Assembly (NCBI GenBank): GCA_016219005.1
Contig: JACRCN010000022.1
Coordinates: 1-38,085 of the forward strand
DNA: 38,085 nucleotides
DNA from: Deltaproteobacteria bacterium
GTDB lineage: Bacteria > Desulfobacterota > Desulfobacteria > Desulfobacterales > SpSt-501
Reading direction: 5' to 3'
Positions 1 to 38,085 of the stretch are shown here, one piece after another (the stretch's first letter is position 1; the number at the start of each line of letters is the position of its first letter). Position numbers and translations under genes: made by a program. The notes beneath the pieces are model-generated. The model searched no databases, was not told the origin of the DNA, and worked only from the letters and a program-made list of their open reading frames with translations.

Positions 1-221
1 GCAACGTTGGCAAAGTCCGGGATGTCATCCGACAAATCACCAAGTGGCCTTTTCTGAGATAGTCGCAACCTAATCCAAAGCCTGAGTAACCAAAAAGCCG
101 TCGGGTTATACCAAATCTGCAATTTTCAAAACCGGCACCTTTGATCTAATCCCAAATCCATTTTACTTGCATCGAGATTCGTCACAGGCACGCAAGCAAC
201 ACAAACGGTGTTTTTCGAATT
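1..221. other. Left edge, no convincing gene
   Basis: I see no supportable gene here. A short open stretch from base 3 runs about 18 codons and stops at base 59. It could be the tail of a gene that begins outside the window, but it is too short to assign. The rest is non-coding sequence upstream of the sigma factor promoter. Confidence 0.3.
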
Positions 222-250
222 TTGACCCACAATTGCTCCCATGGTAACAT
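222..250 (+). promoter_or_regulatory. Putative sigma70-type promoter of the ECF sigma gene
   Basis: TTGACC and TAACAT are separated by 17 bases, placing a transcription start near 257, about 60 bases before the sigma factor ATG. Called from consensus resemblance only. An autoregulated ECF-type promoter could also exist and would not be recognised this way. Confidence 0.45.
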
Positions 251-318
251 TTTAGGGCCGTTCTGCATCTAAAAGGTAAATAGCAGGAAGCCAACCTGAT
301 CAAGACAGGAACTTACAA

Positions 319-972
319 ATGAATCGAGATGCTGTCCTTATCGAAAAAACGCTCAATAGCCAATCCGAGGCCTATGCTGAACTCGTAAAAAAGTATCAGC
401 TACCAGTGTATGCCCTCGCTTTGAAACGAACAAGGTCGGCAGCGACGGCGGAAGAGATAGCACAGCTCGCCTTTGTTATTGCCTACCAGAAACTCCATCA
501 ACTCAAAGATCGGAAAAAATTTGGTGCATGGTTGCGATCAATTACTATCAGGCAAACCAGCATGCACTTCCGATCAGAAACGCAAAATAAGAGGATCATG
601 CATAAACTTGAATTGGAAGCCCATGCAGCCAGCCCAGCAGATCCAAACGCTATCCCTGCCTTTGACCAACCCGTCTTCGGAATCGAATCATTGATAAGCG
701 AGTTACCAGAAAAGCTCAGAGCGGCAGCAGTGTTGTGTTTAGTCGAAGGTGTGTCACCAAGGGCAGCGGCCTCTGTGCTCGGACTCAAGCCCAATACGCT
801 AAGAAAGCGACTTTTTGATGCGCGTGCGCGGCTCCAACGACAAATAGTGAAAAGGGCAGAAAAAGAACTTCAATTGCATTTTCTGCCAAGGGATTTTGCC
901 GATCGATGTGTTTGTCGTTGTGAAAGAGCTGCTCAATCAAAGGAGAAAGGAGGTGATAACGATGGCGGATAA
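319..972 (+). CDS. ECF-type RNA polymerase sigma factor with CxCxC tail
   Basis: The 217-residue product has the two domains of an extracytoplasmic-function sigma factor. Region 2 lies at about residues 18-80 (a YAELVKKYQLPVYALALK-type helix followed by the EEIAQLAF core-binding segment). Region 4 lies at about 135-180, with the helix-turn-helix VSPRAAASVLGLKPNTLRKR. The start follows an AGGAA ribosome site. After region 4 there is an extra tail of about 35 residues containing C197, C199 and C201 (CVCRC). Cysteine-rich C-terminal tails are known in metal-responsive ECF factors such as Myxococcus CorE, so thiol or metal sensing is plausible, but this tail is shorter than that domain. No anti-sigma gene is adjacent. 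The gene overlaps by 11 bases a small cysteine-rich ORF, so the two are probably translationally coupled. Confidence 0.88.
   Translation: MNRDAVLIEKTLNSQSEAYAELVKKYQLPVYALALKRTRSAATAEEIAQLAFVIAYQKLHQLKDRKKFGAWLRSITIRQTSMHFRSETQNKRIMHKLELEAHAASPADPNAIPAFDQPVFGIESLISELPEKLRAAAVLCLVEGVSPRAAASVLGLKPNTLRKRLFDARARLQRQIVKRAEKELQLHFLPRDFADRCVCRCERAAQSKEKGGDNDGG
946..957 (+). promoter_or_regulatory. Unusually perfect Shine-Dalgarno sequence
   Basis: AAAGGAGGTGAT matches the complement of the bacterial 16S rRNA 3' end over 12 bases. It sits 4 bases before the ATG of the small ORF at 962. It lies inside the end of the sigma factor gene and argues that the 32-codon ORF is genuinely, perhaps highly, translated. 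Confidence 0.8.
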
Positions 973-1060
973 GAAGAACTGTGGCTGTGGATGCATCGGC
1001 AAGGAAAATCGCAAGGCTCGTGCCAGTGCAGTAACCAAAAAGAAAGAAGGGAAAAAATAG
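962..1060 (+). CDS. 32-residue CxCxC peptide, possible metal-binding protein
   Basis: This very small ORF encodes a 32-residue lysine-rich peptide with C7, C9 and C11 in the motif NCGCGCIG, and is strongly basic from residue 14 on. Its start lies inside the sigma factor gene and is preceded by a near-ideal ribosome-binding site. A terminator-like hairpin follows its stop codon. The same CxCxC spacing occurs in the tail of the overlapping sigma factor. I recognise no family. A thiolate metal-binding or redox peptide working with the sigma factor is inference from cysteine spacing and gene overlap only. Confidence 0.6.
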   Translation: MADKKNCGCGCIGKENRKARASAVTKKKEGKK

Positions 1061-1075
1061 TATTTTGTGCAGAAA

Positions 1076-1124
1076 GGTCGGGGCTGCTTAACAACGCGCA
1101 TCGGCAGCCTCCGACCAATCTTTT
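1076..1124 (+). terminator. Rho-independent terminator after the sigma/CxCxC pair
   Basis: The arm at 1076-1087 (GGTCGGGGCTGC) pairs with 1104-1116 with one bulged base, and the hairpin is followed by TCTTTT. It closes the two-gene plus-strand unit. Confidence 0.6.
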
Positions 1125-1244
1125 AGCACAACTTTTGATGCAAACGGTATCTTTCCTATTGCGATAGACAATTACGGAAGCGGTTGATCGTCCAAACTTA
1201 GTATTTGGAACTGTCCCCAGACCGTCCTACGAAAGCAAGATTGG

Positions 1245-1532
1245 TTACGCCGATGGTCCTGCTTTTCCAAGTTGCCATCGGATTTCCGCATCGATCTTTT
1301 CTTCGGCCTGCTCGAAGCCTTGGACAACCACCACGTCGCCGACCATGGCCGCCGGGGCGACAGGCAGCCCCAGCTTTATGTGCTCTATACTTCCGTAGTC
1401 TTCTCTTGTCTTCGATATCATCTCGAATTCGACCATGTCCCTGTATTTTTCCCGCAGCCTGTGGAAAATTTCACCGAAATGCCCTCAGGTTTTGCCTGGT
1501 GGGTTATTCACAAAAAATCGCACTTTAATCAT
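1245..1532 (-). CDS. Small thioredoxin-fold selenoprotein (GKTU motif), paralog 1
   Basis: Reading through one UGA at 1487-1485 gives a 95-residue protein with selenocysteine at residue 16, in the context PPGKTU. The start ATG is preceded by AAGGAG at good spacing, whereas an ATG after the UGA would discard the first beta strand. The fold looks thioredoxin/glutaredoxin-like: strand at 2-8, Sec at the start of helix 1, then LPVAPA (cis-proline position), the beta hairpin AAMVGDVVVVQG and a final helix EEKIDAEIRWQL. It is a diverged paralog of the proteins at 6807-7124 and 8062-8379, which carry UGA at the same codon number. It is the last gene of the minus-strand ArsR-rhodanese set, 138 bases behind it. 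The protein is probably a single-selenolate redox protein; its partner is unknown. Confidence 0.85.
1448..1468 (-). promoter_or_regulatory. Putative bacterial SECIS hairpin
   Basis: Downstream of the UGA on the minus strand, TTTTCCAC pairs with GCGGGAAA (7 of 8 pairs, one G-U) around the loop AGGCT. The loop begins 25 bases after the UGA, the same offset and nearly the same loop as in the two paralogs. Confidence 0.6.
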
Positions 1533-1670
1533 TTTCTTTTTTCTCCTTATCGTGAATTTCAAATCAATAAATGTCATTCTGGGTTTAAAAACATTTGGTT
1601 TCAAGTGGTTATACATTCATCGAATATCAGCGATGGGACAATCGTGCCACACTTTGTTGGGAGGCTCGCC

Positions 1671-2345
1671 TTAGCCTTCGCCCACCGCCACCGGCAGACC
1701 AGCGGCCTTCCACTCGGGTATGCCCTCCTGATAGCGGCGAGCCTTGAAACCCCGCCGGCGGAGAAGCGCCACGGCGCGGACCGCAAAGAGGCAATAGGGG
1801 CCACGACAATAGGCGATAATCTCCTGATCTCGCGACAGCTTGCTCAACCGCCTCTGAAGCTTATCGACGGGCACCGAAACCGCGCTTGGAACGTGGCCTG
1901 CTGTGTATTCCTCGACAGGACGAACATCGAGGACAACCACCCGCTTTTCTCCGATCCGCTCAATCAACTCCTGACGGCTTATGGGCTTTAGTTCCCCGTG
2001 TAATTGAAAGTAATTTTTGAGGATGCCCTCCACCTCGGTCAGCCTCTCCTCGCCCAATCGTCGCAGAGCGAGCCAGAAGGCGCCGACAGCATCGTCAGGC
2101 AACCGGTAGAAGACGTAGAGCCCCTCCCGGCGTGCCTCCACCAGACGGGCCTCACGGAGCAACTGGAGGTGCTTCGAGCAGTTAGCGATACTCAGAGAGG
2201 CTTCTCTGGCCAACTTTTCTACCGTCCGCTCCCCCTGGCTGAGAAGGTCCAGCAGTTCGAGCCGCTTGGGGCTGGCCAGTGCCTTGCCGATGCGCGAGAA
2301 CTGCTTATAAATTTCATCCTTAAACATCCGGCTTTGTCGGAACAT
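1671..2345 (-). CDS. ArsR-family repressor fused to rhodanese domain, copy 1
   Basis: The 224-residue product has an ArsR/SmtB winged helix at about residues 8-95 (SPKRLELLDLLSQGERTVEKLARE, then SIANCSKHLQLLREARLVEARREG). A rhodanese domain follows at about 122-220, with the active loop YCRGPYC giving C180 and C185, and ending GIPEWKAAGLPV. I chose the ATG at 2345 because GGGAG precedes it. It also aligns residue for residue with the neighbouring paralog, while the longer start at 2369 falls inside the operator. ArsR-rhodanese proteins are thought to sense or handle persulfide sulfur. The rhodanese cysteines could be the sensor, releasing DNA when modified. The gene lies between its paralog and a small selenoprotein on the same strand. 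Confidence 0.9.
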   Translation of the reverse strand: MFRQSRMFKDEIYKQFSRIGKALASPKRLELLDLLSQGERTVEKLAREASLSIANCSKHLQLLREARLVEARREGLYVFYRLPDDAVGAFWLALRRLGEERLTEVEGILKNYFQLHGELKPISRQELIERIGEKRVVVLDVRPVEEYTAGHVPSAVSVPVDKLQRRLSKLSRDQEIIAYCRGPYCLFAVRAVALLRRRGFKARRYQEGIPEWKAAGLPVAVGEG

Positions 2346-2360
2346 GCCTGGCTCCCATTG

Positions 2361-2386
2361 ACTATTCAACTAATCAGTTGAATAGT
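2361..2386. promoter_or_regulatory. Perfect dyad operator of ArsR-rhodanese copy 1
   Basis: ACTATTCAACT and AGTTGAATAGT form perfect 11-base arms around the spacer AATC. The site overlaps the -10 element of the minus-strand promoter, as expected for an ArsR-type repressor. The same core with the same AATC spacer recurs at 3107-3132. Confidence 0.78.
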
Positions 2387-2410
2387 AATACCCGAGAAAC
2401 CTCTCTTCAA
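2382..2410 (-). promoter_or_regulatory. Promoter of ArsR-rhodanese copy 1
   Basis: On the minus strand TTGAAG and TACTAT are separated by 17 bases, located between the stop of copy 2 and the start of copy 1. The -10 lies inside the dyad operator, which suggests autoregulation. Confidence 0.55.
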
Positions 2411-2413
2411 CTA

Positions 2414-3097
2414 TCAAATCGCTGGTGCACTAAGAGCGTCCAAGGCAAATCCCATGGCCCGCCAGTCCTGGATGCCTCCTTCAAGCCGGATAGCCTTGAA
2501 ACCGAATTTTCGCAGCATTTCGACAGCCTCAACCGCAAGCACGCAATACGGCCCCCGGCAATAGGCAACGATCTCCTGCTCCCGAGGCAACTCGGAAAGC
2601 AGTTTTTCAAGCTGATTCAGCGGAACGGACAAAGCGCCGGGAATATGGCCGGCGCGGTACTCATCCTCCGGTCGAACATCCAACAAGGTGACGGCACCTT
2701 CTCGCACTCGCTGCAACAAGACATTTCTATCGACCGGCTCCATGCCCTCCTTGTTTTTCAGAAACCGGCGCTTGATCATCTCGACTTCGGCCAGCCTATT
2801 CTCAGCTAATACGCGCATGGCATGGATAAACTGGCAAACCATCTGATCCGCAAGACGGTATTTTACGTAGTACCCTTCTCTTTCCGCATCGACCAGGCGA
2901 GCCGCTCTCAAGATCTGAAGGTGTTGGGAGGCATTGGCTATTGTCAGGCCGGTTTCCCTGGCAAGGGATTCAACGGTTTTTTCGCCTTGGCAGAGCAGGT
3001 CGAGCAGTTCCAGACGGTTGGGGCTCGAAACCGCCTTGCCGATTCTTGCGAATTGCTCATAAATTGAATCCTTAAATCGTCTATTTGGATTTTTCAT
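2414..3097 (-). CDS. ArsR-family repressor fused to rhodanese domain, copy 2
   Basis: The 227-residue product is a paralog of copy 1 with the same layout. The ArsR winged helix is at about 8-95 (SPNRLELLDLLCQGEKTVESLARE, TIANASQHLQILRAARLVDAEREG). The rhodanese domain is at about 122-220 with LLDVRPEDEYRAGHIPGA and the loop YCRGPYC (C180, C185). An AAGGAT ribosome site precedes the ATG. It has its own promoter and an overlapping dyad operator. Tandem duplication with conserved catalytic cysteines suggests two regulators that respond to related sulfur or selenium signals. The C-x4-C spacing of the loop equals the Sec-x4-Sec spacing of the rhodanese fusion at 5035-6786. Confidence 0.9.
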   Translation of the reverse strand: MKNPNRRFKDSIYEQFARIGKAVSSPNRLELLDLLCQGEKTVESLARETGLTIANASQHLQILRAARLVDAEREGYYVKYRLADQMVCQFIHAMRVLAENRLAEVEMIKRRFLKNKEGMEPVDRNVLLQRVREGAVTLLDVRPEDEYRAGHIPGALSVPLNQLEKLLSELPREQEIVAYCRGPYCVLAVEAVEMLRKFGFKAIRLEGGIQDWRAMGFALDALSAPAI

Positions 3098-3106
3098 AAT
3101 TATCCT

Positions 3107-3132
3107 TTCAATTAATCAATTAATCAATTGAA
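3107..3132. promoter_or_regulatory. Dyad operator of ArsR-rhodanese copy 2
   Basis: Outer half-sites TTCAATT and AATTGAA enclose two overlapping copies of the ATT-AATC-AATT core. This resembles the perfect dyad at 2361-2386 (TTCAACT-AATC-AGTTGAA). It lies at the expected transcription start of the minus-strand promoter. Confidence 0.65.
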
Positions 3133-3135
3133 AAT

Positions 3136-3164
3136 TATATATCCTATAACGACTCAATTGTCGA
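3136..3164 (-). promoter_or_regulatory. Promoter of ArsR-rhodanese copy 2
   Basis: On the minus strand TCGACA and TATATA are 17 bases apart, giving a start near 3129 within the operator. Called from consensus and position. Confidence 0.5.
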
Positions 3165-3235
3165 CCATTACATGTGCCAAATCAGCAGGTATTCTCCACG
3201 CTATGATCGGCCCAAGGTTTATTTCTGTTTTTTTA

Positions 3236-3263
3236 TTGACAAATAGATTAATAAACATATAAA
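3236..3263 (+). promoter_or_regulatory. Strong sigma70-like promoter in AT-rich spacer
   Basis: TTGACA and TATAAA are separated by 16 bases. It points into the thioredoxin reductase remnant and the plus-strand redox cluster. The roughly 100 bases between it and the remnant contain no recognisable gene start. Confidence 0.5.
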
Positions 3264-3361
3264 TAATCATTAGTATATTTTTAACTGATCCTTTTGTTCC
3301 TTAAGCCATTATTAAAAATTTATTAAATTACAACATGTTAGTGCGATTTCCGAATGAATGA

Positions 3362-4078
3362 GCCACGCAAAAAGGAGATTCCGGAATTGATTTTCATTCG
3401 GTTCGCGTTGCCGATGGGCAGCTTCTGCATGCCCATGCGTTGATTTTAGCGGCTGGCGGCAGTGCGAAAAGGTTGAACGTTCCCGGAGAGATCGAGAGCT
3501 TCGGCAAGGGGGTTTCCTATTGTGCTACCTGCGATGGCTTTTTTTTCAGGGATAAAACTGTCGTGGCCGTTGGCGGCGGAGATACTGCCTTGGAAGATGC
3601 CCTGTATCTCTCAAAGATTACGAAGCACGTCTACCTGGTCCACCGCCGTGATGCTTTTCGGGCGAGCCGCATTCTCCAGCAGCGCATCATGGCTGAGCCT
3701 AAAATAGAAACCATTTTTAATGCGAGGGTTGCTCAAATCCAATCAAATGAAAACGGTGTCTGTGCCGTTGTGCTTGAAGGCACCAAGACCGGCGAACAAA
3801 AAGAGCTATCGGCCGAGGGTGTTTTTATATTTGTCGGGTTTTCCCCCAACAGCCAGCTCGTGCCCGCCGGCATTAAAGTGAGTCCTACTGGCTATGTCAT
3901 AACGGATGAAAGGTGTGAGACAAGCATTCCGGGCATCTTTGCAATCGGTGATCTCAGACAAAAGTACGCCAACCAGATCGTTATAGCCGCCGCAGACGGA
4001 TGTACGGCGGCTCTCGCTACGGCTCATTATGTCGAGAAGCAAAAAGCGAGCGCTGTTTGTTCAGGCCTTCCCGCATGA
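3362..4078 (+). pseudogene. trxB: Thioredoxin reductase lacking its N-terminal FAD half
   Basis: The open frame (about 238 codons, first stop upstream at 3359) encodes the middle and end of a TrxB-type flavoprotein. It contains LILAAGGSAKRLNVPGE, the redox motif CATC, the NADPH-binding loop VGGGDTALEDALYL, HRRDAFRAS, and the C-terminal FAD motif GIFAIGDLR. Intact TrxB is about 305-320 residues. Here the first roughly 100 residues, including the GxGxxG dinucleotide fold, are absent, and AT-rich non-coding sequence stands in their place. No good ATG exists; the first usable start is TTG at 3440. The product could not bind FAD normally, so I call it a 5'-truncated pseudogene. The surviving frame is clean, suggesting a recent loss or retained expression of a fragment. 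Confidence 0.78.
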
Positions 4079-4119
4079 GTCTTCGGCGGTATACCGCAAA
4101 ACAGCAAGGATGATTTTCA

Positions 4120-4521
4120 ATGAAAAAGATGGCTAAGGGAAACCTGGCAAGCGACCCTGCGACGAAAAGAAAAAGTGAAATTAGTAATGCAGCAGAGCAG
4201 CAGGGCGCGATGCTTCCGCTTGACGAACACTTCCAAAAAGTCGCTTTCTTGGCCAAGAGCCTTTCGGACGAGAATCGCCTTAGGATTCTCCTGTGCGTGA
4301 GCAGCGGCAAGAAACCCGTTTCGGCCATCGTTGAAGAGGTGGGACTCTCCCAGCCTCTTGTTTCCCATCATCTGAAGGAGCTTAAGCGATCACTTTTAGT
4401 CAGTGTCGAGAGAAACGGTCCCTTCATTTATTATGAGCTCGTTGACCCGAGAATATTGGATGTCGTTCAAACCTTGAGTGTCGTCGCGACAGACTCGTTG
4501 GCTGCCCGAAAAACCTTTTAA
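4120..4521 (+). CDS. ArsR-family transcriptional regulator
   Basis: The 133-residue product has a winged-helix ArsR/SmtB domain at about 38-120 (FLAKSLSDENRLRILLCVSSGKK; VGLSQPLVSHHLKELKR; wing ERNGPFIYYELVDPRI). A polar extension of about 30 residues precedes it, and an internal ATG (residue 31, MLPLDEHF) could be the true start. The ribosome site is weak. Metal-binding cysteine motifs typical of ArsR or SmtB are not obvious, so the signal is unknown. It stands first in the plus-strand run that continues with the UGA-containing redox genes and may regulate them. Confidence 0.86.
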   Translation: MKKMAKGNLASDPATKRKSEISNAAEQQGAMLPLDEHFQKVAFLAKSLSDENRLRILLCVSSGKKPVSAIVEEVGLSQPLVSHHLKELKRSLLVSVERNGPFIYYELVDPRILDVVQTLSVVATDSLAARKTF

Positions 4522-4544
4522 GAGACTGGGAGAAATTGATCCGT

Positions 4545-4994
4545 ATGGAAGACTTGCTAAAAGTGGTCAGCCGCATGGAACCGGAACATGCATTGACCGA
4601 GATTTCCGGTGCCCTGAAAGTGCTTTTTGCAGCTTTGGGCGAGGAGGCGCGTTCGCAATTCCTGTGGGAGCTGTTGGGAGAGTCCAAAGATGACAAGGTG
4701 TCCAGCCTGGTGCATCTCTGACTGGCTGAATGCATGGGCGAAGGTGTCGACCCAACGCAGATGTGCCAAAGGCTGGTGGATAAGGTCGCTCAATCAAAGC
4801 AGCTGATGGCAATCACCGATCCCGATCTTTTGGTCCTTTTCGAGGACTGGCTGGAGGAGTTGGAAGAGGAAATCATCGCTCTCGGCAAGGCATATGGGCC
4901 TCTTGATCCAGGAACGCTCGCCAAAAGGACCGGGCTCTCGATGAGGGGATCAATCTTCCTTCTTTCGAAGCTCAATCGTGAAAAAAAGCTTTAG
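4545..4994 (+). CDS. Uncharacterised helical selenoprotein (VHLU motif)
   Basis: Two frames in phase (4545-4718 and 4722-4994) are separated only by the UGA at 4719-4721. Together they give a 149-residue, largely helical protein with selenocysteine at residue 59, in the context SSLVHLU-LAEC, with a cysteine four residues later. The downstream part has no ribosome site before its ATG at 4734, so a separate gene is unlikely. A SECIS-like hairpin follows the UGA. The second half is acidic (LFEDWLEELEEEIIALG). A short segment near the end, DPGTLAKRTGLSMRGSIFLL, resembles a degenerate helix-turn-helix, which is speculative. I recognise no family. It lies 40 bases before the Sec-rhodanese fusion and is probably cotranscribed with it. 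The start may instead be TTG at 4536. Confidence 0.7.
4735..4754 (+). promoter_or_regulatory. Putative bacterial SECIS hairpin
   Basis: TGGGCG pairs with CG-A-CCCA (one bulged A) around the loop AAGGTGT. The loop G residues lie about 22 bases after the UGA at 4719-4721, within the range known for bacterial SECIS elements. Confidence 0.5.
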
Positions 4995-5034
4995 GGCGCA
5001 AGTTGTTTCAAGTAAGCGCAACGGAGGTGTTTTC

Positions 5035-6786
5035 ATGCAAAACAAGAAGACGACATTCATAGCCTTGGCAGCGGTGGTACTTACGGTTGGAGCGCTCTGG
5101 TTTACCAATCGCACCGTTACTCCCAAGCAGGCCACATGGGATGATGTTTTGGTCGAAGCGAAAGCCGGAGGCTACAAGATCATCACCACCGAAGAGCTTG
5201 CCAAGCGTTATCAAAAAAATCCCGAAAGCATTTATTTGGTGGACACGCGCCAGGAGTGGGAATACCGAACAGGCCATCTCAAGGGAGCGGCAAACTTCTC
5301 CATCGAACCGACATGGTGGTCGAGGTGGCGTAGCGCGTCGGCGCTGGAAACCTTTCTTGGACCGGATAAAGAACGCACTTTCATTTTCTACTGAGCCGGC
5401 TTGACATGAGTCCGTAGCGACTCGGCGGCCCGTGTGGCCGTTAAGCTCGGCTATAAAAACGTCTATCGCGATCCCTACGGCTATCCGGAATGGCAAAAAG
5501 TTGGCATGCCGGTTGAAAGTGCTCCTGCGGGGCTCGCTCAAACAACTGAACCGCCTCAGGCTCCGGGACCTCTCTACGGTTGGGCCATGATCTGGACGAT
5601 TTTAGGCATTTTTGCAGGCGGCATGGCGCTGAACCTTACCCCTTGCGTTTACCCGTTGATCCCCATCACGGTTTCCTACTTTGGCGGTCAAGCCTCAAAG
5701 ACCGATCAGGGCCACGGAAAGCTCGTCGCGCATGGGTTATGTTACTTGCTGGGCCTTGCGGTCACCAACTCCGTGCTCGGCGTGGCAGCGGCGCTGACCG
5801 GGGGACTCATGGGATCGATACTCCAAAACCCCTTTGTCCTTATCGCCATCGCCGTCGTTCTCATCTCTTTTGCCGCAAGCCTTTTCGGCCTTTGGGAGCT
5901 GCGTCTTCCGAGTGCCGTCACACAGGCCGCTGTGAAATCCTACAGCGGGTATTTCGGAACTCTGTTCATGGGTTTGACTCTGGGGGTGGTGGCAGCCCCC
6001 TGCATCGGCCCCTTTATTCTCGGTCTGCTCACATGGGTGGCGAGCATGGGGAGTCCTTGGTTGGGCTTTGTGGTTTTTTTCACCTTGAGCCTTGGGCTGG
6101 GGCTGCCGCTGTTTTTTCTGGCGGTTTTTTCAGGTCAACTGCAAAAGTTTCCCCGATCCGGCGGCTGGATGCTGTGGGTCCGCAAGGTCATGGGGTGGGT
6201 ATTGGTCGGAATGGCAGTTCATTTTTTACGACCGATTCTGCCCGAATCCGGAGCGGTCCTGCTCATGTCGGCGGTCGTTCTGGCGGCAGGAGTGCATCTG
6301 GGATGGCTCGATAAAAATACGGCAAGTTTTCGTTTATTTTCCTGGCTAAAAACAGGTGCCGGTGTCGCATGCTTCGTTTTGGCAACTTTTCTCGTGATGT
6401 CCTGGGCGATGCGTGGCCCCGGCGTTAGCTGGAAGACTTACTCAGAGGAAACCTTGAGGGAGGCTCAGAATCAAAATAAGCCGGTCATCATCGATTTCTA
6501 CGCCACATGGTGTACCCCCTGTCGAGAGCTTGAGGAAGTCACCTTTCATGACGCCGAAGTCGTCAAGCAGGCGGAGAAAGATTTCATCATGGTAAAAGTG
6601 GATGTGACCCAGGGAGGCAATCCGTTTCACGAACGATTGCTGCAGGAATACGGCATTAAAGGCGTGCCCACCATCGTTTTCTTAGACCCCAGCGGCAAGG
6701 AAAAGCAGGAATTGCGCCTGGTGGATTACCTCCCTCCTGATATTTTCATAGGGCGCATGGCAGACTTGAAAAAATCCAGCAGTTGA
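5035..6786 (+). CDS. Selenocysteine rhodanese-DsbD-thioredoxin fusion protein
   Basis: Reading through UGAs at 5392 and 5407 gives one 583-residue protein. A signal anchor lies at about 7-24 and an extracytoplasmic rhodanese domain at about 45-152, with YLVDTRQEWEYRTGHLKGAANF and an active loop YUAGLTU (U120, U125), ending GYPEWQKVGMPVE. A DsbD/CcdA-type membrane domain follows at about 180-435, with its cysteines at NLTPCVYP (C204) and APCIGP (C323). A thioredoxin domain at about 460-580 carries WCTPC (C493, C496). In DsbD the periplasmic N-terminal domain takes electrons from the membrane domain; here a rhodanese takes that place. Both loop cysteines of the ArsR-rhodanese paralogs (YCRGPYC) become Sec. 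The start has GGAGGTG. Inferred role: moving cytoplasmic reducing power across the membrane to a selenol pair acting on persulfide, polysulfide or oxidised selenium substrates. Confidence 0.85.
5408..5423 (+). promoter_or_regulatory. Putative SECIS hairpin for the first rhodanese UGA
   Basis: GAGTC and GACTC form a perfect 5-base stem around the loop CGTAGC. The loop begins 19 bases after the UGA at 5392-5394. The left arm includes the last two bases of the second UGA. Confidence 0.5.
5426..5440 (+). promoter_or_regulatory. Putative SECIS hairpin for the second rhodanese UGA
   Basis: CGGCC and GGCCG form a perfect 5-base stem around the loop CGTGT, which starts 22 bases after the UGA at 5407-5409. 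Confidence 0.5.
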
Positions 6787-6806
6787 AAAATGAAAGGAGA
6801 GAGAGC

Positions 6807-7124
6807 ATGTTGAAAGTTAAGTTTTTTCTAAATGAACCCAACGGCAAGCCTTGAAAGAACTTCAAGCAAATGATGCCCAGGTTGGGCGCCAAATATCCGA
6901 TTGAGATCGAAACGACATCCAAGCCCATCGCAGATTATCAAACGGATGAATACTTTGAATTGGATTTGCCCGTGGCCCCGGCGGTCTTGGTAGGCGACGA
7001 GATCGTGGTGGAAGGTTCCAACATTCCAGAAGAAAAAGTAGAGGGTGCCATCCGCCGACACTTAGGGCTGGCCGAACCCGAGTCTCGAAAGAAAAGCATT
7101 ATAGGCAGGCTCCTTGGCGGTTGA
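6807..7124 (+). CDS. Small thioredoxin-fold selenoprotein (GKPU motif), paralog 2
   Basis: Reading through the UGA at 6852-6854 gives 105 residues with selenocysteine at position 16 (PNGKPU). Strand 1 is LKVKFFLNE, Sec caps helix 1 (KNFKQMMPRL), and strand 2 is YPIEIETTS. Then come LPVAPA with a cis-proline-like position, the hairpin AVLVGDEIVVEG, and the final helix PEEKVEGAIRRHLGL. AAAGGAG precedes the ATG, which is 20 bases after the Sec-rhodanese-DsbD gene, so they are likely in one operon. No other cysteine is present, so the selenolate acts alone or with a partner thiol such as glutathione or the DsbD-like protein. It is clearly paralogous to 8062-8379 and, more distantly, to 1245-1532. 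Confidence 0.86.
6875..6887 (+). promoter_or_regulatory. Putative bacterial SECIS hairpin
   Basis: GCCC and GGGC enclose the loop AGGTT, which starts 25 bases after the UGA. Compared with the paralog at 8130-8142 the outermost stem pair changes from G-C to C-G while pairing is kept, a compensatory change. Confidence 0.65.
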
Positions 7125-7172
7125 TGCTGAGTTTCTATGATGATAATTCTCCAGGAATAGTGGGATTGTTCA

Positions 7173-7979
7173 ATGTCATTGCCGTCTAAAAAATACGATG
7201 AGCCGTCAGTTTTCACGGCAGAAAACCTGTTGAGGGAAGCCCGGCGGCAGAAATCAACATCTATCGGTTCCGTGCCCGATATCTGTCTGCTGGACCCGGA
7301 CGGTGATATTGTGCGGCATTTGGTCGCGAGAAATCAGGCATCCAAATGCCCCCACTGGGCCTGCTATCACACAGACCTGTACCTTTTCGAACAGGAAGGT
7401 TTCCGGTACGGCGTGATTGGCTGCGCGGTGGGGGCCTCTTTTGCGGTACTGGTCGCCGAGGAACTTTTCGCCTCGGGCTGCGCGCTGCTTCTTAGCGTTA
7501 CGTCTGCCGGTCAGATCCTGCCCATTCGCAAGCCTCCTTATTTCGTGCTTATCGACAAGGCGCTTCGCGACGAAGGCACCAGCTATCATTATCTGCCGTC
7601 ATCGGACTATAGCGCCATTGATGGAAAGCTCTTGGGGTGGTTGGAGCCCAAACTAAAGTCCTGTTCGTTACCGGTTGAAATCGGGTCGACATGGACCACC
7701 GACGCACCTTTCCGCGAAACCGCCTCGGCGATCGCAGCCTGCCGAGATTTAGGGCTGCTGGCCGTAGAAATGGAAGCGGCGGCGCTTTATGCCTTTGCGA
7801 AAGCTAGAAACAAACCTGTTATCTGTTTCGCGCATGTTACCAACCAAATGGCTAACGTTGAGGGCGATTTCGAAAAGGGAGCCGAGAACGGCTGCCGGGA
7901 TGCGCTGCGATTGGTGGCCATAGTTGCCCGGCTTTGGCAGAATTTTTCAAAATCAGTTGCTTCGGGAAAGGACGCTTGA
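7173..7979 (+). CDS. Nucleoside phosphorylase family protein (uridine phosphorylase-like)
   Basis: The 268-residue product matches the PNP/UDP phosphorylase fold. It has YGVIGCAVGASFAVLVAEELFASGC in the phosphate-binding region, LLSVTSAGQILPI, and the nucleoside-binding segment LLAVEMEAAALYAFAKARNKPVICFAHVTN, where the E of VEMEAAALY is the usual ribose-contacting residue. Such enzymes split nucleosides with phosphate into base and sugar-1-phosphate. Its N-terminal part (about 60 residues, LLDPDGDIVRHL) fits uridine phosphorylase-like members. It is an odd metabolic gene sitting between two near-identical selenoprotein genes in the same direction. No link to the redox genes is obvious. Substrate is unassigned. 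Confidence 0.83.
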   Translation: MSLPSKKYDEPSVFTAENLLREARRQKSTSIGSVPDICLLDPDGDIVRHLVARNQASKCPHWACYHTDLYLFEQEGFRYGVIGCAVGASFAVLVAEELFASGCALLLSVTSAGQILPIRKPPYFVLIDKALRDEGTSYHYLPSSDYSAIDGKLLGWLEPKLKSCSLPVEIGSTWTTDAPFRETASAIAACRDLGLLAVEMEAAALYAFAKARNKPVICFAHVTNQMANVEGDFEKGAENGCRDALRLVAIVARLWQNFSKSVASGKDA

Positions 7980-8061
7980 TTTTGACCCAAAAACATTTTC
8001 AGCCGGCCTGCGGCCAAACAGTTTGAGTCCGTGAGTCGAACAATTAAATGGAGGGAAATAC

Positions 8062-8379
8062 ATGTTGAAACTAAGAGTTTTTCTAAACGAGCCCGGCGGT
8101 AAGCCTTGAAGGCATTTTGCTGAAATGATCCCCAGGCTGGGGAGAAAGTATAACGTCGAATTAGAGACCACATCCAAGCCTAACCAGGAATACCGCACGG
8201 AAGAATACGCCAGACTGGGGCTGCCCGTGGCCCCGGCGATCATGGTTGGAGATGAGTTGGTGGCGCAAAGCTGCGATGTCGCCGAAGAAAAGGTGGAGGC
8301 CGCCATCTGCCGGCATCTTGGGCTCCCTGAGCCTGCTCCACAAAAAAAGGGCATCCTCGATAGGCTTTTAAGGGGATGA
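8062..8379 (+). CDS. Small thioredoxin-fold selenoprotein (GKPU motif), paralog 3
   Basis: Reading through the UGA at 8107-8109 gives 105 residues with selenocysteine at position 16 (PGGKPU). It has the same length and Sec position as the protein at 6807-7124 and high identity throughout: FLNEP, PRLG-KY, ETTSKP, LPVAPA, VGDE, EEKVE-AI-RHLGL. GGAGGG precedes the ATG. It has a cysteine near the middle and another near the end (SCDVAEEK, AICRHL) that paralog 2 lacks. That difference may mean different partners. The pair flanks the nucleoside phosphorylase gene, which suggests duplication around an inserted or captured gene. Confidence 0.86.
8130..8142 (+). promoter_or_regulatory. Putative bacterial SECIS hairpin
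   Basis: CCCC and GGGG enclose the loop AGGCT, starting 25 bases after the UGA. Loop and offset match the two paralogous genes. Confidence 0.65.
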
Positions 8380-8472
8380 ACCCTCCAAATTGGCGGGCAG
8401 GAACTTGCGGAGGGATGTTTCCACTCAACCGTCCTAAAAGAAAGTAAATAGGGAAAAACCGAAGGCGGGCTT

Positions 8473-8841
8473 ATGGAATCCGTAAAGAATCGGAAGGGCG
8501 CTGCGATCAAGGCGGCTCTTTTGATCATCTTTATCGTTGCGGCTATCGTGGTTGTCCGTTTCACTTTGGTCTATTTTCCCTTCACTCCTATGAACTTCGG
8601 CATGGGACTTACCAAAGTGCGATTTTGGGATTATTTCTCCGGCACGGCTCTTGGCATTGTTGTCGGAACCTTCATCTTAACCTTCTTTTTCGGTACTGTT
8701 AAAGAGATCTGGGCAGGCGGCAACTGGGTAGATCTCATAAGCTGGAAAGTTATGTTCTCACTTGCGCTTTTCGTCTCTTCTTTCTTTATTCCCCAAATCA
8801 TTAAAAGGGTGAAAACACCAGGAAGGGTTGAGACCGCCTGA
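8473..8841 (+). CDS. Internally shortened TVP38/TMEM64-like membrane protein
   Basis: The 122-residue product starts with a typical basic N-terminus and one membrane helix (about 12-32). It then joins directly to the C-terminal part of a TVP38/TMEM64 (SNARE-associated, VTT) protein: FPFTPMNFGMGLTKVRFWDYFSGTALGIVVGTFI, and a last helix before PQIIKRVK. Family members are usually about 200-240 residues. The central hydrophobic section with its glycine-rich segment, roughly 100 residues, is missing, yet the frame is intact. The PGT motif normally found near GTFI reads VGT here. It looks like an in-frame internal deletion and may be non-functional. An AAGG ribosome site is present. Confidence 0.68.
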   Translation: MESVKNRKGAAIKAALLIIFIVAAIVVVRFTLVYFPFTPMNFGMGLTKVRFWDYFSGTALGIVVGTFILTFFFGTVKEIWAGGNWVDLISWKVMFSLALFVSSFFIPQIIKRVKTPGRVETA

Positions 8842-8912
8842 TTTTGCCCGGATTGAGCATTGGATGTCGTGCGGAGAGCTGAGCAATGACATAGACGACG
8901 GAAAGATTTATT

Positions 8913-9728
8913 ATGAGCAGCGAAACAATTTTTCGACTGGGATTTTTTATCGGCGCTTTCGCTTTGATAGCTGTTTTAGAGATCCTGGCGCCACGCCGAG
9001 CGTTGACAGTATCGAAATCAAACCGATGGGTCTCCAACTTGGCGATCATCGCGTTGAATCCGTTATCCGTGCACCTGGTTTTCCCAATTTTGCCAGTGGG
9101 CATGGCGCTGCTGACAACTGAGCGCAACTGGGGTCTGCTGAACAACCCGTATCTACCTTTTTGGTTGGAAACAGTCATTGGCGTTATCGCTCTGGATCTT
9201 ACTATCTACCTTCAACACGTGCTTCATCATGCTGTCCCGCTGCTTTGGCGTTTACACATGGTTCATCATGCGGATCTGGATTATGATCTCACCACAGGCT
9301 TGCGCTTCCACCCCGTAGAGATCATTGTCTCCATGACGTTGAAGTTAGGGGCAATTGCCGCTTTCGGCCCGTCCGTGTTGGCCGTGCTTATTTTTGAAAT
9401 AACCTTGAACGTGACTTCCATGTTCAACCACAGCAATATTCATATCCCACTCGTCATAGATCGGTTGCTCCGCCTGATAGTCGTAACACCCGATATGCAC
9501 CGAGTGCACCATTCCGTTGTGATAAAGGAAACAAACAGCAACTACGGCTTTGCATTTCCGTGGTGGGACCGCCTTTTCGGGACATACAAAGACCAGCCAG
9601 TTTACGGGCATAAGCAAATGACAATCGGCCTATCCCAATTCCGGGATACTAACAGACAAACAATAGTACATCTTCTGATCATGCCTTTTGTAGGAAAGCC
9701 CGGTAAAATCCCAATAAACCTTCATTGA
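8913..9728 (+). CDS. Sterol desaturase / fatty acid hydroxylase family membrane enzyme
   Basis: The 271-residue membrane protein has the histidine boxes of the di-iron fatty acid hydroxylase superfamily: HHAVPLLWRLHMVHHADLDYD at about 108-130, FNHSNIH, and PDMHRVHHS at about 193-201. At least three hydrophobic helices precede and separate them. Family members hydroxylate or desaturate lipids or sterols using oxygen, so its presence in an otherwise anaerobe-like redox neighbourhood suggests an aerotolerant or microaerobic host. The specific substrate cannot be read from sequence. It starts 71 bases after the TVP38-like gene on the same strand. Confidence 0.85.
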   Translation: MSSETIFRLGFFIGAFALIAVLEILAPRRALTVSKSNRWVSNLAIIALNPLSVHLVFPILPVGMALLTTERNWGLLNNPYLPFWLETVIGVIALDLTIYLQHVLHHAVPLLWRLHMVHHADLDYDLTTGLRFHPVEIIVSMTLKLGAIAAFGPSVLAVLIFEITLNVTSMFNHSNIHIPLVIDRLLRLIVVTPDMHRVHHSVVIKETNSNYGFAFPWWDRLFGTYKDQPVYGHKQMTIGLSQFRDTNRQTIVHLLIMPFVGKPGKIPINLH

Positions 9729-9847
9729 GGTATCGGCGATATAGAATTCTTGACGGCCCTTGAGTTTTTGCTGGTTTTGGTCAGGTAATCACAAGCAACC
9801 AGTTCGCCTGAAAATTGTTGATTTCATAGTCCTTACACTCCGGCTCA

Positions 9848-11011
9848 ATGGACTACTCTCCCCGAAACAAACGTCTGCTCTCTCTGGATTCGATGCGGGG
9901 CATGATCATGGTGCTGATGGCGCTGGATCATGCCTCTTTCTTTGTCGCGAAAACCCATTCTCATGAATTTTGGGGAACCGCAATGCCTTGGTACGACAGT
10001 GCCATGCCATTCCTTTTGCGGGCGGTGACCCATCTGTGCGCTCCCGGATTCTTTCTGCTGATGGGCGTTGGCATGGCGCTTTTCATTGCGGCACGTACCA
10101 TGGAAGGCTGGGGCAGCTGGAGGGTTATTCGGTTCTTTTTGATCCGTGGGATCCTGCTGATCGCCTTCCAGCAATTCTTGGAAAACCCTTCCTGGTACCT
10201 GGGGTCGCTCGGCACGGCAACCGGCGCTTTTACGTCCAGGGGTGGCCCGATACCGGGAGGCGGCGCTTCCGCCAAGTTCTATCTGGGTGTTTTGTATGGG
10301 CTGGGGAGCACCATGCTCGTCTGGGGGCTTCTATTTCGATTGCCGACACTCGCTGTCATTGCGCTCAGCATTGCGGCGATAGGGTTGACTCAGGTTGTGA
10401 TTTTCGAATTCGCTGACCCGCAGGCAATATACCCTCCCTTTCTGCGAATGCTTCTCGTCCCCGGGCACACCGACGAATGGATAGTATTCTATCCGACAAT
10501 GCCGTGGATGGGTATTACCGGATTGGGGATGGTGCTGGGCCGCCGGATTCTATGCGAGCATGCCGGGGTTGTGCGTGGTTTATGGGTATCGGGCGCTGGT
10601 GCACTCGTGCTTTTTATCATAATTCGTCTGCTCGACGGTTTTGGCAATTTTCACCGGGCAGCGCCGGGATGGATCGGTTTTTTCAACTTGACCAAATATC
10701 CACCCGACCTGAGCTTTCTGCTGCTGACAACGGGGATCGATCTGCTGCTTTTGTGGTCATGGATGCGGCTTGACAGCCGGAACCCTTCCTGGGGGCGGGC
10801 CATGGCCGTATTCGGCAGCTCGCCGTTGTTTTTCTATATCGTTCACCTATACCTCTATGCCCTTATGGGATGGGCGTTTCCGCGTGGTATGGGGCTGGCT
10901 CGTATGACGCTCTTCTGGTTAGCGGGCCTGTTGATCATTTATCCGCTGTGTCTCAGATTCGGGCGGTTCAAGCAAAGCCGCCCCACTGATTCCTTGTGGC
11001 GGTTGTTATGA
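9848..11011 (+). CDS. DUF1624 / heparan-glucosaminide acetyltransferase-like membrane protein
   Basis: The 387-residue protein with about ten hydrophobic helices begins RLLSLDSMRGMIMVLMALDHASFFV. This is the signature opening of the DUF1624/HGSNAT-type acyltransferase family (arginine-glycine motif, then a DH pair in the first helix). Later segments such as GVLYGLGSTMLVWGLLFRLP and the C-terminal FGSSPLFFYIVHLYLYALMGW also fit. Family members are thought to transfer acyl groups from cytoplasmic CoA to an extracytoplasmic sugar or lipid. The acceptor is unknown here. The ribosome site is weak. Confidence 0.8.
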   Translation: MDYSPRNKRLLSLDSMRGMIMVLMALDHASFFVAKTHSHEFWGTAMPWYDSAMPFLLRAVTHLCAPGFFLLMGVGMALFIAARTMEGWGSWRVIRFFLIRGILLIAFQQFLENPSWYLGSLGTATGAFTSRGGPIPGGGASAKFYLGVLYGLGSTMLVWGLLFRLPTLAVIALSIAAIGLTQVVIFEFADPQAIYPPFLRMLLVPGHTDEWIVFYPTMPWMGITGLGMVLGRRILCEHAGVVRGLWVSGAGALVLFIIIRLLDGFGNFHRAAPGWIGFFNLTKYPPDLSFLLLTTGIDLLLLWSWMRLDSRNPSWGRAMAVFGSSPLFFYIVHLYLYALMGWAFPRGMGLARMTLFWLAGLLIIYPLCLRFGRFKQSRPTDSLWRLL

Positions 11012-11198
11012 GGAAACAGATGCCCGTCCGGAACCGGCATTATGCATTCTACCTATGAATGGCGGATGTTCTTCCCGGCAGAAAGTCGGGTAGTGAGGGA
11101 AAGACCGTAAGGTACGTCAAGGATAATGCAAAAACCTGTCCGGCGTTGATTTGAGTATGGTAGATAAAAAACGCGGCAACTTGCCGTAAGCCTCAAAA

Positions 11199-11215
11199 CG
11201 GGGGTTTTAACCCCG
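11199..11215 (-). terminator. Terminator of the minus-strand Gld-type ABC operon
   Basis: CGGGG and CCCCG pair across a 7-base loop directly after the DUF4340 stop codon. Read on the minus strand the hairpin is followed by TTTTG. It may also act in the plus direction. Confidence 0.5.
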
Positions 11216-11217
11216 CC

Positions 11218-12183
11218 TTATTTCTGCTCTTCTTTTTTCTCTCCTGTTTCCAGCAACTCGCTCGGGTCCTGCATGATGGTTTTGGCCTGCTCCTTTGATA
11301 GAACGAAGGGCGAATCGCTTTCAGAGGAGACGGCCGGGTGGTCGCCCGCATCCGCCCCGGAAGGAGCGAATATGGACAGAGAGTATTCCTGGCCCCCCGT
11401 AAGGGTGATGGAGAAGACGGGGCGGCCGAGACTATCCTTGCCGCGGTCGGGGATAAATTTTTCGCACGTGAGATCGGAAAGTGCGGCGAGCAGCGCGTTC
11501 AGGCGGGCACCGTTTACCGCGACACCAGCGGGGCCCTTCCAAAGGCCGGCATCCTCCGGTGTCGGGGCGCCCGGGGCTGCGCCCTGGTCGCGGGTGAACG
11601 CCGCCTCCGCGTTGCTCAACGTGATGCGCACCGCGGTGATGTCCGGCCGCTTGAAGGAGAGCACGGTCTTGTCGCGGAGATCCTCGGGGCCGCCAGCGAA
11701 GCGGAAGCGGAAATTGTCGCGCGCGTGATAGACCCGGTCATCGCCGGCGAGCCGCACAAAGGTGTGGCGGAAGGAGGGCGCGGTCTTGCCGATGTCAAAC
11801 TCGCGCCTGAGCCGGCCGTCCTGCCAGGCCCGGACGTGGATCTTGTGCTCGTCGTCGAGCTCGTAGAGGGAGTAGTTGCGGGACTCCGCCACCAGTGCGG
11901 TCAGGGTGAGGCCGGTGAGCGCCTCCAGCATCTCCTGGACGCTTTTCGGGGCGGCCGCCACCCCCGGGGGTTCGATGACCCAGCGCTCGCCCTGGCGCCC
12001 CAGCACCACGGACTGGCCCGTGCGGGTGATCTCGATTTTCGTGATCTCGGAAGCCGCGAGCGCAGGCACCTCCGGCAGCGTGTAGCGGGTCCGGTCGCCG
12101 CTGCGCTGGAAGAGGTAGACGGTGAGCGCCGCGATGATCACTCCGAGAATGACGAACTCTTTCTTCAGCTTCACGGTTTCCAT
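11218..12183 (-). CDS. DUF4340 protein, ABC transporter-associated
   Basis: The product is about 321 residues: a lysine-rich start (METVKLKKEF), one signal anchor (VILGVIIAALTVYLF), then an extracytoplasmic region typical of DUF4340, with ITKIEITRTGQSVVLGRQGERWVIEPPG and repeated short beta-rich units. Such proteins sit at the end of Gld-type ABC operons and are presumed accessory subunits. An alternative start at 12234 (17 more residues) would directly abut the upstream stop codon (TAA then ATG) and could be translationally coupled. I prefer the start closest to the membrane anchor. The C-terminus is lysine/glutamate rich (ETGEKKEEQK). Confidence 0.8.
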   Translation of the reverse strand: METVKLKKEFVILGVIIAALTVYLFQRSGDRTRYTLPEVPALAASEITKIEITRTGQSVVLGRQGERWVIEPPGVAAAPKSVQEMLEALTGLTLTALVAESRNYSLYELDDEHKIHVRAWQDGRLRREFDIGKTAPSFRHTFVRLAGDDRVYHARDNFRFRFAGGPEDLRDKTVLSFKRPDITAVRITLSNAEAAFTRDQGAAPGAPTPEDAGLWKGPAGVAVNGARLNALLAALSDLTCEKFIPDRGKDSLGRPVFSITLTGGQEYSLSIFAPSGADAGDHPAVSSESDSPFVLSKEQAKTIMQDPSELLETGEKKEEQK

Positions 12184-12234
12184 CCTTGAAGGTAATAATC
12201 CTGAAACCTTTGCCCACAATCCCCGGCAACTCAA

Positions 12235-14421
12235 TTACTTGGATGGGGAGGCAAACATCGCTTGGATGCGTTTTTTTCTCGCCGCCCGGCGGATCCACAC
12301 GCCGACCCCGAAGAGTGCCACCAGCATCGGCAGCCCGGCGATGATGAAGAACTTGATGAACGTGCGCTCGCCCGCGCTGGTCTCGCTCAGCGGGTTGAAG
12401 GTCTGCTCCTTGGCGCGCATGACGGCAACGTCCCCGCGCTGGTTGAGGTAGTCGATCGCGTTCAGGACGAAGACGGTGTTGGCCCCCCGGCCGGTTTCGT
12501 CGATGACCATGTTTTTGAGCATGTCCGCGGAGGCTATGACGAAGATCTTGCCGGGCTTGCCTTGGGCGATGAACTGCCCCTCACGCTCGATCTTGGACAT
12601 GTCGATCTGCGGGGGCTCCGCGGCGGGCGCCGGCGCTGCCGGCTCGTCTTCTTTTCTCGGCGCCCCCTCCCGCACCGGCAGGGGTTTGCCCGCAAAGTAG
12701 CTCGAAAACTCTCCCTCCAGCAGGTAGGCCAGCGGACGGCTGCGCATGTCGGACGCCGAGGTGGGCGGCCTCATGGACATCGGGTCGAGGTTGATGCGGT
12801 CCTTGATCTCCCAGGATTTTTCGGAGGAGGCCAACAGCAGGTGGGCCGTGAGAGCCTTCGGCCGGCTTTCTTCCGAGGCGAGCTCGAGGGGCGAGGCCTT
12901 GACCACCACCAGGCCCTTGATGTTTTTCATGAACTGCAAATCCTGGTTCATGAACTGGCGTTTGATCAACGGTGCGTAATAGACCGGCCGCTCGCCGCCG
13001 CCCATCTGGGGCGGCATCGGCTGGCGGTAGCAGTTTTCGTCCAGCGCGTAGGCGCGGCGGATCCGCACTCCGTAGTGTTCCAGCAGGCGCTCAAGGCCGG
13101 TATCGAGGGGCTGATAGACCGGCGGCTGGTTGGGGGATATCATGGCCTCCTCGAAGGCTTCCACAAACAGGGCCAGGCTCTTGCCCTGCATCAGGAACTG
13201 GTCGATCTGGTAGAGTTCATAGTCCGTGAATTTTTCGCGCGGATTGACGATGAGCAGGCAGGCGATGTCTTCGGGTATGGGGTTTTGCGCGAGGGTGACG
13301 GGCTTCAGCGCGTAATTGAGCGCAATCTGCTCCCGGAAGTTGCTGTAGGCCTGCGGGTCGTCCTGGGGGCTGCCCGGGGGGCTGCCGCCCATGATCGGCG
13401 CCGTCCGGTGATCGGCCAGAACCCCCAGGCTCTCATGGATCTCGACCAGCGACTCGACACTGTTGTTCAGCATCCTGCTCACGTCCTCGGTGCCGACCAG
13501 TTTGTACTGGGTGCCGACGATCGGCAGGCGGACCACATCGATGAGCGGCAGCGCGATCTTCCGTCCCCGGTGTTCGACCAGCAGCCCGATCACCCCCTTG
13601 CCGGCCGCCACCTTGCCGTCGCCCGAGGCCGGCCAGGTGAGCAGCAGCAGGTTATCGGCCTGGGAAAGCTTTTGGAGGTCGCTGTCGGCAACCGGGTCGG
13701 TGAACTCGTAGGCGAGCTTGCCGTAGGTCCTGGCGTTGAGCGCCTTAACCGCCTGCTCGATTTCGGCGGGAAGTGTGGAGAGGGCCTTCAGCCCCATGAA
13801 GGGGGCCACCGCGTTCAGGGAAGAGGACAGGAACAGCTTCACCTGAATTTTCTCGGGCAGCCTCAGCAGCGCGCTGATCTTGTGGTTCATCTTCTGGATC
13901 GCACTCGTGATCCGGTACTCCAGCCCGTCGGGCGTGGTAATGGTGGCTAATTGCTCGATCAGGTCCCCGTGGATCAGGACGAGGCCCATGTACGCCCGCT
14001 GGAACTTGACCTCATCCTTCTCGATGGCTTGGACCTGGATCGGGTGAATGCCGTAGGTGCTGGCCAGTTTCTGGTTGTCCCGGGCCTCGGCCGAAATGTC
14101 CCCCTCGTCAGCGCTGACGTCGTAGAACCGGTAGTTGAAGAACTTCGGGTTGTAAACGGCGTATTCCTCCAACAGGTCGCGCAGATACTGCTCGACGTTG
14201 TTGTAGGGCGGGGGCAGGTTGCGGCTGTAGAAGACGTCAATGGTCAGGGGTTCCGAGAGGGTGGAAACCACCTTCCGGCTCGCTTCGGAAAGGGACAGGA
14301 TCCGGCCCCCGGTCAGATCGAAGCGCGCAAACAGCGTGAGGCCGGCCATGTTGATCAATACGACGGCCAGCAAGTACATGCCAAGCTTGATGAGGGTGGC
14401 GGAACGCTTCGGCTCGGGCAT
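12235..14421 (-). CDS. GldG-like ABC transporter auxiliary protein
   Basis: The 728-residue product has an N-terminal anchor (LIKLGMYLLAVVLINMAGLTLFA) and the family motif GGRILSLSEASRKVVSTLSEPLTIDVFYSRNLPP. It then has long extracytoplasmic alpha/beta domains including CLLIVNPREKFTDYELYQIDQFLMQGKSLALFVE, and a C-terminal helix (FFIIAGLPMLVALFGVGVWI). This is the architecture of GldG / ABC_transp_aux proteins. GGAGGAG precedes the chosen ATG. It follows the permease by 20 bases. In gliding Bacteroidetes the GldFG-GldA transporter supports motility. In other phyla the role is unknown, so a motility function should not be assumed here. Confidence 0.88.
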   Translation of the reverse strand: MPEPKRSATLIKLGMYLLAVVLINMAGLTLFARFDLTGGRILSLSEASRKVVSTLSEPLTIDVFYSRNLPPPYNNVEQYLRDLLEEYAVYNPKFFNYRFYDVSADEGDISAEARDNQKLASTYGIHPIQVQAIEKDEVKFQRAYMGLVLIHGDLIEQLATITTPDGLEYRITSAIQKMNHKISALLRLPEKIQVKLFLSSSLNAVAPFMGLKALSTLPAEIEQAVKALNARTYGKLAYEFTDPVADSDLQKLSQADNLLLLTWPASGDGKVAAGKGVIGLLVEHRGRKIALPLIDVVRLPIVGTQYKLVGTEDVSRMLNNSVESLVEIHESLGVLADHRTAPIMGGSPPGSPQDDPQAYSNFREQIALNYALKPVTLAQNPIPEDIACLLIVNPREKFTDYELYQIDQFLMQGKSLALFVEAFEEAMISPNQPPVYQPLDTGLERLLEHYGVRIRRAYALDENCYRQPMPPQMGGGERPVYYAPLIKRQFMNQDLQFMKNIKGLVVVKASPLELASEESRPKALTAHLLLASSEKSWEIKDRINLDPMSMRPPTSASDMRSRPLAYLLEGEFSSYFAGKPLPVREGAPRKEDEPAAPAPAAEPPQIDMSKIEREGQFIAQGKPGKIFVIASADMLKNMVIDETGRGANTVFVLNAIDYLNQRGDVAVMRAKEQTFNPLSETSAGERTFIKFFIIAGLPMLVALFGVGVWIRRAARKKRIQAMFASPSK

Positions 14422-14441
14422 TGTCTGCTCCTCCGGCAGGT

Positions 14442-15146
14442 TTAGTGCTTGGCCTTCAGCACGAGGCTTGTGCCGTAGAGGCCGATGAAGCAAAGGCTCA
14501 GAAAATAGACGAGATCGCGGGTGTCGAGGATGCCCTTGGCGATGTTCTGGAAGTGGACGTCTACGGCCAGGTAGGTCAGGGTGCCGAGAAGGGCGCGCGG
14601 CACGAAGAAGAGCATCTGGTCGACCAGCGTCAGGCCGATGCAGATGGCCATCCCGACGATGAAGGCCACGATCTGGTTGCGGGTGAAAGCCGAGGTCAGC
14701 AGGCCGATGGCCGAATATGCCGCCCCCAGCAGCAGGGCGCCGAGGTAGCCGCTGGCCACGGGGCCCCAGTCCAAAGAACCCAGCAGCGATACGGTGACCG
14801 GGTAAGCCAGGGTCGGGACCAGCATGGCCGCGATGAAGGCGCCGCTAGCCAGGAATTTGCCGGCAATGACATCCTGGTCGGTGACGGGCAGGGTGAGCAG
14901 CGTCTCGTAGGAGCCGATGCTCAACTCCTCCGCGAAGAGCCGCATGGTGACGGCCGGCACCACAAAGGCGAAGACGGTCGGCAGCAGCCCGAAGAAGTTC
15001 CGCAGGCTGGCCTGGTTGAGCAGAAAGAAGGTTGAAAAGAAGAACCAGCCCGTGACCAGCAGGAAGATCGCGATCACGATATAAGCGATGGGCGACAGGA
15101 AGTAGGCTTGGAATTCCTTGCGGCAGATGCGAAGTGCCTGGCGCAT
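14442..15146 (-). CDS. ABC transporter permease (GldF-like)
   Basis: The 234-residue product has six hydrophobic segments and a cytoplasmic start (RICRKEFQAYFLSPIAYIVIAIFLLVTGWFFF) typical of ABC-2 permeases of the GldF type. The conserved loop EELSIGSYETLLTLPVTDQDVIAGKFLA is present. Its ATG follows the ATPase stop codon by one base, so translation is coupled. It forms the membrane part of the transporter with the downstream GldG-like and DUF4340 proteins. Confidence 0.9.
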   Translation of the reverse strand: MRQALRICRKEFQAYFLSPIAYIVIAIFLLVTGWFFFSTFFLLNQASLRNFFGLLPTVFAFVVPAVTMRLFAEELSIGSYETLLTLPVTDQDVIAGKFLASGAFIAAMLVPTLAYPVTVSLLGSLDWGPVASGYLGALLLGAAYSAIGLLTSAFTRNQIVAFIVGMAICIGLTLVDQMLFFVPRALLGTLTYLAVDVHFQNIAKGILDTRDLVYFLSLCFIGLYGTSLVLKAKH

Positions 15147-15147
15147 G

Positions 15148-16083
15148 TCAGCTCTCCTTGGTCAGTTCTCGGAAAACGGCCTCGAGGGTCTGGGTATCTT
15201 GGTGGAAGTCGAGCAGCTCCCAGCTCGTCTGCTTGATGCGGCGGTAGAGCTCCGGGCGCGGGTCGGCGGCGAGGGCGCAGTCGAGCTGCAGGCGCAGGTG
15301 ACCGTCGGTCTGCTCGAGCACCGCCAGGCCGGTCACCCCGGCAACCGTGGCAAGCTCCCGCTGCGCTGCGGCGGCATCCGCCTGCGCGAGGGTGATGAGG
15401 ATACGGCTGCGGCCGCCCAGGGTCTCCTTCAGCCGCGCGGTGCTGCTGTCGGCGACGATTTTGCCGCGGTGGATGATCGCCACCCGGTCGCAGGTCGCCT
15501 CGGCCTCGCTCAGGATGTGGGTGGAGAAGATGATGGTCTTCTCCCGGCCGATGCGCCGGATGATCTCCCGGATTTCGACGATCTGATTGGGGTCCAGCCC
15601 CGAGGTCGGCTCGTCCAGGACCAGCACTTCCGGATCGTTCAGCATGGCATGAGCCAACCCCACGCGCTGCTTGTAGCCCTTGGACAGCTCGCCGATCGGC
15701 TGGTGCATGACCTCGTTGATGCTGCACAGGTCGCCGAGCTCGCCGATGCGCGCTCGCGTGCGGGCCGCTCCCACCCCTCGGATGTCCGCGACGAACCGGA
15801 GGTAGTCGTAGACGAGCATGTCATGATACAAGGGTGCGGATTCCGGCAGGTACCCCAGAATATTTTTGATTTCCAGGGCCTGCTCGTCGATGGTATACTC
15901 CTTCACCCGGATGCTGCCGGAGGTCGGCTTAAGAAAGCCCGTCAGCATGCGCAGGGTGGTGGTTTTGCCGGCCCCGTTCGGGCCCAGCAGCCCCAGGATT
16001 TCGCCCTGGCGGACATCGAGGGTGATGTGGTCCACCGCGCAAAAAGCGTGGTAGTATTTGGTCAGGCTCTCGACACGGATCAT
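15148..16083 (-). CDS. ABC transporter ATP-binding protein (GldA-like)
   Basis: The 311-residue product has a Walker A GPNGAGKT at 34-41, the signature LSKGYKQRV, Walker B VLVLDEPTSGLDP and the H-loop STHILSEAE. After about residue 220 a C-terminal domain of roughly 90 residues is typical of ABC-2 drug/Gld-type exporters. I chose the ATG at 16083 because GGAGTGAGG precedes it and homologues begin MIxVexLTKyY. The longer start at 16152 overlaps the promoter. First gene of a four-gene operon. Confidence 0.92.
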   Translation of the reverse strand: MIRVESLTKYYHAFCAVDHITLDVRQGEILGLLGPNGAGKTTTLRMLTGFLKPTSGSIRVKEYTIDEQALEIKNILGYLPESAPLYHDMLVYDYLRFVADIRGVGAARTRARIGELGDLCSINEVMHQPIGELSKGYKQRVGLAHAMLNDPEVLVLDEPTSGLDPNQIVEIREIIRRIGREKTIIFSTHILSEAEATCDRVAIIHRGKIVADSSTARLKETLGGRSRILITLAQADAAAAQRELATVAGVTGLAVLEQTDGHLRLQLDCALAADPRPELYRRIKQTSWELLDFHQDTQTLEAVFRELTKES

Positions 16084-16393
16084 GGCCTCACTCCTTGGGT
16101 GCGTTGACGGAACCGAACCAAAACTTATAAAAAATTCGCGTATTGTTGTCAAGCGCGGCGGTGGCCAAGGCCATTCGCGCCGCCGGCCTCATGACCTGAA
16201 AACCGCAAGGGGCTGCGGGCAGAGCCTCGGTCTCAGACAACGGTTTCAGTTTGACTTTTTTCTTAAAAGGGTTCAAGAGCCAGACGATCGACAGGCATGA
16301 TCCGGCGGCGGTCACCCGCGTGCCGGCATTTCGCAACCATTGACTACGGCCGGTCGCGCGACGAACCGACCGGGCGGCCAGGAGGATATTCGT
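16084..16393. other. Divergent intergenic region between ABC operon and htrA
   Basis: This 310-base spacer holds the minus-strand promoter described separately and the htrA ribosome site GGAGG at 16381-16385. A TTGACT at about 16250 could be the -35 of a plus promoter, but no good -10 follows. No further gene is seen; long open frames through it are non-coding. Confidence 0.4.
16124..16152 (-). promoter_or_regulatory. Promoter of the Gld-type ABC operon
   Basis: TTGACA and TATAAG lie 17 bases apart on the minus strand, a near-consensus sigma70 promoter. The predicted start is about 35 bases before the ATPase ATG. Confidence 0.75.
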
Positions 16394-17857
16394 ATGGGTC
16401 TTGGGAAAAAAGCGGCTTTCCGCGCGGTGATGGCCGCGGCGGCAGCCTTTGCACTCTGGGGGGCGCTGTTCGGCGGGGGCGGCGACGCACCCGCGACGGC
16501 ATGGGCGACTGCGGTTGAGCCGCCCATGGTGCCGGCCAGCTTCAGTCAGCTGGCCGAGTCGGTCGGCCCGGCGGTGGTGAATATCCGCACGGTGAAAACG
16601 CTCAAGGGCGGGGGGCCGGTGCTGCGGCACTTTCAAAAGGAGCCCTTCGGCCGGGAGCAACCGTTCAACGAGTTCTTCGAGCGCTTTTTCGGCGACGAGA
16701 TGCAGCGTGAGTTCAAGCAGCCCAGTCTGGGCTCGGGGTTCATCATCGACAAGGACGGCTACGTGGTGACCAATAACCATGTGATCGAAGACGCCGACCA
16801 GATCAAGGTCAAGCTGGGCGATGAAAAGGAATTCGACGCCCAGGTCATCGGCCGCGACCCGAGCACGGACCTGGCGCTGTTGAAAATCAAAGGCAGCCTG
16901 GAATTCCCCGCCGTGAAGCTGGGGGACTCGGCGCAGATGAAGGTCGGTCAATGGGTGGTGGCGATCGGCAGCCCCTTCGGACTCGAACGTACCGTGACCG
17001 CCGGCATCGTGAGCGCCAAGGGCCGCGTCCTCGGCTCCGGGCCCTACGACGACTTCATCCAGACCGACGCCTCCATCAACCCCGGCAACAGCGGCGGGCC
17101 GCTGATCAACATGAAGGGCGAAGTCATCGGCATCAACACCGCCATCGTCGCCAGCGGGCAGGGGATCGGGTTTGCCATCCCCATCAACCTCGCCAAAAAC
17201 GTCTTCGCCCAGCTCAAATCCGGCGGCGAAGTCACCCGGGGCTGGCTGGGGGTCGCCATCCAGGACGTGAATCAGGAGATGGCCGACTACTACGGCATCG
17301 AGGCCAAGAAGGGGGTATTCGTGGCCGACGTATTCAAAGGCGATCCGGCCGATGCCGCCGGGATCAAGCCCAAGGACATCATCGTTGAAGTGAACGGCCA
17401 GAAGGTCGAAACCACACGGCAATTGACCAGCCTGGTGGCGGGCATCCCGGTGGGCCAGACGGCCAAGGTGAAGGTGCTGCGCGACGGCCAGCCCAAGACC
17501 TTAAACGTGAAGATCGCCAAGCGGGACGACAAGAAGGTGGTCGCCCGGGGGGAGGCGCCCGAGAAGCGCGCTGAGGAGCCGTTGGGCCTGAGGGTTTCGG
17601 GTCTGACCCCGGAGATTGCCCAGCGCTTCAACATTACCGAAACTGCCGGGGTGATCGTCACCGACGTGCAGAGCGGCAGCCCGGCGGAAGAGGCCGGACT
17701 GCGGGCGGGCGACATGATCAAGGAGATCAATCGCCAGAGCATCGAATCGGTGAAGGACTACAAAGAGGCCTTGAAGAAGGTGCCCAAGGAGGGCGCCGTC
17801 AATTTCTTCATCTGGCGAAAAAATGCCGGATTTATAGTCGTCAAATTGAAAAAATAA
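16394..17857 (+). CDS. degP: HtrA/DegP-type periplasmic serine protease
   Basis: The 487-residue product has an N-terminal signal segment (about 8-40). Its trypsin-like domain has the triad H129 (NNHVIED), D159 (PSTDLALLKI) and S233 (NPGNSGGPL). Two PDZ domains follow, at about 265-360 (GWLGVAIQDVNQEMADYYGI) and 385-480 (GLRVSGLTPEIAQRF). This is the standard DegP/DegQ layout for quality control of periplasmic proteins. GGAGG lies 8 bases before the ATG; longer starts lack a ribosome site. It is transcribed away from the ABC operon and followed by a terminator. Confidence 0.95.
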   Translation: MGLGKKAAFRAVMAAAAAFALWGALFGGGGDAPATAWATAVEPPMVPASFSQLAESVGPAVVNIRTVKTLKGGGPVLRHFQKEPFGREQPFNEFFERFFGDEMQREFKQPSLGSGFIIDKDGYVVTNNHVIEDADQIKVKLGDEKEFDAQVIGRDPSTDLALLKIKGSLEFPAVKLGDSAQMKVGQWVVAIGSPFGLERTVTAGIVSAKGRVLGSGPYDDFIQTDASINPGNSGGPLINMKGEVIGINTAIVASGQGIGFAIPINLAKNVFAQLKSGGEVTRGWLGVAIQDVNQEMADYYGIEAKKGVFVADVFKGDPADAAGIKPKDIIVEVNGQKVETTRQLTSLVAGIPVGQTAKVKVLRDGQPKTLNVKIAKRDDKKVVARGEAPEKRAEEPLGLRVSGLTPEIAQRFNITETAGVIVTDVQSGSPAEEAGLRAGDMIKEINRQSIESVKDYKEALKKVPKEGAVNFFIWRKNAGFIVVKLKK

Positions 17858-17871
17858 CACGGTTCATCAAG

Positions 17872-17910
17872 AAATGCCGGTGCAGAGGCCAACCTGGCCG
17901 GCATTTTTTT
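17872..17910 (+). terminator. Rho-independent terminator of degP
   Basis: AAATGCCGG and CCGGCATTT form a 9-base stem, with partial internal pairing in the loop, followed by a run of T residues. Confidence 0.8.
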
Positions 17911-17924
17911 GCAGAAACCTGAAG

Positions 17925-17969
17925 CTAAAATGCTCAGCCCCCGGCTCCGCCGGGGGCTGAGCATTTTAG
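17925..17969. terminator. Bidirectional terminator, 20-base perfect stem
   Basis: A perfect 20-base inverted repeat (arms 17925-17944 and 17950-17969, loop CTCCG) lies between the convergent degP and FmdB-like genes. The right arm overlaps the stop codon of the FmdB-like gene. The A/T-rich stem bases provide a short T run in each direction. Confidence 0.75.
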
Positions 17970-18280
17970 TCGCTGAGCGTTTTCTTGATATTCGGCACTG
18001 TTTCGGGTTTACCGCCGACCATGTAGCGGCTGTCCCCGTTGCGGGCGGTCACGTTCTCGTAGACGCCGTTGTCGCGGCGGACCAGCTTGGTGAACCCGAG
18101 ATCGCGTAGGTCGCTGTTGGTTTTGGGGGTGTTGACGTTGGTGCGGGAAATGACCTTTTTGACCGGCGCGCTGCAGCCCGGGCACCGCCTCAAGGCCTCC
18201 TCCGTCAGAGTCTGGCGCAGCTCGAAGACCCGGCCCAGAGGGCAGGGGGCGTCGACGTGTTCATATTCGTAGATGGGCAT
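17966..18280 (-). CDS. FmdB-like putative regulatory protein with degenerate zinc ribbon
   Basis: The 104-residue product begins MPIYEYEH and continues FELRQTLTEEALRRCPGC-APVKKVIS, the FmdB zinc-ribbon pattern. In the usual family the first CxxC follows MPIYEY; here that position reads EHVDAPCP, so only one cysteine remains plus the later CPGC pair. Metal binding may therefore be altered. The last about 55 residues (NSDLRDLGFTKLVRRDNGVYENVTARNGDSRY) are an extension. GGAGGAG precedes the ATG. Function of FmdB-like proteins outside formamidase operons is largely unknown. Confidence 0.78.
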   Translation of the reverse strand: MPIYEYEHVDAPCPLGRVFELRQTLTEEALRRCPGCSAPVKKVISRTNVNTPKTNSDLRDLGFTKLVRRDNGVYENVTARNGDSRYMVGGKPETVPNIKKTLSD

Positions 18281-18325
18281 GCCGTGATCTCCTCCATCCT
18301 TGGTTTTTTTCCAACCTGCCTTAAT

Positions 18326-18331
18326 ATTATA
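18326..18331 (-). promoter_or_regulatory. Possible -10 element of the FmdB-like gene
   Basis: On the minus strand TATAAT lies about 45 bases before the ATG, with only a weak -35 (TTTAAA at 16 bases). Confidence 0.3.
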
Positions 18332-18504
18332 GCAAAATCGTCCCTTTTTTAAAGCGATTCCGCAATATTATTAATTGCCTAAAGTTTCCATCCAAACAGC
18401 CGATAGAATTAATAAATCATTCCCGACTGGATCTCACTCAGTCGCGTTGCCGCCCCGCGCCCCCGCACGGGGAGACTTTTTTATTGGAGACGGAACACCG
18501 CGCA

Positions 18505-20913
18505 ATGAATGGAACACAGGCCGTTGGCTCATCCGAGGCAGATCTGAAAATCAAGGAAGCAGAGACCTGTTATGCCATGGGCATGATCGAGGAGTCCCTC
18601 GTTCTCTACGAGCATGTCATCGCTTCCGGTAAGTCCATCCCCCCGCAGGTCCGGCAGACGCTCTCCGAGAAAGTCGGCCGCCTGAAAAAGGAAATCCTGG
18701 AGCGGCAGGCATCCGAGGGCAAGGGGCTCTCCCCCGAGGACATCTCCATTTTCAGAAAGACGATGTCGACGCAAAAAGATATTCCCACCCTCCTGGACGG
18801 GGCCGCGGCCCTGAAGGAGCTCGGCCTGATGGAGGAGGCGGTGGCCGAGTATGAGAAGCTGCTGGCCCTCGACCACTCCGCATGTGACTACTCCAAGTCC
18901 GATTACTCGCCCGGCAAGATTATCGTTGACTACCTCATTTGCCTGCTGGAGGTCGATGATCCGCCGGAGGTGGTGAAGAAGGCCTACAAAATCATCTACC
19001 AGCAGAACCTGGACGAGAGGGTGGCGGCCGGCGTGAAGTCCTGGCTCGGCCAGGAGATGGAGCGGCGGGACTTGCACGACCTGGCCTTCGAGTTGTACAA
19101 GACGGCCGCCGAAATGAATCCCGCCGACGAGGGCATCGCCGGCCTCCTGAACGCCCTCAAATGCAAACTGGCCAGCAACTCCCGTTACGATTATCTTATT
19201 CGCTGCAAGGGTGTCAGCGCCAACCAGCTGCAGGAGGCGCTGGCCATCGCTAAGAAGATCAACAAGAGCGTCGACTACGTGCTGGTGGACCGGTTCAAAA
19301 TCGACGTTCAGGAGTTGGGAAAGTCCCTGGCGATGTTCTACGGCTGCACCTTCCGCCGGTTTGACCCGGAGACCCCCGTTCCCTTCGAGCTGATCAACAA
19401 TCTCAAGAAGTCCTTCCTGCTCTACTACGTCTGGGTCCCGCTGAGGTGGGACAAGGCTGGGATCGAAATCCTCGTGGACGATCCCAAGGACCTGCGCAAG
19501 ACCGACCACATTCGGGCCCTGATGGGCAACCAGAAGATCGTCTTCTCCGTCGCGATCAAGGAGGACGTCGAGAAATACATCAACCACTTTTTCGACCCGC
19601 GCGCCGAGAAGTTCACCGAGAACGTGGTGGATGATCTGGACGACATCATCCCGGATGTCGCCTTCGAGGAGGAAGAGGACAGCCGCGACGATACCATGGC
19701 ATTGGACGAGTCCTCCAGCCAGGTGGTCAAGTTCGTGGACCAGATCCTGGTGACGGCCTTCCGCAACGGTGTTTCCGACATCCACATCGAGCCGTCGACC
19801 ATCACCCGCAAGACCAGCATCCGTTTCCGCACCGACGGGGTCTGCCACGAATACGTCCAGGTCCCGAATGCCATGGCGCCCGCTATCATCTCGCGGCTGA
19901 AAATCATGGCCGAGCTGGACATAGCCGAGAAGCGCCTGCCCCAGGACGGGAAGATCAAGGTGCGCCGCAAGGGAATCCAGGAGTTCGAACTGCGCATGTC
20001 CACCATGCCGACGGCCGGTAAATTCGAAGACACGGTGTTGCGCATTCTGACCCGCACCAGTTCCCTGAAGCTCGACCAGATCGGCCTGAACGAGCGCAAC
20101 CTGCAGCTCCTGACAAAGCTGATCCAGCGGCCCTACGGCATGATCCTCTGCGTGGGGCCGACCGGTTCCGGCAAGACCACGACCCTGCATGCCATCCTGG
20201 CCACCATCAATCTGCCGGGCGTCAAGATCTGGACCGTTGAGGACCCCGTTGAAATCACCCAGTCCGGACTGCGGCAGGTGCAGGTGCGGGCGAAGATCGG
20301 GCTCGATTTCGCGCGTGTCATGCGCGGGTTCCTGCGGCTCGACCCGGACATCATCATGATCGGTGAAATGCGCGACCGGGAAACCGCCAACATCGCGCTG
20401 GAAGCGGCGCTGACCGGGCACCTGGTCCTGTCCACCCTGCACACGAACAACGCGCCTGAAACCCTTACGCGCCTGCTCGAGATGGGCATGAACCCCCTGA
20501 ACATCTCCGACGCCTTCCTGGGGGTCCTGGCCCAACGGCTGGTGCGGCGGCTGTGCGCCAACTGCCTCGAAGATTACCGACCCAGCGAGGAGGAATTCGA
20601 GGACCTGCGCATGGATTTCGGTCGGGACGCCTTCGACGCCGCCGGCTACACCTACAGCCCCACGTTCGCGATGAAGCGCGCCGCCGGATGCGAGCGCTGC
20701 AGCGGGTCTGGATTCCGGGGCCGCATCGGGATCCACGAGTTCATGGAGGCCACCACCGACGTCAAGATTCTCATCAAGAAGAACGCCAACTCCCACGACC
20801 TGGCGCTGCAGGCGGCGGCAGACGGCATGACCACGCTGAAGCAGGATGGAATTCGCAAGATCCTCGAAGGCATCACCACCATCCGCGAGGTCCGACGGGT
20901 GTGCGTGGAATAA
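18505..20913 (+). CDS. GspE/PilB-type secretion ATPase with N-terminal extension
   Basis: The product is about 802 residues. A helical, TPR-like N-terminal region (about 10-225, with CYAMGMIEESLVLYEHVI) is followed by a GspE N-terminal-type domain (about 230-370, ANQLQEALAIAKKINKSVDYVLVDRFKI). The T2SS/T4P ATPase core then carries GPTGSGKTTT near 551, the Asp box and Walker B region (RLDPDIIMIGEMRDRETA), the His box (TGHLVLSTLHTNNA) and a four-cysteine zinc motif (CANC, CERC). It powers pilus or pseudopilus assembly, but no pilin, secretin or platform gene is nearby. The start is uncertain: TTG at 18484 adds seven residues and has GGGGAG upstream. Confidence 0.88.
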   Translation: MNGTQAVGSSEADLKIKEAETCYAMGMIEESLVLYEHVIASGKSIPPQVRQTLSEKVGRLKKEILERQASEGKGLSPEDISIFRKTMSTQKDIPTLLDGAAALKELGLMEEAVAEYEKLLALDHSACDYSKSDYSPGKIIVDYLICLLEVDDPPEVVKKAYKIIYQQNLDERVAAGVKSWLGQEMERRDLHDLAFELYKTAAEMNPADEGIAGLLNALKCKLASNSRYDYLIRCKGVSANQLQEALAIAKKINKSVDYVLVDRFKIDVQELGKSLAMFYGCTFRRFDPETPVPFELINNLKKSFLLYYVWVPLRWDKAGIEILVDDPKDLRKTDHIRALMGNQKIVFSVAIKEDVEKYINHFFDPRAEKFTENVVDDLDDIIPDVAFEEEEDSRDDTMALDESSSQVVKFVDQILVTAFRNGVSDIHIEPSTITRKTSIRFRTDGVCHEYVQVPNAMAPAIISRLKIMAELDIAEKRLPQDGKIKVRRKGIQEFELRMSTMPTAGKFEDTVLRILTRTSSLKLDQIGLNERNLQLLTKLIQRPYGMILCVGPTGSGKTTTLHAILATINLPGVKIWTVEDPVEITQSGLRQVQVRAKIGLDFARVMRGFLRLDPDIIMIGEMRDRETANIALEAALTGHLVLSTLHTNNAPETLTRLLEMGMNPLNISDAFLGVLAQRLVRRLCANCLEDYRPSEEEFEDLRMDFGRDAFDAAGYTYSPTFAMKRAAGCERCSGSGFRGRIGIHEFMEATTDVKILIKKNANSHDLALQAAADGMTTLKQDGIRKILEGITTIREVRRVCVE

Positions 20914-21130
20914 ATCGCCGGAGGCGATTCAATCTTATATAGGCATGCCGACATCGGAAATGCAGAGCATAAGGCAACGTGTTGAAGTACAGGAGGCGGC
21001 GGCCGATCGTGCCCAGGTTCAAGGCGTGCGAGTCCCGCGACGCGAGGTGTACGGATGGTACGCCGCCGCGTCTGCGCGATGACACGCAACGCCGAAATTG
21101 GGCGCGATCGGCCGCCGCCGGAGGTGTGAT

Positions 21131-21922
21131 ATGCCCAGGAAAGCCCTCGTCGTGGACAGCGACTATTTTTTCGTAGAGTTCTTGAGCGCCGTGCTGGAGA
21201 AGCGGGGCTACCAGGTCTGCAAGGCCTACGACGGCAAGCAGGGAATCGCCGGCCTGGAGAAGGGCCCGTTCGACATCATGTTTGCCGACCTGGTGATACC
21301 GAAGGTCAGCGGTCGGCAGCTTTTTCGTTCCGCCCGCCGGAAGTTCAACGGCCACTGCTGCCCGCTTGTCGCCTTGGCCGGCACGGTGATCGAGCAGATG
21401 GAGTCCCTGGATGCGATCGGCGCGGACTATTTCATCGCCAAGGGCCCCATGGACAAGCTGGCCGTCCAGCTGAACAAGTTCATCGCCGAGATGGAGGACC
21501 GGCCGGCTCTGCCGCCGGCCGAGAAGAAAATTCTTCAAACCGGCGGCGTGTTCCCGCGGCGGGATGCCATAGAACTGCTGGTGTCGGTGGAATTTCAGCA
21601 GGCCGTGGTCGATTGCCTCGGGGTGGGGGTCGTCATCATCGATACGGACACCCGCATCATGGACGCCAACACCGCGGCCCTTGGCACTCTGGAAAAATCC
21701 CTGTCCGAGATCCTCAACTGCCCGATTCTCAGGCTGTTCCCGCCGAACCGGTCATCGGAGCTTCTTGCGGCGCTCAAGCGCACGAGGCGGGAGCCGGACG
21801 TCACCCACAGCGCTTTCATGGTCAACTGGAACGGCCGCATGCTGCGGACGGTGGTTTCTCCGCTGCGGCTCAAGCGTTTGGCTGCCGGCTGGGTGGTAGC
21901 GCTCGAGGGGGTCATGGAATGA
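21131..21922 (+). CDS. Response regulator receiver protein with PAS-like domain
   Basis: The 263-residue product begins with a receiver domain (1-120): acidic pocket VVDSD, phospho-acceptor in FADLVIPKVSG (near D52), and a lysine in AKGP. A PAS-like segment follows at about 155-260 (DCLGVGVVIIDTDTRIMDANTAAL). No DNA-binding or enzymatic output domain is visible, so it may act by protein contact. GGAGGTG precedes the ATG. It lies about 220 bases behind the GspE/PilB-type ATPase on the same strand and might control it. Confidence 0.85.
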   Translation: MPRKALVVDSDYFFVEFLSAVLEKRGYQVCKAYDGKQGIAGLEKGPFDIMFADLVIPKVSGRQLFRSARRKFNGHCCPLVALAGTVIEQMESLDAIGADYFIAKGPMDKLAVQLNKFIAEMEDRPALPPAEKKILQTGGVFPRRDAIELLVSVEFQQAVVDCLGVGVVIIDTDTRIMDANTAALGTLEKSLSEILNCPILRLFPPNRSSELLAALKRTRREPDVTHSAFMVNWNGRMLRTVVSPLRLKRLAAGWVVALEGVME

Positions 21923-22079
21923 GGCCGAGAGGAAGGCTTCAACCGCTGTCCCTCCATGGCCTGGGATACTCACTCGGCATTAAGGTGAAACTCGCCTTCG
22001 ATTAGAGTTGAACTTCACAGCGGCCTCTGATAAGTGATTTGGCTGTTTCTCAACCCATACTCCAGGCAGAGGGCCTCTC

Positions 22080-23117
22080 ATGATTCGGGTCGCGGTTGCA
22101 GGCGCAACAGGATATGCCGGGGCGGAGCTCGTTCGCATCCTCTCCGGACACCCCGAGGTCGAACTCACGGTCATCACCTCCCGCCAGTTCGCCGGGCAGC
22201 GCTTCGACCGGATTTTCCCGGCCATGGCCGGTCGGGTGCACCTGATCTGCGAGGAGTTGAACGACGAGCGCGTCTGTGACCGGGCCGACGTCCTCTTCAC
22301 GGCTCTGCCCCACAAGCTGCCGATGAACATCGCACCGGCGATTCTCAAGCGCGGCCTGCGGCTGATCGACCTGTCGGCGGATTTCCGTTTCAACGACGCC
22401 GCGGTCTACGAAGCGGTCTACCAGCCCCACGCCTCCCAGGAGCTGCTGGGCGAGGCCGTCTACGGGCTGAGCGAGGTCTACACCTCCCAGATCCGGGCCG
22501 CGAGGCTGATCGGCAACCCGGGCTGTTACCCGACGAGCGTGCTGCTGCCGCTCATCCCCCTGGTGCGCAGCGGCCTGATCGAGGTGGAGGGCATCGTGGC
22601 CGATTGCAAGTCCGGGGTCAGCGGGGCCGGCCGTTCGCCGTCACTCACGGCGCACTACGGCGAGGTCAACGAGTCGTTCAAGGCTTACAAGGTGGCGGCC
22701 CACCGGCACAACCCGGAGATGGAGGCCTACCTCGGCCGCGAAGCCGGGCGGTCCGTGACGCTGACCTTCGTGCCGCACCTGGTGCCCATGACCCGGGGCA
22801 TGCTGGCGACCATCTACGTTCGGCCGGTCGACGGCGTCACCGCCCAGACCGTGCGGGAATGCCTGGCCGCGTTTTACGCCGGCCGTCCCTTCGTCCGACT
22901 GCGGCCGGCAGGCATGCCGCCCGATACGCTCCATGTGCGGGGCTCGAACTGTTGCGACATCGGCTTCGTGGCGGACGATCGCACCCAGCGACTGATCCTG
23001 ATGGCGGCGATCGACAACCTGGTCAAAGGGGCGGCGGGGCAGGCGGTTCAGAACATGAACCTCATGTTCGGCCTGGACGAGGCCGCCGGGCTCACCCAGG
23101 TCCCCTATGCGGTGTGA
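22080..23117 (+). CDS. argC: N-acetyl-gamma-glutamyl-phosphate reductase
   Basis: The 345-residue product has an N-terminal nucleotide-binding motif VAVAGATGYAGAELVRIL, LFTALPHKLPM, the catalytic cysteine C149 in GNPGCYPTS, and DCKSGVSGAGRSPS. It reduces N-acetylglutamyl phosphate with NADPH in arginine synthesis. Length and motifs match type-1 ArgC. No other arg gene is in the window. The ribosome site is a weak GAGGG. It is followed at 68 bases by folD. Confidence 0.96.
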   Translation: MIRVAVAGATGYAGAELVRILSGHPEVELTVITSRQFAGQRFDRIFPAMAGRVHLICEELNDERVCDRADVLFTALPHKLPMNIAPAILKRGLRLIDLSADFRFNDAAVYEAVYQPHASQELLGEAVYGLSEVYTSQIRAARLIGNPGCYPTSVLLPLIPLVRSGLIEVEGIVADCKSGVSGAGRSPSLTAHYGEVNESFKAYKVAAHRHNPEMEAYLGREAGRSVTLTFVPHLVPMTRGMLATIYVRPVDGVTAQTVRECLAAFYAGRPFVRLRPAGMPPDTLHVRGSNCCDIGFVADDRTQRLILMAAIDNLVKGAAGQAVQNMNLMFGLDEAAGLTQVPYAV

Positions 23118-23184
23118 TGAAATCAATTAATTCGATCCGGTGGTACCGGAATTTTTCACCCAAACCCAAGCGAGGAGGAAAAGG

Positions 23185-24093
23185 ATGACAGCGAAACTCA
23201 TCATGGGAACGGAAATCCGCGAGACCATCCTGGAGGAGCTTGCGGCCGAGGTCAAGGCCATCAAGCAAACGCACGGGGTCGTGCCCGGTCTGGTCACCAT
23301 CCTGGTCGGCGCAAACCCGGCCTCGATTTCCTACGTCACCCTCAAGGTCAAGACCGCCCACCGCCTCGGGTATAAAGAAATCCAGGACAACCAGGCCGCC
23401 ACGATCTCCGAGAAGGATCTGCTGGCACTCATCGGCCGATACAATCAGGACGACTCGATCCACGGCATCCTGGTCCAGTTGCCACTGCCGAAGCACATCG
23501 ACGAAAAAAAGGTGCTGAACGCCATCGATCCGGACAAGGACGTGGACGGTTTCCACCCTGTCAACGTCGGCCGCCTCATGATCGGCGGCTCCGAGGTGAG
23601 GTTTCCGCCCTGCACGCCGGCCGGCATCCAGGAACTCATTGTGCGCGCCGGGGTGAAGACCGACGGAGCCGAGGTCGTGGTGGTGGGCCGTTCCAACATC
23701 GTCGGCAAGCCGATTGCCAACATGATGCTGCAGAAAGGCAAGGGGGCCAACGCGACCGTAACCGTGGTCCACACGGCCACCCGGGACCTCGCCTTCCATT
23801 GTAAGCGGGCCGATATCCTGATTGTGGCGGCCGGTGTCCCGGGTCTGGTGAAACCGGAATGGATCAAGCCGGGGGCCTGTGTGATCGACGTAGGCGTCAA
23901 CCGGGTCGGTGAGAAGGTCAGCGAGAAGACCGGCCAGAAAGTGGCGATCCTGAAAGGGGACGTCGACTTTGATGCCGCCAAGCAAATCGCCGGCTCGATC
24001 ACCCCGGTGCCCGGTGGCGTGGGCCCCATGACCATCACCATGCTGATGAAGAACACTTTGAAATCGCTGAAATTCAAGCTTGGGATGGTTTAG
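23185..24093 (+). CDS. folD: Methylenetetrahydrofolate dehydrogenase/cyclohydrolase
   Basis: The 302-residue bifunctional enzyme interconverts methylene-, methenyl- and formyl-tetrahydrofolate. Diagnostic motifs are ILVGANPASISYVTLKVK, GILVQLPLPKHIDEKKVL, DKDVDGFHPVNVGRL, the Rossmann segment VVVGRSNIVGKPIANMML and PGGVGPMTITML. AGGAGGAAAAGG precedes the ATG; the longer start has no ribosome site. Confidence 0.97.
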   Translation: MTAKLIMGTEIRETILEELAAEVKAIKQTHGVVPGLVTILVGANPASISYVTLKVKTAHRLGYKEIQDNQAATISEKDLLALIGRYNQDDSIHGILVQLPLPKHIDEKKVLNAIDPDKDVDGFHPVNVGRLMIGGSEVRFPPCTPAGIQELIVRAGVKTDGAEVVVVGRSNIVGKPIANMMLQKGKGANATVTVVHTATRDLAFHCKRADILIVAAGVPGLVKPEWIKPGACVIDVGVNRVGEKVSEKTGQKVAILKGDVDFDAAKQIAGSITPVPGGVGPMTITMLMKNTLKSLKFKLGMV

Positions 24094-24151
24094 GAATCAT
24101 TTTGATGACAGCATCGCAGACCGAATTCTGCGTCGTGAGGTCAACCGAGCC

Positions 24152-25102
24152 ATGCAAAAGAAAGTTTCGTTTGTCGTCTTGACCAATACCGGCTCTCCGG
24201 CGAGGCAGTTCTGCGCGTCCAGATCGACGTTGCGATGGGCGGCCGTTCTGGCCGCCGCGTTCATGGGGGTGACCTGCTTTGTCGGATTCGACTATGTTCA
24301 GCTGAAACGGGCATCCCTGCACTTGCAGAAACGGGATGCGGATCTCTCCGGCATGCTGGAGGCCCAGCGCGGTGAAGTCGACCTCCAGCGCAAGCAGATC
24401 GGCGATTTTGCCGGCGAGATCAATGCGCTCAAGGAGAAGCTGCTCGCCTTGAACCAGTTCGAAAAAAAGATCCGGGTCATGGCGGACGTCGAAAAACGCC
24501 CGGATGCCGGCAACCTCTTCGGGGTCGGGGGTTCGATCCCCCAGGCCATGGATCCCAAAGCGGCCTTCAACGAGCAGCGCAACAGCCTGGTCCGCGAAAT
24601 GCGCAGCCAGGTGGAGCAGATCAACCTGGCCACGGTGAACCAGGACAAGAGCTTCGCGTCGCTCGTCACCCACTTGGAAAAACAGCAACGCCTGCTGGCC
24701 TCGACGCCCACCATCCGGCCAATCGACCCGGATGCGGAATGCTGGGTATCATCGCGGTTCGACTGGCGCACCTCGCCGTTCACCAACCAGCGCGAGTTCC
24801 ACAAGGGCTTCGACATTGCGGTTCGCGAAGGCACCCCGATCTACGTCACCGCCGCCGGTGTCGTCACCTTCGCCGGCAACAGAGGCCTGCTTGGCAAGGC
24901 CATCATCGTGGATCATGGCCACGGAATCACCACGACCTATGGGCACTGCAGCCGGCTTTTCAAACTTCCAGGAGAAAAGGTGAACCGGTGGGAGACGATC
25001 GCCCTGGTGGGCAACACCGGCAACAGCACCGGACCCCACATTCACTACGAAGTGGCCATCTTCGGGGTGCCGGTCAATCCCGAAAAATACTTTCTCAACT
25101 GA
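24152..25102 (+). CDS. M23-family murein endopeptidase
   Basis: The 316-residue product has a cytoplasmic start, one membrane anchor (about 28-50), a coiled-coil (about 55-110), then a LytM/M23 domain. The zinc ligand motif FHKGFDIA, the HGH sequence and the HIHYE motif are all present, so the peptidase should be active. The layout matches envelope-bound NlpD/MepM-type enzymes that cut peptidoglycan cross-bridges. It follows folD closely. Confidence 0.92.
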   Translation: MQKKVSFVVLTNTGSPARQFCASRSTLRWAAVLAAAFMGVTCFVGFDYVQLKRASLHLQKRDADLSGMLEAQRGEVDLQRKQIGDFAGEINALKEKLLALNQFEKKIRVMADVEKRPDAGNLFGVGGSIPQAMDPKAAFNEQRNSLVREMRSQVEQINLATVNQDKSFASLVTHLEKQQRLLASTPTIRPIDPDAECWVSSRFDWRTSPFTNQREFHKGFDIAVREGTPIYVTAAGVVTFAGNRGLLGKAIIVDHGHGITTTYGHCSRLFKLPGEKVNRWETIALVGNTGNSTGPHIHYEVAIFGVPVNPEKYFLN

Positions 25103-25130
25103 AGACGGCCTCGCCGGAAGCAGGTTAGGG

Positions 25131-25200
25131 CGCGTTGCGCCATCCCAACTGTGGAACGAAATCCCCCTTCGCCCCCTTTGCCAAAGGGGGTTGGGGGGGT
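25131..25200. repeat. Palindromic intergenic repeat, copy A
   Basis: It starts CGCGTTGCGCCATCC and ends in the palindrome CCCCCTTT-GCC-AAAGGGGG. A related copy lies at 33194-33254 with the same opening 15 bases and the same palindromic end. Both lie just after the 3' end of a gene. Confidence 0.75.
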
Positions 25201-25253
25201 AAAAGCAACTTCCTTGGGAGGCCAATCCCTCCTTGCGCGGTGTTTCTTGTCGT

Positions 25254-25286
25254 GGCGGTCCGCCGTACGGTGGCGGACCGCCCTTT
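25254..25286 (+). terminator. Hairpin terminator upstream of secA
   Basis: GGCGGTCCGCC and GGCGGACCGCC pair over 11 bases around a 7-base loop and are followed by CTTTT. It probably ends transcription from the M23 peptidase side. Confidence 0.6.
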
Positions 25287-25359
25287 TCGGAATCCGCACG
25301 CCTTGGCCTTCGATCGAAGCCGCTAATTTTTTCCAGCCTCAAGCTTCCAAACGAAATTC

Positions 25360-25387
25360 TTGAGACACGCCATAGATTTGATATAAT
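25360..25387 (+). promoter_or_regulatory. Promoter of secA
   Basis: TTGAGA and TATAAT are 16 bases apart, with the likely start about 35 bases before the secA ATG. Confidence 0.65.
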
Positions 25388-25428
25388 TGAAGCGCTTGTG
25401 ATACTTCGCAGAGAGGAACTATTTTTCC

Positions 25429-27954
<2,526 letters not shown>

Positions 27955-28125
27955 GCCGGTCCGGAAAAAGGGGAGGCTCTTTACAAAAACTTGCGGCAGT
28001 GATTATTATGGACTGAAACCGGAACGGCGGGGATGCGTCGATCGCTGCTGCCGGCGGGGCCGGCCGCAGCACGGCGGAAGCGGGTGTGTCCGCACGGTCC
28101 GGAACCCGGGTGGCAGAGGAAACCC

Positions 28126-28440
28126 ATGAGCGCGCATGAGCCGCAACACGGTGAAAGCGTCAAATCCGAGAGCGACCTCCGGCTCGACGAGCCGCCGCTT
28201 TATCGGGTGCTGCTCCTCAACGACGATTACACCACCATGGACTTCGTGGTGGAGGTGCTCAAGCACGTGTTTCGCAAATCTGAGGAGCAAGCCACCCACA
28301 TCATGCTCAACGTTCATCACACCGGAGTGGGAGTGTGCGGTCTGTATCCGTTTGAGATCGCCGAAACCAAAGTCGACATGGTGCACAGCATCGCACGGGA
28401 AAAGGGCTTTCCCCTCAAGTGCACCCTGGAAAGAGAATAG
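28126..28440 (+). CDS. clpS: ClpS N-degron adaptor
   Basis: The 104-residue product has YRVLLLNDDYTTMDFVVEVLKHVF, HIMLNVHHTGVGVCGLYPFEIAETK and a C-terminal helix, the complete ClpS core. ClpS delivers proteins with destabilising N-terminal residues to ClpA. AGAGGA precedes the ATG. It is directly followed (3 bases) by clpA. Confidence 0.95.
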   Translation: MSAHEPQHGESVKSESDLRLDEPPLYRVLLLNDDYTTMDFVVEVLKHVFRKSEEQATHIMLNVHHTGVGVCGLYPFEIAETKVDMVHSIAREKGFPLKCTLERE

Positions 28441-28443
28441 ACC

Positions 28444-30690
<2,247 letters not shown>

Positions 30691-30695
30691 AGCCC

Positions 30696-31460
30696 ATGCC
30701 CGTTTTTGTGCTCTCGGAGGAACTCGCCTTTCCTCCACCCCGGCTTGCCGCCGCCGACGGGTTGCTGGCGGTTGGCGGCGACCTGAGCGCAGAGCGGCTG
30801 CTGCTCGCCTACCGGATGGGCATTTTCCCCTGGTATTCCGAAGGAGAGCCCATCCTGTGGTGGTCGCCGGACCCGCGGCTGGTGCTCTATCCCCGGGAGT
30901 TCCGCGTCCCGCGCTCGCTCGCGAAGGTGATACGGCGGGCCGACTTCACGGTCAGCATGGACCAGGCCTTCCAGGAGGTGATCGGCGAATGTGCCCGGGT
31001 GCGCCGCGAAAGCGGCGAGGGCACCTGGATCGTGCCCGAGATGCTCGATGCCTACTGCGGGCTCTACCGGGCCGGCGTGGCCCACTCGGTGGAAGTGTGG
31101 CGGGAAGGGCGGCTCGCCGGGGGGCTATACGGGATTGCGCTGGGGAAGAGTTTTTTCGGGGAGTCCATGTTCACGCGCGTCACCAACGCCTCCAAGGTGG
31201 CCCTGGCGGCGCTGGTGAGTCACGTGCAGGCCCTGGCCTTCGACCTGATCGACTGCCAGGTGACGACCGGCCACCTGATGCGCCTCGGGGCGCGTGAGAT
31301 TCCGCGGGAGCGCTACCTGGAGGACCTGAGGCGCTCCCTGAGGGGTCACTTCCGGCCGGGCCGATGGGCGTTTGACGAAGATGCTTTTTTCGGTTTGTTT
31401 TCCGACACGTCGGACAAGGCCAAAAGGCCCAAGGGATCGAGGGGACGCGGGTTCGGGTGA
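30696..31460 (+). CDS. aat: Leucyl/phenylalanyl-tRNA-protein transferase
   Basis: The product is about 254 residues, with FPPPRLAAADGLLAVGGDLSAERLLLAYRMGIFPWYSEGEPILWWSPDPR, HSVEVWREGRLAGGLYGIALGKSFFGESMF and DCQVTTGHLMRLGAREIPR, the full Aat signature. It adds Leu or Phe to N-terminal Arg/Lys, creating ClpS substrates. It starts 5 bases after clpA, so adaptor, unfoldase and substrate-marking enzyme are in one operon. About 20 basic residues extend beyond the usual end. Confidence 0.95.
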   Translation: MPVFVLSEELAFPPPRLAAADGLLAVGGDLSAERLLLAYRMGIFPWYSEGEPILWWSPDPRLVLYPREFRVPRSLAKVIRRADFTVSMDQAFQEVIGECARVRRESGEGTWIVPEMLDAYCGLYRAGVAHSVEVWREGRLAGGLYGIALGKSFFGESMFTRVTNASKVALAALVSHVQALAFDLIDCQVTTGHLMRLGAREIPRERYLEDLRRSLRGHFRPGRWAFDEDAFFGLFSDTSDKAKRPKGSRGRGFG

Positions 31461-31490
31461 AAGCAGGGAAACAGGGAAGATTCAGCGGAC

Positions 31491-31823
31491 ATGGAAAAGC
31501 CGTGCCTGTTTTGCCAGATCGTTCGCGGCCTGACATCCACCGAGATCCTGCACTCGACGGAAATCCTGGTGGTGTTCCGGGACATCCACCCCCAGGCGCC
31601 GGTGCACCTGCTGATCGTGCCGAGGAAGCACATCCGCAGCGTCAACGACCTCACGCCGGAAGATCAAGCCGTTTTTGGTGAAATGCTGCTGGCTGCCAAG
31701 GCCATGGCGGCCCAATTCGACATTTCAACCTCGGGCTACCGGCTCTTCGTGAATGTCGAACGGGGCGGCGGGCAGGTGATCTTCCACCTGCACATGCACC
31801 TGATCGGGGGGTGGGGACGCTGA
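31491..31823 (+). CDS. HIT-family nucleotide-binding protein (HINT-like)
   Basis: The 110-residue product has CLFCQIVRG with the zinc-type cysteine pair, VVFRDIHPQAPVHLLIVPRKHI, GYRLFVNVERGGGQVIFHLHMHLIGG and the histidine triad HLHMH. HINT hydrolases act on purine nucleoside phosphoramidates and aminoacyl-AMP. It ends at GGWGR, a few residues short of the conserved WPPG tail usual in the family. It is probably in the same transcript as aat. Confidence 0.9.
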   Translation: MEKPCLFCQIVRGLTSTEILHSTEILVVFRDIHPQAPVHLLIVPRKHIRSVNDLTPEDQAVFGEMLLAAKAMAAQFDISTSGYRLFVNVERGGGQVIFHLHMHLIGGWGR

Positions 31824-32004
31824 GTGCGGATGCCCGAGCCGGAGTCCTGGGCGCGGGATTACAATGAACGCCATTACAGGGCCTGCCGGATTTTGAGAAA
31901 CGCACGGGTGATCTGTCAGGGACCTATTCCCGCCGAATCAACATTCAACACCGCCCGGTCTGTCAACTTCTGAAAAAAGAAAAGATCGTTGATGTGGACC
32001 CATT

Positions 32005-33168
32005 ATGAATAAACCGCGCCTCACTCCGCACGGAGGCATTTACGTCCACGTCCCCTTCTGCTTGCGGAAGTGCGTCTATTGTGACTTTTTTTCAATCACC
32101 GACCTGAGCCTCAAACCCGCATTTCTGGAAGCCCTGTCCTGCGAGATTTCCGCAGCGGATCCGGGACTGATGGTCTTCGACAGCATCTGCATCGGCGGCG
32201 GCACCCCCTCGATCCTTGAGCCGGAGGAAGTCAAGGGAATCATCAACGGCCTGTTTTCAAAATTCCGGTTCGAGGGGTCAGTTGAAGTGACCCTCGAAGC
32301 CAACCCGGGCACGGTGGATTTCGAAAAACTGAAAGGCTTCCGGTCGGTCGGCGTCAACCGCCTCAACATCGGCGTCCAATCCTTTCAGGAAAAGAATCTG
32401 GCGATGCTCGGGAGAATTCATTCAGCCCAACAGGCACATGCAGCCCTTGCGGACGCACGCCGGGCCGGTTTTGAGAACGTCGGACTGGATTTGATGTACG
32501 GCCTTTCCGGCCAGGTTCTCCAAGACTGGACGACGGACTTGGAAAAAGCGCTGGCGCACAGGCCGGAGCACATCGCCTGCTACATGCTGACCGTCGAACC
32601 CGCAACGCCGCTGGCCGAGGAGCAGCGCCTGGGCCGTTACCAACCTGCGCCGGAGCGTGATGTGGCCGAGCTTTTTATGGCGACCTCGGAATTCCTTACG
32701 GCCCGCGGCTTTCTGCATTACGAGATTTCCAATTTTGCCCGTTGCGGGGCCGACAGCTGCGAGGTGGTCCGTGTCTCGCGGCACAATTCCAAGTATTGGA
32801 CGCATGCACCTTATCTGGGGTTCGGCCCCGCGGCACACTCCTTCCTGCCGCCGAAGCGGTTCTGGAACCACCGGGATGTGCAGCACTATGTGGATGAGGT
32901 GAGCGCGGCCCGCCGGCCCGTTGCCGGCGAGGAAGTGCTTACAGCGGACCAGGAGATGATGGAGGTGATCATGTTGGGGCTCAGAACGGCGGCCGGGGTC
33001 GACCTGCAGGATTTCAGACGCCGCTTCGGTGTCGATTTCATGAGCCTTTATGGGAAATCCGCAACCGAGCTGGCGTCAAGGGGCCTGCTTGTCCTGCGCG
33101 ATGAGCGCTGTGCTCCGACTCGACGCGGCATGCTCTATCTCAACACCGTCACCGCCGCCTTGACCTGA
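32005..33168 (+). CDS. hemW: HemW-like radical SAM haem chaperone
   Basis: The 387-residue product has GGIYVHVPFCLRKCVYCDF with the radical SAM cluster cysteines C19, C23 and C26. It also has IGGGTPSILEPEEV, SVEVTLEANPGTVDFEKL and VNRLNIGVQSF, and a C-terminal HemW-type domain. The CxxxCxxC plus following F rather than the extended HemN motif favours HemW (haem transfer) over coproporphyrinogen dehydrogenase. About 180 bases separate it from the HIT gene. Confidence 0.9.
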   Translation: MNKPRLTPHGGIYVHVPFCLRKCVYCDFFSITDLSLKPAFLEALSCEISAADPGLMVFDSICIGGGTPSILEPEEVKGIINGLFSKFRFEGSVEVTLEANPGTVDFEKLKGFRSVGVNRLNIGVQSFQEKNLAMLGRIHSAQQAHAALADARRAGFENVGLDLMYGLSGQVLQDWTTDLEKALAHRPEHIACYMLTVEPATPLAEEQRLGRYQPAPERDVAELFMATSEFLTARGFLHYEISNFARCGADSCEVVRVSRHNSKYWTHAPYLGFGPAAHSFLPPKRFWNHRDVQHYVDEVSAARRPVAGEEVLTADQEMMEVIMLGLRTAAGVDLQDFRRRFGVDFMSLYGKSATELASRGLLVLRDERCAPTRRGMLYLNTVTAALT

Positions 33169-33193
33169 AGGCGTTACGGAAAGCCGGCTCAGC

Positions 33194-33254
33194 CGCGTTG
33201 CGCCATCCTCATGGTGTCGCGCAATCCCCCTTGGCCTCCTTTGCCAAAGGGGGG
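33194..33254. repeat. Palindromic intergenic repeat, copy B
   Basis: It shares the opening CGCGTTGCGCCATCC and the ending CTTTGCCAAAGGGGG with copy A at 25131. The pairing arms (CCCCCTTGGC with GCCAAAGGGGG) are kept despite base differences. It lies between the convergent hemW and selB genes and may also act as their terminator. Confidence 0.72.
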
Positions 33255-33305
33255 CGGGAGATTTTGGAATCGACTTCCTCTGAGGCCGACAGCCGTAAGC
33301 GTTTT

Positions 33306-35216
33306 CTACCCCTTGCGTATTTTGCGCACGTCTCCCACCCGGAGGGTGACGTTCTTCGAGTCAAAATACTCGAACAGGGGGATGAGGAACTTGCGGGAGG
33401 CGCCGGTCATTTCCTTGAACTGGGTAGGGTTGATCTCGCCGTTCTCCTCCAGGAATTTCACCAGCCGCTTTTTCAGATCGTCGATGGCCTCGGCGTGGAA
33501 ATAGAGGTCGTCTTTGGTGCGGATGATCAACCCCTGCTCGATCAGCAGATGCAGGACATCCTTGGCCTGAGCCGGATCGGCCCTCAGGGTCTCGGTGACA
33601 TCCCGGAAAAAAGGTGGCTGCAGGCCGCCGTCCTTGTAAATTTGGAGCATTTTCCGGCGCAGGCTCGCCTCGTCTCCGGCGAGCGACACCTTGTGGGCTT
33701 TCAGGCGGACGCTTTTCTCCTCCTGCACGAGTGCGTTGTCCTTGATCATCTGGTTTAAAACGAGGTTGAACAGCTTCGCGTCCGTGCCGGGTGGAAACTT
33801 GCTCTTCAGCTCCTCCTTGGACATGCCGGACTTGAGGGGAAAGGCCTGGTGGTAGCCCCGCAGGTGCTCGGCCGTGTCCCGCACGAGTTCCTCGAAACTG
33901 CTCTTGTGCACGAAGGTCCGACTCTCCTTGTCCACCTGGACGATGGCGCGTGTACTCATCAGGCTCTGGAGGGTGGCGTCAAGCTGCTTGTCCGTCAGGT
34001 TCGTCATCAGCCGCAGGTCCGCAAAGGAGGCCCCCAACGGGCCGGAGGCGGAAATGTGAAAACCGACGAGCTGCTCCGGCCCGCCCGAAAGGACCCCCTT
34101 CAGCCCCTGCACCACCTCCGGCTTGAAACGCTTGTGTTTGGGTGGGATGGGATTCAAGACCTGCCCGCCGCCGACCGTGCGCACCGGCGAGTAGCTGCGC
34201 ACGACGAAGTGGTCGTCCTTGACGACGGCCACCGGCGTGTCCAGCCGCAGTTGGGCGACGGTTTCCTGCCCGGGCGCAAGCTCGTCCTGCTCGAGCAGGA
34301 TCAGGTTGCCGAGGATTTCGGAGGTGCCGGTATGGAAACGGACGCGGGTGCGGTTTTTGATGGCCCGGCCGTTGCTCGCCAGATAGCGGAAATGGATATC
34401 CACCATGTAGCTTGGCCGGAGCGCCTGGGGGATTGCGAGCACGTCCCCGCGCTGCACCGCCTCCTTGTCCAGCCCCTGGAAGTTGATGGCGGTGCGCATG
34501 CCGCTTTCGGCCGCCGGAACGCTCTGGTTGTGGACCTGGACGCCCCGGACCTTGGAGGTGATGCCGGATGGGTAGATCATGACGGCGTCCCCCACTTGGA
34601 CCCTGCCGGAGACGAGGGTGCCGGTGATGACGGTGCCGAAGCCTTTCATGGTGAAGACGCGGTCCACGGGCAGGCGGAAGAGGCTTGAGGGCGGCCGATC
34701 CGGAATCTGCCGAGCGAGCGCGTCAAGGGCCTGGATGAACTCGGGAAGCCCCTGGCCGGTGACCGCCGAGATCGGGATGATGGGCGCGTTTTCGAGAAAG
34801 GTGTCACGGGTAAACTCCTTGACGTCCTCTGTCGCGAGCTCCAGCATCTCCTCGTCGACGAGGTCGACCTTGGTCAAGACCACCAGCCCGTGGCGCACGC
34901 CGAGCAGCGTGCAGATCTCCATGTGCTCCCGAGTCTGGGGCATGACCCCCTCGTCGGCCGCGATCACCATGGCGACGATGTCGATCCCCGTGGCGCCGGC
35001 CACCATGTTTTTCACAAACTTTTCATGGCCGGGAACATCCACGACCCCTAAATGCTGGCCGCTCGGCAGGTCGAGATGGGCAAAGCCCAGCTCGATGGTG
35101 ATCCCCCGCAGCTTTTCCTCCTTCAGGCGGTCGGTATCGATACCGGTGACCGCCCGCACCAGGGACGTCTTGCCATGGTCGATGTGGCCGGCGGTGCCTA
35201 GAATGATCTGTTTCAC
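33306..35216 (-). CDS. selB: Selenocysteine-specific elongation factor SelB
   Basis: The 636-residue GTPase brings Sec-tRNA to UGA codons marked by a SECIS. G1 is [12 protein letters not shown] at the extreme N-terminus, and the other G motifs are [25 protein letters not shown] and LTKVDL. EF-Tu-like domains 2 and 3 follow ([20 protein letters not shown]). The C-terminal half contains the winged-helix repeats that read the SECIS (for example [19 protein letters not shown] and [22 protein letters not shown]). A GTG start at 35216 is chosen because AGGAG lies 9 bases upstream and it gives the normal [16 protein letters not shown] beginning. No selA, selD or selC is in the window. It supports the Sec reading of the UGA codons at 1.2-8.4 kb. 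Confidence 0.97.
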
Positions 35217-35304
35217 TTTCTGAAGCTCCTGCTGAATGACATGCGCTTGTTGGTTCGGCGGTTCGACTTGGAAAGTGGGGAGCACCTATGGGTCCAAGAG
35301 AAGC

Positions 35305-35478
35305 TCACGGCTTGTTACGTTTGCGATAGTATTCCAGAGCATAGGCCAGCCCCACCAGGATGACCGCCAGGCCGGCGACGTAAATGGCGCTCACTTCCCC
35401 CCGGAACATGCGCGTGATGACGACGGCGATGGCAACCCCCAGTATGGCCCGAATGAAAAGGAGGATGAATGGGTTCAT
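35305..35478 (-). CDS. Small two-helix membrane protein, unknown
   Basis: The 57-residue product MNPFILLFIRAILG... has two predicted membrane helices (3-20 and 28-48), separated by TRMFRGEVS, and a basic tail YYRKRNKP. GGGGATC precedes the ATG. A longer frame to 35601 has no ribosome site and a polar, low-complexity start. Many genomes carry such small inner-membrane proteins; I recognise no family. It lies 88 bases upstream of selB on the same strand. Confidence 0.6.
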   Translation of the reverse strand: MNPFILLFIRAILGVAIAVVITRMFRGEVSAIYVAGLAVILVGLAYALEYYRKRNKP

Positions 35479-35683
35479 GATGATGATCCCCGGATGCGTC
35501 GATGCGTTCAAGGTTGTAGCCGTCAAACTGCCGGTAGCTTCCTTTCTATTCAACTTTGCGCGGGGTTTCAATACCCGATTGCGGATCCGCCTGAACGCCA
35601 CCGCCGAAACCGACCGATTTCAGCCGCCGCCCATCCCTCTGCCCTCCGGCGCATGCGCCAAACACCTGATTTCATTTTTCCCC

Positions 35684-35712
35684 TTGATCTCGATTCAGGT
35701 CTTTGGTAAAAA
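35684..35712 (+). promoter_or_regulatory. Possible promoter of the tRNA-His/tRNA-Arg pair
   Basis: TTGATC and TAAAAA are 17 bases apart, about 32 bases before the first tRNA. Confidence 0.35.
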
Positions 35713-35743
35713 AGCATTTTATCGATGCATCAAATCTGATTGC

Positions 35744-35820
35744 GGTGGGTGTAGCTCAGTTGGCAGAGCACCGGGTTGTGGCCCCGGTTGTCGTGGGTTC
35801 AATTCCCATCACTCACCCCA
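35744..35820 (+). tRNA. tRNA-His (GTG)
   Basis: A complete cloverleaf. Acceptor GTGGGTG pairs with CACTCAC, the D arm contains TAGCTCAGTTGGCAGAGCA, and the anticodon loop TTGTGGC gives GTG between CCGGG and CCCGG. The T arm has GTTCAAT, and CCA is encoded. The G at 35744 faces the discriminator C, the G-1:C73 pair characteristic of histidine tRNA. Confidence 0.95.
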
Positions 35821-35827
35821 TTTTTAT

Positions 35828-35904
<77 letters not shown>

Positions 35905-35910
35905 TAGAAA

Positions 35911-36078
35911 TCAAGGGGTTACAGACTCAGTTCTGTGACCCTTTGCTTTTTGTGTGGGATTTGTGTGGGAATTTTCGGAGAAATTCCCGTCCAACACCTC
36001 AATTGCACGTCGCTCGGAGTCTCCGATGGAGTGCAGATAGATCTCCGTCGTAGCCCTGTTCTCGTGGGGTATACGCCA
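35911..36078 (-). pseudogene. Tyrosine-recombinase (integrase) C-terminal remnant
   Basis: On the minus strand, starting near 36078 and running to a stop at 35911, the translation reads PHENRATTEIYLHSIGDSERRAIEVLDG plus a tail. This matches the end of phage-type tyrosine integrases, including the catalytic Tyr context TTEIYLH. Everything upstream (the core-binding and most of the catalytic domain) is gone and replaced by DUF932-related sequence in the opposite direction. The stop lies 6 bases from the tRNA-Arg CCA end, the usual position of an integrase beside its attachment site. It is a scar of an integrated element. Confidence 0.72.
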
Positions 36079-36104
36079 GACACTCAGGTTCAATGCCATC
36101 ATGA

Positions 36105-36624
36105 TGCTGAATTCATGCTGTTGAGCATCCCGGACGGCAAGAAGAGCTTCAAGATCAACGGGGATAAAATGACGCCGGGCATTTCCATTTCGAATTCCGA
36201 AGTGGGTCTGGCCAGTCTGTCGGTGTCGGCATTCATCCTGCGATTGGTCTGCACAAACGGGATGGTGGCCAAGACCGAGATTTCCACCTCCTACCGGCAT
36301 GTGTCGATCAGGATCCTGACCGAGTTGCCCCAGGTGTTCGAGCGAGTGGCAGATGGATTGGGTAAACAGAAAGACCGCTTGAAATTGTCCTTGGAGAGCT
36401 CTGTTACCGATCCCCTCTTGACCATCGGGAATCTTAACCGGCAGTTTGCCCTTGGAGAGATGGAAAAATCAGCTGTGGAGTGGGCATGGCCACAGGAGAT
36501 GGGGAGACCATGTTTCATGTAGTCAACACTTATACCCGTGCTGCTGCCATGCAGGGGTTGTTGCCTGCGGAATCGAGCTTCAAGTTGCAGAGGGTGGGGG
36601 TGAGGTGTTGGGGATGTTGAAATA
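36105..36624 (+). pseudogene. DUF932-family phage/plasmid gene remnant, frameshifted
   Basis: The plus-strand translation from about 36105 (MLLSIPDGKKSFKINGDKM, then PGISISNSEVGLASLSVSAFILRLVCTNGM) is typical of DUF932 proteins found on phages and plasmids. The N-terminal part is missing. After EWAWPQEMG the frame breaks near 36500, and the family sequence continues in another frame as TMFHVVNTYTRAAAM, SSFKLQRVG. A second shift near 36593 is needed to read EVLGMLK to the TAG at 36624. It is thus a degraded gene with a lost 5' end and two frameshifts. Confidence 0.7.
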
Positions 36625-36636
36625 GCATTTTTATAC

Positions 36637-36672
36637 AATTGGAGGCCCAATTGAAAATTGCGGCCTCCAATT
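36637..36672. terminator. Inverted repeat between convergent units
   Basis: AATTGGAGGCC and GGCCTCCAATT are perfect 11-base arms with a 14-base spacer, followed on the plus strand by a T-rich stretch. It lies between the DUF932 remnant and the AT-rich minus-strand unit and is probably a terminator. Confidence 0.5.
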
Positions 36673-36722
36673 CTTATTTCAGCGATTAAATTTTATGATA
36701 GCTTGGCATGGTATGCTTTTAT

Positions 36723-37694
36723 TTAGAAAGAAATTTGTAGCCTTTTAAAAAGAGCAATCGACCCAAAATTGTGAAATGATTTTCCGGAAGGACACCTTTT
36801 ATACATATCTAATGTGAGGATTCTGCAAATAGCAACTATGACACAGCATGTATGAAAGAATCTTTTTAGATCTTTTCCTGGTTGTCGCGATAATAGGATA
36901 TTCATTGGGTCCATTTTCCACAAATTAATAACCTCATGTAATTCTTCATAATAGTTTAAATGCCCCTGGTATGGAAACCAAACTCCATAGTCATGTCTAT
37001 AAGTGGTTTTATTCCTAACCTGTGATAGCCAATTTCCAGCTGTACAATTACCATAAGAAAGATTGTAACATAATTCTGACAATAAAGTTGATAATTTTTG
37101 TTTGTTTACAGTTAAATTTTTGTCAATTAATACTTCATTACTAATTCCCTTAATGGTATCATGAAAGATTTTCCACATTTTTTCATGTGTACCACCGCCT
37201 ATTGAAGAAAGTTTTGAACAGGTTAGTGAGTTTGATATTTTTTCAAAATAAATTTTATAAAAACCACCTGTAATTTGGTTTGAAGCGGTAAAACCAAATA
37301 GATTTCCAATCTTGGCAATCATAGATATCTGTTCGTTTTCAATTTGGGAACAGCTTATTCCTAACATACGAAGTATTGCATGGGCTGCGTAAAAAGCCGA
37401 ATAATAAAGTCTAATTATAATCCATGCATATGATTTTGGAATAGTTGGATGTTTTTGAATTCCTTCAATAGTTTCAAAAGATGCCAAGCACATTCTGCTG
37501 CAATCATGAGCATATGCTTCAAGGAGCGGGTTAAAATTTGAGATATTTAATGAGAATTTATTTTGCTCTGGAGATAAATACATTTGATAATCACCAGAAG
37601 CTAACCATGCCGTAAGACGAAAACGCACATTTCCTGATACAGCATTTATCCCAGGCATCCAATATGGCCTAAAGGAATCTGCAAGATAGGACAT
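36723..37694 (-). CDS. Unrecognised 323-residue protein with HEPN-like motif
   Basis: The gene is strongly AT-rich compared with the GC-rich core, a sign of recent transfer. The protein is mostly helical. The segment AWIIIRLYYSAFYAAHAILRML at about 90-111 resembles the first long helix of HEPN domains. RNKTTYRH at 227-234 fits the R-x4-6-H catalytic pattern of HEPN ribonucleases, with the usual polar residue after Arg. I recognise no named family, so nuclease activity is inference from one motif and helix pattern. It follows a 94-residue gene by 22 bases, in the size arrangement of toxin-antitoxin or abortive-infection pairs, next to an integrase scar. Confidence 0.7.
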   Translation of the reverse strand: MSYLADSFRPYWMPGINAVSGNVRFRLTAWLASGDYQMYLSPEQNKFSLNISNFNPLLEAYAHDCSRMCLASFETIEGIQKHPTIPKSYAWIIIRLYYSAFYAAHAILRMLGISCSQIENEQISMIAKIGNLFGFTASNQITGGFYKIYFEKISNSLTCSKLSSIGGGTHEKMWKIFHDTIKGISNEVLIDKNLTVNKQKLSTLLSELCYNLSYGNCTAGNWLSQVRNKTTYRHDYGVWFPYQGHLNYYEELHEVINLWKMDPMNILLSRQPGKDLKRFFHTCCVIVAICRILTLDMYKRCPSGKSFHNFGSIALFKRLQISF

Positions 37695-37716
37695 CGCGCC
37701 ATAAATCCTAAGAGTT

Positions 37717-38001
37717 TTACAAAGTAAAGTCTGTTTCTAATGCTTTGGAAAAATGAGAACTCAATTCCTTTATGGATCTGCCGGGATTTTTCAATTTTGA
37801 AATTGAAATCCTTCCAAATATGGGCTCAAGAATTTCAAAAAAATTATCTGAGTTATAATTCGGCCCATGACGATCTTTGACCCTTCTTGCAGCTTCTTTA
37901 AAAAGAACTAAGGAAGCTCGAAACACAATAGGGTTTGTTATCGATTTCCCAGCATTTATGTTTTCAATGCCAGATAAAAATTCTTGAAAAAAACTACTCA
38001 A
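37717..38001 (-). CDS. Small upstream partner of the HEPN-like gene, unknown
   Basis: The 94-residue product is mainly helical and charged, with FRASLVLFKEAARRVKDRHGP and a C-terminal PGRSIKELSSHFSKALETDF. The start is uncertain: TTG at 38001 is the first usable codon after a stop, and no in-frame ATG or good ribosome site precedes it. It shares the AT-rich composition of its neighbour and is probably cotranscribed with it. It could be an antitoxin or accessory protein. No family is recognised. Confidence 0.5.
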   Translation of the reverse strand: MSSFFQEFLSGIENINAGKSITNPIVFRASLVLFKEAARRVKDRHGPNYNSDNFFEILEPIFGRISISKLKNPGRSIKELSSHFSKALETDFTL

Positions 38002-38085
38002 GGCTTCATAAATTTCATTGTATTAAAGATTAGAAAATATTGTAATAAAATGTTTAAAAAATTAATATAAGTTAATTAATTATAA
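38002..38085. other. Very AT-rich right edge
   Basis: Mostly A and T, upstream of the minus-strand two-gene unit and probably containing its promoter. I cannot place the elements reliably. No gene seen. Confidence 0.3.

Follow-up and report, generated by a model that had tools for sequence, protein, structure and literature searches.

The gene at 5035-6786 of the 38,085-nucleotide stretch of DNA analysed here (the window) encodes a member of the already catalogued TsoB family, in which a rhodanese domain with two selenocysteine (Sec) residues is joined to the membrane and thioredoxin domains of a DsbD-type electron carrier. Judged by its conservation, the gene is not broken and genuinely codes for a double selenoprotein. 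We propose, with a probability of roughly 55%, that TsoB is a DsbD-type transmembrane reductase in which the Sec pair would be the last station for electrons and sulfane sulfur, or a selenium analogue, would be reduced on the outside. The topology, the direction of electron flow, the order of the partners and, least securely, the substrate are the parts of this model that we infer.

A rhodanese with two in-frame UGA codons

Read through, the frame encodes 583 residues before its final TGA. Its only internal stops are two TGA codons, for residues 120 and 125, in the context FYUAGLTUVRS. The gene and its two Sec codons are as follows.

5035..6786 (+), tsoB: membrane anchor, rhodanese, DsbD-type membrane domain and thioredoxin domain, with two Sec (NF045694 match, Pfam, translation)
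5392..5394 (+), UGA for Sec 120, first of the pair: TGA in 72/72 loop-bearing loci (best 80 of 578), TGC in the Cys relative
5407..5409 (+), UGA for Sec 125, second of the pair: TGA in 72/72 loop-bearing loci (best 80 of 578), TGT in the Cys relative

The translation matched the NCBIfam model NF045694, "rhodanese/DsbD fusion-like selenoprotein TsoB", with 1012 bits (cut-off 805) over profile positions 2-571 of 572. Full length, domain order and the UxxxxU motif with two Sec were alike in the family and in the window protein, and no difference was found. The TsoA, TsoC and TsoR neighbourhood expected from the NCBIfam names was also present (TsoR, TsoA and three TsoC). The statement of the initial annotation that no protein with this layout had been described therefore fails, TsoB being both an NCBIfam family and an entry in an excerpt of a 2026 review (PMC13188914). 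That excerpt lists TsoA, TsoB (UxxxxU, two Sec) and TsoC, and for TsoB it cites Haft and Tolstoy (mSystems 2025) and assigns no function. Among its Sec rhodaneses, forms 1-4 share the Sec-bearing rhodanese domain and are given as UxxS, UxxG, CxU and UxxG, with one Sec each, whereas TsoB is form 5, the one given as UxxxxU with two Sec. Beyond the NF045694 entry and this excerpt, the present analysis adds the hairpin evidence, a double-Cys copy and a comparison with the acceptor pair of DsbD.

In a species-level genome collection, at least 578 stretches encoded a relative of the protein, and the best 80 were retained as a selection rather than a census. The rhodanese loop was present in 72 of the best 80, with TGA at both codons in 72/72; among the other 8, 7 were without a rhodanese domain and 1 lay on a contig that begins downstream of the loop. 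A third in-frame TGA was seen in one of the 72 loci (L089), and a deletion just past the loop in another (L088). The titles of the retained relatives were mostly deltaproteobacterial, and they also included a Nitrospirae, a Thermodesulfovibrionales and a Gemmatimonadetes assembly as well as the isolate Desulfacinum infernum DSM 9756. When the window's own genome and 57 related ones were searched, 15 of the 58 had two TGA in a match covering the loop. One was the window's own genome; among the remaining 14, 2 matches were partial and 2 contained a TAG or TAA in addition. In 395 genomes of the phylum, with three scored candidates listed per genome, 23 loci in 22 genomes scored above the TsoB cut-off, 22 of the loci with two TGA and 1 with none; 0/14 control genomes matched. 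The original reading of the YUAGLTU loop was thus borne out: UGA stands at both sites, and the YCRGPYC loops of the neighbouring rhodaneses have the same spacing, Cys-x4-Cys.

Read conventionally, the frame shows two in-frame TGA, which might be true stops or sequencing errors, with the rhodanese and the DsbD part as separate proteins. We regard this as hardly credible. Both TGA are kept in the 72 loop-bearing loci (best 80 of 578), which rules out sequencing error or chance at these codons; protein conservation spans the pair, and the two parts form one protein in 72/72 of these loci. The covariation in the hairpins described below and a stop-free double-Cys copy argue in the same direction, as does the search of the sequence retrieved on either side of the 7 DsbD-only loci, where no rhodanese was matched (E up to 1e-3).

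The double-Cys copy was found in genome G330, which has, besides a normal TsoB, another copy that scores 913 bits against the TsoB model and has no TGA. Its loop is YCAGPDC, with TGC and TGT at the Sec sites. A search for the same fusion with Cys, proposed at the outset, thus yielded this single case, 1/23 full matches in the 395 genomes. No other double-Cys copy was found in the genus of G330 (7 genomes) or in its class (29 genomes, one of which shows only a loop-less fragment), and this Cys form was not recognised among the best 80 of 578 relatives. Since the G330 Cys copy shares 85% identity with the Sec form from a different genome of the genus and clusters with Sec forms in the tree (100/98), the change from Sec to Cys at both of its sites looks derived. 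With Sec and derived Cys forms side by side, G330 offers a natural pair for testing the benefit of selenium.

Seven unfused rhodaneses picked from related genomes have a domain homologous to that of TsoB (phmmer E 4.5e-24 to 2.8e-19). They differ from TsoB in carrying Cys at both Sec sites, as YCGFxKC, and in standing alone, their open frames (137-408 aa) being too short for the fusion. With Cys at both sites in these seven, the two loop Cys may be ancestral for the rhodanese domain, Sec having replaced both. The question is thereby narrowed to a loop that is Cys-x4-Cys in unfused relatives and a paired Sec-x4-Sec, at the place of the terminal dithiol of DsbD, in TsoB.

A tree of the DsbD part was computed from 23 TsoB and 21 other rows, with rows L096 and L174 left out. 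The best tree needs 3 label changes: TsoB rows L103 and L107 group with 13 DsbD rows, and DsbD row L113 falls among the TsoB rows; the fusion may have had one origin or several. Carriage by plasmids or phages was considered and rejected. The plasmid matches listed (10 of 359 records) and the phage matches listed (5 of 10) were annotated as DsbD/DipZ or were unannotated, and all records were below 60% identity. In viral contigs, no relative was found with two peptide patterns, one of which requires Cys at the second Sec and misses UGA.

Candidate hairpins and the Sec machinery

Two adjacent candidate SECIS hairpins lie downstream of the UGA codons.

5408..5423 (+), candidate SECIS hairpin 1, GAGUC-N6-GACUC, placed for Sec 120: pairing and codon bias, hardly any covariation
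5425..5441 (+), candidate SECIS hairpin 2, GCGGCC-N5-GGCCGU, placed for Sec 125: shuffle test and two covarying pairs

Hairpin 1 begins 13 bases past the first UGA and takes in two bases of the second, and hairpin 2 begins 15 bases past the second UGA. Their conservation was assessed in 71 sequences starting from the first UGA, one from the window and 70 from the loci; L087 was excluded as too short and L088 for its deletion. Hairpin 2 was intact in 95.8% of the 71, whereas shuffling synonymous codons between sequences 1000 times left it intact in 59.6% on average and in 70.4% at most. Hairpin 1 was intact in 88.7%, with a shuffled mean of 85.0% and a shuffled maximum equal to the observed value. 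A second count was restricted to a hand-picked set of 42 of the 71: 97.0% of cells paired, versus 92.1% after shuffling and 24.5 to 61.0% in slid structures, and 93.8% of cells were paired in hairpin 1. Cells changed on both sides numbered 26 in these 42 sequences, versus 6.7 in the shuffled sets, and 0/500 shuffles came as high; the pairs with changes on both sides were 3, a number reached in 19/500 shuffles, and two of the 3 were in hairpin 2. Codon choice was biased across the region, with V126 being GTC in 64/71 (against 31.3% of the other Val codons of the gene), S128 being AGC or AGT in 71/71 (39.6% elsewhere) and D129 being GAC in 68/71 (45.5% elsewhere). As far as these alignments tell, hairpin 2 is kept by compensating silent changes, and what speaks for the putative hairpin 1 is codon choice, with hardly any covariation.

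To judge from position and conservation, Sec insertion at each UGA probably depends on a separate hairpin downstream of it. Single-sequence minimum-energy folds were mixed and often favoured other pairings, and Rfam at gathering thresholds reported no SECIS in the window, only two tRNAs. If adjacent hairpins do serve UGAs 15 nucleotides apart, as they apparently do, they would give a handle on rapid double Sec insertion in bacteria. In two contigs of one assembly (L091 and L094), hairpin 1 is lost and CUGUCG can pair with CGACAG around the second UGA; judged by eye, this pairing may be a substitute hairpin.

A tRNA-Sec was found in the window's genome by ARAGORN. The Rfam search for tRNA-Sec was unspecific (14/14 control genomes matched, 5 of them above the cut-off) and by itself is weak evidence. 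The window also carries the gene for the dedicated elongation factor.

33306..35285 (-), selB, Sec-specific elongation factor: TIGR00475, 378.4 bits (cut-off 242.25)

A second selB of the same genome (G000:C100:12853-14739) lies directly after the tRNA-Sec gene, and bin contamination (4.67%) is a possible source of it. Two selB matches were seen in 7/40 related genomes, the window's own included, two of the second ones being partial, and in one genome (G023) the second selB is about 5 kb from tsoB.

Comparison with DsbD and a proposed reaction

In DsbD, electrons pass from cytoplasmic thioredoxin to two membrane cysteines, then to the C-terminal thioredoxin domain and finally to an N-terminal Cys pair. 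TsoB is like DsbD (NF001419) in having the membrane domain, with C204/C323, and the C-terminal CxxC thioredoxin domain, with C493/C496. It is unlike DsbD at the N-terminus, where nDsbD with its Cys pair is replaced by a rhodanese with a Sec pair, and it scored 247.3 bits against NF001419, below the cut-off of 330. A domain search of the read-through translation, which the initial annotation had recommended, recovered the Pfam families Rhodanese (52-155, 54.2 bits, meeting the gathering score) and DsbD_TM (187-402, 142.4 bits) and thioredoxin-like domains (best stretch 466-552). This domain order upholds the earlier claim that the Sec-x4-Sec rhodanese stands in place of the N-terminal acceptor of DsbD. 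The cysteines that had been described as kept, C204, C323, C493 and C496, were indeed found at those sites and align with E. coli DsbD, and those of the membrane and thioredoxin domains were invariant in 48 aligned sequences. By fold, too, the N-terminal domain is a rhodanese; the best structural match was cDsbD, most of the matches listed covering the thioredoxin domain. In the predicted structure the packing of the domains is unsure, given a mean pLDDT of 76.8 and a pTM of 0.52.

We propose that cytoplasmic thioredoxin would reduce C204/C323 in the membrane domain and that electrons would move on to C493/C496 of an outward-facing thioredoxin domain. This domain would pass them to Sec120/Sec125 of the rhodanese, in the place of the N-terminal dithiol of DsbD. 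Sec120 would then attack a sulfane sulfur (polysulfide, persulfide or thiosulfate) or its selenium counterpart; resolution of the adduct by Sec125 would leave a Se-Se bond to be re-reduced by the thioredoxin domain. Sulfane sulfur is the most likely target in view of the rhodanese fold. A fuller version of the proposal, which we advance only tentatively, is that TsoB might be a complete transmembrane reductase for sulfane sulfur (or selenium) in itself: electrons would traverse the membrane within a single polypeptide and finish at a diselenide/selenol pair in an extracytoplasmic rhodanese site, and the two UGAs, 15 nucleotides apart, would each have a hairpin of their own. If true, such a reductase would represent a new kind of terminal activity in the DsbD superfamily.

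Alternatively, the Sec pair could be an electron relay only, standing in for the N-terminal dithiol of DsbD on the way to periplasmic protein disulfides, with a rhodanese that does no sulfur chemistry. All the electron-carrying cysteines of DsbD are kept in TsoB, as a relay would require, and 5/7 DsbD-only loci have a Cys-x4-Cys ahead of the same membrane domain. The Sec pair is matched to the Cys pair of nDsbD in an automatic alignment that joins unrelated folds and is no evidence of homology. Against a mere relay, the replacement is specifically a rhodanese whose catalytic position is occupied by the first Sec, and this rhodanese is kept in the 72 loop-bearing loci; a relay alone is not obviously in need of two Sec. 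We consider this alternative unlikely, though it is the strongest competitor of the sulfane-sulfur reductase.

Gene neighbourhood

The genes around tsoB in the window, where the order is tsoR-tsoA-tsoB-tsoC, are listed below.

1245..1532 (-), third tsoC copy, NNPPGKTU, UGA 1485-1487: NF045708, 95 bits (cut-off 45; scanned from 1652)
1671-2369 and 2411-3199 (-), two tandem ArsR-rhodanese fusions with YCRGPYC loops: translation, domain matches
3335-4079 (+), thioredoxin-reductase-like frame just upstream of tsoR: TIGR01292 positions 90-300, first third of the profile missing
4120..4521 (+), tsoR, ArsR/SmtB-type regulator: NF045707, 163.2 bits (cut-off 115)
4545..4994 (+), tsoA, LULAEC selenoprotein, UGA 4719-4721: NF045695, 218.8 bits (cut-off 170; scanned from 4536)
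6807..7124 (+), tsoC, NEPNGKPU selenoprotein, UGA 6852-6854: NF045708, 144.8 bits (cut-off 45; scanned from 6783)
7173-7979 (+), PNP_UDP_1 phosphorylase-superfamily gene between two tsoC copies: Pfam
8062..8379 (+), second tsoC copy, UGA 8107-8109: NF045708, 137.7 bits (cut-off 45; scanned from 7924)
8473..8841 (+), VTT-domain membrane protein, a recurrent neighbour: PF09335, 33.0 bits, just below the 33.9 cut-off; matched in 17 of the best 80 loci

The frame at 3335-4079 is possibly truncated or begun in another frame. Among the best 80 of 578 loci, the window's neighbours were matched as follows: TsoC in 53, TsoR in 44 (a count that includes the 10 ArsR-rhodanese loci), TsoA in 36, VTT in 17 and ArsR-rhodanese in 10, the last lying upstream of tsoB on the same strand in 9 of 10. 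The PNP_UDP_1 query matched in 0 of the best 80, as did the thioredoxin-reductase query (E up to 1e-20), and a thioredoxin-reductase partner was set aside. None of the TsoC, TsoR, TsoA, VTT and ArsR-rhodanese queries matched in the 7 DsbD-only loci; such absences are uninformative because many contigs end nearby. By eye, neither TsoA nor TsoC carries an evident signal sequence; TsoB is therefore probably the sole member of the operon that reaches the outside.

The ArsR-rhodanese proteins, which adjoin in the window and match near tsoB in 10 of the best 80 loci, would suit a sulfurtransferase, in which electrons only reset the enzyme after sulfur transfer and no sulfide is released. The domain itself passes Pfam Rhodanese. 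The strictly kept second Sec points the other way, as it suggests intramolecular resolution, hence reduction of the bound sulfur rather than its transfer to an outside acceptor, and we think a sulfurtransferase improbable.

Handling of metal(loids) or selenium oxyanions (arsenic, mercury, selenite), with TsoB supplying extracellular reducing power, appears slightly less probable still. TsoR is of the ArsR/SmtB type, an arsenite-methyltransferase-like gene lies near the double-Cys copy, and a neighbour cluster seen in 2 loci (one of them L054) resembles what we take to be an arsenite efflux permease. Nevertheless, no metal-resistance family was among the 25 most frequent of the 257 Pfam families in 140 scanned neighbours, TsoR has no conserved cysteines, and rhodaneses are sulfur enzymes by default.

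These 140 other neighbours (of 239 candidates) gave no lead to function, the commonest of the 257 families occurring in 5 of them, and no sulfur genes were among the 25 most frequent families; the gene context thus lends the sulfane-sulfur target no direct support. TsoR was rejected as a thiol sensor: its best cysteine column reached 39% of 33 sequences, and a regulator lacking any conserved cysteine offers no clue that thiols or persulfides are sensed. YdjX was considered as a bridge between the VTT neighbour and selenium and likewise dropped, the word being absent from the papers among the matches listed. No plasmid match to TsoA was found. Near the double-Cys TsoB of G330, a methyltransferase frame (L151, 5565-6173, minus strand) reads on through a UGA; it resembles the methyltransferase/UXPK-star double selenoprotein, with 364 bits to NF047649 on its first part (below the cut-off of 460).
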